From positions 5,890,001 to 5,954,000 of the forward strand of contig NZ_CP074102.1 in NCBI RefSeq assembly GCF_018310535.1: a stretch of DNA of 64,000 nt, read 5' to 3'. The position numbers and the translations under genes were made by a program. Positions 1 through 64,000 of this stretch are shown here, in pieces. Every line of letters starts with the position of its first letter. The first letter of the stretch is position 1. Under the pieces are notes generated by a model. The model saw only the letters and a program-made list of their open reading frames with translations. It had not been told where the DNA came from and did no database searches. The stretch is from Streptomyces mirabilis. GTDB taxonomy: Bacteria; Actinomycetota; Actinomycetes; Streptomycetales; Streptomycetaceae.

Positions 1-1630
<1,630 letters not shown>

Positions 1631-1649
1631 GGACTTTGACCGGCACTTT

Positions 1650-1687
1650 CGGGGCCCCGTCCGCCTTTCGAGGCGGGCGGGGCCCCG
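1650..1687 (+). terminator. terminator hairpin after leuA
   Basis: A GC-rich stem of about 15 pairs (1650-1665 with 1672-1687) closes on a TTTCGA loop 19 bases after the leuA stop. There is no long T-run, as is usual for Streptomyces terminators. Confidence 0.8.
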
Positions 1688-1816
1688 TCGTATACCGGCC
1701 AATCGCCGTGGAGATCACGGAAAGGTCTCGTCCAAGGTACTGACTCTGCCTCAACAATGTGGCTAACATCACGCCAGCGCGGCGATGTTGCCGCGGCGTT
1801 ACGGAGGTGTGCGAGC

Positions 1817-2512
1817 GTGCTGCCAGGATGGGGACGAAACGGTCGTGCAGTGCAGATTTCCCGCATCCTAGGCACCCGTACCGCGTGGACCACCATGGGG
1901 GACGGCGAGTTCTTCTGCCCGGGCTGCGGGGGTGACCGCAACTACCAGCGGCTCACCGGCCGGCGCCGCTTCACTCTCCTGGGCGTCCCGGTCCTGCCGC
2001 GCGGTGACACGGGACCCGTCGTCGAGTGCGCCGCCTGCGGCCGCCACTACGGCGCGGACGTCCTCGACCATCCGACCACCACCCGCTTCTCCGCGATGCT
2101 CCGCGACGCCGTCCACACCGTCGCGCTCGCCGTGCTCGCCGCCGGCGGCGCCTGCTCCCGTACGTCCCTGGAGATCGCGGCGACCGCGGTGCGCTCGGCC
2201 GGCTTCGACGACTGCACGGAGGACCAGCTCGGCGCCCTCGTCGAGGCGCTCGCCGCGGACACGGGCCGGATCTTCGGGGAGCCGTGCGGGGCGGGCCTCG
2301 CCATAGAGCTGCACGAGGCCCTGGACCCGCTGGCGCCGCACCTCGCCGCGACGGGGCGCGAATCGATCCTGCTCCAGGGCGCCCGGATCGCTCTGGCGGA
2401 CGGGCCGTACACCCCCGCCGAACGGGACGTCCTCGCCACCGTGGGCGCGGCGCTGACGATCTGTGCGGACGACGTGACGCGGCTGCTGGCGGCGGCGCGC
2501 ACGCCCTCGTAG
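1817..2512 (+). CDS. TerB-like protein with N-terminal zinc ribbon
   Basis: A 231-residue cytoplasmic protein. I chose the GTG at 1817 because GGAGG at 1803-1807 sits at good spacing; an in-frame start at 1757 would place that site inside the gene. Two CxxC pairs (FFCPGCGG and VECAACGR) in the first 80 residues form a zinc ribbon. The rest is helical and resembles the TerB/tellurite-resistance fold, including the DGPYTPAERDVL stretch near the C-terminus. TerB-like domains occur in many stress and defence contexts, so tellurite resistance itself is not implied. It stands alone between leuA and the sialidase. Confidence 0.75.
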   Translation: MLPGWGRNGRAVQISRILGTRTAWTTMGDGEFFCPGCGGDRNYQRLTGRRRFTLLGVPVLPRGDTGPVVECAACGRHYGADVLDHPTTTRFSAMLRDAVHTVALAVLAAGGACSRTSLEIAATAVRSAGFDDCTEDQLGALVEALAADTGRIFGEPCGAGLAIELHEALDPLAPHLAATGRESILLQGARIALADGPYTPAERDVLATVGAALTICADDVTRLLAAARTPS

Positions 2513-2547
2513 GCGACGGGGCGGGAATGGCGAGCGGTAACGCAGGG

Positions 2548-2570
2548 TACGGTTTGAGCGACACACCGTA
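2548..2570. promoter_or_regulatory. inverted repeat upstream of sialidase
   Basis: TACGGT at 2548-2553 and ACCGTA at 2565-2570 form a 6-bp inverted repeat with an 11-base spacer, 40 bases before the sialidase signal-peptide start. It could be an operator; no regulator can be assigned. Confidence 0.3.
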
Positions 2571-2610
2571 ACGGGATCCTCGTGTTGCGCGGGGGAGAGC
2601 GGGGACCACC

Positions 2611-3798
2611 CTGAGCCGCAGCCTCGTCGCCGCCCTGGCCATCGGCCTCCTCGCCGCCGGCGCCGGTGTCGAGTCCGCCGCCGCCCCCGGTCCCCGTACC
2701 GACTGCGCCTCCTCCGTGCCGTACACCGTGGGCGAGGGCGGCTACGACACCTACCGCATCCCGGCGGTCGTCACCACCCGCGCGGGCACGGTGCTCGCCT
2801 TCGCCGAGGGTCGGCACGACGGCGCGGGCGACAGCGGCCACATCGACGTCGTCCTCAGACGCTCCTTCGACGGTGGCTGTACATGGGGTCCGCTGCGGGT
2901 CGTCGCGGCCGGGGACGGGGACACCCGGGGCAACCCGGCGCCGGTCGTGGACCCGCGCACCGGCCGGATCGTCCTGCTCACCTCCTACAACAGCGGCGCG
3001 GTGACCGAGGCGCGGATCATGCGGGGCGAGGTCACGGCGCGCCAGGGCCGCCGTGTCTTCGTCCAGACGAGCCGCGACGACGGCGCGCTCTTCTCCGCTC
3101 CCCGGGACATCACGGCCGAGGCGAAGCCGCCGGGCTGGCGCTGGTACGCGACGGGCCCCGGCCATGCGATCGCCCTCGGCCACGGCCCGCACGCCGGCCG
3201 GCTGGTCGTCCCCGCCAACCACTCCGCCGCCCCGCCCGAGGGCTCGACCGACACCGGCCGGGAAGCCAAGTACTACGGGGCGCACGCGATCTACTCCGAC
3301 GACGGCGGCCACACCTGGCACCTGGGCTTCACCGACCGCACCTACGACGGCCGGGTCGACGCCAACGAGAGCAGCGCGGCCGAACTCCCCGACGGGCGCC
3401 TGTACTTCAGCGCCCGCGACCAGAGCGGCACCACACCCGGCAATCGCCTCGACACCTACTCCAGCGACGGCGGCGAGACCCTTGACCGCCCCTACGCGAT
3501 CCAGTCCACCCTGGACGACGTCCCCGTCGTCCAGGGCAGCGTCCTCCAACCCCACGGCCCCCGAGCCCCCTTGCTCTTCTCGGCCCCCTCCGTACCCACC
3601 GCCCGCCGCGCGATGACCCTCTGGCGCAGCACGAACGGCGGCATCACCTTCACCAGGGCGACGACCCTCTCCTCCGCACCGGCCGCCTACTCGGACCTGG
3701 TCGACCTCGGGCACGACCGGGTCGGCATCCTGTACGAGACGGGCTCGACGCGGCCGTACGACAGGATCGAGTTCCGGCGTCTGCGCCGGACGGGGTAG
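2611..3798 (+). CDS. secreted exo-alpha-sialidase (BNR repeat)
   Basis: Predicted glycoside hydrolase family 33 enzyme that releases terminal sialic acid from glycans outside the cell. The FRIP-like box is TYRIPAVV, several Asp-box motifs of the SxDxGxTW type are seen (SFDGGCTW, SDDGGHTW, SSDGGETL), and RYYG-like substrate-site segments are present. The mature enzyme reads in frame back to a convincing Sec signal peptide, SRSLVAALAIGLLAAGAG then an AAA cleavage region, which lies upstream of the first GTG (2716). No ATG, GTG or TTG precedes that peptide after the in-frame TAA at 2569, so CTG at 2611, with GGGG 6 bases upstream, is the best start. It would give 395 residues. It faces the lyase/transporter operon that likely uses its product. 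Confidence 0.85.
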   Translation: MSRSLVAALAIGLLAAGAGVESAAAPGPRTDCASSVPYTVGEGGYDTYRIPAVVTTRAGTVLAFAEGRHDGAGDSGHIDVVLRRSFDGGCTWGPLRVVAAGDGDTRGNPAPVVDPRTGRIVLLTSYNSGAVTEARIMRGEVTARQGRRVFVQTSRDDGALFSAPRDITAEAKPPGWRWYATGPGHAIALGHGPHAGRLVVPANHSAAPPEGSTDTGREAKYYGAHAIYSDDGGHTWHLGFTDRTYDGRVDANESSAAELPDGRLYFSARDQSGTTPGNRLDTYSSDGGETLDRPYAIQSTLDDVPVVQGSVLQPHGPRAPLLFSAPSVPTARRAMTLWRSTNGGITFTRATTLSSAPAAYSDLVDLGHDRVGILYETGSTRPYDRIEFRRLRRTG

Positions 3799-3861
3799 GT
3801 GACGGCGGCGGCGATTCCGGTGGGGTGGGCGGCCGGGCGGTTGAGCACCGGACGACGGGAC

Positions 3862-4797
3862 CTAGAGCAGGCCCGCCCCCGCCAGGTACTTCCCCACCCG
3901 TTCCACCTCCGCCTCCGACAGCGGCACCTGCGGCTCCGCCGTGGCCGGACAGGCGATGACGCCTCGTAGGTGCAGCGCCGCCTTGAACGCCCCGAGCGCC
4001 GACGAACCCCCGCCCATCCGGGCCGGATCCCCCACCCCGGCCATCCCGAACAGCCCGCACAGCCGCTCCTGTTCGGCCCGCGCCCGCTCCCAGTCGCCCC
4101 CTCGGCAGAGCCGGTCGAGCCGTACGTACCCGTGCGGGTCGACGTTGGCGAGACCCGGCACGGCCCCGTCCGCCCCGAGGGCGAGCGCGGAGTCGACGAC
4201 GAGTTCGGACCCGGTGAGGGCGGTGAAGCCGGTGATGTCGGGGTGGGCGCGGGCGCCCGTGACGACGGCGCGGAAGGCGGCGAGGTCGCCGCTGGAGTCC
4301 TTGAGGCCGCTCAGCACGCCCTCCGCGGCGAGGGACAGGACCAGCTCCGCGCCCAGCTTGGTGTGGACGGACACCGGGATGTCGTAGGCGAAGACGGGCA
4401 CGGACGAACGGGCGGCGACCAGGCGGAAATGGCGCGCGATCTCCGCCGGATGGGTGCGGGCGTAGAAGGGGGCGGTCGCCACGATCGCGTCCGCGCCCGC
4501 CGCCGTCACATACGCCACATGGTCCAGCACCCTCGGCGTGGTCATGTCGATCACCCCGGCCAGCACGGGGAGCCGGCCGGCCGCATGGGCGACCACCGTC
4601 TCCACCACCAGCCGCCGCTGGGCGTCCGTCAGGAACGCCGCCTCCGAGGACGAGCCAAGGACGAACAGGCCGTCGACGCCCCCCTCCACCAGATGGTCCA
4701 CGAGCCTGATGAGCGAGGGGACGTCCACCTCGCGGTCCGGTGTCAGAGGCGTGCAGACGGGCGGAACGACACCGGTCAGCGGGGTGGGGATCGGCAT
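3862..4797 (-). CDS. DapA/NanA-family aldolase, probable N-acetylneuraminate lyase
   Basis: A 311-residue TIM-barrel class I aldolase of the dihydrodipicolinate synthase/N-acetylneuraminate lyase family. The Schiff-base lysine lies in GLKDSS and the catalytic tyrosine in YDIPVSV; the nucleotide-free substrate loop reads LGSSSEAAF where family members usually have a GSTGE-type loop. It is the last gene of an operon with a peptide-type importer and lies opposite a sialidase, so cleavage of sialic acid to pyruvate and N-acetylmannosamine is the most economical role. Other 2-keto acid aldolase activities of this family cannot be excluded. Ends 63 bases from the convergent sialidase. Confidence 0.8.
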   Translation of the reverse strand: MPIPTPLTGVVPPVCTPLTPDREVDVPSLIRLVDHLVEGGVDGLFVLGSSSEAAFLTDAQRRLVVETVVAHAAGRLPVLAGVIDMTTPRVLDHVAYVTAAGADAIVATAPFYARTHPAEIARHFRLVAARSSVPVFAYDIPVSVHTKLGAELVLSLAAEGVLSGLKDSSGDLAAFRAVVTGARAHPDITGFTALTGSELVVDSALALGADGAVPGLANVDPHGYVRLDRLCRGGDWERARAEQERLCGLFGMAGVGDPARMGGGSSALGAFKAALHLRGVIACPATAEPQVPLSEAEVERVGKYLAGAGLL

Positions 4798-4816
4798 GAA
4801 GACTCCCTCGGGACGA

Positions 4817-5862
4817 TCAAGGCTGCTGCTGGGCGGGGATGTCGGCCACGGCGGGCGCCGCGGACACGGCCTGGGTCACCAGGTCGCGCGTCGACTGGTC
4901 CTCCTCCACAGGATGGTGGCACCGGAAGCGGTGGTCCGGTGTCGACGCGGCCGTGAAGTCCGGCATCGCGCTCGCGCAGTCCTCGTCCGCCTTCCAGCAG
5001 CGGGTGCGGAACGGGCAGCCGGTCGGCGGGTGCGTGGCCGAGGGCACCGGGCCCACCAGCGGGATCGGGTCGATCGGGTCCAGGAGGCCGGGCGTCGCGG
5101 AGAAGAGGGCCCGGGTGTACGGGTGCCGGGCCCGGTCGGTGACCCGGGCGGCCGGGGACTCCTCCACGATCCGGCCGAGGTACATCGTGATCACCCGGTC
5201 GCTCATCCTCCGTACCGTCTGGATGTCGTGCGAGACGAAGACCAGGGCAAGGTCCAGGCGCTCCTTCAGGTCCAGCAGGAGGTTGAGGATCTGGGCGCGG
5301 ACCGAGACGTCCAGCGCGCTCGTCGGCTCGTCGGCCACCACCAGGTCCGGGTCCAGGGCCAGGGCGCGCGCGATGGCCACCCGCTGGCGCTGCCCGCCGG
5401 ACAGCTGACCGGGCAGGACGTCCGCCAGGGCGTGGGGGAGGCCCACCAGGGACATCAGCTCCCGCACCCGGTCGTCCCGCTCCCGCGCCGTGCCGCGCCG
5501 GTGCACGTCAAGGGGGTCCCGCAGGATCCGGCGTACGGGCAGGCGGCGGTTCAGGGCCGTCGACGGATCCTGGAAGACCATGCCCGTACTGCCGCCGACG
5601 GACGCCCGTCGCTCGGCGGGCCGCATCGACCACAGGTCACGGTCACGGAAGCGCACGGTTCCGGACGTCGGCCGCTGGACGCCCACCAGCACCTTCGCCA
5701 GTGTCGACTTCCCGCACCCGGACTCGCCGACGACGCCGACCGTCTCGCCGGGCGCGATGGTGAGGTCGGCGCCGGTCAGGGCGTACACCCGGTCGCGGGT
5801 GAACAGGCCGCCGGAGCGGGCCTTGTGGACGACATGGGCGCCGGAGAGGGTGATGAGCGCGT

Positions 5863-5866
<4 letters not shown>
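4817..5866 (-). CDS. ABC importer ATPase (DppF/OppF type)
   Basis: A 349-residue ATPase for the importer encoded just upstream. Walker A is GESGCGKSTLAK, the signature [12 protein letters not shown] and Walker B LVVADEPTSALD. The C-terminal oligopeptide-type extension has RHPYTRALF and a cysteine-rich tail (GCPFRTRCWKADEDC), as in DppF/OppF. The GTG start at 5866 overlaps the TGA of the upstream gene in GTGA, which argues for translational coupling and against the longer frame starting at 5968. Confidence 0.93.
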
Positions 5867-7838
<1,972 letters not shown>

Positions 7839-7842
<4 letters not shown>

Positions 7843-8798
7843 GTGGCATCCCTCAGTCGCGGATTGACCAGCAGATACAGGATGTCGATGACGAGGTTCA
7901 CGACCACGAACCCGGTGGCCGTGGTCAGGACGACGCCCTGGACGACCGCCGGGTCGCCGTTCTTCACGGCGTCGATCATCAACTTGCCCATGCCGGGGAG
8001 CGAGAAGATCGTCTCGATGACGACCGCGCCGCCGAGCAGATAGCCGACGCGCAGGCCGAGCACGGTCAGCGGGTTGATCAGCGCGTTGCGGAGCACATTG
8101 CGGCCGACCACGACCACCGGCGGCAGTCCGCTGCCGATCGCCGTCCGGACGTAGTCCTTGTCCAGCTCCTCGACCACGGCCGTGCGCACGATCCGGGTGA
8201 GCTGGGCGGCGACCGGGAGGGAGAGCGCGAAGGCGGGGAGCGTCATCGTCTTCAGCCAGCCACTCAGCGAGTCACCGGGGTTGATGTATCCGCCGGTCGG
8301 GAACCAGCCCCGGTCCACGGCCAGGTACTGGATCATCAGCAGCGCCAACCAGAAGCCGGGCGCCGCGACCCCGGTCAGCGACACGACCCGGATGACCTGG
8401 TCGGGCAGCCGGTCGCGGTGGATCGCGGCGGTGACCCCGCCGAGCAGCGCGAGCATCACCGCGATGGCGAGGCCCAGGAAGGTGAGCTGGAGGGTGAGCG
8501 GCAGCGCGGTGGTGACCTGGTCGACGACCGGCGCCCGGGTCAGCGCGCTGGTGCCCAGGTCGCCGTGGAGCAGATCGCCGATGAAGTGGACGTAGCGCAC
8601 CGGGAGGGGGTCGAGCAGGCCGTTCTGCTGCCGGAAGTCGTGCAGTTGCCGCGGAGTGGGGTTGGCGCCCTGGAAGAACGCGGACGCCGGGTCGACGTCC
8701 GAGAACCGCATCACCAGGAACACGAACAGCACGATGCCGAGCATCAGCGGCACGAGCAGGGCGACACGGCGGGCCAGGATGCGGACGATGGCCGTCAT
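7839..8798 (-). CDS. ABC importer permease (DppB type)
   Basis: A 319-residue inner-membrane permease with an N-terminal TM segment, a long extracytoplasmic loop and five more TM segments; the family EAA-type loop reads GSGLPPVVVVGRNVLRNAL. It pairs with the permease half of the downstream fusion. It begins 6 bases after the substrate-binding protein gene ends and overlaps the next gene by four bases, so the operon reads binding protein, permease, permease-ATPase, ATPase, aldolase. Confidence 0.93.
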
Positions 8799-8803
8799 CT
8801 ACG

Positions 8804-10432
8804 TCAGGCCCACTTGGCCTGGAGGAGGTTGACGCCCGGATAGGGCTGGGCCCTGATCCCCGTGAGCTTCCTGGGGTCCCAGGCCGTCATCAGCTCGTTG
8901 TGCACGACCGGGTAGAGCACGGCCTGTTCGGCGACGACGTCGATGTAGTCCTGGATCATCGTCTTCTTCTTGTCGGCGTCCGGCTCCCGTGTCGCCAGGT
9001 CCATGTCCTTGAAGAGCTGTTTCGCGACCGGGTCGCCCGCCCACCGGGCGTACTGCATCCACAGGTTCTCGGGGCCGTAGTTGTAGTGCATGATCAGGTC
9101 GGCGTCGAGGCCGAACTGGTTGGGGTTCGAGGCGGCGGCCACCACCTGGTAGTCCTGCTTCTGGTCCATCTTCGTGAAGACGGCCGTCGTCTCCTGCGGC
9201 GAGAGCGTGGTCTCGACGCCGATCGCGTCCCAGGACGCCTTGATGGTCGGCAGACAGTCGACGATCCAGCTGACGTTCACGGACAGGATCTCGATCTTCA
9301 GCCCGGAGACCCCGGCGGCTTTCAGGAGCTGCTCGGCCTTCTGCGGGTCGTACCCGTACATGGTCTTCGCCGGCCGGTAGGCCGGGTTCCCCTCGTTGAG
9401 GAACGAGCTCGACGGCTTGCCGTGTCCGTGCAGGGCGACCTCGACCATCTTGCCGGTGTCGATGGCGTAGTGCAGGGCCTGGCGCACCCGTACGTCGTCG
9501 AAGGGCTTGTGCTTGGTGTTGAACATCAGGAAGAGGTTGTTCATCCCCGCGCCGCCCTCGACGGTGATGCCGCCCTTCCTCAGCTGCTCGATGTTGGCGT
9601 ACGGGATGTTGTCGGCGATCTGGGCCCCGGCGCTCGCGCCCGAGATCTTCGCGACGCGCGGGGCCGCGTCCACGATCGTCAGCCAGTTCATCTTCTTGAA
9701 GGCCGGTTTGCGCGGGCCGTTGTAGGCGGCGAACGCCTCGAAGGTGGTGTTCGACTTGGGGTGGTGGGCGGTCTGCCGGTACGGCCCCGAGCCCACCGCC
9801 TTCCCTTTGATCGCGTCGTCCCAGGCACCGGGCCGGGAGAAGACGTGCTTGGGCATGATCTTGGCGAGGGTGAGCCGCGCGATGCCTTCCGGGAAGGGGA
9901 ACTTCAGCACCAGTTCGACGTTCGACGCGTCGATCTTCCGGGCCTCCTTCAGCCAGCTCGCGAAGAAGCCCTTGCCGAGGGTCTGCGTCTTCGGGTCGAG
10001 GATCCGGTCGAAGACGAAGACCACGTCGTCGGCGGTGACGGGCTTCCCGTCGTGGAAGGTGGCCCCGGCCCGCAGCGTGAACTTCCAGGACGTACCGCTG
10101 AGATCGCCCGGTACCTGGGTCGCGAGCGCCGCGTACGGCTCGCGCGAGAGGGGGTCCGTGTCCAGCAGACCTTCGTAGATGTGGTTGTTGGCCGCCATGG
10201 CGAAGGCGGACGCGGTCTGTGTCGGGTCCCAGCTGCCGTCGTTCCCGTAGCCGATGACGGCGGTGAGCGTCGCGTCCTTGCCGCCCTTCCCGCCGCCGGT
10301 GTCATTGGTTGACTGCGGCCCGGACGAGCAGGCCGCCAGCGATGAGGAGAGGGCCCCGGCCGCGGCGAGGGCGCCGGAGTACTTCAGGAAACGTCGGCGG
10401 TGCAGCGCCGAGTGGTCGGTCACGTCGCGCAC
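8804..10432 (-). CDS. Tat-exported substrate-binding lipoprotein (family 5)
   Basis: A 542-residue solute-binding protein of the peptide/nickel family 5. The N-terminus has HRRRFLK, a twin-arginine motif, followed by a hydrophobic stretch and a lipobox SLAAC, so it should be exported folded and lipid-anchored. The start is GTG at 10432 with GGAGG 4 bases upstream. Family 5 proteins bind peptides, nickel, oligosaccharides or sialic acid. The sialidase and lyase neighbours make sialic acid the favoured ligand here, by inference. It is the first gene of the operon and its promoter region is shared with the divergent regulator. Confidence 0.9.
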   Translation of the reverse strand: MRDVTDHSALHRRRFLKYSGALAAAGALSSSLAACSSGPQSTNDTGGGKGGKDATLTAVIGYGNDGSWDPTQTASAFAMAANNHIYEGLLDTDPLSREPYAALATQVPGDLSGTSWKFTLRAGATFHDGKPVTADDVVFVFDRILDPKTQTLGKGFFASWLKEARKIDASNVELVLKFPFPEGIARLTLAKIMPKHVFSRPGAWDDAIKGKAVGSGPYRQTAHHPKSNTTFEAFAAYNGPRKPAFKKMNWLTIVDAAPRVAKISGASAGAQIADNIPYANIEQLRKGGITVEGGAGMNNLFLMFNTKHKPFDDVRVRQALHYAIDTGKMVEVALHGHGKPSSSFLNEGNPAYRPAKTMYGYDPQKAEQLLKAAGVSGLKIEILSVNVSWIVDCLPTIKASWDAIGVETTLSPQETTAVFTKMDQKQDYQVVAAASNPNQFGLDADLIMHYNYGPENLWMQYARWAGDPVAKQLFKDMDLATREPDADKKKTMIQDYIDVVAEQAVLYPVVHNELMTAWDPRKLTGIRAQPYPGVNLLQAKWA

Positions 10433-10460
10433 GGTTCCTCCAGAGAGAGGCGGGAGATAC

Positions 10461-10473
10461 GACGTCCTACGTC
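10461..10473. promoter_or_regulatory. inverted repeat in leader of binding-protein gene
   Basis: GACGT CCT ACGTC is a perfect 5-bp inverted repeat with a 3-base centre, 29 bases upstream of the binding-protein start. It resembles the half-sites found at 10607-10621 near the regulator and could be an operator of the divergent FadR-type protein. Confidence 0.4.
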
Positions 10474-10606
10474 ATGGTGGGCAGCGTGACCATAAGAGCG
10501 CCCGTGAGGGCGGTCAAGGGATCGCACACGAATGGCGTATCTTCCAGAGGTGCGACCAATGAAGCCCTGAAACACGGGTAGTTGGTGCTGAATCCGCCCA
10601 GAGGTG

Positions 10607-10621
10607 GGACGTCGGATGTCC
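10607..10621. promoter_or_regulatory. inverted repeat near FadR-type regulator start
   Basis: GGACGTCGGATGTCC is a 15-base imperfect palindrome (GGACRTC arms) 22 bases before the chosen regulator start. With the similar GACGT/ACGTC element at 10461 it brackets the divergent promoter region. Autoregulation by the adjacent GntR protein is the likely meaning. Confidence 0.4.
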
Positions 10622-10642
10622 AGTGAGCGTACGATGCGGCGC

Positions 10643-11392
10643 ATGTCTGAGGAGACCGGGAACCGGCGCGGGCCCGAGCGCAGGTCCGAGCGCCGGGTGA
10701 GCAGCCAGATCCAGCGCGAGGTCATGCAGTTGATCCTCGACCGCAGACTCCAGGCGGGCGCCCCGCTGCCCACCGAGACCGAGCTGATGCAGGACCTCGG
10801 CGTCAGCCGCAACTCCGTCCGCGAGGCCCTCAAGGCCCTGCAGGCCCTCGACATAGTCGACATCAGGCACGGTTACGGCACCTACGTCGGCGAGGCCTCG
10901 CTGACCCCCTTCGTCGACGGCCTCACCTTCCGCACGCTCGCCCAGCCCGACGACAAGAACGAGACCGGGGCGCTCGCGGAGATCCTCCAGGTACGGGAGG
11001 TGCTGGAGGAGGGGCTGATACGCCGGGTGGCGGCCGTGCTCACCGAGCCGGAGCTGGACCGCCTCGAAGCGGTCGTGGCCGAGATGGAGGAGGCGGGCCG
11101 CTCAGGCCGCCCCTTCCCCGAACTCGACCGCGAATTCCACGAGTTGCTGTACGCCTCACTCGGCAACGCACTCGTGCCGCAGCTCCTGGGCGCCTTCTGG
11201 ACCGTCTTCAGCCGGGTCGCCGGCGTACGCGGCTGGACCGACGACCCGTCCCCCGAACTGACCGTCCGCCGCCACCGCGACATCGTCACCGCCCTGCGCG
11301 CCCGAGACGTGGAGGCCGCCCAACGCGCGATGGCCGACCACTTCCGCGGCATCGAGGCGAGGGCGGCCCAGGAGTCCAGGGGAGTGGGCTGA
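10643..11392 (+). CDS. GntR/FadR-family transcriptional regulator
   Basis: A DNA-binding repressor of about 249 residues. The N-terminal winged helix reads LPTETELMQDLGVSRNSVRE and ends in HGYGTYVG; the C-terminal two-thirds is an all-helical FCD ligand domain with the metal-site pattern DREFHELLY, HRDIV and MADHF. Three in-frame starts (10604, 10616, 10643) exist and none has a strong ribosome site, so the start is uncertain. It is divergent from the importer operon. NanR-type sialic-acid regulators belong to this subfamily, which fits the context. Confidence 0.88.
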   Translation: MSEETGNRRGPERRSERRVSSQIQREVMQLILDRRLQAGAPLPTETELMQDLGVSRNSVREALKALQALDIVDIRHGYGTYVGEASLTPFVDGLTFRTLAQPDDKNETGALAEILQVREVLEEGLIRRVAAVLTEPELDRLEAVVAEMEEAGRSGRPFPELDREFHELLYASLGNALVPQLLGAFWTVFSRVAGVRGWTDDPSPELTVRRHRDIVTALRARDVEAAQRAMADHFRGIEARAAQESRGVG

Positions 11393-11412
11393 GTACGGGG
11401 TCCTGTCCGCCC

Positions 11413-12534
11413 CTAGACGCCGGCCAGGCGCCACACCTGGAGTTCCTTCGTGTCCTCGGCGATCGTGTACCAGCTGCCGTCGCCCAGAGGGTTGGGCACG
11501 CCGGATATCGGGAGCGGGTAGGTGATCTCGCCGAGCAGCCGCATGTCCCGTACGTCGACCAGCCAGTGCCGCCCCGGCCCGTACTCCTCGTCCGCCTCGG
11601 TGGTGCCCGCTATGACGGTGTGCTCGTCGACGAAGCCGCCGTAGTAGTCCCAGCGCACCTCGGGCTCGTCGTCGTCCGGATCCAGGGCGGGGTGATCGGG
11701 AACGACCTCCTCCGCGTCCAGCTCCGACACCACCGAGCCGTCCTCGGCGCGGTGCAGGGACAGGAGCTCCTGATAGTGGGTCACGGTCAGGAAGTGCTCA
11801 CCCGACGGGCTCACGGCGAGCAGACACCGGTCGTCGTCGATCCGTTCGACGGAGAGCCGCTCGCCGTCCCAGCGGCCCCACAGCAGCGGCGCCCCGTCCT
11901 GCCCCTCGCCGACGCTCAGCCCCATCTGTCCGGGGTCCGGGTGCGACACGTGCCCTGAACCGGCGGCCACGGTCTGGGTGTCCGCCTGCCCGAGGACCGT
12001 CCCGTCCGTGGCGTCCAGCACCAGCCACTCCTCGATCACGTCCGGATCCTCGTCCCCCGCCGCGAGCGGCCCGCGGACATGGGCCCACACGAGCTTGCCG
12101 TCGGCGGAGAAGACCACCGAGCCGCTGTCGGCGTACAGATGCTCGCGGCCGATGGTGCTTTCACCGCTCTCGCCGTACTCCTCGAACGAGGCGTGCAGCT
12201 CCTGGCAGTTCCCCGCCCAGCAGCCGTGCCGCACCTCCCACAGGGTGGTGCCCCGCCGGTCCACCGCCCGCACCGCGTGCACGCCCGCGAAGACGGCGAC
12301 GTCCAGCCCCGGCGACACGGTGCACGTCCCGAAGCGGCGCGGCCACGGCCTCGGGAAGCGGACCACCGACGCCTCACCCGCGAGCGCCGCGGCCAGGTCG
12401 TACACGGCCACCTGGGTGTCGTCGCTCTGCAGGATCAGCGTCCGGTCGGGCAGGCACCGCTCTCCTGGGAAGCCGGCCGTGGCCGACTCCAGCGGGCCTG
12501 CGAGCGTGGTGACGAGACGGGCGCTCGCGGACAT
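11413..12534 (-). CDS. uncharacterised beta-propeller-like protein
   Basis: A 373-residue cytoplasmic protein with no signal or TM segment and no catalytic motif that I recognise. It is rich in short beta-strands with periodic DG turns (DATDGTVLGQ, SPSGEHFLTV, DVRDMRLLGE), typical of a WD40/PQQ-like propeller. An acidic stretch (DPDDDEPEVRW) lies near residue 300. ATG at 12534 has GGAGG 4 bases upstream, so the much longer open frame up to 13413 is not used. It converges with the FadR-type regulator with only 20 bases between them. Confidence 0.7.
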   Translation of the reverse strand: MSASARLVTTLAGPLESATAGFPGERCLPDRTLILQSDDTQVAVYDLAAALAGEASVVRFPRPWPRRFGTCTVSPGLDVAVFAGVHAVRAVDRRGTTLWEVRHGCWAGNCQELHASFEEYGESGESTIGREHLYADSGSVVFSADGKLVWAHVRGPLAAGDEDPDVIEEWLVLDATDGTVLGQADTQTVAAGSGHVSHPDPGQMGLSVGEGQDGAPLLWGRWDGERLSVERIDDDRCLLAVSPSGEHFLTVTHYQELLSLHRAEDGSVVSELDAEEVVPDHPALDPDDDEPEVRWDYYGGFVDEHTVIAGTTEADEEYGPGRHWLVDVRDMRLLGEITYPLPISGVPNPLGDGSWYTIAEDTKELQVWRLAGV

Positions 12535-12635
12535 GGTTCCTCCAGTGCGCGTGATGCCGTACGGCGTTGTGTGCGTCGGGTGCACAGTACGGCCGCCCAC
12601 TGACAACCCCGTACACGCCTGTCCCGTACGGCCTC

Positions 12636-13484
12636 TCACACGTCCCGGCGGTCCACCGCCACCACGACGATCAACGCCGACACCACCGCCCAGGCTCCCA
12701 GCACCACCCAACTGCCCGTCACCGTCGCCCCGTAGCGCGGGAGCCGGGTGAAGGGATCGCGGCCGTAGGCGATGTCGGTCAGCCGCGTCCAGGCGTTGAC
12801 GGGCATGGCGTGCCGTATGGCGGCCGTCCAGCGGTAGCGGTCGGTGATGAAGCTGGGGACGAGGAGCAGGACGGCGGTGACGGCGACCATCGTGCTCGCG
12901 CTGTGCCGGATCAGGGCTCCCAGGGCCATGCCCGCCAGCGCGCAGACCGGGGCGAGCAGCGCGGAGGCGACGACCACGCGCAGGGCACCGAAGTGGGTGA
13001 TCGACACGGAGGCGTGACGGGTGGTGAGGATCGCCTGCGTCGAGGCGAAGGAGGCACTCGCGACGAACGCGCCGTACAGCGTCATGACCGCCGTCACCAC
13101 CACGACCTTCGCCGCCATCACGGCACGCCGGTCCGGGACGGCCGCGAGGGTCGTACGGATCAGGCCCGTCGAGTACTCCCCGACGACCGTGATCGCGCCG
13201 ATGCTCGCCGCCGCGAGGATCAGGATCAGTGCCGATCCGTCGGTGAAGGCGTCGCGCAAGGCCAACTCCCAGGCGAAGGAGCGCATCTGGGGGTTGAAGC
13301 GCGGATAGTCGTGCGCGTGCACCCGCGCCGCGTTGGCGTTGAAGCCGATGACGGCGAGGGCGCCCGCGCCGAGTGCCCAGTAGGTCGAGCGCAGGGAACG
13401 GAGTTTGATCCACTCGGCGGCGAGGAGATCGGTGAACCGCGCCACGGGGTGTGCGGGAGCGGGGGTGAGGGCGAGAGTGGTCAT
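12636..13484 (-). CDS. ABC-2 type exporter permease
   Basis: A 282-residue membrane protein with about six TM segments (around residues 35, 75, 115, 160, 190 and 265), the layout of ABC-2 permeases. It carries the usual N-terminal motif AAEWIKLRSLRSTYW. Its ATG overlaps the TGA of the ATPase gene in ATGA. The pair forms a small exporter of unknown cargo next to a two-component system, an arrangement often linked to envelope stress or antibiotic export. Confidence 0.88.
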   Translation of the reverse strand: MTTLALTPAPAHPVARFTDLLAAEWIKLRSLRSTYWALGAGALAVIGFNANAARVHAHDYPRFNPQMRSFAWELALRDAFTDGSALILILAAASIGAITVVGEYSTGLIRTTLAAVPDRRAVMAAKVVVVTAVMTLYGAFVASASFASTQAILTTRHASVSITHFGALRVVVASALLAPVCALAGMALGALIRHSASTMVAVTAVLLLVPSFITDRYRWTAAIRHAMPVNAWTRLTDIAYGRDPFTRLPRYGATVTGSWVVLGAWAVVSALIVVVAVDRRDV

Positions 13485-14395
13485 CGGGCGTCTCCGGCGA
13501 GGAACTCGGTACTGTCGACAGTCAGTTCCATGAAGGCGGCCTCCAGGGACACGGTCTGCGGGGTCAGTTCCTCGAGCAGGATCCGGTGCCGGAAGGCGAG
13601 TTCACCGATGCGCGCCGCGCTCAGGGCCGTCACCTTGAGGGTCCGGTCGTCGTACGGCGCCACCGCCGCGCCCTCCTCGGACAGCACGGCCGTGAGTTTC
13701 GCGAGGTCCGGTGTTCGCACGGTCACCGTCGGCCGGGTGCCGCGCGCCGCGAACTCGGTCACGCTCTCCGCGGCGATCAGCTCACCCCGGCCGATGACGA
13801 TCAACTCGTCCGCGGTGTGCTCCATCTCGGACATCAGATGGCTGGAGACGAAGACGGTACGGCCCTCGGCCGCGAGCCTGCGAAAAAGCCCCCGCACCCA
13901 CAACACACCCTCCGGATCGAGCCCGTTGAGGGGTTCGTCGAAGAGCAGCACCGGCGGATCGCCGAGCAGCGCGGTGGCGATGCCGAGCCGCTGCCGCATG
14001 CCCAGCGAGAAACCGTCGACCCTGCGCCGCGCCGCCGCCCCCGCGAGCCCCACCTCCTCCAGCACCTCGTCCACCCGGCTCCGGGCGATGCGATTGCTCC
14101 GCGCCAGCGCCTCCAGATGGGCCCGCGCGCTGCGCCCGCCGTGCACATCGCCCGCGTCGAGCAGCGCGCCCACGTGCCGCAGCCCGCGCGGATGACGCCG
14201 GAACGGCTGCCCGTCGATCGTCGCGCTCCCGCCGGTCGGCCCGATCAGGCCGAGCAGCATGCGCAGCGTCGTCGTCTTGCCCGCGCCGTTCGGGCCGAGG
14301 AACCCGGTGACGCGCCCCGGGCGCACCTGGAACGTCAGATTCCGTACGGCGGTGGTGTCGCCGTACCGTTTGGTCAGTTCGTTGACTTCGATCAC
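13481..14395 (-). CDS. ABC exporter ATPase
   Basis: Energises the ABC-2 permease encoded downstream. Walker A is GPNGAGKTTTLRML, the signature region FSLGMRQRLGIA and Walker B VLLFDEPLNGLD, followed by the H-loop SSHLMSEME. I chose GTG at 14395 (VIEVNELTKRYG), the usual first strand of such ATPases, giving 304 residues; a start at 14449 would add an 18-residue tail unlike the family. It is divergent from the sensor kinase gene, with about 130 bases between starts. Confidence 0.9.
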   Translation of the reverse strand: MIEVNELTKRYGDTTAVRNLTFQVRPGRVTGFLGPNGAGKTTTLRMLLGLIGPTGGSATIDGQPFRRHPRGLRHVGALLDAGDVHGGRSARAHLEALARSNRIARSRVDEVLEEVGLAGAAARRRVDGFSLGMRQRLGIATALLGDPPVLLFDEPLNGLDPEGVLWVRGLFRRLAAEGRTVFVSSHLMSEMEHTADELIVIGRGELIAAESVTEFAARGTRPTVTVRTPDLAKLTAVLSEEGAAVAPYDDRTLKVTALSAARIGELAFRHRILLEELTPQTVSLEAAFMELTVDSTEFLAGDAR

Positions 14396-14528
14396 ACCGA
14401 CCACCGTCTCGTCGGTACCCCCCGCGCGGTATCGCCCTGTGGCCGACACTCTCCCCGTCCGGTGTCGACCAGGGGTGTACGTCCACGGACCGATGCCCGT
14501 CCACGGCCCCCATGCCTACGATCGCCGC

Positions 14529-15797
14529 ATGCATGCCATGCCGCTCCCGCCCCGCCTCAAGCTCGTGCCGCCCGGTGCCTGGGTGGCCCTGGCCTGGTGC
14601 GCGAGCACGGCGTTCACCTTCCTCGCCCGCATCCGGCTCCCCGGTGAGATGACGGCCAACGTGCTTGTCGCCGCCCAGTTCTACCGCTGGGACGGCCTGC
14701 TGATCCTTACCGTCGCCTGCGCTCTGGCGCTGCTCGGCAGCATGTGGTTGCACCGACGGCCGCTGACCGCCCTCACCCTGCTCCTTGCGGCCGCCGCCTT
14801 CCTCACCACCAACCTGGCCGTGGGAGCGATCCAACTGGCCCAGTTCCTCGCCGTCGACCTCGCCCTCTACTTCATCGCGGCCGGCCGCCCCCGCCGCACC
14901 GGAGTCACCGCCCTCTCCATGGCGCTCGCCGTCCTGCTGGTCTGGGAGTCCGTACGGCTGCTGCGCGGATGGGGCATCGGCACGCTGGAAGAGCTGACCG
15001 TGGCGCTGACGGCCGTCGTCGCCTGGCTCCTCGGCGACGCCTCCCACCGCACCCGCGAGTACGGCGAGAAGCTCCGCGCCCAGGCCGCCATCCAGGCGGT
15101 CACCGACGAACGCCTGCGCATCGCCCGCGAGATGCACGACATGGTCGCCCACAGCATCGGCATCATCGCCCTCCAGGCCGGGGCGGCGGCCCGCGTCGTC
15201 CACACCCAGCCGGATGCCGCGCGCGAGGCGATGACGGCGGTGGAGACGACCGGGCGGGAGACCCTGTCGGGGCTGCGCCGGATGCTGGTCGCCCTGCGCC
15301 AGGCGGACCAGGACCGGGACCAGGACCGGGACCAGGACCGGGACCAGAACCAGGCCGCCGCCTCGGCCGAGGCCGACCGGTTGCGCCCGGTCGAGGGGCT
15401 CGCCGACCTCGACCGCCTGGCCGCCGCGACAACGGCGGCGGGCGTTCAGGTCGACGTCCACTGGAAGGGCCCGCGCCGCCAACTCCCCCCGGACATCGAC
15501 CTCTCCGTCTTCCGGATCGTCCAGGAGTCGATCACGAACGTCGTACGCCACGCGGAGACGGCCGCCTGCCGGGTGACGGTCGACTACCTGGAGGAATGCG
15601 TGGCCGTGGAAGTCACCGACGACGGCCGGGGCCGGGGCGGCACCACCGACACCGGCTTCGGCCTGGTCGGGATGCGCGAGCGGGTGGCCCTGCTGCACGG
15701 CGAGTTCACGGCGGGACCTCGTCCCGAGGGCGGATTCCGGGTGACGGCCCGCCTCCCGGTCCCGGCGACGGCGACGTCGGCGACGGTGGCCGTCTGA
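14529..15797 (+). CDS. sensor histidine kinase (HisKA_3 type)
   Basis: A 422-residue membrane kinase. About five TM segments lie in residues 15-175, then a dimerisation/phosphoacceptor motif EMHDMVAHSIG, and a C-terminal ATPase domain with VQESITNVVRHA (N-box), DDGRG (G1) and GFGLVGMRER (G2). Between kinase helices and ATPase domain, four tandem DQDR-type units (bases 15306-15353) make a charged linker. Its TGA overlaps the ATG of the response regulator. It probably controls the divergent exporter, by context. Confidence 0.93.
   Translation: MHAMPLPPRLKLVPPGAWVALAWCASTAFTFLARIRLPGEMTANVLVAAQFYRWDGLLILTVACALALLGSMWLHRRPLTALTLLLAAAAFLTTNLAVGAIQLAQFLAVDLALYFIAAGRPRRTGVTALSMALAVLLVWESVRLLRGWGIGTLEELTVALTAVVAWLLGDASHRTREYGEKLRAQAAIQAVTDERLRIAREMHDMVAHSIGIIALQAGAAARVVHTQPDAAREAMTAVETTGRETLSGLRRMLVALRQADQDRDQDRDQDRDQNQAAASAEADRLRPVEGLADLDRLAAATTAAGVQVDVHWKGPRRQLPPDIDLSVFRIVQESITNVVRHAETAACRVTVDYLEECVAVEVTDDGRGRGGTTDTGFGLVGMRERVALLHGEFTAGPRPEGGFRVTARLPVPATATSATVAV
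15306..15353 (+). repeat. 12-bp tandem repeat inside kinase gene
   Basis: Three exact copies of GACCAGGACCGG and a fourth degenerate one encode the (DQDR)n linker. The unit is a multiple of three, so copy changes keep frame and would alter only linker length. Confidence 0.85.
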
Positions 15798-16459
15798 TGC
15801 CGGTCCGTGTCGTCCTCGCCGACGACCAGCAGCTGATTCGCACGGCCCTGCGGATGGTCATCGCCGACATCGAGGACGTGGAGGTGGTGGGGGAGGCCGC
15901 GGACGGCGAGGAGGCGGTGACCCGCACCGAGGAACTCCGGCCCGACGTCGTGGTGATGGACATCCGCATGCCGGGCGTGGACGGCATAGAGGCGACCCGT
16001 CGGATCACGGCGGGTGCGGGCGAGTCGAGGATCGTCGTCCTGACCACCTTCGACGACGACGACTACGTGTACGGGGCGCTGCGCGCCGGCGCGTCGGGGT
16101 TCCTGGTCAAGGACATGGCTCTGGACGACATCATCGGTGCCATACGGGTCGTGGCGGCCGGCGACGCCCTCATCGCCCCCAGCGTCACCCGCCGCCTGAT
16201 CCAGGACTTCACCTCCGCCCGCTCCTCCGAGCCGGCGCGTCCACGCCGCGACCTGACCGCGATCACGGACCGCGAACGCGAGGTCCTCACCCTGGTCGGC
16301 ACGGGTCTGTCCAACGCCGAGATAGCCGAACGGCTCTTCATCAGCGTCGCCACGGCGAAGACGTACCTGACCCGCCTGCTGTCCAAGCTGGACGCACGGG
16401 ACCGGGTCCAGCTGGTGATCATCGCCTATGAGGCGGGTCTGGTCTCGGCGAACCGGTGA
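15797..16459 (+). CDS. NarL/LuxR-family response regulator
   Basis: A 220-residue partner of the adjacent kinase. The receiver domain has DDQ at residues 9-11, phosphoacceptor Asp in VVMDIRMPG and a conserved Lys in FLVKDM. The C-terminal LuxR helix-turn-helix reads TDREREVLTLVGTGLSNAEI and then ISVATAKTYLTRLLSKL. Start ATG overlaps the kinase stop (TGATG), so the two are translationally coupled. Confidence 0.95.
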   Translation: MPVRVVLADDQQLIRTALRMVIADIEDVEVVGEAADGEEAVTRTEELRPDVVVMDIRMPGVDGIEATRRITAGAGESRIVVLTTFDDDDYVYGALRAGASGFLVKDMALDDIIGAIRVVAAGDALIAPSVTRRLIQDFTSARSSEPARPRRDLTAITDREREVLTLVGTGLSNAEIAERLFISVATAKTYLTRLLSKLDARDRVQLVIIAYEAGLVSANR

Positions 16460-16492
16460 GGCGCCGGTGAAGCGGTCGGCCGACGGCGTGGG

Positions 16493-18730
16493 TCACTTCT
16501 TGGTCGCGGCCGGCTTCGGTCCGGCCTTGGGGCGGTCCGGGCGTACGGAGAAGGCGGTGTCGCCCGCCACGGCGACGATGGCGTCCTTCACGAGCAGCAG
16601 GCTCGGGACCGTGGTCTCCGGCGAGTTCCCGGGGTTGTCCAGCTTGTCCGTGTTCCACCGCGCGGCGCCGGTCGCGCGGTCGAGCGCGAGCAGCCGGCCG
16701 TAGCGGTTGGCGAAGAAGAGGTCGTGGTACGTCGTCGACAGCGCCGGCTTCGACAGATTCTCGATCTGCGTCTCACGCTGCCAGAGCCGGGCGCCGTCGG
16801 TCACCCTGACCGCTGTGACGGTCCCGTCGGGCCGGACGAAGTACACGACGCCGTCGAGGAGGGTGACCGAGCCGCGCGGGGGGCCCGCCAGGGGGATCCG
16901 GACGAGGTCGCCGCTGGTCGGGTTCACTCTCAGCAGGCTTGAGTACGGTGTGTCCGTGTCGTCGGCGAGCTCGTCCTGCGCCGCGTTCCGTGGCACCGCG
17001 AACAGCGGCTGCCCGCCGACGGTGCCGAGCGGCACCACCCCGCGGGGGAGTGTGGCGAGGTCGTGCGCCGTGCCGTCGGCCGGGTCGAGGCGCACCAGGC
17101 CGGTCGAGCCCGTGTCGGTGTTCTCCGGCGTGCACAGGCCGTAGGGGACGCCGTCCAGGGCCAGTGGGGTGCAGGAGTTGCCCGCCGACGACTTCGCCGG
17201 TGTCCGCCACAGGTCCTTGCCCGTTCTGGCGTCGAAGGCGACGAACTCCGTCCCGTCGTCCCCGTCGTCCGACTTCGCCAGGGCGCCGCCGTCGAACAGG
17301 ACGGCGGGCCGGACTTCGTTGATCGGGCGGTACCAGAGCCGTTTTCCGGTGCGGGCGTCGAGGGCGACCAGCCGCCAGGTCTCGCGCACGTTCAGGCCCG
17401 GCTTCTCGTAGGTGTACACGATCCCGTCCCGGACGCCGAGCGGCAGCGTGGTCTGCGGGCTGTGGCCGACCCGCCACTCCACGCGGCCGGAGGCGGCGTC
17501 GAGCTTGGCGACCGTGAAGCCGGACCCCGCGCAGTACAGGGAGGAGCCGCCCGACACGCAGCCGGAGTCCGAGCCGCTGATGGAGATGTCCGCGTACGCC
17601 TTGTCCGGGGCCTGGGTGAGGTTCGCACGCCAGGGCTTCCAGCCGGTGGGGAGCGCCGCGGCGGGAGAAGCGGCGGCGCGGGACGCGGGTGTCCGCCCGC
17701 CGGGTGTGCCCTCGGTGGTCTTCGGGCCCGACACCATGTAGTACACCGACGCGGACACCGCCGTGACGGCCAGGGCCGCGCCGAGGGCGACGAGGAGACG
17801 CACCCGGCGACGACGGCGGCCGGTGCCCGTCGAGGTCGTCGTGTCACCGTGTCTCTGGGTGGCCCTCCGTCCGCCCGCGACGGTCGGCCGGCCCGACGAC
17901 GCCGGAGCGGTCGTCACGTCCGGCAGGTCCCTGAACAGCCGGTGCAGTTCGGTGAGGTCGGGCCGGGCGGTCGCGTCCTTGTCCAGGCAGCGCTCGGCGA
18001 TGCTCCTGAGGGGCTCCGGTACGCCGTCCAGGACCGGCTGCTCGTGCACCACCTGGTAGCCCGTCATGTACGGGCTGCCACCGTCGAAGGGACGGTTGCC
18101 GGTGGCCGCGTACACCAGCAGCGAGCCCAGCGAGAACACGTCCGAGGCGGCGGTGACGTCCCGGGGCGAGGCGAACTGCTCCGGGGACATGAAGGGCGGG
18201 GTGCCGATCAGCCGTCCCGTCACGGTGAGGGTCTGGTTGTCGGCGGCGCGCGAGATACCGAAGTCGATGACGCGCGGACCGTCCTCGGCCACTAGGACGT
18301 TGCTCGGCTTGAGGTCCCGGTGCACCACACCCGCCTCGTGGATGTCCCGCAGCGCCTCGACGAGCCCCAGCGCCAGCGTGCGCAGCGCGTCCCCGCCCAA
18401 CGGGCCTTCCTTCGCCACGATTTCGGACAGCGTCCGGCCCGGTACGTACAACGTTGCCATCCACGGCACTTCGGCGTCCGGATCGGCGTCCACCACGGGA
18501 GCGGTGAACGCTCCGCTCACCCGGCGGGCCGCGGAGATCTCCTGCCGGAAGCGGACGCGGAACTCCTCGTCCTGCGCGTACTGCGCGTGTACGACCTTGA
18601 CCGCGACCTGCCGTCCCGAGGCGGAACGTCCCAGGTAGACGACGCCCATACCGCCGCTGCCGAGCCGGTCGACGAGCGTGTAGCCGCCTATCGACCCGAT
18701 GGACCCCGATTCCCCGGTGCTCAGCGGCAT
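16493..18730 (-). CDS. transmembrane Ser/Thr kinase with PQQ-like beta-propeller
   Basis: A 745-residue PknB-like receptor kinase. Residues 1-275 form the kinase domain with the glycine loop GSGGMGVVY, VAVK lysine, catalytic HRDLKPSN and DFG. A single TM segment (LLVALGAALAVTAVSASVYY) near residue 320 is followed by an extracellular region with repeated WRV, LWYRP and LWQRE strands typical of a seven-bladed PQQ-like propeller, which may sense a cell-wall or other ligand. No PASTA repeats. It converges with the response regulator gene. The DUF397/XRE genes lie just upstream on the same strand. Confidence 0.93.
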   Translation of the reverse strand: MPLSTGESGSIGSIGGYTLVDRLGSGGMGVVYLGRSASGRQVAVKVVHAQYAQDEEFRVRFRQEISAARRVSGAFTAPVVDADPDAEVPWMATLYVPGRTLSEIVAKEGPLGGDALRTLALGLVEALRDIHEAGVVHRDLKPSNVLVAEDGPRVIDFGISRAADNQTLTVTGRLIGTPPFMSPEQFASPRDVTAASDVFSLGSLLVYAATGNRPFDGGSPYMTGYQVVHEQPVLDGVPEPLRSIAERCLDKDATARPDLTELHRLFRDLPDVTTAPASSGRPTVAGGRRATQRHGDTTTSTGTGRRRRRVRLLVALGAALAVTAVSASVYYMVSGPKTTEGTPGGRTPASRAAASPAAALPTGWKPWRANLTQAPDKAYADISISGSDSGCVSGGSSLYCAGSGFTVAKLDAASGRVEWRVGHSPQTTLPLGVRDGIVYTYEKPGLNVRETWRLVALDARTGKRLWYRPINEVRPAVLFDGGALAKSDDGDDGTEFVAFDARTGKDLWRTPAKSSAGNSCTPLALDGVPYGLCTPENTDTGSTGLVRLDPADGTAHDLATLPRGVVPLGTVGGQPLFAVPRNAAQDELADDTDTPYSSLLRVNPTSGDLVRIPLAGPPRGSVTLLDGVVYFVRPDGTVTAVRVTDGARLWQRETQIENLSKPALSTTYHDLFFANRYGRLLALDRATGAARWNTDKLDNPGNSPETTVPSLLLVKDAIVAVAGDTAFSVRPDRPKAGPKPAATKK

Positions 18731-18819
18731 GGCCGGTCACCTTTCCCAAATCCCCTGTGTCGCACGCCTGTTCTGCGGCATCACACTAGTACCTGTGTCG
18801 CAGGGGGCCGGGTGTCAGG

Positions 18820-19092
18820 TCACTTCGCGACGGTACGGAGGAACGCCGTCCAGGCGAGGGCGCCGATGAGGAGGACGGGGCCGTCGGTGACTTTGCTGTC
18901 GCGGACGGGGACGATGCCGGGGACTCCGTCGGCGACTTCGAGGCAGTTACCGCCGTCGCCGTCGCTGTACGTGCTCTTGCGCCAGCGGGCGGCGCCGGGG
19001 AAGTCGTACGCGACCTCGATGCAGCTGCCGCCGTTGTCGTCGCTGTAGCTGCTCTTGCGCCACTGAGCCGAGCTCAGGTCGTACTCGCGCAT
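18820..19092 (-). CDS. DUF397 protein with two tandem DUF397 units
   Basis: A 90-residue protein typical of Streptomyces, where small DUF397 proteins accompany XRE regulators of the BldB-associated type. It carries two successive units, WRKSSYSDDNGGSCIEVA and WRKSTYSDGDGGNCLEVA, whereas many members have one. The second unit continues into the usual VRDSK and TAFL tail. Its ATG lies within the 3' end of the adjacent XRE gene (19-base overlap). Confidence 0.88.
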   Translation of the reverse strand: MREYDLSSAQWRKSSYSDDNGGSCIEVAYDFPGAARWRKSTYSDGDGGNCLEVADGVPGIVPVRDSKVTDGPVLLIGALAWTAFLRTVAK

Positions 19093-19900
19093 CGTCTGTG
19101 GTCCTCCGCCGCCGACGAGAGCAGGGCCGGGGACGCCTCCGGCGGCAGTGCGGCGGCCCTGAGCAGATCGTATGTCTGCTGCACTCGCTTCACCAGGCCT
19201 GGATCGTCCAGCAGATTGCCCGAATACACCGCCTCTGTATAGGCAGTTGGCGGGGCGTCCTCGAACTCCATGAGCGTCAGCATCCGGCCCATGAGCGGGT
19301 AAGCTCCCGCGCTGGTCGGCAGCACCTGCACCAAGACTTTCCGCTGCCGCACCAGGTCCGCGATGTGATCCAGCTGCTTGGCCATTTCGGCCCCGCCGCC
19401 GACCGGGATCCGCACCACGTGCTCATGCAGGATTGCCCAATACACAGGGCGGCGCCCAGGATCTGCGCCCGCTCCATGCGGGCCGTCACCTTCTCCTCGA
19501 TGTACGCGTCGGTGACGAACGGGTTGCCCGCCAGCATTACCGCACGCGCGTACGCGGGCGTCTGCAACAAGCCCGGTACGAGCGCGGGCGCGAACTCCGC
19601 GATCCTCGTCGCGGTCCTCTCAAGCTCCACCACCTCCGCGAAGTAATCCGCGTACCGCTTGTCGTCAATCAGTTTTTGCCACGTGCGCTCGAAAAAGCCG
19701 TCGGTTTGCAGGAGTGCGTCGATCCGTTGGGCCACATCCAACTGTGGTTTCCGAATGGCCTGTTCGAACTGGCCGATGTAACCCCCGGAGACGAATACCC
19801 GCGCTCCCAGCTCCACCTGGGTGAAACCGGCATCCTCCCGTCGTCGTTTCAGCTCCGCCCCGAAGAACTCCCACGCCGCCTGCCGCGAACCGTTGGCCAT
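19074..19900 (-). pseudogene. XRE regulator (DUF5753 type), frameshifted
   Basis: Helix-turn-helix regulator with an N-terminal XRE domain (FGAELKRRREDAGFTQVEL, residues 10-30) and a C-terminal ligand-type domain. It starts at ATG 19900. The frame runs to ARMERAQIL near 19460 and then leaves the family pattern. The family sequence (PVYWAILHEHVVR, through to VQQTYDLLRAAALP) resumes in the next frame from about 19447 to the stop at 19074. One base has been lost (or two gained) around 19446-19458. Either the gene is dead, it is expressed as two pieces, or the base call is wrong. Confidence 0.82.
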
Positions 19901-20015
19901 GGCCAAACCCCTTACGCTGCACCGAACTTGTAGAGGACAGACTCCTGCCGAGTGTAGATGCGGAGCGTCACTCTGGAGACGCGAAGAGTGAAACTCGGAA
20001 AGTCGGGGGAACAGG

Positions 20016-20222
20016 GTGAAGGCACAACACTCGGCGCTCTGCGTCGAAGAGGCGGAGGTAACGGTGAAGGAATTGCGGGCGGCACTGAAGAGGGCCGGAA
20101 TTACGTTGCCGTCGCTCCGGATCGACCCGGCGAGTTTGGCGCGCGAGGCACCTTGTCCGCGCGTCGAATTGGGCGGCTGCTCCATGGAGGTCGCGGCCCG
20201 GCTCGTGGCGGCGCTGCGTTGA
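20016..20222 (+). CDS. small conserved protein next to XRE/DUF397 pair
   Basis: A 68-residue soluble protein. It reads VKELRAALKRAGITLPSL and then APCPRVELGGCSMEVAARLVAAL, a pattern I associate with small Streptomyces proteins that accompany XRE/DUF397 loci. GTG at 20016 has GGGGGA nearby, but an internal GTG (VTVKEL) is possible. It is divergent from the XRE pseudogene, so both may share a promoter region at about 19901-20015. No function can be given. Confidence 0.6.
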   Translation: MKAQHSALCVEEAEVTVKELRAALKRAGITLPSLRIDPASLAREAPCPRVELGGCSMEVAARLVAALR

Positions 20223-20230
20223 GGCCCCCG

Positions 20231-20446
20231 ATGAAGCCGCCGATCGGCTCGTACGTCGTCGACACGCGCACGGAGAAGGTGGGCATGGTGATGGGACACG
20301 AGGGACCGTACGTACAGCTGAGACCGCTGGGTGGGGGCAAGGAGTGGGACTGCGAGCCGGACACCGTCCGGCGGGCCACCGCGGCGGAGCGGCTCAGCGC
20401 GGCCACGGCGTATGCGAACGCACGCAGCCGCGGTGAGGTCCCGTGA
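20231..20446 (+). CDS. small conserved hypothetical protein
   Basis: A 71-residue protein beginning MKPPIGSYVVDTRTEKVGMV with a KOW-like or SH3-like beta-rich feel (GSYVVD, GKVMGHEGPYVQLRPLGGG-type strands) and a basic C-terminus. It follows the 68-residue gene by 8 bases and is likely cotranscribed. A TTG at 20219 overlapping the previous TGA is an alternative start. Function unknown. Confidence 0.6.
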   Translation: MKPPIGSYVVDTRTEKVGMVMGHEGPYVQLRPLGGGKEWDCEPDTVRRATAAERLSAATAYANARSRGEVP

Positions 20447-20749
20447 GCGGTGGTTCGGCGGACGTCAGCGCAGCGGAGCCCGGCGTGGCGGCCCGTCCCA
20501 AGAGTGCCCCCACCCTCCTGGCGAGTGCGTGATCGAGTAGGGGGACCTCTCAGCCGTTGAGGATCCGGGCCGACCGGGCCTGGCGGGCGCCGTCCCGCCA
20601 GGCCGGTGCCACGACCGGTGGGCTCGCCGGAAAGCCCCACGCCTGTTCGTCCGGCGTGGGCGGTCGGCCGCCAGGCGAGTCGGCCATGTTCACTTGCAAG
20701 AAGTACGGCACCCGCCGGTGCATGCCCTCGCATACGCGAGAATGGCCCC
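20447..20749. other. intergenic region with two hairpins
   Basis: I see no gene in these 303 bases. Two strong stem-loops lie in it: an 11-bp perfect stem at 20577-20604 (GGCCTGGCGGG with CCCGCCAGGCC) and an 8-bp stem at 20636-20660 (CCCACGCC with GGCGTGGG). They are the likely transcription end of the small-gene operon and insulate recO. Confidence 0.6.
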
Positions 20750-21496
20750 ATGAGCCTGTTCCGCGACGACGGCATCGTGCTGCGCACCCAGAAGCTGGGT
20801 GAGGCGGACCGGATCATCACGCTGCTCACTCGCGGTCACGGCCGCGTACGGGCCGTGGCCCGTGGCGTGCGGCGGACCAAGTCGAAGTTCGGGGCGCGGC
20901 TCGAACCCTTCTCGCACGTGGACGTGCAGTTCTTCGCGCGGGGGAGCGAGCTGATCGGGCGCGGCCTGCCGCTGTGCACGCAGAGCGAGACGATCGCTCC
21001 GTACGGCGGCGGGATCGTGACGGACTACGCGCGCTACACCGCCGGTACGGCCATGCTCGAAACCGCCGAGCGGTTCACCGATCACGAGGGCGAGCCCGCC
21101 GTGCAGCAGTATCTGCTGCTCGTCGGCGGGCTGCGCACCCTCGCCCGGGGCGAGCACGAGCCGCACCTCGTCCTCGACGCCTTCCTGCTGCGCTCCCTCG
21201 CCGTGAACGGCTACGCGCCCAGCTTCAGCGCCTGCGCGAAGTGCGGGATGCCGGGACCGAATCGGTTCTTCTCGGTCGCGGCGGGAGGTTCCGTCTGCGT
21301 GGACTGCCGGGTGCCCGGCAGCGTCGTACCCTCGGCGGGGGCCCTCGAACTGCTCGGCGCGCTGCTGACGGGAGACTGGGAGACCGCGGACGCGTGCGAG
21401 CCGCGGTATGTCCGGGAGGGCAGCGGGCTGGTGTCGGCCTATCTGCACTGGCATCTGGAGCGCGGGCTGCGCTCACTCCGGTACGTGGAAAAGTAA
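20750..21496 (+). CDS. recO: DNA repair protein RecO
   Basis: A 248-residue recombination mediator that loads RecA at gaps together with RecF and RecR. The N-terminal OB-fold begins [20 protein letters not shown], the family hallmark. A C-terminal zinc module has CAKCGMP and CVDC (residues near 163-181). The start ATG at 20750 was chosen because family members begin with this motif; the open frame extends upstream to 20606. uppS follows after 22 bases. Confidence 0.96.
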
Positions 21497-21518
21497 GACT
21501 GAGGGAGACGAGAAGCAC

Positions 21519-22364
21519 ATGGTCGTACGCGGGATCCTGGGACGCCAGCGCCGCGAGTACAAGACGCCGGAACCCCACCCGTCCGGTGCCGTCGCGCCCA
21601 AGCTCCCCGGTGAGCTGATCCCGAACCACGTGGCGATCGTGATGGACGGGAACGGGCGCTGGGCGAAGGAGCGCGGGCTGCCGCGCACCGAGGGGCACAA
21701 GGTCGGCGCCGAGCGCGTCCTCGACGTGCTGCAGGGCGCGATCGAGATGGGGGTCGGCGCCATCTCGCTGTACGCCTTCTCCACCGAGAACTGGAAGCGC
21801 TCGCCCGACGAGGTGCGCTTCCTGATGAACTTCAACCGCGACTTCATCCGCAAGACCCGCGACCAGCTCGACGAACTCGGTATCCGGGTCCGCTGGGTGG
21901 GCCGGATGCCCAAGCTGTGGAAGTCGGTGGCCAAGGAGCTCCAGATCGCCCAGGAGCAGACCAAGGACAACAACCGGCTGACGCTGTACTTCTGCATGAA
22001 CTACGGCGGTCGCGCCGAAATCACCGACGCCGCGCAGGCTTTGGCCGAGGACATCAAGGCCGGCCGGCTCGACCCGTCGAAGGTCACCGAGAAGACCTTC
22101 GCGAAGTACCTCTACTACCCGGACATGCCGGACGTGGACCTGTTCCTGCGGCCGAGCGGCGAGCAGCGCACCTCCAACTACCTGCTCTGGCAGAGCGCCT
22201 ACGCCGAGATGGTCTTCCAGAACGTGCTGTGGCCGGACTTCGACCGGCGCGACCTGTGGCGGGCGTGCGTCGAGTTCGCCCAACGCGACCGCCGCTTCGG
22301 CGGCGCTGTCCCGAACGAGCAACTGCTCGCGATGGAGCAGGGCATGAGGGGCCGCGAGGAATAG
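21519..22364 (+). CDS. uppS: isoprenyl transferase (undecaprenyl/decaprenyl diphosphate synthase)
   Basis: A 281-residue cis-prenyltransferase that makes the lipid carrier for peptidoglycan and other envelope polymers. It contains the catalytic [12 protein letters not shown], the allylic-substrate region [11 protein letters not shown] and the C-terminal [21 protein letters not shown] at 21519 follows GGGAGACG. It lies in a recO-uppS operon that ends at the hairpin at 22380. Confidence 0.97.
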
Positions 22365-22379
22365 GGCCTGATGCGTGAG

Positions 22380-22407
22380 GGGGCGCTCCGTCAGGAGGCG
22401 CCCCTTT
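22380..22407 (+). terminator. terminator between uppS and zur
   Basis: GGGGCGCTCC and GGAGGCGCCCC pair around GTCA and are followed by TTT. It separates the convergent uppS and zur genes. Confidence 0.75.
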
Positions 22408-22454
22408 CAGGGACGCGGGGAACTGCGCGCCCAGCCCCCACCGACCCGCAGCCC
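22406..22454. repeat. Streptomyces-type dispersed intergenic repeat
   Basis: GACGCGGGGAACTGCGCGCC followed by a CAGCCCCCACC stretch and CCCGCAGC matches, from memory, a short sequence found many times between genes in Streptomyces genomes, usually just after a terminator. Only one copy occurs in this window, so the repeat status rests on general knowledge. Confidence 0.5.
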
Positions 22455-22470
22455 GAAAACGACCCCCCCG

Positions 22471-22887
22471 TTACCCCTTGGCGGCAGCGCACTCCGCACA
22501 GGTACCGAAGATCTCCACCGTGTGCGCGACGTTCACATAACCGTGCTCCACCGCGATCGCCTCCGCCCACTTCTCGACGGCCGGACCCTCGACCTCGACC
22601 GCCTTGCCGCAGACGCGGCAGACGAGGTGGTGGTGGTGCTCGCCGGTGGAGCAGCGGCGGTAGACGGACTCGCCGTCGGAGGTACGCAGTACGTCGACCT
22701 CGCCGGCGTCGGCGAGGGACTGCAGCGTGCGGTACACGGTGGTGAGTCCGACGGAGTCACCCTTGTGCTTGAGCATGTCGTGGAGCTCCTGCGCACTGCG
22801 GAACTCGTCCACCTCGTCGAGCGCCGCCGCCACGGCGGCACGCTGCCGGGTGGAACGGCCCCGAACGGGCGATCCAGCGGTTGTCAC
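22471..22887 (-). CDS. zur: zinc uptake regulator of the Fur family
   Basis: A 138-residue zinc-sensing repressor. The winged helix includes FRSAQELHDMLKH and VGLTTVYRTLQSLADAG. Metal sites are visible as GEHHHHLVCRVCGK and CAECAA near the C-terminus, the structural zinc cysteines. GTG at 22887 with GAGGAGG upstream was chosen; the frame stays open to 22974. It lies directly downstream of the znu genes on the same strand and should repress znuA through the boxes at 25624-25660. Confidence 0.94.
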   Translation of the reverse strand: MTTAGSPVRGRSTRQRAAVAAALDEVDEFRSAQELHDMLKHKGDSVGLTTVYRTLQSLADAGEVDVLRTSDGESVYRRCSTGEHHHHLVCRVCGKAVEVEGPAVEKWAEAIAVEHGYVNVAHTVEIFGTCAECAAAKG

Positions 22888-22945
22888 CGTTGCCTCCTCA
22901 CGTCTGCCCTTGCCCGGCCATTGTGCCAGCCCGGACTGTGCGTGG

Positions 22946-23848
22946 TCAGACGCCGACCTTGCGTTCCGGGCCACGAGTGGCCGGAATCGCGCACTCCGCG
23001 GGGTCTCCGGCCCCCTGCGCGGCGGCCAGGGTCCGGGCCCGGCGCCGGGCCAGCGGGGTCGCCAGCGCGGTGAGCACGATGAACGCGCCGATGGTCAGCA
23101 ATACGATCGTCGCACCGGGCGGCACGTCCTGGTAGTACGACGTCACGGTGCCGCCGATCGTCACGCTCACGCCGATGGCCACCGCGATCGCGAAGGTGGC
23201 GGCGAAGCTGCGGCTGAGCTGCTGGGCGGCGGCCACCGGGACCACCATCAGCGCGCTGACCAGGAGCAGGCCGACCACCCGCATCGCGACCGTCACGGTG
23301 ACGGCGGCGGTGACGGCGGTGAGCAGGTTCAGGGCGCGCACCGGCAGGCCCGTCACCCGCGCGAACTCCTCGTCCTGGCTGACCGCGAACAGCTGACGGC
23401 GCAGGCCCAGGGTGACCAGGACGACGAAGGCCGCGAGCACGCAGATCGCCGTCACGTCGGACTCGGAGACCGTGGACAGGGAGCCGAAGAGGTACGAGGT
23501 CAGGTTGGCGTTGGAGCCGCCCGGCGCGAGGTTGATGAACATCACGCCGCCCGCCATGCCGCCGTAGAAGAGCATGGCGAGCGCGATGTCTCCGCGCGTC
23601 TTGCCGTACCAGCGGATCAGTTCCATGATCACGGCGCCGAGGACGGAGACGGCCGTCGCCATCCACACCGGGTTGGTGGAGAGCAGGAAGCCGAGGCCGA
23701 CACCGGTCATCGCCACATGGCCGATGCCGTCGCCCATCAGGGCTTGGCGGCGCTGGACCAGGTAGATGCCGACGGCGGGCGCGGTGATGCCCACCAGGAC
23801 GGCGGCGAGCAGGGCCCGCTGCATGAAGGCGTAGTTCAGGATGTCCAT
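22946..23848 (-). CDS. znuB: zinc ABC transporter permease
   Basis: A 300-residue ABC-3 family permease with eight or nine TM segments. It starts MDILNYAFMQRALLAAVLVG and carries family signatures such as QALMGDGIGHVAMTGVGLG and VGLLLVSALMVVPVAAA. It imports zinc (or manganese in other family branches). The first base of its ATG overlaps the last base of the znuC stop, and zur follows 58 bases later. Confidence 0.93.
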   Translation of the reverse strand: MDILNYAFMQRALLAAVLVGITAPAVGIYLVQRRQALMGDGIGHVAMTGVGLGFLLSTNPVWMATAVSVLGAVIMELIRWYGKTRGDIALAMLFYGGMAGGVMFINLAPGGSNANLTSYLFGSLSTVSESDVTAICVLAAFVVLVTLGLRRQLFAVSQDEEFARVTGLPVRALNLLTAVTAAVTVTVAMRVVGLLLVSALMVVPVAAAQQLSRSFAATFAIAVAIGVSVTIGGTVTSYYQDVPPGATIVLLTIGAFIVLTALATPLARRRARTLAAAQGAGDPAECAIPATRGPERKVGV

Positions 23849-24615
23849 CAGCTCAGCAGTCCCGTCCGGATCGGTTCGGCGTCGTGAGCCGCGTGCGGGT
23901 GTACGTGGTCGTGGCCGGGCAGCGCGTGCTGGCCGACCGCCCGCGGGGGCGGGCCGTCGTGCAGGACGCAGCCGTCACGCAGGACGACCGCGCGGTCGAT
24001 CAGTGGCTCCAGGGGGCCCAGCTCGTGCAGGACGAGCAGGACGGTGGTGCCCGCCGCGACCTGCTCGCGCAGGGTCTGGGCCAGCACCTCCTGGCTCGCG
24101 AGGTCGACGCCCGCCATCGGCTCGTCCATGATCAGCAGCTCGGGTTCGGAGGCGAGGGCGCGGGCGATCAGTACGCGCTGGTGCTGGCCGCCCGACAGGG
24201 CGTTCACCGAGTCCTTGGCGCGGTCCGCCATGCCGACGAGCTCCAGGGCGCGCCGTACGGCCTCGTGGTCGGCCTTGCGCAGCACGCCGAAGCGGGCGCG
24301 GGAGAGCCGGCCGGAGGCGACGATCTCGGTCACCGTGGCGGGCACGCCGCCCGCGGCGGTCGTGCGCTGCGGCACGTACCCCACCCGCCGCCAGTCGCGG
24401 AAGCGGCGCCGCGGAGTGCCGAAGATCTCTATCTCGCCGCCGCTGACCGGGACCTGGCCGATGACGGTGCGTATGGCCGTCGACTTGCCGGAGCCGTTGG
24501 CGCCGAGCAGCGCGACGACCTCACCGCGGTGCACGGTGAGGTCGATGCCGCGCAGGACGGGGCGCGAACCCAGCTCGGCGGTCACGCCGCGCAGGGATAT
24601 GACGGGCTCGCTCAC
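23848..24615 (-). CDS. znuC: zinc ABC transporter ATPase
   Basis: A 255-residue ATPase with Walker A GANGSGKSTAIR, signature ALSGGQHQRVLIA and Walker B LLIMDEPMAGVD. The C-terminal tail is His-rich (HALPGHDHVHPHAAHDAEP), consistent with zinc handling. GTG at 24615 begins VSEPVISLRGV. It lies 28 bases after znuA and overlaps znuB by one base. Confidence 0.94.
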   Translation of the reverse strand: MSEPVISLRGVTAELGSRPVLRGIDLTVHRGEVVALLGANGSGKSTAIRTVIGQVPVSGGEIEIFGTPRRRFRDWRRVGYVPQRTTAAGGVPATVTEIVASGRLSRARFGVLRKADHEAVRRALELVGMADRAKDSVNALSGGQHQRVLIARALASEPELLIMDEPMAGVDLASQEVLAQTLREQVAAGTTVLLVLHELGPLEPLIDRAVVLRDGCVLHDGPPPRAVGQHALPGHDHVHPHAAHDAEPIRTGLLS

Positions 24616-24643
24616 GCTGTCCTCCTGGAACTGGGACGGGGTG

Positions 24644-25624
24644 TCACTTGGCGCCCAACGCCGTTCGCAGCGCCTTCAGGTTCGACTCCATGACCTGGAA
24701 GTAGTCGCTGCCCCTGGACTTGCCGGTGATGCCCTCGATCGGGTCGAGGACGTCCGTCTTCAGGTTCGCGTCGCCGGCGATGGTCTTGGCGGTCTTGTCG
24801 CTGACGAGCGTCTCGTAGAACACCGTCGAGACGCCGTCGGCCTTCGCCATCTTCTCAAGGTCCTTCACGCGGTTCGCGCTGGGCTCCGACTCCGGGTCCA
24901 GACCGTTGATGGCCTCCTCGGTGAGGCCGTAGCGCTCGGCGAGATAGCCGAAGGCGGCGTGCGTGGTGATGAAGACCTTGGTCCTGGTGTTCGCCAGCCC
25001 GGTCTTGTACTGGGTGTCGAGATCGGCGAACTTCTTCCGCAGCGCCGTCATGTTCTTGTCGTAGTCCGCGGCATGCTTCGGGTCGGCCTTCTTGAGGGCC
25101 TTGGCGACCCCTTCGGCGACCTCGCCGTACTTCACCGGGTCGAGCCAGATGTGCGGGTCGGCGGCGCCGGACTCCTCGCCCTTGGAGCTGTCGTGCGAGG
25201 CCGCGTGCCCGCCGACCTCGTTGCCGTGCTTCTCCAGCGTGGTCAGCGACGCGGCGTCGATCTTGGTCTTGACCTCGGACTGCGCCACGGCGTCGTCGAC
25301 GGCCGGCTGCAGGTTCTTGAGGTAGACGACGGCGTCCGCCGACTGGAGCTGCGCGGTCTGCCGGGCGCTGATCTCCAGGTCGTGCGGCTCCTGACCGGGC
25401 TGGGTCAGGCTCGTGACGTGCACGTGCGTCCCGCCGATCTGCTCGGCGAGGTACTGCATGGGGTAGAACGACGCCACGATGTCGAGCTTCCCGTCGCTCT
25501 TGCCGTCGACCGCCGTGGAAACCGAGCAGCCGGTGAGGGCGCCGAGGCCGACGGCGGTGGCTGCCAGGGCCGCGGACCCGGCGGTGCTTATTCGAGAAGC
25601 GGCGAGGCGCCGTCGTACGTTCAT
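24644..25624 (-). CDS. znuA: zinc-binding lipoprotein of ABC importer
   Basis: A family 9 metal-binding protein of about 326 residues. The lipobox LTGC lies near residue 33, so it is anchored on the outer face of the membrane. The metal site residues are visible as PHDLEIS, PHIWLDP, TTHAAFGYLAERYG and LDPESEPS; a His-containing acidic loop (HGNEVGGHAASHD) lies before PHIWLD. The start may be ATG 25624 or ATG 25633; neither has a clear ribosome site, and both lie inside a Zur box. Regulation by Zur is expected. Confidence 0.93.
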   Translation of the reverse strand: MNVRRRLAASRISTAGSAALAATAVGLGALTGCSVSTAVDGKSDGKLDIVASFYPMQYLAEQIGGTHVHVTSLTQPGQEPHDLEISARQTAQLQSADAVVYLKNLQPAVDDAVAQSEVKTKIDAASLTTLEKHGNEVGGHAASHDSSKGEESGAADPHIWLDPVKYGEVAEGVAKALKKADPKHAADYDKNMTALRKKFADLDTQYKTGLANTRTKVFITTHAAFGYLAERYGLTEEAINGLDPESEPSANRVKDLEKMAKADGVSTVFYETLVSDKTAKTIAGDANLKTDVLDPIEGITGKSRGSDYFQVMESNLKALRTALGAK

Positions 25625-25638
25625 GACAGTCATTTTCA
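25624..25638 (-). promoter_or_regulatory. Zur box overlapping znuA start
   Basis: On the minus strand this reads TGAAAATGACTGTCA, a near-palindrome of the TGRAAAT-N-ATTNTCA type described for Streptomyces Zur. It covers the candidate start codons, so it acts very close to or inside the initiation region. Confidence 0.75.
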
Positions 25639-25645
25639 ACAAACC

Positions 25646-25660
25646 TGGAAACGATTGTCA
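25646..25660 (-). promoter_or_regulatory. second Zur box upstream of znuA
   Basis: Minus strand TGACAATCGTTTCCA, again matching the Zur pattern. Its centre is 22 bp from that of the first box, two helical turns, so two Zur dimers could bind the same face. It also lies 156 bases from the glyS start on the other strand. Confidence 0.75.
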
Positions 25661-25815
25661 ACAAGCCTTCGGTAAGCCCTGGGTAAACGAGACGGCGAAT
25701 GAGCCGGTAAGGGGCACGATGAGGCGAGGTGTCCCCGAACCGATTTGATACGAGGGTGGGCGGCGCCGGTAACCTGAATCATTCGCTGCCGTCCGTTCGT
25801 AATGAAGAGAGCACC

Positions 25816-27198
25816 GTGGCCGCCGACAAGATCGACACCATCGTCAGCCTGAGCAAGCGCCGTGGCTTCGTTTTCCCCAGTAGTGAGATCTACGGCGGAC
25901 AGCGTGCCGCCTGGGACTACGGCCCGCTCGGCGTCGAGCTCAAGGAGAACATCAAGCGCCAGTGGTGGCGCTACATGGTCACCTCCCGCGAGGACGTCGT
26001 CGGTATCGACTCGTCGGTGATCCTGGCGACCGAGGTCTGGGTCGCGTCGGGGCACGTCGCCACCTTCACCGACCCGCTCACCGAGTGCACCTCCTGCCAC
26101 AAGCGCTACCGCGCCGACCACCTGGAGGAGGCCTACGAGGCGAAGCACGGCCGCCTCCCGGAGAACGGCCTCGCCGACCTCAACTGCCCCAACTGCGGCA
26201 ACAAGGGCACGTTCACCGAGCCCAAGCAGTTCTCGGGCCTGCTCACCACCCACCTCGGCCCCACGCAGGACAGCGGCTCCGTCGCCTACCTGCGCCCTGA
26301 GACGGCCCAGGGCATCTTCACCAACTTCGCCCAGGTCCAGCAGACCTCGCGCCGCAAGCCGCCCTTCGGCATCGCGCAGATGGGCAAGTCCTTCCGCAAC
26401 GAGATCACGCCCGGCAACTTCATCTTCCGCACCCGCGAGTTCGAGCAGATGGAGATGGAGTTCTTCGTCAAGCCGGGCGAGGACGAGAAGTGGCAGGAGT
26501 ACTGGATGCAGGAGCGCTGGAACTGGTACACCGGCCTCGGTCTGCGCGAAGAGAACATGCGCTGGTTCGAGCACCCCAAGGAGAAGCTCTCCCACTACTC
26601 CAAGCGCACCGCCGACATCGAGTACCGCTTCAGCTTCGGCGGCAACGAGTGGGGCGAGCTGGAGGGCGTCGCCAACCGCACCGACTACGACCTCGGCGCG
26701 CACTCCAAGGCCTCCGGCCAGGACCTCTCCTACTTCGACCAGGAGGCCGGCGAGCGCTGGACTCCGTACGTCATCGAGCCCGCCGCCGGTGTCGGCCGCG
26801 CGATGCTGGCGTTCCTGCTGGACGCCTACGTCGAGGACGAGGCCCCCAACGCCAAGGGCAAGATGGAGAAGCGCACGGTGCTGCGCCTCGACCCGCGCCT
26901 CGCGCCGGTCAAGGTCGCCGTCCTGCCGCTCTCCCGCAACCCCGAGCTGTCCCCGAAGGCCAAGGGCCTCGCCACCGCCCTGCGCCAGCACTGGAACATC
27001 GACTTCGACGACGCGGGCGCCATCGGCCGCCGCTACCGTCGCCAGGACGAGATCGGCACCCCGTTCTGCGTCACGGTCGACTTCGACACCCTCGACGACA
27101 ACGCCGTCACGGTGCGCGAGCGCGACTCGATGAAGCAGGAGCGCGTCTCCCTCGACCAGATCGAGGGCTACCTGGCCGCGCGTCTGATCGGCTGCTGA
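25816..27198 (+). CDS. glyS: glycyl-tRNA synthetase (dimeric type)
   Basis: A 460-residue class II synthetase that charges tRNA-Gly. The N-terminus reads [17 protein letters not shown], motif 2 lies in [21 protein letters not shown], and motif 3 in the [14 protein letters not shown] region. A zinc module is formed by CTSCHKRY and [11 protein letters not shown] at 25816 with GAGAG upstream is the family start; the frame is open from 25729. Ends with a strong terminator. Confidence 0.97.
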
Positions 27199-27213
27199 CC
27201 CGGCTCGTCCGTG

Positions 27214-27256
27214 AAGAGCCCCCGGTTCCCGTGATGCGGGAGTCGGGGGCTCTTTT
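27214..27256 (+). terminator. terminator after glyS
   Basis: An 11-bp stem (AAGAGCCCCCG at 27214-27224 with CGGGGGCTCTT at 27244-27254) ends in TTTT, the best intrinsic terminator of the window. Confidence 0.92.
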
Positions 27257-27372
27257 GGATCGCCGGGGCAATCCGCGCGGCCAGACGACCGCGCCTCGTA
27301 GGTGCAGTCCATGCTCGGATCCATGGGTGTGCATCGCGATCAACTGCCCTCTTCGGCCCGGGAGTTCGGCAG

Positions 27373-29844
27373 TCAGGCGGCTCTGCGGGGCTCGGAGGAG
27401 GTGGCGAGGTCCGCCTCGGCCCAGACGATCTTGCCGCCGGGCACCGAGCGGACACCCCATCTGCGGGACAGCTGGGCGACCAGGAACAGGCCGCGGCCGT
27501 TCTCGTCGACGGCGCGTGCGTGACGCAGCCGCGGGGGGCAGCCGCCGGCGTCGAACACTTCGCAGGTCAGGACCTGGTGCCGGACCAGGCGCAGACCGAT
27601 CGGGCCGATACCGTGACGGAGGGCGTTGGTGACCAGTTCGCTGACGATCAGCTTCGTGGTGTCCTCGAGACGTTCCAGACCCCACGCGGCCAGCCGGCCG
27701 GCGGCCAGGTCCCGGGCATCGCCGACGGCGGACTGGTCGCACGGCAGCGTCCAGGAGGCGACCTGACCCGGGTCGAGCGCGCGGGTCCGTGCCAGGAGCA
27801 GGGTGACGTCGTCGGTCGGCGCCCGCCCCGCGGCGGACTCCGTGGCGCGGGTGCAGCGCTCCTCGAGGGAGTCGGCCGGTCCCGCCAGGGCCGCGCCCAG
27901 CCGGCGCATGCCCGCGTCGATGTCCTGGTCGCGGCTCTCGACCAGGCCGTCGGTGTACAGGGCGAGGAGACTCTCTTCGGGCAGGTCCAGTTCCACGGCC
28001 TCGAAGGGGATGCCCAGGCCGAGGCCCAGGGGCGGACCGGCGGGCAGGTCGGGGAAGGCGACCCGGCCCTGTGGATCGATGATCGCGGGCGGCGGGTGCC
28101 CGGCCCGTGCCATGACGCACTTTCGCGTGACCGGATCGTAGACGGCGTACAGACAGGTGGCGCCCATCACCGCGGGGGTCTGGTCCGGGTCGTAGGCATC
28201 TTCCTCGGCCAGTCGCTGGACCGTGTCGTCGAGGTGGGTCAGCAGCTCGGCGGGGGACAGCTCCATGTCGGCGAGGGTGTGGACGGCGGTGCGCAGCCGG
28301 CCCATGGTCGCGGCGGCGTGCAGCCCGTGGCCGACCACGTCGCCGACGACAAGAGCCACCCGGGCGCCGGACAGGGGGATCACGTCGTACCAGTCGCCCC
28401 CGACGCCGTTGTCGAGGTCGGCGGGCATATAGCACGAGACCGCCTCGACGGCCGCGCCGCCGCGCAACCGGTGCGGCAGCAGGTTGCGCTGGAGCGCGAG
28501 GGCCGCGGTGTGTTCGCGGGCGTACTGGCGGGCGTTGTCCAGCGACAGCGCGGCGCGACCGACCAGTTCTTCGGCCAGGAGCAGATCGATCTCCTGGAAC
28601 GGCACCGGGTTCTCGGTGCGGACGAACACGGCCACCCCGAGCAGGGTGCGCCTCGCGCGGATGGGAACCACCATCAGCGAATGGATGCGGTTCTCCCTGA
28701 CCTTCCGCGCCCGTGCCGGGTCCTGGTCGAACCAGGTGCCCTCGGCGGTGTCCAGGACAGGCTCCAAGTGGGGCCGCCCGGTGCGCAGTACGTCCGTGAA
28801 GGGTGAGGTGGGCGGCATGACCACCGGGTCGCCGCGCTCCCAGGGGGATTCGGGAACCCCTTGATGGATCGAGGCCAGACCGGCCCGCCGGAAGACGGGG
28901 AGGCGCCGGTCTGCCGGGCCGACGCGGACCGGGTGCCCGTCGCCGAAGGGGATCGACTGCTCCAGGTCCACGGCGACGTAGTCCGCGAACAGGGGCACGG
29001 CGAGGTCGGCCAGTTCCTGGCTGGTCCGCATCACGTCCAGGGTGCTGCCCAGGCGTACGCTGCCCCCGGTGAGGATGGCCAGGCGTTCGTACGCCCGCCG
29101 GCTCTCGGTGACGTCGACGTTGATGACACAGACCCCGAGCACTCGGCCGTCGGCGCCCTGGAGACGGAAGATCGACGCTGCGAACGTGTGGTCCCGGCGC
29201 GGACCCGGTGCGAGCCACGACCGATAGGTGTGGACACTGCTCACGCCGGTGTCCAGCACCTGCCGCATCGTCGCCTCGAGCGCCGCGGCCCTGGGACCGG
29301 ACAGCACGTCGGTGAACCCGCGTCCGAGCCGTCGCTCAGCGGGGATGCCGTCGTGGCTCTCCATCGTGTCGTTCACCCACGTACAGCGCAGCCGCAGGTC
29401 ACGGAACACGATGCCGATCGGTACGCGGGCGAGAAGCGACTCCCGCACCGATCCGGTCACCGTGTCCCCCGACAGCATCCCGGCGTCGGTCACCGACACG
29501 AGCCAGCCGACGGCTCCGTCCTGCCCGCGAACCATGGAGATCCGCAGGCTGACGACGAGGGGGCGGCCGTCGCGGTGGCGCACCGACGTCGTCCCCGACC
29601 AGCCGCCGTGGACACGGCACCGTTCGATGAACACCGATGCCGTCGGCGCGTCCTCGGACGTCAGCAGGACCAGAGCGGCGGATCGGCCCACCACGTCCCC
29701 GGCGGAGTATCCGACGAGCTGCTCGGCCGCCCATGTCCAACCGACGACGGTCCCCTGCTCGTCGAGCATCGCGATGGCCGAGTCGGACATCTCGCGCGTG
29801 CTCAGCAGCTGCTCACCGGTCGTCACCTTGTCCATGCTGATCAT
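27373..29844 (-). CDS. PAS-PAS-GAF-SpoIIE phosphatase with HATPase domain
   Basis: An 823-residue cytoplasmic regulator. Two PAS domains (about residues 18-120 and 140-255), a GAF domain (about 270-445), a PP2C-type SpoIIE phosphatase (about 455-665; VGGDWYDV, GDVVGHG, ALYTDGLVE) and a C-terminal HATPase_c anti-sigma-kinase-like domain (about 690-815; SELVTNALRHG, DENGRGLFLV). Proteins of this type control anti-anti-sigma factors in stress partner switching; no such partner gene is adjacent. ATG at 29844 with GAGGA upstream. A TGTCACA-N16-AGTC element at 29937-29963 faces it. Confidence 0.92.
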   Translation of the reverse strand: MISMDKVTTGEQLLSTREMSDSAIAMLDEQGTVVGWTWAAEQLVGYSAGDVVGRSAALVLLTSEDAPTASVFIERCRVHGGWSGTTSVRHRDGRPLVVSLRISMVRGQDGAVGWLVSVTDAGMLSGDTVTGSVRESLLARVPIGIVFRDLRLRCTWVNDTMESHDGIPAERRLGRGFTDVLSGPRAAALEATMRQVLDTGVSSVHTYRSWLAPGPRRDHTFAASIFRLQGADGRVLGVCVINVDVTESRRAYERLAILTGGSVRLGSTLDVMRTSQELADLAVPLFADYVAVDLEQSIPFGDGHPVRVGPADRRLPVFRRAGLASIHQGVPESPWERGDPVVMPPTSPFTDVLRTGRPHLEPVLDTAEGTWFDQDPARARKVRENRIHSLMVVPIRARRTLLGVAVFVRTENPVPFQEIDLLLAEELVGRAALSLDNARQYAREHTAALALQRNLLPHRLRGGAAVEAVSCYMPADLDNGVGGDWYDVIPLSGARVALVVGDVVGHGLHAAATMGRLRTAVHTLADMELSPAELLTHLDDTVQRLAEEDAYDPDQTPAVMGATCLYAVYDPVTRKCVMARAGHPPPAIIDPQGRVAFPDLPAGPPLGLGLGIPFEAVELDLPEESLLALYTDGLVESRDQDIDAGMRRLGAALAGPADSLEERCTRATESAAGRAPTDDVTLLLARTRALDPGQVASWTLPCDQSAVGDARDLAAGRLAAWGLERLEDTTKLIVSELVTNALRHGIGPIGLRLVRHQVLTCEVFDAGGCPPRLRHARAVDENGRGLFLVAQLSRRWGVRSVPGGKIVWAEADLATSSEPRRAA

Positions 29845-29936
29845 CGGGCTTCTGTCCTCGGATAGACGGTCTGGGGCGATGTTGCGGTCCAGGCAGATGC
29901 AGGCATCAGCTGGTTGTCTGCATCTTTCGGGTACTT

Positions 29937-29963
29937 GACTGGATTGCCGCCCTTTTTGTGACA
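29937..29963 (-). promoter_or_regulatory. ECF41-like promoter facing the SpoIIE gene
   Basis: Minus strand TGTCACA (29963-29957), 16 bases, then AGTC (29940-29937). Described ECF41 promoters have TGTCACA and CGTC at this spacing, so the -35 is exact and the -10 is 3 of 4. It lies 93 bases upstream of the phosphatase start and diverges from the element at 30013. Confidence 0.6.
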
Positions 29964-30012
29964 GCTCTGGTTCTGTGAAAGCTCGGGCGAAGTCGATTCG
30001 GCCGTGCCGGGC

Positions 30013-30039
30013 TGTCACAGGTCGCATGGCCATCCGGTC
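30013..30039 (+). promoter_or_regulatory. ECF41-like promoter facing the AhpD-like gene
   Basis: TGTCACA at 30013-30019, 16 bases, then GGTC at 30036-30039, 47 bases before the AhpD-like start. The -35 is exact and the -10 is 3 of 4 to CGTC. Confidence 0.65.
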
Positions 30040-30085
30040 AGTGGTGTGTATGCGCACGTATCCGCACTACGGCAAGGAGATCACC

Positions 30086-30559
30086 GTGGAACCGCGTCTC
30101 GACTTCTTCGGCAGCCCCGTCGGGGGCAAGGTGCTCAAGCACATCAACTCGGCCAACAAGGTCGTCTCGGACTCGACCCTCCCGGCCGTCATCCAGGAAC
30201 TGGTCAAACTCCGCGCCAGCCAGATCAACGGCTGCGGCTTCTGCACCGACATGCACAGCAAGGACGCCGCCCAGGCCGGAGAAACTCAGCAGCGCCTCAA
30301 CCTGGTCGCCGCCTGGCGTGAGGCCACCGTCTTCACCGACGCCGAACGCGCCGCCCTGGAACTGGCCGAACAGGGCACCCGCATCGCCGACGCGGCCGGC
30401 GGCGTCACGGACGACGCCTGGGCCGGCGCCGCCAAGCACTTCGACGACGACCAGCTCGCCGCACTGGTCTCACTCATCGCCGTCATCAACGCCTACAACC
30501 GCATCAACGTCATCAACCAGCAGCCCGCCGGCGACTACCGGCCCGGCCAGTTCGGCTGA
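30086..30559 (+). CDS. carboxymuconolactone decarboxylase/AhpD-like protein
   Basis: A 157-residue protein of the alkylhydroperoxidase D-like fold. The redox pair and histidine are seen in NGCGFCTDMHSKDA, the CxxC-x(3)-H signature, so thiol peroxidase or disulphide reductase activity is expected rather than decarboxylation. GTG at 30086 has AAGGAGA at ideal spacing; an upstream start at 29975 would span the promoter. Genes of this COE group (carboxymuconolactone decarboxylase, oxidoreductase, epimerase) are the usual targets of ECF41 sigma factors, and such a factor lies 1 kb downstream. Confidence 0.92.
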   Translation: MEPRLDFFGSPVGGKVLKHINSANKVVSDSTLPAVIQELVKLRASQINGCGFCTDMHSKDAAQAGETQQRLNLVAAWREATVFTDAERAALELAEQGTRIADAAGGVTDDAWAGAAKHFDDDQLAALVSLIAVINAYNRINVINQQPAGDYRPGQFG

Positions 30560-30710
30560 CCGACCCCGAAGGAACGGGAACCATGCTCAGCTCGGCGGCC
30601 AGGACCGATCGGTCGGTGATCACCAGGCTGTTCGAGCCCGATATGACCGCGGGCAGAAGGGTGACCACAAGCACGACTCGTACTTCGTGCAGTGAGCGAA
30701 GGCAGCCTGG
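30560..30710. other. intergenic segment with possible gene-tail remnant
   Basis: Between the convergent AhpD-like and cupin genes. One plus-strand frame ends in DRGQKGDHKHDSYFVQ and a TGA at 30693, which looks like a protein C-terminus but lacks any start or body. I cannot name the parent family. No terminator hairpin is obvious. Confidence 0.3.
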
Positions 30711-31157
30711 TCAGGCGTCCGGGCGGGGAGCACGCAGGTGCTTCCGCTCGGCCAGCTCCTTCTCGTCGACCAGGGTGAGCATGGGCTGACCGGGCGCGCA
30801 CATCATGGTGACGAGGAAACGGCTCCACGAGTCGGTCCGGTTGTTGCCGTCCTGGTAGTGGATGACGTCGCCGCCCGGCTCCCAGAATGTCTCCCCGGCC
30901 TTGATCACGCGCTCGGGCTCGCCTTCCAGCTCGAAGAGCATCTCCCCTTCGAGCATGTAGCCGAAGGCGGGCCCCGAGTGCCGGTGCGGAGGGGTGCCGG
31001 GGTCACCGGGAGGGAACGCGACGAGGACCGTCGTGGCCTCCGCCCCTTCGGGAACGAACGGCGGTTGCGCCGTCTGCAGCACGGTGAGCGCTGTCTTCCA
31101 TGCCTCCGAGCGCGGTCGGGGCGCGGCGCTGCCGGTCGCCGGATCGTCGTTCGACAT
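30711..31157 (-). CDS. cupin domain protein
   Basis: A 148-residue single-domain cupin. Motif 1 is visible as PPHRHSGPAFGYMLEGE and motif 2 as PGGDVIHYQ, giving the expected His/Glu metal ligands. ATG at 31157 follows GAGAGAGG. The frame remains open upstream to 31295 because the remnant of another gene is in the same phase. It may be an oxidoreductase-type or storage-fold enzyme; the substrate is unknown. Part of the ECF41 neighbourhood by position. Confidence 0.85.
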   Translation of the reverse strand: MSNDDPATGSAAPRPRSEAWKTALTVLQTAQPPFVPEGAEATTVLVAFPPGDPGTPPHRHSGPAFGYMLEGEMLFELEGEPERVIKAGETFWEPGGDVIHYQDGNNRTDSWSRFLVTMMCAPGQPMLTLVDEKELAERKHLRAPRPDA

Positions 31158-31232
31158 GGTGAGGCCTCTCTCGGTGAGTTGGACGGCTGGTTCAGGAGAG
31201 GGGGAGGCGCCGTCGGAGGTCGGCGAAGCGGT

Positions 31233-31343
31233 CGGATCGACCACGACCTCGGCGTCGGTCACCGCCTCGTGTCCGTCCCCGTTCGGTCTCTTCACGACCT
31301 ACTACCCGATCAATCCGGTGCCGCCGAACACCGCGAACTTCAT
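31233..31343 (-). pseudogene. remnant of NAD(P)-binding epimerase/oxidoreductase
   Basis: An ATG at 31343 preceded by GGGAGG at good spacing opens MKFAVFGGTGLIG, a perfect N-terminal Rossmann motif of the SDR/NAD-dependent epimerase class. Two consecutive TAG codons follow, and then VVKRPNGDGHEAV in the same frame, matching the next helix-strand of the family. After that the similarity fades. The body is gone. It lies in the same phase as the cupin start. The fossil is of the oxidoreductase/epimerase type typical of ECF41 targets. Confidence 0.7.
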
Positions 31344-31540
31344 GGGGCACCTCCCGTCGCGCACCGGACGGTCACGTGGCCTTGCGTCCATACTGCGACG
31401 CCGCGGTGCGCCCCGCACGCGGCACACGCTCTCCGGCAGCCCGGGGGCTCTGTGTGCCGGGGGCGACGCCGATGGTCCGTGGTCCGAGTGAGAGGCGAGG
31501 GACCCGCTTGTAGCATGGTGATCACGGGCTGGAGGAATTC

Positions 31541-32437
31541 ATGCGCGACCGGGACGACACCGACTCTCTCGACCGGGCGACGAGGGATTTCATCGCGGCG
31601 CGTCCCCAACTCTTCGGTATCGCCTACCGCGTGCTCGGCAGCGTCGCGGAAGCCGAGGACATCGTCCAGGACGCGTGGCTGCGGTGGCAGAACACCAACC
31701 GCGCGGACGTTCACGAGCCGGCCGCGTTCCTGGCCACGGTCACGGCCCGGCTGGCGATCAACGTGGCCCAGTCCGCGCGGGTGCGCCGCGAGTCGTACGT
31801 CGGGCCCTGGATCCCCGAGCCGGTCGACACGAGCGCGGATCCGCAGTTGGGCGCGGAACGGGCGGAGGCACTGGACCTGGCGGTCCTCTTCCTCCTGCAG
31901 AAGTTGAACCCCGTGGAACGGGCCGCCTACGTGCTGCGGGAAGCCTTCGACTACCCGTACAAGCAGATCGCGGAGATGCTGGAGACGAGCGAGGCGAACA
32001 CGCGGCAGCTGGTGAGCCGCGCTCGCAAGCATCTCTCCTCGGAACGCGCGGCGCCGGTCAGCTCCACCGCTCACCGGCGCCTGCTGGAGGTGTTCCTCGC
32101 CGCGGCGCAGACGGGCGACCTGTCGGCACTCGAGGGCGTCCTCACCGAGGGTGTTGTCAGCTACACCGACGGTGACGGCGTGCGCGGCGCGGCCAGGATT
32201 CCGGTCGTCGGACGTGAGCACGTCACCAAGTTCGTCGCCGCCTTCGCCCCGCGTTTCTGGCCCGAGACCGAGGTGCGCTGGGTCGAGGCCAACGGCAGGC
32301 CGGCCGTCCTGGTTTCGGCCGGTGGCAACGCGTCGGCTCTCCTGTCCGTCGACGCGTCGGCGCGCGGCATCGAACGCCTCCTGTGGGTCATGAACCCCGC
32401 CAAGCTGGATCCCTACGTGACTTCGCTGCAGCAGTGA
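31541..32437 (+). CDS. ECF41-group sigma factor with SnoaL-like C-terminus (SigJ family)
   Basis: A 298-residue sigma-70 family factor. Region 2 reads QLFGIAYRVLGSVAEAEDIVQDAWL and region 4 has KQIAEMLETSEANTRQLVSRARKHL. The linker WIPEP, the DGDGVRG loop and the C-terminal NPAKLDPY are the ECF41 hallmarks (WLPEP, DGGGR, NPDKL). The SnoaL-like C-terminal domain acts as a built-in regulator in this group, replacing an anti-sigma factor. ATG at 31541 has GGAGG. Predicted target: the AhpD-like gene and perhaps the SpoIIE gene. Confidence 0.95.
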   Translation: MRDRDDTDSLDRATRDFIAARPQLFGIAYRVLGSVAEAEDIVQDAWLRWQNTNRADVHEPAAFLATVTARLAINVAQSARVRRESYVGPWIPEPVDTSADPQLGAERAEALDLAVLFLLQKLNPVERAAYVLREAFDYPYKQIAEMLETSEANTRQLVSRARKHLSSERAAPVSSTAHRRLLEVFLAAAQTGDLSALEGVLTEGVVSYTDGDGVRGAARIPVVGREHVTKFVAAFAPRFWPETEVRWVEANGRPAVLVSAGGNASALLSVDASARGIERLLWVMNPAKLDPYVTSLQQ

Positions 32438-32450
32438 CAAAAGCTGTCAC
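32434..32450 (+). promoter_or_regulatory. inverted repeat at sigma-factor stop, with third TGTCACA
   Basis: GTGACA and TGTCAC form a perfect 6-bp inverted repeat with AAAGC between, straddling the sigma-factor stop codon. The right arm is the start of a TGTCACA at 32445-32451, with TGTC 15 bases further. It could end the transcript or promote antisense transcription into the convergent SDR gene. Confidence 0.4.
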
Positions 32451-32513
32451 AGATCGCCGTACCGCCTGTCGTACTGAGCGACAACCCAGGCGAACGCGGC
32501 AAGGCCGTTGCTG

Positions 32514-33353
32514 TCACCGAACGCCGGTCGGTGTGCCCATGGCGCGGGCGACGAGCGCGTCGTAGGCGCGGTCGGGCAGGGCACGGCGCAGGAAGATGAG
32601 GGGCCTGGCCCCGTAACCGACGGCGTACCGGGTCCTGGGGCGGCGAGCCGTGACGGCCTTGGCGACGGTGTCGGCGATGACCGAGGGTGGGGAGCTGCGG
32701 CGGGCGGTGCTCTCGGAGCCCAGGGACTCGGCCATCGCGTCGGCCTGCGTGGCGTACGCGGTGTCGCCGGAGGTCTTGCGCAGGTTGCCCGCGGCGATGC
32801 CGCCCCACTCCGTCCTGATGGCTCCGGGCTCGACGATGACCACGTCGATGCCGAACGGCTTGAGCTCCATGCGCAGGCAGTTGCTGAGCCCTTCGAGGGC
32901 GAACTTGGTTCCGTGGTACCAACCGCCCAGCGGGGTGTGGATCTTGCCGCCCATGGAAGAGATGTTGACGATCGTGCCGCTCCGCTGCGCCCGCATGTGC
33001 GGCAGCGCGAGCTGGATCAGATGGGCGGCACCGAAGATGTTGACCTCGAACTGGGCGCGCGCCTCGTCCAGCGGTACGTCCTCGATGGCCCCGTACGACC
33101 CGTACCCCGCGTTGTTCACCAGGACGTCGATACGGCCCGATTCGGCGATGATCCCGTCGACACCCGCCCGCATCGAAGCGGGGTCGGTGACGTCCATGGG
33201 CAGGACGTGGACGCCCGCCTCGGCGAGCCGGGACATGCGCTCCACCCGGCGGGCAGCACCGTACACGGTGTATCCGAGCTCCTGGAGCTTGAGTGCGGTG
33301 ACTTCACCGATACCGGAGGAAGCACCGGTGACCAGGGCGACCTTGCTGGACAT
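32514..33353 (-). CDS. short-chain dehydrogenase/reductase
   Basis: A 279-residue classical SDR. Cofactor motif TGASSGIG, NNAG at about residue 82, and the catalytic Ser with YxxxK in SSMGGK and WYHGTKFALEG (Tyr, then Lys four residues on). ATG at 33353; the frame is open to 33413 but the Rossmann strand begins at SSKVALVTG. It is divergent from a TetR regulator, with paired operators between, so induction by a small molecule is likely. Substrate unknown. Confidence 0.92.
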   Translation of the reverse strand: MSSKVALVTGASSGIGEVTALKLQELGYTVYGAARRVERMSRLAEAGVHVLPMDVTDPASMRAGVDGIIAESGRIDVLVNNAGYGSYGAIEDVPLDEARAQFEVNIFGAAHLIQLALPHMRAQRSGTIVNISSMGGKIHTPLGGWYHGTKFALEGLSNCLRMELKPFGIDVVIVEPGAIRTEWGGIAAGNLRKTSGDTAYATQADAMAESLGSESTARRSSPPSVIADTVAKAVTARRPRTRYAVGYGARPLIFLRRALPDRAYDALVARAMGTPTGVR

Positions 33354-33404
33354 GGGGCAAACCTTTGAGTCGGCCCCTCGCGGGGCGGGGAACGCCAGGC
33401 AAAG

Positions 33405-33443
33405 ATGAACCATGGCTCACTTTCATCATGAGTCACGGTTCAC
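33405..33443. promoter_or_regulatory. two TetR-type operators between SDR and TetR genes
   Basis: ATGAACCATGGCTCAC (33405-33420) and ATGAGTCACGGTTCAC (33428-33443) agree at 12 of 16 positions, are both imperfect palindromes of the form TGANNCNNGNNTCA, and are offset by 23 bp. They lie between the SDR start (33353) and the TetR start (33499). Confidence 0.65.
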
Positions 33444-33498
33444 TTTCCTGCAAGCGAACCCGCATAGGCTTTACGTCACGACGAGACTGGAGGGCACG

Positions 33499-34059
33499 AT
33501 GACCCAGGCCCGGCCGCTGCGCGCCGACGCGGTCCGCAACCGGAGGAAGATCCTCGACGCGGCGCACCTGCTGATCACGCGGCACGGCCCCGAGGTGCCC
33601 ATGGACGCGATCGCCGAGGCTGCCGGGGTGGCGGTGGGCACGCTCTACCGGCACTACCCCACGAAGACCGATCTCGTCGGCGCGGTCCTGTCCCGGCATG
33701 TCGAGCGGATGACCCTCAACGTGGAGGAGGCGGCAGACCGCGTGCGGGCGGGGGCGCACGCCATGACCGAGCTCACCGCGCTCGTCTCCCGCGTCATCGA
33801 GGCCGCGGCCCAGGACCGCGCGGTGAAGGCCGCCGCGCAGGGAGTCGGCGCCTCGTACGCGCCCGAGAACGACACGCGTGCGGCCGCCGCGCTGGCCGAC
33901 CTCATCACCGCCGGCCAGGCGGACGGTGACCTCCACCCGGACGTCACCGTCGCCGACTTCTACCTCTTGCTGGCCACCGCTCCCCTCGACCAGCCGCGCG
34001 AGGTCCGCGATCGCTGGCTCACCCTCATCCTTCCCGGCTTCACTGCGGCGGCTCGCTGA
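33499..34059 (+). CDS. TetR-family regulator
   Basis: A 186-residue repressor. The HTH reads VPMDAIAEAAGVAVGTLYRHYPTK at residues 33-56; the rest is a helical ligand domain. ATG at 33499 with GGAGGGC upstream. It should bind the twin operators at 33405-33443 and control the divergent SDR and itself. Confidence 0.92.
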   Translation: MTQARPLRADAVRNRRKILDAAHLLITRHGPEVPMDAIAEAAGVAVGTLYRHYPTKTDLVGAVLSRHVERMTLNVEEAADRVRAGAHAMTELTALVSRVIEAAAQDRAVKAAAQGVGASYAPENDTRAAAALADLITAGQADGDLHPDVTVADFYLLLATAPLDQPREVRDRWLTLILPGFTAAAR

Positions 34060-34062
34060 GAA

Positions 34063-34139
34063 CTGCGGCGGCGTGCCGGGGGCTGTTGCGGCAAGCCGGG
34101 AGCTTTGGCGGCACGCCGGGAGCTTCGGCGGCACGTTGG
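34063..34139 (+). repeat. tandem ~20-bp repeats after TetR gene
   Basis: Four degenerate units related to GGCGGCACGCCGGGAGCTT follow the TetR stop (for instance at 34088, 34107 and 34127). They fill the gap to the convergent chitinase and have no reading frame that I would call coding. Confidence 0.65.
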
Positions 34140-34170
34140 AAGTGGACTGCTCCCCGGGCCGTCCTGGTTC

Positions 34171-35223
34171 TCAACGGCCCTGCAGCGCCTTGACGTTGTC
34201 GCCGAAGGTCCAGTTCTTCGAGCCGTCCCAGTTGATCGACCAGGTCATCAGGCCCTTGAGGCCGGTGCCGTAGTGCCGCCACGCCTGGGAGACCAGGCTC
34301 GGTGACATGTAGCCGCCGCCGGCGCCCGACTGGGCGGGCAGACCCGGGACCTGCTTGTCATAAGGCACCTTGATGGTGGTGCCCTGCACGACAAGTCCCT
34401 TGTTCAGGCAGTCGGTCTGCGCGGTGAAGCCCTGAACGGTGCCCGCGGAGTAGGAGTCGCCGGAACATCCGTACATGCTGCCGTTGTAGTACTGCATGTT
34501 CAGCCACCACAGGCGCCCGTTGTCGGCGTACTTCTTGACGATCGGCAGATACGCGCCCCAGATCGAGCCGTACGTGATGCTGCCACCCGTGACGTACGCG
34601 GTCTCCGGCGCCATGGTCAGCCCGAAGTTGGCCGGCATCTGCGACAGCACGCCGTCGATGATCCGGATCAGGTTGGCCTGGGACGTGGAGAGCTGACCGA
34701 TGCTGCCACTGCCGACCAGGCCCGTCTCGATGTCGATGTCGATGCCGTCGAAGTTGTACTTCTTCAGGATGGGCACGATCGTCGCGACGAACCTGTCGGC
34801 GACGGCGGAGGAACTGAGGTCGATGCCCGCCGCCGCCCCGCCGATCGACAGCAGGATCGTCTGCCCGGACGTCTTGGCCGCGCACATCTCCGCCGGCGTC
34901 GCGACCTTCACCCCGGTGTCCATCCCGTCCTCCCACAGCGCCGTGCCGTCGGAGCGGATGACCGGGAACGCCGCGTTGATCACGTTGTAGCCGTGCGCGG
35001 CGATACGGGAGTCGGTGATCGGCGTCCATCCGAACGGCGGGTGCACTCCGTTGGAAGAGCCGTCCCAGTTCTCCCAGTAGCCCTGGAGAACCTTTCCGGA
35101 CGGGCGGGACTTCACGGCGCAGGTGTCGGCGGCGGATGCGGTGGGGGCGGTGGCGACCGACAGTGGGGCGAGGACGGCTGCGGTCAGTGCGAGGGCGAAC
35201 AGGCGCAGCTTCCGACGGATCAT
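34171..35223 (-). CDS. secreted chitinase, glycoside hydrolase family 18
   Basis: A 350-residue extracellular endochitinase. A Sec signal peptide (IRRKLRLFALALTAAVLAPL, cleavage after TASA) precedes a single GH18 barrel. The catalytic DxxDxDxE motif is present as FDGIDIDIE near residue 160, and GYWENWDG and MTWSINWDG mark the first and last strands. No carbohydrate-binding module is present. Promoter-proximal GGTCCAGACC-type elements at 35279-35310 suggest control by DasR or by the chitin-specific direct-repeat regulator. Confidence 0.94.
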   Translation of the reverse strand: MIRRKLRLFALALTAAVLAPLSVATAPTASAADTCAVKSRPSGKVLQGYWENWDGSSNGVHPPFGWTPITDSRIAAHGYNVINAAFPVIRSDGTALWEDGMDTGVKVATPAEMCAAKTSGQTILLSIGGAAAGIDLSSSAVADRFVATIVPILKKYNFDGIDIDIETGLVGSGSIGQLSTSQANLIRIIDGVLSQMPANFGLTMAPETAYVTGGSITYGSIWGAYLPIVKKYADNGRLWWLNMQYYNGSMYGCSGDSYSAGTVQGFTAQTDCLNKGLVVQGTTIKVPYDKQVPGLPAQSGAGGGYMSPSLVSQAWRHYGTGLKGLMTWSINWDGSKNWTFGDNVKALQGR

Positions 35224-35278
35224 GCGAGGCCTCCCGGTGGGGGGTGCGGTGAGGTGTCGTAGGCATGACAGTGCCTGC

Positions 35279-35310
35279 GGTCCAGACCTGTCGTCAATAG
35301 GTCTGGACCA
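35279..35310 (-). promoter_or_regulatory. paired dre-like sites upstream of chitinase
   Basis: On the plus strand GGTCCAGACCT (35279-35289) and AGGTCTGGACCA (35299-35310). Each resembles the DasR site TGGTCTAGACCA and the 12-bp repeat described at Streptomyces chitinase promoters. They lie 56-87 bases upstream of the chitinase ATG. Confidence 0.65.
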
Positions 35311-35362
35311 AGGTGGGGCTGGGGGGTAGCGGATAGCGGATGGCGGATGGGGGATGGCGGGT

Positions 35363-35419
35363 GACAGATGTCAGATAACAGATGACAGATGACAGATATT
35401 GAAATCTGTCATCTGTCAT
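35363..35419 (+). promoter_or_regulatory. 7-bp iteron array with 16-bp inverted repeat
   Basis: Five consecutive heptamers, GACAGAT, GTCAGAT, AACAGAT, GACAGAT, GACAGAT (35363-35397), are followed by ATTGAA and two inverted copies ATCTGTC ATCTGTC. The last two direct and the two inverted units form an exact 16-bp inverted repeat (35382-35397 and 35404-35419). It ends 48 bases before the aldo/keto reductase start. Confidence 0.75.
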
Positions 35420-35467
35420 GCCATCGTGAAAGGGCACCAATCCTCCAAGGGACACCAGGGAGTCCTC

Positions 35468-36472
35468 ATGCAAACCCGCCCCCTCGGAACCACCGGCCCC
35501 CAGGTCTCCGCCCTCGGCCTCGGCTGCATGGGTATGTCCGCGCTGTACGGCGAGGCGGACCGGGCCGAGTCGATCGCGACCATCCACGCCGCCCTCGAGG
35601 CGGGCGTGACGCTCCTCGACACCGGCGACTTCTACGCCATGGGCCACAACGAGATGCTGATCGGCGAGGCCCTGCGCGCGGCTCCGGCGGCCCTGCGCGA
35701 GCAGGCGCTGACCAGCGTCAAGTTCGGCGCCCTGCGTGACCCGGACGGCGGCTGGTCCGGATACGACGGCCGCCCCGCCGCGGTGCGGAACTTCGCCGCG
35801 TACTCGCTGCAGCGCCTCGGTGTCGATCACATCGACGTGTACCGGATCGCGCGGCTCGACCCGAACGTCCCGATCGAGGAGACGGTCGGCGCGATCGCCG
35901 AGCTCGTGGAGAAAGGGCACGTCAGGCACATCGGCCTGAGCGAGGTCGGCGCCGACACCATCCGACGGGCCGCTGCCACCGCCCCCATCTCCGACCTCCA
36001 GATCGAGTACTCGCTGATCTCGCGCGGCATCGAGGACGAGGTCCTGCCGACCACCCGTGAGCTGGGCATCGGGATCACCGCGTACGGCGTGCTGTCCCGC
36101 GGGCTGATCTCCGGCCACTTCACGGCGGACCGGCAGCTGGCCCCGACCGACTTCCGCTCCATGAGCCCCCGCTTCCAGGGCGAGAACCTCCAGCACAACC
36201 TCTCCCTCGTCGAGGCGCTGCGGAAGATCGCCGAGCAGAAGGGCGTCAGCGTGGCGCAGATCGCGATCGCGTGGGTGTTGTCGAGGGGCGAGGACATCGT
36301 GCCGCTGGTCGGCGCGCGGACCCGGGAGCGGCTGGCGGAGGCGCTCGGCGCGCTGGACGTCACGCTCGACGACGCCGACCTCGCCGCGATCGAGCAGGCC
36401 GTGCCGGCGGACGCCGCCGCGGGCGACCGCTACCCGGCGGCGCAGATGTCGCATCTCGGCACCGACCGCTGA
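35468..36472 (+). CDS. aldo/keto reductase
   Basis: A 334-residue NADPH-dependent TIM-barrel reductase. The N-terminus LGTTGPQVSALGLGCMGMS, the Asp-Tyr pair in LLDTGDFYAMGHNE and the catalytic lysine in TSVKFG are present. The fourth catalytic residue, usually His in the LYxxH position, is replaced here (IDVYRIARLDP), which occurs in one actinobacterial subfamily. ATG at 35468 with GGGAG upstream. The TetR gene follows after 26 bases, so the pair forms an operon behind the iteron array. Confidence 0.9.
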   Translation: MQTRPLGTTGPQVSALGLGCMGMSALYGEADRAESIATIHAALEAGVTLLDTGDFYAMGHNEMLIGEALRAAPAALREQALTSVKFGALRDPDGGWSGYDGRPAAVRNFAAYSLQRLGVDHIDVYRIARLDPNVPIEETVGAIAELVEKGHVRHIGLSEVGADTIRRAAATAPISDLQIEYSLISRGIEDEVLPTTRELGIGITAYGVLSRGLISGHFTADRQLAPTDFRSMSPRFQGENLQHNLSLVEALRKIAEQKGVSVAQIAIAWVLSRGEDIVPLVGARTRERLAEALGALDVTLDDADLAAIEQAVPADAAAGDRYPAAQMSHLGTDR

Positions 36473-36498
36473 CAGTGCCGCCAGGTACGGTTTTCGAC

Positions 36499-37104
36499 AT
36501 GGCACCGACCACCGAAGCACTGACCGCCGAGCGCATCCTCGAGGCGACCGAGGAGGCGCTGCGCCGCCACGGCCCCGCGAAGGCCACCGTGGTGGACGTG
36601 GCCCGCGCGCTAGGCGTCAGCCACGGCAGCGTCTACCGTCACTTCCGTACGAAGGCGGCGCTGCGGGAGGCGGTCACGAAGCGCTGGCTGGACCGTACGT
36701 CGCAGATACTCGCGGAGATCGCCAGGCCCTCGTCCTCGCCACCCCCGGAGGCGCTCGAACACTGGCTGGCGACCCTGTTCACCGCCAAGCGGCACAAGGC
36801 GGGCGACGATCCCGAGCTGTTCGCCACCTACTCGGTGCTGCTCGACGAGGCGAGCGCGGTGGTCGAGGAGCACGTCGCCGAGCTGGTCGACCAGCTCTCG
36901 GACATCATTCATCGCGGCGTGATGGAGGGCGACTTCATGACCGTGGACGGCGACTCCGTGGCGACGGCCCGCGCCGTCTTCCACGCCACGAACCGCTTCC
37001 ACGACCCCGCCTACGCCCACGAGTGGGAACAGCCGGGCATCGAGGCCGAGTTCTCGACGGTCGTCACCCTCGTCCTGCGCGGACTGCGCCGCCGAATCGA
37101 CTGA
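36499..37104 (+). CDS. TetR-family regulator
   Basis: A 201-residue repressor with HTH KATVVDVARALGVSHGSVYR at residues 25-44. It is cotranscribed with the aldo/keto reductase and is the natural candidate to bind the iterons at 35363-35419. The ribosome site is weak, which would fit coupling to the upstream gene. It ends before a strong bidirectional hairpin. Confidence 0.92.
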   Translation: MAPTTEALTAERILEATEEALRRHGPAKATVVDVARALGVSHGSVYRHFRTKAALREAVTKRWLDRTSQILAEIARPSSSPPPEALEHWLATLFTAKRHKAGDDPELFATYSVLLDEASAVVEEHVAELVDQLSDIIHRGVMEGDFMTVDGDSVATARAVFHATNRFHDPAYAHEWEQPGIEAEFSTVVTLVLRGLRRRID

Positions 37105-37116
37105 ATCCACGGCCCC

Positions 37117-37150
37117 GGCGAACCGGTGGACCCGGCGAACCGGTGGACCC
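37117..37150 (+). repeat. 17-bp tandem duplication
   Basis: GGCGAACCGGTGGACCC occurs twice head to tail. The second copy supplies the left arm of the adjoining hairpin. Confidence 0.8.
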
Positions 37151-37181
37151 GGCGGAGGACTATCCCTCCGTCGGGTCCACC
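37142..37181. terminator. bidirectional hairpin between convergent genes
   Basis: A 17-bp stem with one mismatch (37142-37158 with 37165-37181) lies between the TetR gene and the convergent zinc-finger gene, and it contains the last codons of the latter. No T-run. Confidence 0.7.
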
Positions 37182-37366
37182 GTCGCCTGATGCGCCTCGG
37201 CGAGGTGTTCCTCCGCCTTCAGCCACGGCAGGAACTGCGCGCCCTTGCGCCAGCCGCAGGTGTCGCATCTGATCGTGCGCTGTACACCGGCGCGCTGGAC
37301 GTGGACGACGTGCTCGCGGCCGTGCTGGTCCCAGCGGCTTACCTTGCTCGTGTTGATCTGCAGCAT
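37160..37366 (-). CDS. small C2H2-type zinc-finger protein
   Basis: A 68-residue protein starting MLQINTSKVSRWDQHGREHV with ATG at 37366 and GGAGG 4 bases upstream. CDTCGW and EEHLAEAH form a CxxC-x(n)-HxxxxH zinc site. The last five residues are encoded in the terminator stem. Similar small proteins are common in Streptomyces; no function is known to me. Confidence 0.72.
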   Translation of the reverse strand: MLQINTSKVSRWDQHGREHVVHVQRAGVQRTIRCDTCGWRKGAQFLPWLKAEEHLAEAHQATVDPTEG

Positions 37367-37396
37367 GACACCTCCAGGTGTTACCGCTCCGCTCAC

Positions 37397-37433
37397 GCGG
37401 CAAGGCGTTGGCGGCAAGGTTTTTGCAGCAAGG
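37397..37433. repeat. three direct repeats at 14-bp period
   Basis: GCGGCAAGG at 37397 and 37411, and GCAGCAAGG at 37425, each 14 bp apart. They lie 31 bases upstream of the zinc-finger gene start and could be operator half-sites or a promoter duplication. Confidence 0.6.
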
Positions 37434-37563
37434 AGTGTGCAGCATCGGGAAGATCAACGGGGGTTCTTCGGCCGCGAGTTCACCGCATGGTCGTGTGCGA
37501 TCACGATCCGTCGCCGGCCGTCACCCTCCGCGCTGCCGCACCGCCCCGATCTACACTCCGCTC

Positions 37564-38298
37564 ATGACGACCGGAACTCCCGCCATCGCCAAGGACCTCG
37601 CGCCCCACGGCACCCTGCGGGCCTCGATCAACCTGGGCAATCCCGTGCTGGCCCAGGGCACATCGACGGCCCCGGCCGGCATCACCGTCGACCTCGCGCG
37701 GGAGATCGCCGCCCGCCTCGACGTTCCCGTGGAACTCCTGTGCTTCGACGCGGCCCGCAAGTCGTACGAGGCGATGGCGGAGGGCCGTGCCGACCTGTGT
37801 TTCCTGGCCGTCGAGCCCGCACGTGAGGCCGAGGTCGCGTTCACGGCGCCGTACGTCGTGATCGAGGGCGTGTACGCCGTCCCCCGCGACTCCGACCTGA
37901 CGACCGTCGCCGAGGTCGACCGTCCCGGCGTACGGATCGGTGTGAAGCGCGGGTCCGCCTACGACCTCTTCCTCTCCCGCACGCTTCGGCACGCGAGCGT
38001 GGTGCGCGGGGAGGACGGGGTCGAGGCGTTTCGGGCCGAGGGGCTGGAGGCCGCGGCCGGGATCAGGCAGCCGATGACCGAGTTCGTCGCGGCGCACCCC
38101 GAACTCCGCTTGATCGAGGACCGGTTCATGCAGATCCAACAGGCGGTCGGCACGACGAAGGCCCGCCACCCCGAGACCGTCCGCTTCCTCCACGACCTCG
38201 TCGAGGAACTGAAGACGAACGGCTTCGTCGCGAACGCCCTGCGGCGCGCCCGGCAGTCGGACACCCTGGTCGCCCCACTCGCCCGCCCTCGGAGCTGA
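37564..38298 (+). CDS. family 3 solute-binding-like protein without signal peptide
   Basis: A 244-residue periplasmic-binding-protein fold of the amino-acid family (GITVDLAREIAARLDVPVEL, then IGVKRGSAYDLFL). No signal peptide or lipobox lies in this frame at the chosen ATG (37564), and the upstream frame to 37378 gives none either. It may act as a cytoplasmic ligand-binding protein or enzyme. No transporter genes are adjacent. The VOC gene starts 14 bases later. Confidence 0.75.
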   Translation: MTTGTPAIAKDLAPHGTLRASINLGNPVLAQGTSTAPAGITVDLAREIAARLDVPVELLCFDAARKSYEAMAEGRADLCFLAVEPAREAEVAFTAPYVVIEGVYAVPRDSDLTTVAEVDRPGVRIGVKRGSAYDLFLSRTLRHASVVRGEDGVEAFRAEGLEAAAGIRQPMTEFVAAHPELRLIEDRFMQIQQAVGTTKARHPETVRFLHDLVEELKTNGFVANALRRARQSDTLVAPLARPRS

Positions 38299-38312
38299 CC
38301 TAGGATCGGCGC

Positions 38313-38693
38313 GTGATCGCCGAACTGCAGTGCGTGGTGCTGGACTGCCCCGAGCCTCTCCGACTCGCCGAGTTCTACGAGGCCTTGCTCGGTGGGACCG
38401 TCAACCGGCCCGACCCGCGCTGGGCGCTCGGCGAGGCCTGGTCGACGCTGCACACGCCATCCGGTCTCGTGCTCGCCTTCCAGCGAGTCCCGGCCAAGGA
38501 GTACCGCCCTCCGCAGTGGCCCGATCCCGCCCGCCCTCAGCAGTTCCACCTGGACTTCGGCGTCCCGGACCTGGACCGGGCGCGGGACCAAGTCCTGGCC
38601 CTCGGTGCGACTTTGCTGGACGCCTCCGACGGGCTGGACTGGCACGTCTACGCGGATCCCGCGGGGCACCCTTTCTGCCTGGTCCGTCACTGA
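38313..38693 (+). CDS. VOC-superfamily (glyoxalase-like) protein
   Basis: A 126-residue single-module protein. It opens LQCVVLDCPEPLRLAEFYEALLGG and has the QQFHLDFGVPDLDRA and DPAGHPFCLV strands typical of the vicinal oxygen chelate fold. GTG start at 38313. Metal ligands His and Glu are only partly evident. Probably cotranscribed with the binding-protein-like gene. Confidence 0.85.
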   Translation: MIAELQCVVLDCPEPLRLAEFYEALLGGTVNRPDPRWALGEAWSTLHTPSGLVLAFQRVPAKEYRPPQWPDPARPQQFHLDFGVPDLDRARDQVLALGATLLDASDGLDWHVYADPAGHPFCLVRH

Positions 38694-38705
38694 GGAGTCG
38701 TAGCC

Positions 38706-39429
38706 ATGGCGGTGGGGCGGACGGTGCCGAAGCGGGTGACCGGCGTCTCCGCCATGTGCCTCGCCCGGGGAAGATTGGAACAAGCCGTGCGAGCCGCAGC
38801 GGGGAAGGAGCTGACGTACCGTCTGCCGGGCGGCGCGACCATGACGACGATCGTTCCGCCCCAGGGGTTCCGGCCGCAGACAGCGGCGCCCGCGGCGGCG
38901 CGGGCCTACGGCTTCGACGCCCCGAACAACGCGAAGGCGCTGGCGGCATGGCGGGCGAAGTACGACGGGTACCGCGAGACCATCCCGTCGGTGCCGTGCC
39001 TGGGGCCGTCCGGCAAGTCGTCACTGCGATTCGCCTACAGCGGCAACTGGGGTGGCTATGTCGCCACCGGCCACTCCAACTACAACGAGGTCTACAACGA
39101 TCAGAACATCCCCACCTACTACGCGAGTTGCGGCTCCAACAGCACCGCGGTGGCAGCCCCCTGGATCGGCGTCGGTGGCTACCACTCCGGCAAGCTGATC
39201 CAGCAGGGCTTCGTCTAGGGCGGCGTACTACGACGGGACGACCGCGGACTACATCACGGAACGGCCGCTCGGTTGCAAACTGCGTAAGTTCAGCCGGCAG
39301 ACGCTCAGCGTTGCCGCTGCCAGGTACGGCAGCACCTCCAAGAACCTCTTCGCGCTGCCGACCACCGAGATGAAGCTGACCACCAACGGGGGCGAAACTC
39401 GCGCGTGGCCGGCTACTTGGCCGGGCTGA
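38706..39429 (+). pseudogene. broken G1-family (eqolisin) peptidase
   Basis: The first piece (38706-39218, 170 residues) has FAYSGNWGGYVATG and APWIGVGGYHSG, the N-terminal half of peptidase family G1, then a TAG. A second piece in the next frame (39226-39429) reads YYDGTTADYITERP and ends at TGA 39429, the C-terminal half that carries the catalytic Glu region of the family. The central strands are missing. No signal peptide is evident at the first start. The second piece overlaps the convergent gene's 3' end. Confidence 0.7.
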
Positions 39430-40297
39430 GCCTCACCTTGTGGCCGTCGGCCGTGACCGCGTACCTGACGGGCGAACCTGTCTGGGTGGTCGAGCAGTAG
39501 ACGGCGACGGTGCCACCGGGAACGTCGGGCAGAACGTCCTCGGGCTTGGCGTTCGTCGCGGCCAGGTGCTTCGCGCGGACCCGCTCGACGGTGGTGAAGG
39601 TGCCGTTGGAGGTGGACTTGCTTCCGAGTGCCTTCTTGCACACGGCGGCGCCTGACGTCGTCGTGGTGTCCTCGCGCCACAGCGCGATGAGCCGATGGTG
39701 GCTGTCCAGGAACCGCAGCGTTCGGGCGGCCGAGTCGCCCGGCTCGTCCACGGCGACGTAAGCGGTACGCGCGACCGCGTCCAGGAGGCCGGGGGGAGGC
39801 GTGGTGAGCATCGGGCAGGACTGGAACTGCGGCGGAGGCAACACGGCGGTGAACGAGCCGTCCGCCTGCAGAGTGAAGCTGCCGCCGGCCAGCGGGCCGC
39901 AGGCCCTGTTCACCTGCCATCCGTTCGGTGCCCCGTCGGCGCCGATGATGATGTTCGCCGGCATGCCGCCGACGTCGCGCCACGGCGAGACGTCGCGATC
40001 GTCGATCCGGACAGCGATCCATCGCCCGCCGAGGCCTTCGGCGGTCAGGGCCGCGGTGCGAAAGCGGGGAGTAGCCATGGTGTTGCTCCTGCCGTGGTCC
40101 CCCTGCGTCGTGACGGCCACCGATCCGGCGACGGCCACGACGCAGGCGAACACGCCGGCGACGGCGAGCCGCCGACGCCGGCGCCGCCTCGTCCCCACGC
40201 GGACCACCTCGTCGATGTCGACGCGGTCGGCAGGAGCACTGATGGTGATGGACGCGATACGCGTGGCGAGTTCTTCTGGCGTCTTGTCGGGATTCAC
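39413..40297 (-). CDS. single-pass membrane protein paired with sigma factor
   Basis: A 294-residue protein: about 45 cytoplasmic residues ending in RRRRRRR, one TM segment (LAVAGVFACVVAVAGSVAV), and an extracellular domain with GGRWIAVRIDDRDV and later Cys pairs. No classical zinc anti-sigma domain is visible in the short cytoplasmic part. Its ATG overlaps the sigma factor stop, so it is the natural partner, possibly an unconventional anti-sigma factor. Confidence 0.78.
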   Translation of the reverse strand: MNPDKTPEELATRIASITISAPADRVDIDEVVRVGTRRRRRRRLAVAGVFACVVAVAGSVAVTTQGDHGRSNTMATPRFRTAALTAEGLGGRWIAVRIDDRDVSPWRDVGGMPANIIIGADGAPNGWQVNRACGPLAGGSFTLQADGSFTAVLPPPQFQSCPMLTTPPPGLLDAVARTAYVAVDEPGDSAARTLRFLDSHHRLIALWREDTTTTSGAAVCKKALGSKSTSNGTFTTVERVRAKHLAATNAKPEDVLPDVPGGTVAVYCSTTQTGSPVRYAVTADGHKVRLSPAK

Positions 40298-40815
40298 GAT
40301 GCCCCCTCGATCTTGGCCGGTTGCGTCCGGAGCGCGGAGCGCAGAGCCTCCAGGCCGCGGCTTGTCTGGCTCTTGACGTTGCCCGGACTCGTCTTGAGCA
40401 GGGCCGCGGTCTGCTCGACGGACAGATCCTCGAAGAAGCGCAGGACGAGCACGGTCCGCTGGCCGGCCGGGATCGTCAGCAGGGCGGCGATCAGATCGTC
40501 GTCATGCTCGACCGTGCTGGTGTGCGGGGGTGAGTGCAACGTGCTCACATCCGCCTCGCTGATCTCACGTCTGGCCGGTCGACGCCGGTAGTCGGTGTGG
40601 AGGTTGCACAGGATCCGACGGACGTACGCACGCGGATCACCGGCTGCCACCACCCTGCCCCACCTGGAGTAGAGCCGTCCGAGCGCGTCCTGCACGAGGT
40701 CATCGGCGAGGTACCAGTCACCGCAGAGCAGAAACGCCGTCGTACGCAGGCGCGTTCGATGCTCAAGCACCCAGGCACGGAAGTCGGTCTCGCGGGGATG
40801 GTCGGTCACGCTCAT
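40294..40815 (-). CDS. SigE-family ECF sigma factor
   Basis: A 173-residue two-region ECF sigma factor. Region 2: LRTTAFLLCGDWYLADDLVQ; region 4: LRFFEDLSVEQTAALLKTSPG then VKSQTSRGLEALR. It belongs to the actinobacterial SigE-type family often encoded with a membrane protein, as here. ATG at 40815. It should recognise its own promoter, not identified. Confidence 0.92.
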   Translation of the reverse strand: MSVTDHPRETDFRAWVLEHRTRLRTTAFLLCGDWYLADDLVQDALGRLYSRWGRVVAAGDPRAYVRRILCNLHTDYRRRPARREISEADVSTLHSPPHTSTVEHDDDLIAALLTIPAGQRTVLVLRFFEDLSVEQTAALLKTSPGNVKSQTSRGLEALRSALRTQPAKIEGAS

Positions 40816-41133
40816 CCTCGTCTCATGCTCCAGGTGTCGCCTGCGCCGGGTCCGGGCCGACCCAGGTCCGCGTCCCGCTACGCCCTACACGGAACCCGGG
40901 GCGCCCAGGGTTGCACGCGTCCGCGAACTCGTAGCCCACGAGGCATCGGCACTCTTCTCCTCGCCACGGTCGATCCGGTGAGGGGGGTGGCGAGGCGGGT
41001 GCGGTACGGCTCGTAGAGGGCCTGGACGTGGGTGATCGCGGACGTCTGGGCGGTGACGCGGACGTGGAGGCGTTCCGTGAGGTCGCCCGATGTGAGCAGG
41101 GTGTCAAGCGGATGCTCCGGTCGCTCCCACCGC
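40816..41133 (-). other. intergenic segment with orphan reading frame
   Basis: The 318 bases between the sigma factor and an MFS gene contain a minus-strand frame from about 41133 to 40900 with protein-like text (RPEHPLDTLLTSGDLTERL, then THVQALYEPYRTRL). It has no start codon or ribosome site. It is probably the tail of a lost gene, family unknown. Confidence 0.35.
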
Positions 41134-42564
41134 TCAGCTGATCGTGCGCGGCAGTCGCAGGCTCAGGGCCGTCGTCAGGGCCACGCCCGCCAGTTGGACG
41201 AGGAGGGTGGTGACGAGGGCGTCCCGCATGCCGTTGCTCGAGGCGAGGGACAGGAAGAGGGTGCCCAGGGTGGCGACGCCGATGGCGAGGGCCGACTGCT
41301 GGGTGGTGGCCATGACCCCGCTGCCGACGCCGGCCCGCGCGGACGGCACCTCGGAGAGGATGATCCGGATGAGGACGGGGAGCTGGAGTGCCTGGCCCGC
41401 GCCCGCGACCGCCGCGCCCGGCAGCAGTTGCCACACTCCCAGGTCAGGCCAGGACCGCCAGGCGGCCAGCGCGATGAGGGCCACGCCCACCGCCTGGATC
41501 AGCCCGCCCGCCGTGACGATCCGGGTGCCGTAGCGGGCGATCAGCCGGGGGCCGCAGAGGGAGACGACGAAGAAGACCACGGCCATCGGTGCCAGGGCCA
41601 GGCCCGCCGGGACCGGGCCGAGGCCCGCACCCCGCTGCAGCGCCACCGCGATCACGAACATGAAGCCGCTGAAGCCGATCGAGAACGGCACGATCATGAT
41701 CAGGCCCCGGCGGAGCGAGGTCAGCGCGAACAGGCTCGGCGGCACCAGGGGCGTACGGCCCTGGCGGTCCTCCCGGCGCTCGACGAAGTAGAACGCCGCC
41801 GCCGCGAGGGGGAACAGCGCCAGCGACAGCCAGGTCCACAGGGGCCAGCCCGCCGCCCTGCCCTCGGTGAGCGGGGCGAGGAGCGCGAGGAGGGCCACGG
41901 CGAGCAGCACCGTACCGGGGGTGTCGATCGGCTCCGGGTGCTGCGAGCGCGTCTCGGGGACGGCGCGCGTGGCCAGGATCAGGCCGAGGATCACGACGGG
42001 CACGTTCACGAGGAACACCGCGCGCCAGCCGGTGCCCGCGATGTCCGCCGCGACGAGGAGGCCGCCGAGTATCTGCCCGGCCACCATGGACAGACCGGCC
42101 GTGGCCCCGTACAGGCCCATGGCCTTGGCGCGGCGCGGGCCCGCCGTCGCCGCCTGGATGGTGGCGAGCACCTGCGGCAGCATCGCCGCGGACGCCGCGC
42201 CCTGGGCGACGCGCGCCGCCACCAGCGTCCAGGCGCTGGGCGCGAGCCCGCACGCCAGGGAGGTCAGGCCGAAGGCCGCCATGCCGCCGAGGAAGAACTG
42301 GCGTCGCCCGAAGAGGTCGCCGAGGCGGCCACCGAGGACGAGCAGGACGGCGTACGCGACTCCGTACCCGGCGACGACGAGTTCGAGGACGGCTTCGCTC
42401 GCGTTCAGGTCCCGGCCGATGGTCGGGAGCGCTACGTTGACGATGAAGAAGTCGATGAGGGGCAGTGCCGCTCCGAGCAGCACGGTGAAGAGGCCGAGGC
42501 CGCTGAGCACGGGTGCTGCGGAGGGCGAGCGGACTGGAGTCCTGAGGGTTCCGGTTTCGGTCAC
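41134..42564 (-). CDS. MFS drug/H+ exporter (14-TM type)
   Basis: A membrane exporter of about 476 residues. TM1 contains LGLFTVLLGAALPLIDFFIVNVALP, motif A is GGRLGDLFGRRQFF and motif C lies in GPRRAKAMGLYGATAGLSMV region, typical of the DHA2 family. I took GTG at 42564; GGAGG lies only 2 bases away, so the exact start is uncertain and the frame is open to 42636. Divergent from an MmyB-like regulator that may control it. Confidence 0.88.
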   Translation of the reverse strand: MTETGTLRTPVRSPSAAPVLSGLGLFTVLLGAALPLIDFFIVNVALPTIGRDLNASEAVLELVVAGYGVAYAVLLVLGGRLGDLFGRRQFFLGGMAAFGLTSLACGLAPSAWTLVAARVAQGAASAAMLPQVLATIQAATAGPRRAKAMGLYGATAGLSMVAGQILGGLLVAADIAGTGWRAVFLVNVPVVILGLILATRAVPETRSQHPEPIDTPGTVLLAVALLALLAPLTEGRAAGWPLWTWLSLALFPLAAAAFYFVERREDRQGRTPLVPPSLFALTSLRRGLIMIVPFSIGFSGFMFVIAVALQRGAGLGPVPAGLALAPMAVVFFVVSLCGPRLIARYGTRIVTAGGLIQAVGVALIALAAWRSWPDLGVWQLLPGAAVAGAGQALQLPVLIRIILSEVPSARAGVGSGVMATTQQSALAIGVATLGTLFLSLASSNGMRDALVTTLLVQLAGVALTTALSLRLPRTIS

Positions 42565-42591
42565 GTCCTCCAGGGTTCTCCTGACCTCAGA

Positions 42592-42633
42592 CTGGTACCA
42601 GAGTGTCCTTATCCTGGTAGAAGCACTACCTGG
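42592..42633. promoter_or_regulatory. CTGGTA palindromes between MFS and regulator genes
   Basis: A perfect 10-bp palindrome CTGGTACCAG (42592-42601) and a second inverted repeat CCTGGTAG ... CTACCTGG (42613-42633, one mismatch) share the CTGGTA half-site. They fill the 100-base divergent promoter region. Confidence 0.6.
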
Positions 42634-42665
42634 CAACAGGTTCCGGCGAACGGCAGGCTGGAGGC

Positions 42666-43649
42666 ATGACGACGATGACGCAGGAGAGCACCGCTCCCCG
42701 GCCGGTGGAGGCCATCGACCCTGCTCAGCGGGCGGTGTCCGTGACCTCTCCCCGGCCGGTGGACCCCGAGCCGCACGGCACCGCCGCCCCCCGCGGCAGC
42801 GAGATCCGGCGCCACGAGCTCGCCACCTTCCTGCGCAACCGCCGTGAGCGCATCACGCCGGAGCAGGTCGGACTGCCCCGCGGCCACCGCCGGCGCACGC
42901 CGGGCCTGCGCCGCGAGGAGGTCGCGCAGCTCTCCGCCGTCGGCGTCACCTGGTACACCTGGCTCGAACAGGCCCGTGACATCCAGGTCTCCGAACAGGT
43001 CCTCGACGCGCTGGCCCGCACCCTGCTGCTCGACTCCAGCGAGCGCGCCCACCTCTTCCGGCTGGCCGGAGCCGTCGACCCCACGCCCGCCGCGCCGTGC
43101 CCGACCCTCACTCCGGCCCTGCTCGAGGTGCTGTCCCAGCTGGAGCCGGTCCCGGCCTGCATCCAGAACAGCCGCTACGACATCCTGGCGTACAACCGCA
43201 CGTACGCCCGGCTGATGATGCGCGACCTCGACGCCGTACCGCCAGAGGACCGAAACTGCATGATCCTCGCCTACACCCACCCGGAGTGGCGCGAGTCGAT
43301 CGTGCTCCTCGACGAGACCATGCGCGTGATGGCCGCCAAGCTGCGCGGCTCGATGGCCGGCCACCTCGGCGAGCCCGCCTGGAAGCTGCTGGTCAAGCGG
43401 CTGCGGACGGAGTCGGCGGAGTTCCGTGAGATCTGGGAGCGGTACGAGGTGTACGGCGGCTCGCGCAGCAAGACCAAGCAGTTCCTGAACCCGTACGTCG
43501 GGCTGCTCACCGTCGACCACACCGACCTGTGGCTCGCCCCCGACATGGGCGCCCGCATGGTGACGTACGCCCCCACGGACGAGCAGAGCCGCGAACGCCT
43601 GAGGAAGCTGCACGAGATCGCGCTGACGGCGGAGACGGAAGCGGCCTAG
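42666..43649 (+). CDS. MmyB-like XRE transcriptional regulator
   Basis: A 327-residue regulator. The HTH reads FLRNRRERITPEQVGLPRG and then RRTPGLRREEVAQLSAVGVTWYTWLEQ, the signature of the MmyB-like group. The C-terminal part is the MLTR-type ligand domain (IQNSRYDILAYNRTYARL, NCMILAYTHPEWRE). It lies between two drug exporters, one divergent and one convergent. It probably represses the divergent exporter through the CTGGTA sites. Confidence 0.93.
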   Translation: MTTMTQESTAPRPVEAIDPAQRAVSVTSPRPVDPEPHGTAAPRGSEIRRHELATFLRNRRERITPEQVGLPRGHRRRTPGLRREEVAQLSAVGVTWYTWLEQARDIQVSEQVLDALARTLLLDSSERAHLFRLAGAVDPTPAAPCPTLTPALLEVLSQLEPVPACIQNSRYDILAYNRTYARLMMRDLDAVPPEDRNCMILAYTHPEWRESIVLLDETMRVMAAKLRGSMAGHLGEPAWKLLVKRLRTESAEFREIWERYEVYGGSRSKTKQFLNPYVGLLTVDHTDLWLAPDMGARMVTYAPTDEQSRERLRKLHEIALTAETEAA

Positions 43650-43667
43650 GACACGCCGAGGGCATGC

Positions 43668-45113
43668 CTAGGCGCGGACGCTCACCGAGTCCCGAACCTC
43701 CGCCGACTCCAGCTGCCGTGCCGTCCGCTCGGCCGTCCCGCGTGCCCAGCGTCCGCTGGTCAGCGCGCCCAGGACGAGCACGGCGAGACCACAGCCGGCG
43801 AGGATCCACCAGCCGGGGCGGGCGGCCGACACGAACGTCTCCCGGTACGCCGAGGCCTGGATGCCGGAGGCGAGGACCGCGCCGACCACGGCGACACCGA
43901 GGGTGCCGCCGATCTGTCGGCTGGTGGAGGCGACGGCGGCCGCGACCCCGGCCTGGGTGCGGGGCATGCCGGAGACGGCGGTGTTGGTGATGGGGGCGTT
44001 CACGAAGCCGAAGCCGAGGCCGAACAGGACGTACCCGATGACGAGCGTGACGTTCGACGTCTCACCTTCGAACGCGGCGAAGAGAATCCCGCTCGCGGTC
44101 ATCGAGATCCCCGCGATCAGCAGGGGCAGTCGCGGACCCCGGTTGCCGACCAGCCGCCCCGACAGCGGCGCGCACACGAAGCACATGACCGCCATGGGCA
44201 GCATCCACAGGCCCGCGTGCAGCGCGTCCAGGCCGCGCACGTTCTGCAGATAGAGCGTCGAGAGGAACAGGAACCCGCTGAGCGCGGCGAACGCGCTGAT
44301 GGCGACGACCGTGGCCCCGCTGAACGGCGCCGAACGGAAGAAGCGCAGGTCGATGAGGGGTTCGGCGCGCCGGGGCTCGTACCACAGCAGGCCGAGCAGC
44401 GCGGCGACGGCGATCGCCCCGAAGGCGAGGGTCTTGGGGGCGCCGGAGCTGGGCGCCTCGATGATCGCGTACGTCAGGGAGCCGAGCAGCGCGATGACGA
44501 GGAGCTGCCCGACCGGGTCGGGGCGGCGGGCCTTGGGGGCGCGGGACTCGGGGACGTATCGCCAGGTGAGCAGGAGCGCGGCGAGGCCGACCGGGAGGTT
44601 GATCCAGAAGATCGACCGCCAGCCGACCGAGTCCACGAGCAGGCCGCCGACGATCGGGCCCGCGGCCATCGATATGCCGACCACGCCACCCCAGACGCCG
44701 ATCGCGCGGGCGCGCTCGCGCGGGTCCGTGAAGGTGTTGGTGATGATCGACATCGCGACCGGGTTCAGCATCGAGCCACCGACCGCCTGCACCATGCGGA
44801 AGGCGACGAGCGAGTCCAGGTTCGGAGCGACGGAGCACAGGACCGAACCGAGGGTGAAGATCACCAGGCCCGCCTTGAAGACCCGGCGACGGCCGATGCG
44901 GTCGGCGGTCGAGCCCGCGAGCATCAGCAGCGACGCCAGGACCAGCGTGTACGCGTCGATGGTCCACTGGAGGCCCGCCACGCTCGCGTGCAGTTCCTTC
45001 TGCATCGAGGGCAGGGCGACGTTCAGGACCGTGTTGTCGAGGCTCACGATCAGCAGGCTCATGCAGCAGATCGCGAGGACGAGAAGCCGGTGGCGGGGAC
45101 TGAGCTCAGGCAT
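43668..45113 (-). CDS. MFS drug exporter (EmrB/QacA type)
   Basis: A 481-residue exporter with 14 predicted TM segments. TM1 motif D1 is SLDNTVLNVALPSM, motif A GSTADRIGRRRVFK, motif C in VVGISMAAGPIVGGLLVD. ATG at 45113. Substrates of this family are hydrophobic drugs; it lies convergent to the MmyB-like regulator gene and divergent from dusB. Confidence 0.92.
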   Translation of the reverse strand: MPELSPRHRLLVLAICCMSLLIVSLDNTVLNVALPSMQKELHASVAGLQWTIDAYTLVLASLLMLAGSTADRIGRRRVFKAGLVIFTLGSVLCSVAPNLDSLVAFRMVQAVGGSMLNPVAMSIITNTFTDPRERARAIGVWGGVVGISMAAGPIVGGLLVDSVGWRSIFWINLPVGLAALLLTWRYVPESRAPKARRPDPVGQLLVIALLGSLTYAIIEAPSSGAPKTLAFGAIAVAALLGLLWYEPRRAEPLIDLRFFRSAPFSGATVVAISAFAALSGFLFLSTLYLQNVRGLDALHAGLWMLPMAVMCFVCAPLSGRLVGNRGPRLPLLIAGISMTASGILFAAFEGETSNVTLVIGYVLFGLGFGFVNAPITNTAVSGMPRTQAGVAAAVASTSRQIGGTLGVAVVGAVLASGIQASAYRETFVSAARPGWWILAGCGLAVLVLGALTSGRWARGTAERTARQLESAEVRDSVSVRA

Positions 45114-45236
45114 TGCTCCAGCCTACGCCCGTGTCGATAGTGCGTCTAACTAATGACCCTCCTCTGTCGCGCACCGCACTCGTTCATGACAGTCACCACA
45201 GTCATCGCACCCGTCCGCGTACGCGACAATGGGGGA

Positions 45237-46400
45237 ATGTCCACGACCGCCCTCGCCCCCGCCACCACCGCTTCCCCGCTGTCGATCGGCCCCCACACCG
45301 TCCAGCCGCCCGTCGTCCTCGCCCCCATGGCCGGGATCACGAACGCGCCGTTCCGCACGCTGTGCCGCGAGTTCAGCGGCGGCAAGGGCCTGTTCGTCAG
45401 CGAGATGATCACCACGCGAGCGCTGGTCGAGCGCAACGAGAAGACCATGCAGCTGATCCACTTCGACGCGACCGAGAAGCCGCGCTCGATCCAGCTGTAC
45501 GGCGTGGACCCGGCGACCGTCGGCAAGGCCGTCCGCATGATCGCGGAGGAAGGCCTCGCCGACCACATCGACCTGAACTTCGGCTGCCCGGTCCCGAAGG
45601 TCACCCGCAAGGGCGGCGGCTCCGCCCTCCCGTACAAGCGCAACCTCCTGCGGGCGATCCTGCGCGAGGCCGTCAGCGGGGCGGGCGACCTCCCGGTGAC
45701 GATGAAGATGCGCAAGGGCATCGACGACGACCACATCACGTTCCTCGACGCCGGACGGATCGCCGTCGAGGAGGGCGTCACCGCCATCGCCCTGCACGGC
45801 CGCACCGCCGCCCAGCACTACGGCGGCACGGCCGACTGGGACGCCATCGCGCGCCTCAAGGAGCACGTGCCGGAGATTCCCGTCCTCGGCAACGGCGACA
45901 TCTGGTCGGCGGAGGACGCGCTGCGGATGGTGCGCGAGACCGGCTGCGACGGGGTCGTGGTCGGGCGCGGCTGCCTCGGCAGGCCGTGGCTGTTCGGCGA
46001 CCTGGTGGCCGCCTTCGAGGGGCGCCAGGACGCCTACGCCCGCCCGACCCTGCGCGAGGTCGCGGCCGTCATGGTCCGCCACGCCACCCTGCTCGGCGAG
46101 TGGATCGGCGACGAGGCGCGCGGTGTCATCGACTTCCGCAAGCACGTGGCCTGGTACCTGAAGGGCTTCGCGGTCGGCTCCGAAATGCGCAAGCGGCTCG
46201 CGATCACGTCGTCCCTCGCCGAACTCTCCGACGGCCTGGCCGAGTTGGACCTCGACCAGGCCTGGCCGACGGGCGCGGACGGCCCGCGCGGCCGCACGTC
46301 CGGCAACAACCGGGTCGTCCTGCCGGACGGCTGGCTCAAGGACCCGTACGACTGCGCGGGCATCAGCGAGGACGCGGAACTGGACACGTCGGGCGGCTGA
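45237..46400 (+). CDS. dusB: tRNA-dihydrouridine synthase
   Basis: A 387-residue FMN enzyme that reduces uridines in the tRNA D-loop. Motifs: VLAPMAGITNAPFRTLC, catalytic Cys in DLNFGCPVPKVTRKGGG, and GNGDIWS for FMN binding. ATG at 45237. A GACAAT -10-like hexamer lies 8 bases upstream, so the mRNA may have a very short leader; the frame upstream to 45153 would cross it. Confidence 0.95.
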   Translation: MSTTALAPATTASPLSIGPHTVQPPVVLAPMAGITNAPFRTLCREFSGGKGLFVSEMITTRALVERNEKTMQLIHFDATEKPRSIQLYGVDPATVGKAVRMIAEEGLADHIDLNFGCPVPKVTRKGGGSALPYKRNLLRAILREAVSGAGDLPVTMKMRKGIDDDHITFLDAGRIAVEEGVTAIALHGRTAAQHYGGTADWDAIARLKEHVPEIPVLGNGDIWSAEDALRMVRETGCDGVVVGRGCLGRPWLFGDLVAAFEGRQDAYARPTLREVAAVMVRHATLLGEWIGDEARGVIDFRKHVAWYLKGFAVGSEMRKRLAITSSLAELSDGLAELDLDQAWPTGADGPRGRTSGNNRVVLPDGWLKDPYDCAGISEDAELDTSGG

Positions 46401-46437
46401 CTTTTCCGGCGGCTCGCTTTCCTGCCGGGGGGTTCCC

Positions 46438-48375
46438 TCAAGCGCCCCCGACCGCCGTGAGCAACGCCAACGGTGCCGCCGCCGAACGGGACTCCCGTAC
46501 GCACGCATGCGGATAAGGCACCGGCTCCCCGTGGGTCTCGCGGCCGTACCCCGCGAGGACCTCCGGCAGACGGTGGCCGGCGGCCGTGGCGGCGTCGACG
46601 AGCGCGTGGGCGACCGTCCGGGCCTCGTCGTGCAGGCCGTAGCGGGCCAGCCCCAGCGTGATCAGCGCGTTGTCGTGCGGCCAGACCGAACCGCGGTGGT
46701 ACGACAACGGGTGGTACGCCGGCTGGCCGGCGGCCAGGGTGCGCACGCCCCAGCCGGAGAAGAAGTCCGGCTCCAGCAGGCGGTGGCCGACCAGTTCGCC
46801 GTACTCCTTGTCGAGCAGCCCCGACCACAGCAGGTGCCCGGCGTCCGAGGCGAGGGCGTCGACCTGACGGCCGTCACCGTCCAACGCCAGTGCGGGGAAG
46901 GCGTGTTCACTCATCCAGAAGTCCCGCTGGAAACGGTCGCGGAGGTCGCCCGCCGCCTGTTCGAGCAGAGCGGCGTAGACCTCGTCGCCCCAGACCGTAC
47001 GGGACAGGTGGGCGGTGCGGCGCAGTGCGTCGTACGCGTATCCCTGCGCGCCCGCGGCCATCACCGGCCCACTGGGACGGCTCCCGTCGGCGGAGCAGAT
47101 CGCGCCGGGGGAGTCCTTCCAGTTCTGGTTGGCGAGTCCGCCGCCGTCCGCGCGGTAGACGAGATAGCCGACGGAGGTCAGACCGCCGTGGTCCAGCATC
47201 CAGCCGATCGCCGCCCGGGCGTTGGCCTCCAGCCGCCGGGCCAGGGTCGGGTCACCCGTCTGCTCGGTGTACGCGCCGAGCAGCACCAGGAACAGCGGTG
47301 TCGCGTCCACCGAACCGTAGTACCGCCCGTACGGCACCTGCCCGAAGTGCGCCAGCTCACCGTGCCGCACCTCGTGCACGATCTTGCCGGGCTGGGCCAC
47401 CGCACCCGCTCCCACCTCGACCGCCTGCGTCGCGGCGAGCGCGGGCAGCGTGGCGGCGGCGAGCTCGGGGCGGTAGGGGAGCGCGAACAGGGAGGTCAGC
47501 AGGGCGTCGCGGCCCAGGAGCGTGAGGAACCACGGCACTCCGGCCGCCGGCACCCGCAGCTCCTCGCCGTCCGGGCCCGTCGCCGGGACCTGGAGCACCG
47601 CGAGGTCGGACAGCCCGCGCGCGCAGGCCGCGGCCAGCTCCGGCCAGCCGGTCGGGAAGGGCACGCCGTCCGCGAACTCGCCTTCCAGTGCGAGGAGTTG
47701 TTCATTCGCCGCGGAGGGGGAGGCGGGCACCTCCGGGTCCTTCAGCGCCCCGTGCGGGCGGGCCGCGACGCGCAGCGCCAGCTCCGCCGAGGCGTGCGGT
47801 TCGAGGTCCAGGGTCCATACGAGGCGACGGGCGCCGGTGCCGGTCTCCTCGACTCCGTCCGGCGGCGGCTCGGAGGTGACCGTCGTACAGGACCGCCACT
47901 CCCCGCGCTGGTAGCTGAACTCCACCCCGTCGTCGAGGACCTGACGCCCTCGTACGGCGCCGATCTTGGCGTACGTACGGTAGTCGGAACGCAGCTCGAA
48001 CTGGTCGGTGAAGTCGGCGTCCACGGTGAGCGCGATGCGCACGGTCGTGGGCGAGGGGCGGTTGCTGGTGACGCGCAGCGCCTCCACGAACGCGCCGTCG
48101 GCGACGGCCTGTTCACGGAAGAGCGTGTACGCGGGCGGTTCGTTGCGCCCGCCGCGCGGGACGAGCACACAGCGCGCCGTGTCGCCGTCCGCGACCGGCG
48201 TCAGCGCCTCGGGCACCGCGCCGTCGACGGTCAGCTGCCAGCGGCTGAGGTGCCGGGCGTCCCGTACGAATAACCCGTCCGGGGAGCTGCCGCTGCGCAC
48301 CCCGCTGATGTCCCCGCCGTCGCCCACGGCGGCGAACGTCCCACCGTGCACGAGCAGATGATGCCGGTCCGTCAT
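46438..48375 (-). CDS. glycogen-debranching-like glucosidase (amylo-alpha-1,6-glucosidase type)
   Basis: A 645-residue cytoplasmic protein. Residues 1-200 form the N-terminal GDE-type beta domain (HGGTFAAVGDGGDISG, DGLFVRDARHLSRW), and the rest an (alpha/alpha)6 glucoamylase-like barrel with WFLTLLGRDALLTSLF and HRGSVWPHDNALITLG. No signal peptide. ATG at 48375 with GGAGGGG. It overlaps the upstream gene by four bases. Substrate may be an oligosaccharide or sugar polymer; the exact reaction is unknown. Confidence 0.88.
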   Translation of the reverse strand: MTDRHHLLVHGGTFAAVGDGGDISGVRSGSSPDGLFVRDARHLSRWQLTVDGAVPEALTPVADGDTARCVLVPRGGRNEPPAYTLFREQAVADGAFVEALRVTSNRPSPTTVRIALTVDADFTDQFELRSDYRTYAKIGAVRGRQVLDDGVEFSYQRGEWRSCTTVTSEPPPDGVEETGTGARRLVWTLDLEPHASAELALRVAARPHGALKDPEVPASPSAANEQLLALEGEFADGVPFPTGWPELAAACARGLSDLAVLQVPATGPDGEELRVPAAGVPWFLTLLGRDALLTSLFALPYRPELAAATLPALAATQAVEVGAGAVAQPGKIVHEVRHGELAHFGQVPYGRYYGSVDATPLFLVLLGAYTEQTGDPTLARRLEANARAAIGWMLDHGGLTSVGYLVYRADGGGLANQNWKDSPGAICSADGSRPSGPVMAAGAQGYAYDALRRTAHLSRTVWGDEVYAALLEQAAGDLRDRFQRDFWMSEHAFPALALDGDGRQVDALASDAGHLLWSGLLDKEYGELVGHRLLEPDFFSGWGVRTLAAGQPAYHPLSYHRGSVWPHDNALITLGLARYGLHDEARTVAHALVDAATAAGHRLPEVLAGYGRETHGEPVPYPHACVRESRSAAAPLALLTAVGGA

Positions 48376-50210
48376 CCCCGGTCCCCTCCCTTGGCGCCCG
48401 TCTCGAATGAACTGTGTGGCGTGTGTGGCGTGTGTGATGCGTGCGATGCGTGTGGCGGCGTGCCGTGTACGTTGTCGAACGCGCGACGCCCTGGATGGGA
48501 CACGACTTGCGTCGACTGATCCGTCCGATCCGTCCGGCCCGCCTGATCCGCGCGACCCGTCAGATCCACCTGGTCGGCCCCCGCGGGCTCGTGCAGCAGG
48601 TCCAGCGTCAGCGCGGCCGTCCAGCTGAAGCCGAGCGCGCCGCAGGCCTCGCCGGTGTACGGATCCACGTACTCCGCGAACCCGGACGCGTCTGCCGTCT
48701 CCAGGAGCGCCGACCGCAACTCCTCCGCGCGCCCGTGCTCCCCGTGCAGCCGCAGCCCGCGCTCCAGCAGCCAGTTCGTGTTGAACCACGCCGGGCCGCG
48801 CCAGTAGCGGTGCGGGTCGAAGGCGTGCCCGGTCAGGTCGTAACTCGGCGCCAGCCGGGCGACCCCGCCGAGCCCGAAGTGCGGCCCGCCCGCCGTGCGG
48901 GCCAGGGTGGCGGCGATGTCGCGGGGGAGTGCGGGGAGGATGAGCGGGAGCAGCCCGGCCACGCTGCGCTCGGAGATGAGCGCACCGGTGCGGGAGCGCT
49001 GCTCCGAAGCGTGAGCACCGCTCTGGTGAGAGCGCCGCTCCGAAGAGTGAGCACTGCTCTCGGCGGAGCGCTGCTCCAGTGCGAGAGCACCGCTCCGAGA
49101 GCCTCGCTCCGACCCGTGAGCACCGCTCTCGGCAGAGCGCCGCTCCGAACCGAGAGCACCGTTCTCGCCCCCGTCACGCGCATCCCCGCCGTACACGTCC
49201 CGGCAGAAGAACATCCCCTCCGCCGGGTCCCACAGGCGCTCCACCAGCGCTGCCGTCAACCGTTCCGCGCGCGCGTGCCGCGCCGTCCCCGCCGCGCCCA
49301 GTTCCTGTGCGATCGCGGCGAGCGCGTGCTCGGAGGCGATCAGCAGCGCGTTGAACGCCGGGTCCTCGACGGCGAACTCGCCGGCGCCGTCGGCGTACCC
49401 GCCGTCCCGGTAGTCCGTCGCGAGCCGCACGTACCGCCCGTAGTCGAGGTCCGTCGGCCGGTCCTGCGCGGACCCGTGGTCGAGGTCGGCGCGCCGGAAG
49501 GAGCGCGGCGCGGCCGGGGTGACGCGGCTGAGCGGGGCGTCCCAGCACGGGCTGTTGTCCATGCCCTGCTCCCACGGGTGGACCACGGAGGCGAGCCCGC
49601 CGCCGCCCAGGTCCCGCCGGTGCAGCAGATAGCGGTGCCAGGCGGCCAGCCGGGGATACATCCGGGAGAGGAAGGAGCGCGACCGGGACAGACCCGGGTC
49701 GGCCTGGTGCACCAGCCAGGCGGCGAGCGCGTGCACCGGTGGCTGCACGATGCCCGACGTCTGTACGGTGCGCGGGGCGCCCGCAGCGCGCCCCGCGGTC
49801 GAGGAGCGCCAGAAGTCGGGGCTCGGGAAGTAGGCGTCGAGCGGAACGGAGGGGTTGAACACAATGTGCGGGATCCGGCCGTCACCCCATTGGGCGCCGA
49901 GCAGCGTCTCCAGTTCCGTCTGTGCCCTCAAGGGGGACAGGTGGCGCAGGCCGATCGCGATGAAAGCGGAGTCCCAGGACCACTGGTGCGGGTACAGGCC
50001 GTGCGAGGGAACCGTGGACGTTCCCGTCCAGTTGCCTTCGAGTACCCGGGCGGCCCTGAGGTGCAGCGACCCGGCGGGCCGGTCGGGATCGTATACATGC
50101 GCGCCGGAGTGGGTGATCTCGTGCGAACCGGGCGGAGCGGGGGAACCCGAGGTGCGCACGGGGGCGGTGATCCCCGTGCGGCGGATGGTGAGTTGGGTTG
50201 TGCGGTCCAC
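48372..50210 (-). CDS. MGH1-like glycoside hydrolase with repeat insertion
   Basis: A 612-residue (alpha/alpha)6-barrel protein related to mannosylglycerate-hydrolase-type enzymes: PHQWSWDSAFIAIGLRHL, WGDGRIPHIVFNP, HPWEQGMDNSPCWD and YWRGPAWFNTNWLLERGL are the family strands and catalytic segments. A low-complexity insert (about residues 347-418) has six 11-12-residue units rich in Ser, Glu, Arg. The C-terminus (about 540-612) is also simple-sequence. It is the first gene of a two-gene operon opposite a ROK regulator. Confidence 0.85.
   Translation of the reverse strand: MDRTTQLTIRRTGITAPVRTSGSPAPPGSHEITHSGAHVYDPDRPAGSLHLRAARVLEGNWTGTSTVPSHGLYPHQWSWDSAFIAIGLRHLSPLRAQTELETLLGAQWGDGRIPHIVFNPSVPLDAYFPSPDFWRSSTAGRAAGAPRTVQTSGIVQPPVHALAAWLVHQADPGLSRSRSFLSRMYPRLAAWHRYLLHRRDLGGGGLASVVHPWEQGMDNSPCWDAPLSRVTPAAPRSFRRADLDHGSAQDRPTDLDYGRYVRLATDYRDGGYADGAGEFAVEDPAFNALLIASEHALAAIAQELGAAGTARHARAERLTAALVERLWDPAEGMFFCRDVYGGDARDGGENGALGSERRSAESGAHGSERGSRSGALALEQRSAESSAHSSERRSHQSGAHASEQRSRTGALISERSVAGLLPLILPALPRDIAATLARTAGGPHFGLGGVARLAPSYDLTGHAFDPHRYWRGPAWFNTNWLLERGLRLHGEHGRAEELRSALLETADASGFAEYVDPYTGEACGALGFSWTAALTLDLLHEPAGADQVDLTGRADQAGRTDRTDQSTQVVSHPGRRAFDNVHGTPPHASHASHTPHTPHSSFETGAKGGDRG
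48405..48580 (-). repeat. simple-sequence C-terminal coding tract
   Basis: Short direct repeats (GTGTGGCGTGT-type and GATCCGTCC-type units) encode the HAS/HTP and DRTDQ-rich C-terminal tail of the MGH1-like protein. The tail is unlikely to be part of the catalytic fold. Confidence 0.65.
48965..49175 (-). repeat. 33-36-bp tandem repeats inside MGH1-like gene
   Basis: Six degenerate in-frame units encode GALGSERRSAES, GAHGSERGSRS, GALALEQRSAES, SAHSSERRSHQS, GAHASEQRSRT and GALISERSVAG. Each DNA unit contains a GAGCNCCGCTC-type near-palindrome, so the array is also a run of small hairpins. Confidence 0.8.
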
Positions 50211-50285
50211 TCAGGTCTCCCCGAAGACGTCCGGCCGATCGGTTCGGCACTAGCTACCGTAGGGTTACGTCTATTTAACACGCAA

Positions 50286-50308
50286 AACTCAATATGTAAT
50301 GCAGAGTT
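50286..50308. promoter_or_regulatory. possible operator upstream of ROK gene
   Basis: AACTC and GAGTT at 50286-50290 and 50304-50308 form a short inverted repeat in the AT-rich divergent promoter region (about 50257-50308), the least GC-rich part of the neighbourhood. Confidence 0.3.
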
Positions 50309-50329
50309 GGTGAACGCAAGGGGTTGGGC

Positions 50330-51622
50330 ATGACAGATACGGCGGGGACGGCAGGAAGGGCGGCGAATGCCATGAGGGCCGGGCATCAGGCAAGCGCCGG
50401 GGAACTGCTCGAACTGGTGCGCAGCGGGCGTGCCACGACGCGCGGCGCGCTGCAGCAGGCCACCGGTCTGTCGCGGGCCACGGTCGGCCAGCGCCTCGAC
50501 CGGCTCTTCCGTGCGGGCTGGCTGCGCGAGGGCGCGGGCGGCCCGGTGGACTCCCCGCAGGGCGGCCGGCCCTCGATCACCCTGGAGTTCGACGACGAAC
50601 ACGCCGTCGTCCTCGCCGCCGACCTCGACACCCGGCACGGCCGGGCCGCCGTCGTCTCGCTGAGCGGCGAGATCCAGGCCGAGCACCACGGAAGCCTGCG
50701 CATCGAGGACGGCCCGGACGCCGTGCTGGGCGAACTCGGCCGCTGGTTCGCCGAGCTGCTGGAGAAGGCCGGGCAGCGCGCGGACGCGGTGTGCGGGATC
50801 GGGATCGCGGTGCCGGGCCCGGTGGACACCGACACGGGCAAGGTGGTGCAGCCGCCGATCATGCCCGGATGGGACGGTTACGACATACGCGGGCGCCTGG
50901 GACGCGCCTTCGCCGAGCACGCCGGTATCGAGAGCGAGAGTGGCGCCGGTAGCGCCACGAGGGCCGGGATCACCAGGAGCGGCGCCCGGATCCCCGTACT
51001 CGTCGACAACGACGCCAACCTCATGGCGTACGGCGAACAGCGCACCGGATATCCGGACTGTTCGGCGTTCGCCCTGGTCAAGGTCTCCACCGGTATCGGT
51101 GCGGGCATGGTCGTCGGCGGCTCCATCTACCGGGGCGTCGACGGGGGCGCAGGCGACATCGGGCACATCCGGGTGGGCGCGGACGCGCTGTGCCGGTGCG
51201 GTTCGTACGGCTGTCTGGCCGCCGTCGCGAGCGGTGGCGCGGTGGCGCGCAGACTCGCCGAGTCCGGCGTCCCGGCCACCTCCGGATCGGATGTGCGCGA
51301 TCTGCTGACGGCCGGACACCCGGAGGCGATGGCGCTCGCGCGGGAGGCGGGGCGCCAGGTCGGGGACGTACTCGCGACCGTGGTGACCCTGCTGAACCCC
51401 GGCGTGCTGATGATCGCCGGGGATCTGGCCGGAATTCCGTTCCTCACGGGTGTGCGCGAGCTGCTGTATCAGCGGGCGCTGCCGCGTTCGACCGCTCATC
51501 TGGACGTGGTGACCTCGCGGCTCGGGGAGCGGGCGGGGCTGGTGGGGGCCGGGGCGCTGGTCGTGGAGTACCTGTACGCGCCGGAGCGGGTGGAGGAACG
51601 GCTGGCGGCGCTGGGTGTGTGA
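50330..51622 (+). CDS. ROK-family transcriptional regulator
   Basis: A 430-residue protein with an N-terminal winged helix (TTRGALQQATGLSRATVGQR) and a C-terminal ROK sugar-kinase-like domain: VLAADLDTRHGR, VSTGIGAGMVVGGSIYRG, and the zinc motif CRCGSYGCLAAV. Such XylR/NagC-like proteins sense sugars and repress sugar genes. It is divergent from the glucosidase operon, its likely target. ATG at 50330 has AAGGGG upstream. Confidence 0.92.
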   Translation: MTDTAGTAGRAANAMRAGHQASAGELLELVRSGRATTRGALQQATGLSRATVGQRLDRLFRAGWLREGAGGPVDSPQGGRPSITLEFDDEHAVVLAADLDTRHGRAAVVSLSGEIQAEHHGSLRIEDGPDAVLGELGRWFAELLEKAGQRADAVCGIGIAVPGPVDTDTGKVVQPPIMPGWDGYDIRGRLGRAFAEHAGIESESGAGSATRAGITRSGARIPVLVDNDANLMAYGEQRTGYPDCSAFALVKVSTGIGAGMVVGGSIYRGVDGGAGDIGHIRVGADALCRCGSYGCLAAVASGGAVARRLAESGVPATSGSDVRDLLTAGHPEAMALAREAGRQVGDVLATVVTLLNPGVLMIAGDLAGIPFLTGVRELLYQRALPRSTAHLDVVTSRLGERAGLVGAGALVVEYLYAPERVEERLAALGV

Positions 51623-51770
51623 CGCCTGTGTGACGCACATGGGTGGCGGGACGTTCGGCGGGGCGTGTGACGTCCGTGTGTCGCGTCCACGTCGCGTCCA
51701 CATCGTGGTCCGCATGATGAAATTCAGGCCGTCTTTACCGCGTGATTCTCGCCACCCTTGATAGGGGTGG

Positions 51771-51784
51771 CGCTCAGATGAGCG
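51771..51784. promoter_or_regulatory. upstream ppdK operator copy
   Basis: CGCTCA-GA-TGAGCG, a perfect 6+6 palindrome. It is preceded by GGGGTGGC, which recurs before CTCAG at 51811, so a 13-base segment is also directly repeated. Confidence 0.65.
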
Positions 51785-51808
51785 GATCTTGGGCGACTGC
51801 ACTTCCCT

Positions 51809-51835
51809 AAGGGGTGGCACTCAGTGCCACCCCTT
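51809..51835 (+). terminator. perfect hairpin upstream of ppdK promoter
   Basis: AAGGGGTGGCAC, TCA, GTGCCACCCCTT: a 12-bp perfect stem followed by a short AT-rich stretch. It may end transcription coming from the ROK gene, or be part of a protein-binding site. Confidence 0.6.
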
Positions 51836-51871
51836 GATCGTTCATCGATTAAACTCAGGCGTGTCAGTGTC

Positions 51872-51891
51872 CGCTCATCTGAGCGTATACT
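51872..51891 (+). promoter_or_regulatory. core ppdK operator and -10 box
   Basis: CGCTCATCTGAGCG ends directly before TATACT, so the palindrome lies between the -35 and -10 positions, where a bound repressor would block RNA polymerase. A convincing -35 hexamer is not visible, which would suit an activated promoter. Confidence 0.65.
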
Positions 51892-52087
51892 GCTTCCTGA
51901 GGGGGCGCATTCGTTCAAGAAGTGAAAACATCCGACCGTGACCGCTTGCCAAGGCTTGACTTTCAATCGAGTGGCGGACGGGTGGTTACAGGCGCATGAC
52001 GTGCAAGTAGACGTACCCAGACGCCTTCGATCTGGGTATGTTCCTGGCCGTCAGGGCAGCCACCGCGACGTCGAGGAGTCGAGACTC

Positions 52088-54838
<2,751 letters not shown>

Positions 54839-55374
54839 CGCGCTGGAACCCCGGGGCCGCCGACGGTCAACCCTGACCCTCACCGACGGCCGACGGCTCC
54901 GGCGTACGAAAGAAACGGGGCGGCACCTTGTGCGGAGGTGCCGCCCCGTCGTGCCGTACGAAGGCGTCGAGCCTTCCGTACGGTGCCGCGTGCAGCTCGG
55001 CCTCTCCGCCACCGGCGCGGCCGCGGGCCGGCCGCGGAGACCTGCGCCCTCGAGGAACCCCGCACCGCAACACTGCCCCGTCGCCCTGCCTCCCCCGCCC
55101 CCATGGAGGACTGGGCCCAGACCGGGAGCACGGTCGGCCCCGATGCCGGGCCCCACCGCCGAATGGTTCCACCTGGACACCCAGCCCTTTCCGAACGACT
55201 ACGCAACGCCCTGACGCTGATCGCCGAGGTCGGCGCCCGCTCGTGCGTCTCGTGCTTCCGGATCACCTGATGGGATGGCGATTCGCAGGCCAAAGGATTC
55301 AGCGCGTTACTGATCCATTACCTTCTGTAACTCCTGGGGGCCGGTGGGGCCTTCGGGAGGTAGAGGGGTGACGG
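54839..55374. other. intergenic region with terminator and no clear gene
   Basis: After the ppdK terminator, a second near-perfect stem follows (GCCGTACG-AAGGC with GCCTT-CCGTACGGTGC, about 54952-54988). A short frame ending ALTLIAEVGARSCVSCFRIT at 55271 looks vaguely protein-like but has no start. I call no gene here. Confidence 0.5.
54915..54949 (+). terminator. terminator after ppdK
   Basis: ACGGGGCGGCACCT pairs exactly with AGGTGCCGCCCCGT across an 8-base loop, 77 bases past the stop. Confidence 0.85.
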
Positions 55375-55788
55375 ATGAAGAAGTCATGGGCCGGTGTGGT
55401 GGCGGCAGGCGTCTTTTTGACCGGGGCAGGCACCGCAGCCGCAGCAGCCTGGCATGAACTCCCTGAGATGGCGGTGCAGGGCGTGCACTTCTATGAGGGG
55501 CGCTACAAGTTCAACCCTCCGGGGCAAAATCACGGTTCTTTCGAATGGGCCGGATACCTCCACGACGCTGCGGCGCGGGATGGTCACAACGTCTACATGC
55601 AGGTCCGTGTCGAGGGGCACGGTGCGGTCAGGTACTACGGCAAGCAGGGGCGCACGGTGTCGCTGCACAAGTCCAACTGGGATGGGGCCCAGCAGTACAC
55701 GGACGATGCCTACATCCGTGCCTGCGTCGACCGGGGAGCTGGTCAGTCGGACCTCTGTACCGACGAGCTGCACTACAAGAAGAACTGA
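55375..55788 (+). CDS. small secreted protein of unknown function
   Basis: A 137-residue protein. Residues 1-25 are a Sec signal peptide (KKSWAGVVAAGVFLTGAG, then AAAAAW). The mature part is beta-rich and polar (GGRYKFNP-like start, NVYMQVRVEGHG, RACVDRG and a DLCTDELH motif giving one possible disulphide). ATG at 55375 has GAGGGG. Its GC content is lower than its neighbours'. It lies just upstream of a MacB-type ABC pair and may be its cargo or a co-secreted factor. Confidence 0.75.
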   Translation: MKKSWAGVVAAGVFLTGAGTAAAAAWHELPEMAVQGVHFYEGRYKFNPPGQNHGSFEWAGYLHDAAARDGHNVYMQVRVEGHGAVRYYGKQGRTVSLHKSNWDGAQQYTDDAYIRACVDRGAGQSDLCTDELHYKKN

Positions 55789-55800
55789 GCGGTTTCACCA

Positions 55801-56538
55801 GTGCCCAGGGCCCGGGCGCAGGCCCGGGTCCGCTTCCCTTTGGGAGTCCAGATCAAAACGTCAGAAATCCTCTCTGGTAAGGGAATCGACCTCCGTTACG
55901 GCGCGTCACAGGCCGTCAGAGGGGCTTCCATCGCCCTCCGTCGAGGCGAGGTCACGGCGATTACGGGGCAGAGCGGTTCGGGCAAGTCGTCCCTGCTGTA
56001 CTGCCTAGCCGGGGTTCTGCCCGTCGCCAACGGTGAAGTCCGTTTTGAGGGGCGTCTGTTGGGAGATCTAGACGACGAAGAACTCAGCGCCTTGAGGAGA
56101 GACCGTTTCGGTTTCGTCTTCCAATACGGCGAGCTTCTGCCCGAGCTGACCGTGGAGGAGAACACCGCTCTGCCGCTGAGGCTGGCGGGGCAGCGCAAGG
56201 CTCCCGCGCTTGCCGCTGCCGGCGAGGTATTGGGGCGTCTGGGCCTCGCGGATTTGAGGGAACGGCGCCCCTCGCAGGTGTCCGGCGGCCAGAGCCAACG
56301 CGTTGCTGTCGCCCGTGCCCTCGTGCACCGGCCCGCAGTGGTCTTCGCCGACGAGCCGACCGGCTCGCTCGACAGTGAAAACGCGGCCACCGTGCTCAAG
56401 GAGTTCCTTGAGCTGGCCCGTTCGCAGGGCACCGCTGTCCTACTCGTCACGCACGATTCGGCAGTCGCGGCTCAAGCGGACAGCCGCTACACGATGTCCG
56501 ACGGCGTTCTCACCGCGCGAGAGCAGGGTGCGTCATGA
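55801..56538 (+). CDS. ABC transporter ATPase (MacB/LolD type)
   Basis: About 245 residues. Walker A GQSGSGKSSLLY, Q-loop FVFQYGELLP, signature VSGGQSQRVAVA, Walker B VVFADEPTGSLD, H-loop VTHDSAVA. The GTG at 55801 has a poor ribosome site and lies inside a hairpin; the conserved fold starts near ILSGKGIDLRYG (about base 55865), so a later non-ATG start is possible. Its stop overlaps the permease ATG. Confidence 0.88.
   Translation: MPRARAQARVRFPLGVQIKTSEILSGKGIDLRYGASQAVRGASIALRRGEVTAITGQSGSGKSSLLYCLAGVLPVANGEVRFEGRLLGDLDDEELSALRRDRFGFVFQYGELLPELTVEENTALPLRLAGQRKAPALAAAGEVLGRLGLADLRERRPSQVSGGQSQRVAVARALVHRPAVVFADEPTGSLDSENAATVLKEFLELARSQGTAVLLVTHDSAVAAQADSRYTMSDGVLTAREQGAS
55805..55831 (+). 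terminator. hairpin between secreted protein and ABC gene
   Basis: GGGCCCGGGC and GCCCGGGTCC-type arms pair around GCAG. It lies at the annotated start of the ABC ATPase, which suggests that the ABC start may really be further downstream or that the hairpin tunes expression. Confidence 0.5.
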
Positions 56539-58817
56539 GGGAACTCCTCCTGGGGCTGAGGCTGCTGTTCGGCAGCGGACGCGGTAATCGTGTGCGGTTC
56601 TTCCTTATGACACTCGGCAGCTCGCTCGGCGTTTGCTGCCTGGCCATCGTGCTGGCGATTCCCGGAATCCTGGAGGCGCAGGACGGGCGCATCGCCGACA
56701 GGCAAGCCGTTACTCCACGGGATCCTTCAGGTCTGGCCGTCTTCGACGGCTACCCCCTGACCCTCGACCGCACAGATCCCTACGGCTCAACACCCCTCAC
56801 CCGCGTCTTCACGGCGCGTGGTACGAGGACTGTCGAGCCGCCCCCGGGGCTCCCCTCGTTCCCCCGGGACGGTGAAGCGTTCGTCTCGCCGCAGTTGCAC
56901 GAACTGCGCCAACGCAACCCGGCGTTGGCCCAGCTGGTCCCTGGCGAGGAGGTCGGGCTGGTCGGTGCCGAGGGGCTGGCCCGCCCCGATGAACTCATCG
57001 CGTACGTAGGCATGAGTCGTGCCGAACTCTCCGGCGGCAGCCCTGTGGAGCGGTTCGGCGAGCGCTACGGGCCACTCCCTACGTTGGACCCGACGACCCT
57101 CGGCATCCTGCGGTTCGCACTGTCGGCGGTCGTGCTGCTCCCGCTCGCCGTCTTCCTCTCGGTCTGCGCACGCCTCTCCGCGGCCGACCGGGCACGCAGG
57201 CTGGCCGCGCTGCGCCTGCTGGGGTTGAGCAAGAAGGGGACTCAGCGGGTGAACGCCGCCGAGACCGTCGCCGCCGCCGGGCTGGGCGCGATCCTCGGAC
57301 TCGGCGAGTACTGGGCCGTGAACCAGCTCGTTTCACGAGTCGGTCTGCCGGGGTTCACGTGGTACCCGGCTGATGGTGCGCTGACCTTCCAGACCCTCGT
57401 GGTGTGTCTCGTCGGATGCCCGGCGCTCGCCTGGTACGTGGGTCGCGCCAGTGCGGGGAAGGCGGCTGCCAATCCCCTTGCCGTCCGGCGCGGCGCGGTG
57501 GAGAAGCCGCCCTCGAAATGGGTCTTCCTGCCGCTGGTTGCAGGTCTGGGAGTCATCACGGGCTACTGCGTCGCGGGCGCGACCGGCCATGCTCCCACAA
57601 ACACCACCGTGTCCTCGTTGCTCATGCCGCTGGCCATCATCCTGGCCGGTGTCGGGCTCGCGCTCTCGCTTCCGTCGCTGTCCCGATTCCTCGCGCAACG
57701 GACGGCGCGCTCCACCCGGTCGCTCTCCCTCGGGCTCGCGATGCGGCGTAACGAGGCCGAGTCGGGCGGTGCGATCCGGGTGGCATCCGGGCTCGTACTG
57801 CTGGTCTTCGCGGCTTCCCTCGCGCAGGGGGTCGTCATTGAACTGAACGGGGTCGCCAAGAGCGTCTTGGCCGTCCAGACGTACGAGATCTCGTACGGAG
57901 AGCTCAGCGGGCCCCAGCGACGTGCCGTCGAGGCGGTGCCGGGGCTCCGCGCGCATGTCGTCACCCTGAGGTCGGACTCCGCCGACACGGGGGCGGCTCC
58001 CAGCCCTGGGGCCGTGGTGGCGACGTGCGGCCAACTGCGCAAGGCGGTGCCGTGGGCCAAGGGGTGCGTGGACGGGCGGCCCATGAGGCTGTGGGATGCC
58101 ACGCAATCTGAGGGCAATGCCGAGGCCGGCGGCAGCGTCGTCTTCAGGCTGAAGGTGGGACAGCACTCCCGTGACTTGAAGCTCACGGTCCCGCAGCAGA
58201 CCATCCGGTATCGCGACCATGAGGACATCCACGTCCTGCCGAGCGGAGCGATCCTGATCCCTCCTGCCGCGCTGCCCGCGAACGCACGCCCGGAGAGCGC
58301 CACTCTCACACTAGTCAGTGGTCCGTCCGAGAAGACCGTCCGCACCGTCCTCGACGGCATCGGTGGCATCGCCCCCATGGCCGGTGTCACCACTCCGGGA
58401 CTGATCGTCGACTCCTTCCAGCGGGTCACCATCGTCAGGACCCTCCTCGCCGTAGGCATGATCCTAGGACTGATCATCGGCGTAGCCGCATACCTCGTCG
58501 CGGCCACCGACCGGGCCGTTGAGCGGCGGCCGCAGGTTACTGCGTTGGCCTTGTTGGGGGCGCGGGCGCGGACGTTGCGGGCTGTGCAGGTGGTGCAGGT
58601 GGTGTTGCCGTTGGCTGTGGGGTTGGTGTTGGCGGTGGTGGTGGGGAAGATGGCCGAGTCGAGCTATCTGGTCACCGGGGGTGGGGCCGTCTTCTGGGAC
58701 GGGGGCGGGGTTCCCCTGCTGCTCGCGTGTGCTCTCGGGGTGCTGGTCGTCGCCGCCGTGGGCGCCTTGCCGCTTGTGGGGCGGAGGATTGATCCCGAGC
58801 TGATCAGGCGAGACTGA
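56535..58817 (+). CDS. FtsX-like ABC permease (MacB type)
   Basis: A 760-residue membrane protein. N-terminal TM (FFLMTLGSSLGVCCLAIVLA), an extracellular domain, then FtsX modules with TM clusters near residues 195-310 and 330-430, and a final module near 635-755 (LLAVGMILGLIIGVAAYLV). It forms a mechanotransmission-type exporter with the upstream ATPase (ATGA overlap). The last 250 bases use many GTG/TTG codons and look different from the first part. Confidence 0.9.
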   Translation: MRELLLGLRLLFGSGRGNRVRFFLMTLGSSLGVCCLAIVLAIPGILEAQDGRIADRQAVTPRDPSGLAVFDGYPLTLDRTDPYGSTPLTRVFTARGTRTVEPPPGLPSFPRDGEAFVSPQLHELRQRNPALAQLVPGEEVGLVGAEGLARPDELIAYVGMSRAELSGGSPVERFGERYGPLPTLDPTTLGILRFALSAVVLLPLAVFLSVCARLSAADRARRLAALRLLGLSKKGTQRVNAAETVAAAGLGAILGLGEYWAVNQLVSRVGLPGFTWYPADGALTFQTLVVCLVGCPALAWYVGRASAGKAAANPLAVRRGAVEKPPSKWVFLPLVAGLGVITGYCVAGATGHAPTNTTVSSLLMPLAIILAGVGLALSLPSLSRFLAQRTARSTRSLSLGLAMRRNEAESGGAIRVASGLVLLVFAASLAQGVVIELNGVAKSVLAVQTYEISYGELSGPQRRAVEAVPGLRAHVVTLRSDSADTGAAPSPGAVVATCGQLRKAVPWAKGCVDGRPMRLWDATQSEGNAEAGGSVVFRLKVGQHSRDLKLTVPQQTIRYRDHEDIHVLPSGAILIPPAALPANARPESATLTLVSGPSEKTVRTVLDGIGGIAPMAGVTTPGLIVDSFQRVTIVRTLLAVGMILGLIIGVAAYLVAATDRAVERRPQVTALALLGARARTLRAVQVVQVVLPLAVGLVLAVVVGKMAESSYLVTGGGAVFWDGGGVPLLLACALGVLVVAAVGALPLVGRRIDPELIRRD

Positions 58818-58859
58818 GCGTACGGTGTGTGACGGACAGTGGTGGAGAGGGGTTTGGGC

Positions 58860-59801
58860 GTGGCTGGGTGGAATGTGAGTTACATCCCTGATCAGCGTGG
58901 CCGTACGGCCGTCGTCACCGGGGCCAACAGCGGGATCGGGTTCGTCACGGCGCGTGAGCTCGCGCGGCGCGGCGCGCGGGTCGTGCTCGCCTGTCGGAGC
59001 GAGGCACGGGGGAGTGAGGCGGGGGACCGGATCACCTCCGAGGTACCCGGCGCGGACGTGGGCTTCGTACGACTGGACCTCGGTGATCTCGACTCCGTGG
59101 CGGAGTTCGCGGCGACGTTCGACCTTGTGTACGGCGAGCGGCTCGACGTGCTGGTCAACAACGCCGGGGTGATGGCTCTGCCGTTCGCGCGTACGTCTGA
59201 CGGGTTCGAGACTCAGTTCGGGGTCAATCATCTGGGGCACTTCGCACTCACCGGCCTGCTGCTTCCCGCGCTGCTCGCCACCCCTGGCGCCCGCGTCGTG
59301 ACCGTGTCGAGCATGTTCCACGTGCTCGCCAACATCGACATCCGCGACCTCGACAGCGAGCGCGGCGGGTATCGGCGCTGGGTCGCCTACGGGCGGTCCA
59401 AGAGCGCCAATCTTCTGTTCACCCATGAGCTGGCGCGGCGGCTGGCCGGTGTCGGGTCCGATGTCGTCGCTGCCGCCGCTCATCCCGGGTACGCCTCCAC
59501 CAACCTCCAGACCGCCGGGCCGAAGCTCGCGGGGCGCAAGGGCGCCGAGCGGGTCATGGAGATCGGGAACCGGCTCCTCGCGCAGAGCCCGGACGCCGGA
59601 GCGCTGCCCACGCTGTACGCCGCCACCGCTCCCGGCGTACGGCCCGACTCCTTCACCGGACCCTCGTTCGCGATGTGGCGCGGCGCGCCCGCGAACTCCT
59701 GGCGGGCCGGGTGGACGCGCAACGACGCCGTCGGCGAGCGCCTCTGGAGCGCCTCCGAGCAGCTCACCGGCGTGACCTACGACGCTCTCGCTCTGAAGTG
59801 A
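58860..59801 (+). CDS. short-chain dehydrogenase (retinol-dehydrogenase-like)
   Basis: A 313-residue SDR. TGANSGIG cofactor loop, LVNNAGVM, HLGHFALT, and catalytic YGRSKSANLL (Tyr, Lys). I chose GTG at 58860 (VAGWNVSYIPDQRG) because GAGAGGGG lies 8-12 bases upstream; a GTG at 58839 is the alternative. It lies 21-42 bases after the FtsX gene and may be cotranscribed. Substrate unknown. Confidence 0.88.
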   Translation: MAGWNVSYIPDQRGRTAVVTGANSGIGFVTARELARRGARVVLACRSEARGSEAGDRITSEVPGADVGFVRLDLGDLDSVAEFAATFDLVYGERLDVLVNNAGVMALPFARTSDGFETQFGVNHLGHFALTGLLLPALLATPGARVVTVSSMFHVLANIDIRDLDSERGGYRRWVAYGRSKSANLLFTHELARRLAGVGSDVVAAAAHPGYASTNLQTAGPKLAGRKGAERVMEIGNRLLAQSPDAGALPTLYAATAPGVRPDSFTGPSFAMWRGAPANSWRAGWTRNDAVGERLWSASEQLTGVTYDALALK

Positions 59802-59807
59802 CCTGAG

Positions 59808-59850
59808 CCCCGCCCGCGCCCCGCCCGCGCCCCGCCCGCGCCCGGCCCGC
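59808..59850. repeat. CCCGCCCGCG tandem repeats
   Basis: Three to four copies of an 11-bp unit (CCCCGCCCGCG) lie between two convergent SDR genes. No hairpin forms within the tract itself. Confidence 0.75.
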
Positions 59851-59851
59851 G

Positions 59852-60616
59852 TCAGAGGGCACTTCCGCTGTCCACCACCAGGTCCGTGCCCACGATCGAC
59901 GCCGCGTCGTCCGACGCCAGGTAGAGGACGGCCGCCGCCACCTCCTCGGTCTTCGAGACGCGGCCCAGCGGCAGTTCGTGACGCACCCGCTCCACCCGCT
60001 CGGCCTCCGACTCGCCCGGCCGCAGTGACATCGTGGTGGCGGAGGCGCCGGGGCTGACGACGTTGATCCTGACCCCGTCGGCGATGTGGTCGAGGGCCGC
60101 GGCGCGGGACAGCGCGGTGACGGCGGCCTTGGCGGCGGCGTAGGCGGCGACGCCCGGGCGGCGGGTGTGCAGGCCGATGGTGGAGGCGAGGTTGACGATC
60201 GCGCCGCCGGACGGCTGCTTGCGCATCTGCCGGATCTCCGCCTGAAGGGCGAGGAACACGCCGGTGACGTTGATGTCCAGTTCGGCGTGCCAGTCGGCTT
60301 CCGGGAGGTCGGCCAGCGGCGTTCCGCCGTGGAAGACGGCCGCGTTGTTCACCGCCACGTCCAGGGAGCCGAAACGGTCGACGGCCGCCTCGACGAGGGC
60401 GCGCACCTCGTCCGAGCGTGACACGTCCGCGGTCACCGCCAGCGCCTTTTTGCCCTGGGCCTCGATCAGCGCGACGGTCTCGTCGAGCGATGCGGCGGTG
60501 CGGCCGGCGACGACCACCTGCGCGCCCTCCGCGGCGAACGCCAGGGCGGTGGTCCTGCCTATGCCGGAACCGGCGCCCGTGACGAGGACGGTCTTTTCCG
60601 AGAAGCGTGTGGCCAT
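59852..60616 (-). CDS. short-chain dehydrogenase (glucose-1-dehydrogenase-like)
   Basis: A 254-residue classical SDR: TGAGSGIGRTTALAFA, NNAAVFHGG, catalytic Ser in NLASTIGLH and YAAAKAAVTALSRAAA (Tyr, Lys). ATG at 60616. It lies 66 bases downstream of a TetR gene on the same strand, with an ACCGATCGGT palindrome in the gap. Substrate unknown. Confidence 0.92.
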   Translation of the reverse strand: MATRFSEKTVLVTGAGSGIGRTTALAFAAEGAQVVVAGRTAASLDETVALIEAQGKKALAVTADVSRSDEVRALVEAAVDRFGSLDVAVNNAAVFHGGTPLADLPEADWHAELDINVTGVFLALQAEIRQMRKQPSGGAIVNLASTIGLHTRRPGVAAYAAAKAAVTALSRAAALDHIADGVRINVVSPGASATTMSLRPGESEAERVERVRHELPLGRVSKTEEVAAAVLYLASDDAASIVGTDLVVDSGSAL

Positions 60617-60634
60617 TCAGGATCCCCTTATTTG

Positions 60635-60644
60635 ACCGATCGGT
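60635..60644. promoter_or_regulatory. ACCGATCGGT operator upstream of SDR
   Basis: Perfect 10-bp palindrome within TTGACCGATCGGTTC, 19 bases upstream of the SDR start. The left side TTGACCGATC recurs at the TetR promoter (61304-61295, minus strand). Confidence 0.65.
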
Positions 60645-60682
60645 TCAGTATGAAGGTGTGCGCGGGCCCTGGGGTGCGGTCT

Positions 60683-61267
60683 TCAGTCGAGCAGCGTCAG
60701 CGCCTGTTCCGCCGCGTCCTGGACCCGGGCCGGGTCCGCGGACGCCTTGCCCACCACTCGTAGGCCCTGCATCAGGACCAGCAGCATGCGGGCGAGGGTG
60801 AGCGGGTTCCGGTCGGCGGGCAGTTCGCCCTGGGCCTGCGCGCGGACCAGGGCCGAGTGCAGCAGGGTCTCGATGTGGTCCCAGTTGTGCTCGACGCGGC
60901 GGGCCGCGGCCGTGTCGTGGGGTGCCAGTTCGGCGGCCGTGTTGGTGACGAAGCAGCCGCTCAGGCGCCTTCCTTCGGTCGTTGCCTCGGTCGCGAAGCG
61001 ACGTACCACCGCTCGTACGGCGGGCAGTGCGGGACCCGGCTGGGAGAGTTCCCGCAGGAGCTGCGGATTGCGCGCCTGCTGATAGCGGTCCAGTGCCTTC
61101 AGGTACAGCTCGTGCTTGTTGCCGAAGGTCGCGTAGATGCTGGCGCGGCCGACGCCGAGGTGCTCGACGAGGTCCGTCATCGATGTCGCCTCGTAGCCGC
61201 GTCGCCAGAACAGTTCCAGGGCCGACTGCAGTGCGGCGTCCGGGTCGAATTCCTTGGTTCTGGCCAT
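60683..61267 (-). CDS. TetR-family regulator
   Basis: A 194-residue repressor with HTH ATSMTDLVEHLGVGRASIYATFGNKHELY at residues 29-57 and a YxaF/AcrR-like C-terminal domain. Its promoter and the SDR gap share the TTGACCGATC sequence, so it likely controls itself and the SDR. Confidence 0.92.
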   Translation of the reverse strand: MARTKEFDPDAALQSALELFWRRGYEATSMTDLVEHLGVGRASIYATFGNKHELYLKALDRYQQARNPQLLRELSQPGPALPAVRAVVRRFATEATTEGRRLSGCFVTNTAAELAPHDTAAARRVEHNWDHIETLLHSALVRAQAQGELPADRNPLTLARMLLVLMQGLRVVGKASADPARVQDAAEQALTLLD

Positions 61268-61290
61268 GCGAAGGACCGTAAGGCAATCGA

Positions 61291-61304
61291 GAATGATCGG
61301 TCAA
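61291..61304 (-). promoter_or_regulatory. operator-like site upstream of TetR gene
   Basis: Minus strand TTGACCGATCATTC, 24-37 bases upstream of the TetR start. It shares ten bases with the palindrome at 60635. Confidence 0.55.
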
Positions 61305-61349
61305 GTAAGACCGGGGTGACGGCGGGCGCGAGGAGGTCCCGGTCACCCC

Positions 61350-61447
61350 GGCCGTCAGGAAATGGCGGTCAGGAAACAGGCGTCAAGAAGTGGCGGTCAG
61401 GAAACAGGCGTCAAGAAGTGGCGGTCAGGAAACGGCCGTCAGGAAAT
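61350..61447. repeat. seven 14-bp tandem repeats next to nirD
   Basis: Seven units of 14 bp without gaps. Three are GGCGGTCAGGAAAC, two are AGGCGTCAAGAAGT, and the first and last are GGCCGTCAGGAAAT. The last unit contains the nirD stop codon. Total 98 bp. Confidence 0.85.
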
Positions 61448-61789
61448 CCGGACCTCGTACGTCGTCACCCGTACCGTCTCGTCGTCCAGGCACCGGCCCG
61501 ACTCCAGGTCGAAGCGCTGCTTCAGCAGGGGCGAGGCCACGAACGGGCGGCCCTGGTGGGAGCCGATCAGGCCGCGGGAGAGGACCGCCGCGCCGCTGAA
61601 CGGATCGCGGTTGTCGATGGCGTACATCCGGCCCGCGCGGTCGAGGAAGACGGCCGCCTGGCCGCCGTCCGGGAGCAGGGCGGCGACTCCGCGGCCCGGC
61701 GTCAGCGCGGACAGGTCGCAGAGGGCCAACCAGGAGTCCGTCAGGCGTAGTTGGACCGTGAGGGTGGTCGTTTCGGGTGCCAGGGTCAT
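61439..61789 (-). CDS. nirD: assimilatory nitrite reductase small subunit
   Basis: A 116-residue Rieske-fold protein (TVQLRLTDSWLALCDLSAL, AAVFLDRAGRMYAIDNRDPF, LKQRFDLESGRCLDD). As in most NirD proteins the Rieske Cys/His ligands are absent. ATG at 61789 overlaps the nirB stop (ATGA). It completes NAD(P)H-dependent nitrite reduction to ammonium. Confidence 0.94.
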   Translation of the reverse strand: MTLAPETTTLTVQLRLTDSWLALCDLSALTPGRGVAALLPDGGQAAVFLDRAGRMYAIDNRDPFSGAAVLSRGLIGSHQGRPFVASPLLKQRFDLESGRCLDDETVRVTTYEVRIS

Positions 61790-64000
61790 CGCTGGGCGCT
61801 TCCTTCCAGGGCTTCCGAGGGGCGGCGGCCGATGCTCAGCAGCGGCAGGTCCGGCTTGATCTGGTCGCGCTCGGGGACGAAACCGACGACCGGGTCGGGG
61901 GTGTCCGGGGCGTTCACGAAGGACACGAACCGGGCCAGTTTCTCGGGGTCGTTGATGGTCTCGGCCCACTCGTCGCGGTAGGCGGCGACATGCGCGGACA
62001 TCAGCGACTCCAGTTCCTCGCAGATGCCGAGTGAGTCCTCCACGACCACCTCGCGTACGTGGTCCAGGCCGCCCGGAATCCGCTCCAGCCAGGTCGACGT
62101 GCGCTCCAGGCGGTCCGCGGTGCGGATGTAGAACATCAGGAACCGGTCGATCAGGCGGACGAGTTCGGCGTCCGAGAGGTCCTGCGCGAGCAGGTCCGCG
62201 TGGCGCGGGGTGGCGCCGCCGTTGCCGCCGACGTACAGGTTCCAGCCGGCGGCTGTGGCGATGATGCCGAAGTCCTTGGACTGGGCCTCGGCGCACTCGC
62301 GGGCGCATCCGGAGACCGCCGACTTGAGCTTGTGCGGGGAGCGCAGCCCCCGGTAGCGCAGCTCCAGGTCGATGGCCATGCGGACGGAGTCCTGGACGCC
62401 GTAGCGGCACCAGGTCTGGCCGACGCAGGATTTGACCGTGCGCAGGGACTTTCCGTAGGCGTGGCCCGACTCGAAGCCCGCGTCCACCAGCCTTGCCCAG
62501 ATGAGGGGGAGTTGCTCGACCCGCGCGCCGAACAGGTCGATGCGCTGGCCGCCCGTGATCTTCGTGTAGAGACCGAAGTCCCGGGCCACCTCGCCGATCA
62601 CGATCAGCTTCTCCGGGGTGATCTCGCCGCCGGGGATGCGCGGCACGATCGAATACGAGCCGTTCTTCTGGAGGTTGGCGAGGAAATGGTCGTTGGTGTC
62701 CTGGAGGGCCGCCTGCTCGCCGTCCAGGACATAGCCGCTGGCGCCGATGGTCGGGGCGAGGGAGGCGATGATCGAGGCGACGGCCGGCTTGCAGACCTCG
62801 CAGCCCTCGCCGCCCCGGGCGCCCTCACGGCCGTAGCGGTCCAGCAGGACCTGGAAGGAGGGGATGCGCAGCGCGAGGGCGATCTCGTACAGCTCCTCGC
62901 GGGTCTGGGAGAAGCAGCCGCACAGTCCGTGGTCGACCTCGACGCCGCTCGCCTCCAGCTCCTCGTTGACGAGCTGGCCGAGGACCTTGACGCAACTCCC
63001 GCAGCCCGTACCAGCCTTGGTGCACTTCTTGACCTCGGGCACGGTGGTGCAGGAGTGCTCGGTGACCGCGCCGCGGACCGTGCCCTTGGTGACGTTGTGG
63101 CAGGAGCAGATGACCGCGGAGTCGGGGAGCGCGGAGGGGCCGAGCGCGACCGGGGCGCCCGCGCCCGCCGGGAGCACCAGTTGCTCGGGGGCGATCGGCG
63201 GCACGGAGCCGGTGAAGGCCCGCAGGGTGCCGTACGCCTCCGCGTCGCCGACGAGGATGCCGCCGAGCAGTTCGCCGTCACGGCCGATGACCAGCTTCTT
63301 GTACGTGCCCGAGCGCGAGTCGGAGTAGACGACGTCGAGGCAGTCGGAGGTGGCGCCGTGCGCGTCGCCGAAGGACGCGACGTCGACGCCGAGCAGCTTC
63401 AGCTTCGTGGAGAGGTCGGCGCCCGTGAAGCTGGCCTCGTCCGCGGCGATCGTCGCGGCGGCCGTCTCGGCCATCTCGTAGCCGGGCGCGACCAGGCCGT
63501 ACACCCGGCCGTCCGAGGCGAGGGCGCACTCGCCGATCGCGAACACGTGCGGGTCCGAGGTGCGGCACTGGTCGTCGACCGTGATGCCGCCACGCTCGCC
63601 GACCGTGAGCCCGGTGTCGCGGGCGAGCTGGTCGCGCGGGCGGACGCCGGCCGAGAACACCACGAGATCCGTGGGGAGTTCGGAGCCGTCGGAGAGCTTC
63701 ATCCCGGTCACGGCGCCGTCGTCGCCGGTGACGATCTCCTGGGTGCCCGTGCCCGTGTGCACGGTCAGGCCCATGTCCTGGATGGTGCGCAGGAGCGCCG
63801 CGCCGCCGCCCTCGTCGACCTGCACGGGCATCAGACGCGGCGCGAACTCCACGATGTGCGTGGTCAGTCCGAGCCCCTTCAGCGCGCCCGCGGCTTCGAG
63901 TCCGAGCAGGCCGCCGCCGACCACCGCACCGGTCGTCGCCCTCGCCTTCGCGTACTCCTCGATGGCGAGCAGGTCCTCGATGGTGCGGTACACGAAGCAG
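61786..64000 (-). CDS. nirB: nitrite reductase large subunit (N-terminus beyond window)
   Basis: At least 735 residues. FAD/NAD domain (AVVGGGLLGLEAAGALKGLG, FAIGECAL), a BFD-like [2Fe-2S] domain (ICSCHNVTKG, CTKAGTGCGSC), then the sulfite/nitrite reductase repeat with the siroheme-4Fe4S cysteines in SCVGQTWCRYG and SGCARECAEAQ. The frame is still open at the right edge (CFVYRTIEDLL), so the start is missing. Reduces nitrite to ammonium with six electrons. Confidence 0.96.
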   Translation of the reverse strand, partial: CFVYRTIEDLLAIEEYAKARATTGAVVGGGLLGLEAAGALKGLGLTTHIVEFAPRLMPVQVDEGGGAALLRTIQDMGLTVHTGTGTQEIVTGDDGAVTGMKLSDGSELPTDLVVFSAGVRPRDQLARDTGLTVGERGGITVDDQCRTSDPHVFAIGECALASDGRVYGLVAPGYEMAETAAATIAADEASFTGADLSTKLKLLGVDVASFGDAHGATSDCLDVVYSDSRSGTYKKLVIGRDGELLGGILVGDAEAYGTLRAFTGSVPPIAPEQLVLPAGAGAPVALGPSALPDSAVICSCHNVTKGTVRGAVTEHSCTTVPEVKKCTKAGTGCGSCVKVLGQLVNEELEASGVEVDHGLCGCFSQTREELYEIALALRIPSFQVLLDRYGREGARGGEGCEVCKPAVASIIASLAPTIGASGYVLDGEQAALQDTNDHFLANLQKNGSYSIVPRIPGGEITPEKLIVIGEVARDFGLYTKITGGQRIDLFGARVEQLPLIWARLVDAGFESGHAYGKSLRTVKSCVGQTWCRYGVQDSVRMAIDLELRYRGLRSPHKLKSAVSGCARECAEAQSKDFGIIATAAGWNLYVGGNGGATPRHADLLAQDLSDAELVRLIDRFLMFYIRTADRLERTSTWLERIPGGLDHVREVVVEDSLGICEELESLMSAHVAAYRDEWAETINDPEKLARFVSFVNAPDTPDPVVGFVPERDQIKPDLPLLSIGRRPSEALEGSAQR

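Follow-up and report, generated by a model that had tools for sequence, protein, structure and literature searches.

Two promoter-like sites of the ECF41 type lie back to back between a gene for a large SpoIIE-type regulator and a gene for an AhpD/CMD family protein in the Streptomyces mirabilis window (the whole 64-kb stretch of DNA analysed here). Judging from comparative sequence evidence, we consider it probable that both are divergent promoters read by the neighboring ECF41 sigma factor, which would fire the CMD and SpoIIE genes and, through the latter, a predicted partner switch. The first site (P_spoIIE, TGTCACA-n16-AGTC, 29963..29937, minus strand) reads into the SpoIIE gene and has a predicted transcript start at about 29930; the second (P_CMD, TGTCACA-n16-GGTC, 30013..30039, plus strand) reads into the CMD gene, with a predicted start at about 30046. 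Direct reading of the coordinates bears out the initial annotation, which had placed two such sites in this intergenic region. The ECF41 promoter motif given in the available text of PMC3426412 is TGTCACA-n16±1-CGTC, and both sites fit it with a spacer of 16 and a CGTC-like -10 element, AGTC on the SpoIIE side and GGTC on the CMD side rather than CGTC.

The SpoIIE gene (27373..29844, minus strand) encodes a regulator of 823 aa with the Pfam architecture PAS-PAS_4-GAF-SpoIIE(PP2C)-HATPase_c_2, in which the PP2C domain matches PF07228 at 184 bits. ATG 29844 is the preferred start codon, and the mechanically called GTG at 30057 was set aside. The AhpD/CMD gene (30086..30559, plus strand; PF02627, 76 bits; TIGR00778, 65.3 bits) is best taken to start at GTG 30086, which has AAGGAG in front. 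A cupin gene follows (30711..31157, minus strand, PF07883). In the corresponding Streptomyces brasiliensis locus (L059) an epimerase-like gene stands between the sigma and cupin genes; blastn of that locus against the window retains a match to its first part only, at approximately 31256..31344 on the minus strand, and several S. brasiliensis genes are absent from the locus here. CMD genes lie downstream of such sites in 22 loci. Relatives of the cupin gene (family fam3) also sit behind such sites at other loci, and among the window sites there is none upstream of the cupin gene.

The sigma factor gene (31541..32437, plus strand, 298 aa) matches TIGR02957 at 340.7 bits (cut-off 323.25) and NF007214 at 276.6 bits (cut-off 271), along with the Pfam Sigma r2 and r4_2 domains; we read TIGR02957 as standing for ECF41, from the SigJ relatives of the model. 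The linker motif appears as WIPEP at residue 90, compared with the WLPEP described for ECF41 (PMC3426412, text available in part). Of the SnoaL-like extension of about 100 residues expected for the group, a C-terminal extension is present by length, the full-length TIGR02957 match running to residue 290, and the SnoaL_2 match is weak and below cut-off (19.1 bits, cut-off 27, E 0.0021). The closest solved sequence is M. tuberculosis SigJ (5xe7), which by sequence similarity shares the sigma domains and, putatively, the SnoaL-like extension. The CMD gene lies 1 kb before the sigma gene. As far as the available part of PMC3426412 describes ECF41/COE systems, the locus resembles them in the C-terminal extension, the W(L/I)PEP linker, the TGTCACA-n16±1-xGTC sites and the predicted CMD target, and resembles some of them in having a cupin gene nearby. 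A search with the sigma protein itself matched this gene alone in the window, in agreement with the earlier claim that it is the only ECF41 factor there, 1.5 kb from the sites; at least two further ECF41-like proteins (42% and 38% identity) are encoded elsewhere in the genome. No such site was found in the 390 bp upstream of the sigma gene, and autoregulation is therefore not visible.

Taken alone, the 7-mer TGTCACA shows no enrichment in the window (three present, 4.32 expected), and its count was rejected as evidence. Across the whole 9.62 Mb genome the pattern TGTCACA-N17-GTC occurs at ten sites, and a reversed control pattern at one. We chose this fixed spacing because the looser TGTCACA-N14-18-CGTC gave four control matches against 11 in the same genome. 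Two of the ten sites form the divergent SpoIIE/CMD pair, and the number of pairs expected within 76 bp from ten sites is about 0.0007. One of the remaining eight (183046, TGTCACA-n16-CGTC) lies upstream of another CMD gene. Two more (L021, L026) have same-direction genes of other types less than 100 nt downstream and were not counted as targets. With the seventh base left free, a YCNGTC pattern added five sites in this genome, of which one (L151) is directly upstream of a same-direction gene.

Since the two -35 elements make an inverted repeat (TGTGACA...TGTCACA), the pair might instead be an operator for a dimeric regulator, and double sites do occur in 38 of 392 genomes when distances of 35-65 are allowed. 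We regard this as very improbable and set it aside because of the spacing: the -35 to -35 distance is 49 nt here and 32 in S. brasiliensis, with both 16-nt spacers unchanged, most members of the SpoIIE clade described below carry a single site, and the 12 strict cases all preserve the 16-nt spacing before GTC. P_CMD is conserved in S. brasiliensis, and the SpoIIE-side site there retains AGTC with a single spacer change.

We surveyed the upstream regions of listed SpoIIE relatives at 30 loci plus 20 more (16 at 54% identity or above, four at 51-53%); listed relatives outside this survey include five at 54-57%. In the SpoIIE tree, for which four identical sequences were collapsed first, 15 proteins form one clade with 100/100 support. 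A strict site lies 90-221 bp upstream of 12 of the 15 genes; two others have a site with one mismatch, and in the last the site stands before the preceding gene. The comparison rests on the clade as drawn, because the accompanying group test omitted ungrouped rows and is uninformative. Among paralogs in the tree outside the clade, 0 of 29 have the site. Four additional SpoIIE copies of 67-70% identity all have it. A point against the proposal is that L139, a SpoIIE protein not in the tree with a partial match at 61%, has the site as well. Lack of motif conservation had been named beforehand as an outcome that would refute the proposal. The motif was found throughout one SpoIIE clade and in none of the paralogs in the tree outside it, which does not refute the proposal, and comparison supports reading the SpoIIE-side site as a conserved ECF41-type promoter element. 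In an alternative reading, the CMD side alone is an ECF41 promoter here and the SpoIIE-side site is inactive, the SpoIIE gene being transcribed otherwise; the unusual AGTC, the genes missing relative to S. brasiliensis and the finding of one target each in B. licheniformis and R. sphaeroides (available text of PMC3426412) would agree with this. We consider it improbable in view of the clade-wide site and of the identical AGTC in S. brasiliensis.

All 10 of the 10 genomes that encode a SpoIIE protein of this kind also have a close ECF41, compared with 2 of 22 others (Fisher 1e-6), a comparison drawn from 34 genomes with G118 and G246, both positive, excluded as having been picked for their islands. 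Among named loci, 6 of 10 with SpoIIE and 0 of 8 controls have an ECF41 gene in the flank. In the sigma tree (rows shorter than 250 aa excluded), the window sigma, five SpoIIE-linked sigmas and the sigmas of the promoter islands form one group, with both paralogs from the same genome outside it. The -10 element differs in step: TCGTC occurs in 0 of 73 sites at clade A loci versus 22 of 23 for another ECF41 clade, and the AGTC found on the SpoIIE side is a minority type (3 of the 73). Comparison supports an association of -10 type with ECF41 clade, and the split suggests a testable specificity code. These observations bear on a further reading, in which the promoters are genuine but are read mainly by one or more of the other ECF41 paralogs, the neighboring sigma not being the main regulator. 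It draws on the paralogs themselves, on the site before the other CMD gene at 183 kb and on L066, where the only sigma in the flank of the SpoIIE site belongs to a different ECF41 clade. We judge it unlikely, though less so than an inactive SpoIIE-side site, as neither paralog belongs to the clade associated with xGGTC/xTGTC sites and as ECF41 genes accompany more of the named SpoIIE loci than of the controls. Control by the neighboring sigma, as the initial annotation had proposed, has partial support, which comes from the clade-wide site, the co-occurrence and the match of -10 type to clade.

In relatives, sigmas of this clade go together with many more promoters of the type. Islands of 46-65 kb in the five genomes counted carry 12-18 strict sites each, placed in front of genes for redox and respiratory functions, and 137 of 137 island sites are intergenic (per-island and per-genome tallies were counted by hand). 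Using the CKGTC pattern, at least four such sites are found in 32 of 44 genomes with a close ECF41 and in 3 of 155 without; the other 12 of the 44 have fewer than four, and the genome studied here is poor in them. ECF41 factors are widespread, their role is poorly known, and they are described with a single enzyme target; in the available text, Wecke et al. 2012 detected only COE/ECF41 genes as targets (PMC3426412). Unlike those systems, in which the COE gene or operon was the sole target detected, the locus here has two divergent sites, one of them belonging to a SpoIIE phosphatase, and neither this pair nor the 12-18 strict sites per island in relatives fits the published single-target model. 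RpoE10 of Azospirillum is an ECF41 factor that affects lateral flagella, and so has effects beyond a COE gene, as proposed here; the available text mentions no phosphatase or island (PMC8999054, PMC12826043). The SpoIIE gene is not a core target of the sigma, because SpoIIE proteins of at least 67% identity were found in 5 of 44 genomes with a close sigma, among the matches listed. A conserved multi-promoter regulon would give ECF41 a recognisable physiology of redox and electron-transport genes and would supply reporters for finding the signal of the SnoaL-like domain. More tentatively, we propose that a subset of Streptomyces has an ECF41/SigJ subgroup with a large clustered regulon (12-18 or more promoters of redox, respiratory and peroxidase-like genes), to which a minority adds the PAS-GAF-PP2C-HATPase clade, giving a possible two-tier sigma cascade.

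At the S. mirabilis locus, RNA polymerase carrying the SigJ-type sigma would read both sites and, where the predicted fused SnoaL-like domain permits, start the CMD and SpoIIE genes, as comparative genomics suggests. The PP2C motifs GGDW[YF]D, GDVVGHG, YTDG and DD and the N-box N are kept in 15 of 15 SpoIIE clade members, and, by family knowledge, this phosphatase/kinase with its intact catalytic motifs might alter how far a STAS-type anti-anti-sigma from another locus is phosphorylated, and in this way change the activity of a SigB/SigF-like sigma. Among solved sequences, the SpoIIE protein is closest to Rv1364c of M. tuberculosis (3ke6; match over the PP2C and following kinase-like region, residues 469-747). 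Rv1364c has a STAS domain in addition and works on the SigF system, whereas the window protein has no STAS match in Pfam. With 150 of 199 genome candidates scored, STAS_2 gave nine matches at E<=0.001 in this genome, eight of them over the cut-off, and none in the window; none was found in five related islands. OsaC of S. coelicolor, which interacts with SigB through its kinase domain, is by description likewise a large multidomain regulator, and the available text mentions no ECF41 control of it (PMC10117811). The literature searched, which did not extend to key subscription papers, yielded no report of an ECF sigma linked to partner switching through ECF41 and SpoIIE. The link, which we infer from these family relationships, gives a path by which an ECF sigma might feed into partner switching and which can be tested; if true, a SnoaL-like-gated sigma would trigger a second sigma and join two regulatory principles.

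A third TGTCACA, noted earlier at the end of the sigma gene with no -10 assigned, is indeed present, beginning 8 nt past the last base of the stop codon (32435-32437), and has a TGTC at n15 (TGTCACA-n15-TGTC, 32445..32470, plus strand). It has no same-direction gene downstream and faces an opposing SDR gene; by sequence it is a conserved putative promoter position without a target gene here. Its S. brasiliensis equivalent reads n16-GGTC, and of the 20 relatives inspected 14 have a site at the post-sigma position, or 9 of 15 when the five loci chosen for an already known post-gene site (G022, G132, G196, G087, G172) are excluded.

The SpoIIE gene (29844-27373, minus strand) encodes a regulator with PAS, PAS_4, GAF, SpoIIE (PF07228, 184 bits) and HATPase_c_2 domains, and it is divergent from an AhpD/CMD gene (30086-30559, plus strand; PF02627, TIGR00778). 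The product of the sigma gene (31541-32437) passes both the SigX4 (TIGR02957) and SigJ (NF007214) models, carries WIPEP in its linker and shows a weak match, under the cut-off, to SnoaL_2. The closest solved sequences are M. tuberculosis SigJ (5xe7) for the sigma factor and Rv1364c (3ke6) for the phosphatase. In the initial annotation, two bipartite promoter-like elements were placed between the SpoIIE and CMD genes and a further TGTCACA at the end of the sigma gene, and the sequence agrees on all three. The SpoIIE-side site (29963-29937, minus strand) consists of TGTCACA, a 16-nt spacer and AGTC; the CMD-side site (30013-30039, plus strand) has the same spacer and GGTC, and 49 nt separate the two -35 elements. 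The third TGTCACA begins at 32445, after the stop codon and 8 nt past its last base, and is followed by a 15-nt spacer and TGTC. No ECF41-type site was found in the 390 bp upstream of the sigma gene itself.

The TGTCACA 7-mer by itself was dismissed as evidence, with three occurrences in the window against 4.32 expected. The bipartite pattern TGTCACA-N17-GTC occurs ten times in the 9.62 Mb genome (its reversed form once), and two of these ten sites are the SpoIIE/CMD pair; ten sites would yield by chance about 0.0007 pairs within 76 bp. A further TGTCACA-n16-CGTC, at genome position 183046 (L001:1501-2159), precedes another CMD gene, which is a candidate target of another ECF41 factor.

A motif scan of related genomes had been proposed to check the promoter link, and it found the SpoIIE-side site conserved. 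We compared 18 named SpoIIE loci, 30 loci retrieved by searching 295 genomes of the genus, and 20 further upstream regions. In a tree of 44 distinct proteins the window protein falls within a clade of 15 (support 100/100), in all of which the PP2C motifs and the ATPase N-box N are intact. The strict motif lies 90-221 bp upstream of 12 of these 15 genes, always in the correct direction and with a 16-nt spacer. In two of the others, L062 and L103, the sites are of the TGTCACG-n16-CGGTC or TCGGTC type and lie 117 and 111 bp upstream, and in L068 (S. fructofermentans) the motif precedes a same-direction gene, judged by eye to be a hydrolase, that comes before the SpoIIE gene. Outside the clade, the motif is absent from the 400 bp upstream of all 29 SpoIIE genes. 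Across the 12 strict sites TGTCACA, GTC and the C two bases before GTC are invariant, and each of the 25 columns preceding the motif holds at most 1.1 bits. Among the 20 further regions, all four SpoIIE copies of 67-70% identity (L127-L130) have the site; it is absent from 15 of the other sixteen, including the 66% paralog in the window's own genome (L131), and present at L139, which is 61% identical over a partial match. In genome G273 the copies L129 and L130 stand in tandem, each with an ECF41-type site upstream.

Apart from the window, the divergent SpoIIE/CMD layout was seen only in S. brasiliensis (L059, with L098 as an identical copy); SpoIIE genes in other loci have their own site without it. 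L059 shares both promoters, with identities of 95% for the ECF41 factor, 90% for CMD and 89% for SpoIIE. A shared operator of fixed spacing between the two promoters is disfavoured, because the gap is 32 nt in L059 and 49 nt in the window.

The site is also linked to the sigma factor. Within the flanking sequence retrieved, of at most 7 kb, an ECF41 gene is present in six of ten named clade loci versus none of eight named controls. Several of the controls are on short contigs, and the only sigma at L066, one of the six, comes from another ECF41 clade. In G153 (L101) the immediate divergent neighbour of SpoIIE is an ECF41 gene, 73% identical along the 64 residues that the contig covers. Close relatives of the window sigma (E<=1e-70) occur in all 10 genomes with a site-bearing SpoIIE versus 2 of 22 others (Fisher 1e-6). 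Counted among the 10 are a genome with a one-mismatch site, one whose site precedes the gene ahead of SpoIIE, and one with the partial 61% SpoIIE; two island genomes, each positive, were excluded from the comparison. In a quick tree of the sigmas, the window sigma groups with those of L059, L060, L063, L064 and L065 and with island sigmas (17 members, SH-aLRT 99; the L082 row has a long branch); both ECF41 paralogs in the window's own genome and a second sigma of L060 fall outside. The promoter-like elements are conserved, specific to the SpoIIE clade and linked to the sigma factor, and reading the predicted sites as ECF41 promoters is strongly supported by sequence comparison.

The -10 sequences differ between the two ECF41 sigma clades. 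Loci of clade A, which includes the window sigma, have CGGTC, CTGTC, TGGTC, CAGTC or TTGTC, and TCGTC at none of 73 sites; in loci of clade B the -10 is TCGTC in 22 of 23 cases, but these are mostly one orthologous locus and so represent far fewer than 23 independent events. The lone exception in clade B is the SpoIIE site of L066. This difference is possibly a specificity code.

With regard to the third site, a TGTCACA-n16-xGTC lies 22-239 nt past the sigma stop, in the same direction, in 14 of 20 relatives' loci (72-82% identity), or in 9 of 15 without the five chosen for an already visible site. The next gene in 13 of the 14 resembles, by eye against families, the OsmC, SDH-type flavoprotein, ferredoxin reductase or epimerase types; L167 is the remaining case. 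In these 14 (locus set L152-L170), the ECF41-type site comes right after the sigma gene and reads into the next gene. The third site of S. brasiliensis has n16-GGTC and lies where the contig stops. The window's third site has a spacer shorter by one nucleotide, and an SDR gene in the opposing direction follows it, which suggests a promoter that lost its gene. Compared with L059, the window is without most of the epimerase-like gene and most of the SDR and second-cupin region between sigma and CMD. Short stretches at 30597-30651 and 31256-31344 match L059 genes that are otherwise missing.

We propose that the ECF41 sigma would transcribe CMD and SpoIIE from the two sites, and that the PP2C/HATPase protein may then act on a STAS anti-anti-sigma factor, as would be expected from its PPM family (PMC11418112). 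Among the candidates scored, the STAS_2 model has nine matches at E<=0.001 in the same genome, eight of them over the cut-off, and none in the window or in the islands of five genomes; the partner-switch step is therefore without a genomic link, and a partner-switching consequence of SpoIIE control is plausible. Wecke et al. 2012 (PMC3426412) detected only COE or ECF41 genes as targets of this sigma group. A partial literature survey found no report of a multi-gene ECF41 regulon in Streptomyces or of ECF41 control of SpoIIE. Azospirillum RpoE10, mentioned in PMC8999054 and PMC12826043, gives some precedent for an ECF41 factor whose effects are wider.

Close ECF41 factors (E<=1e-85) are encoded in 44 of 199 genus genomes. 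Among the matches listed, SpoIIE proteins of at least 67% identity occur in 9 of 295 genomes (G000, G237, G212, G275, G153, G087, G196, G273 and G172). Five of these nine are among the 44; the phosphatase therefore belongs to the presumed regulon only occasionally and is not part of its core. In a profile of the 199 genomes, tallied by hand, four or more TGTCACA-N15-CKGTC sites are present in 32 of the 44 genomes with a close ECF41 versus 3 of the 155 without (G004, G105, G184), and at least ten in 18 versus none; the reversed control never exceeds three. Twelve genomes have the sigma and fewer than four sites, and the window's own is one of them; it has a single site by this pattern, which misses AGTC.

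A locus-blind search for the divergent double-site pattern returned 38 of 392 Streptomyces genomes (reversed control 0), in several of which the sites cluster. Hand counts of TGTCACA-n16-SGTC in five genomes gave islands that span 46-65 kb, with 17 sites in G118 (3239292-3304499), 18 each in G172 (899142-960604), G141 (2964107-3029150) and G020 (contig 45, 11211-63223), and 12 in G292 (contig 1, 317070-362781). In twenty 20-kb stretches from ten genomes, picked for their double sites, all 137 sites are intergenic while 70% of bases are coding (simple gene caller, 30 bp tolerance), and in the annotated loci called gene starts lie within 400 bp of 179 of 221 sites. Judged from one representative per family, with CMD and cupin assigned by similarity to the window proteins, the products of genes behind sites include CMD, NAD-epimerase-like, cupin, fumarate reductase/SDH-type flavoprotein, 4Fe-4S ferredoxin, ferredoxin-reductase-like and further Pyr_redox_2 proteins, cytochrome b, OsmC, DoxX, alpha/beta hydrolase, methyltransferase, MarR, nitroreductase and 2-hydroxyacid dehydrogenase; one of 20 representatives had no family match. 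Six of ten sigmas from islands or SpoIIE loci score above the SigX4 cut-off, and the four below it have SigJ or SigX4 as best models. This island-scale set of ECF41-type promoters is a larger finding than the SpoIIE link. The island loci (L077-L096) come from G172, G292, G118, G246, G141, G111, G020, G237, G306 and G070, and the islands hold several SigJ-type sigma genes together with redox and respiratory genes. At L083:5514-6704 (minus strand), a second, shorter SpoIIE-domain protein of 397 aa is encoded, with an ECF41-type site before it.
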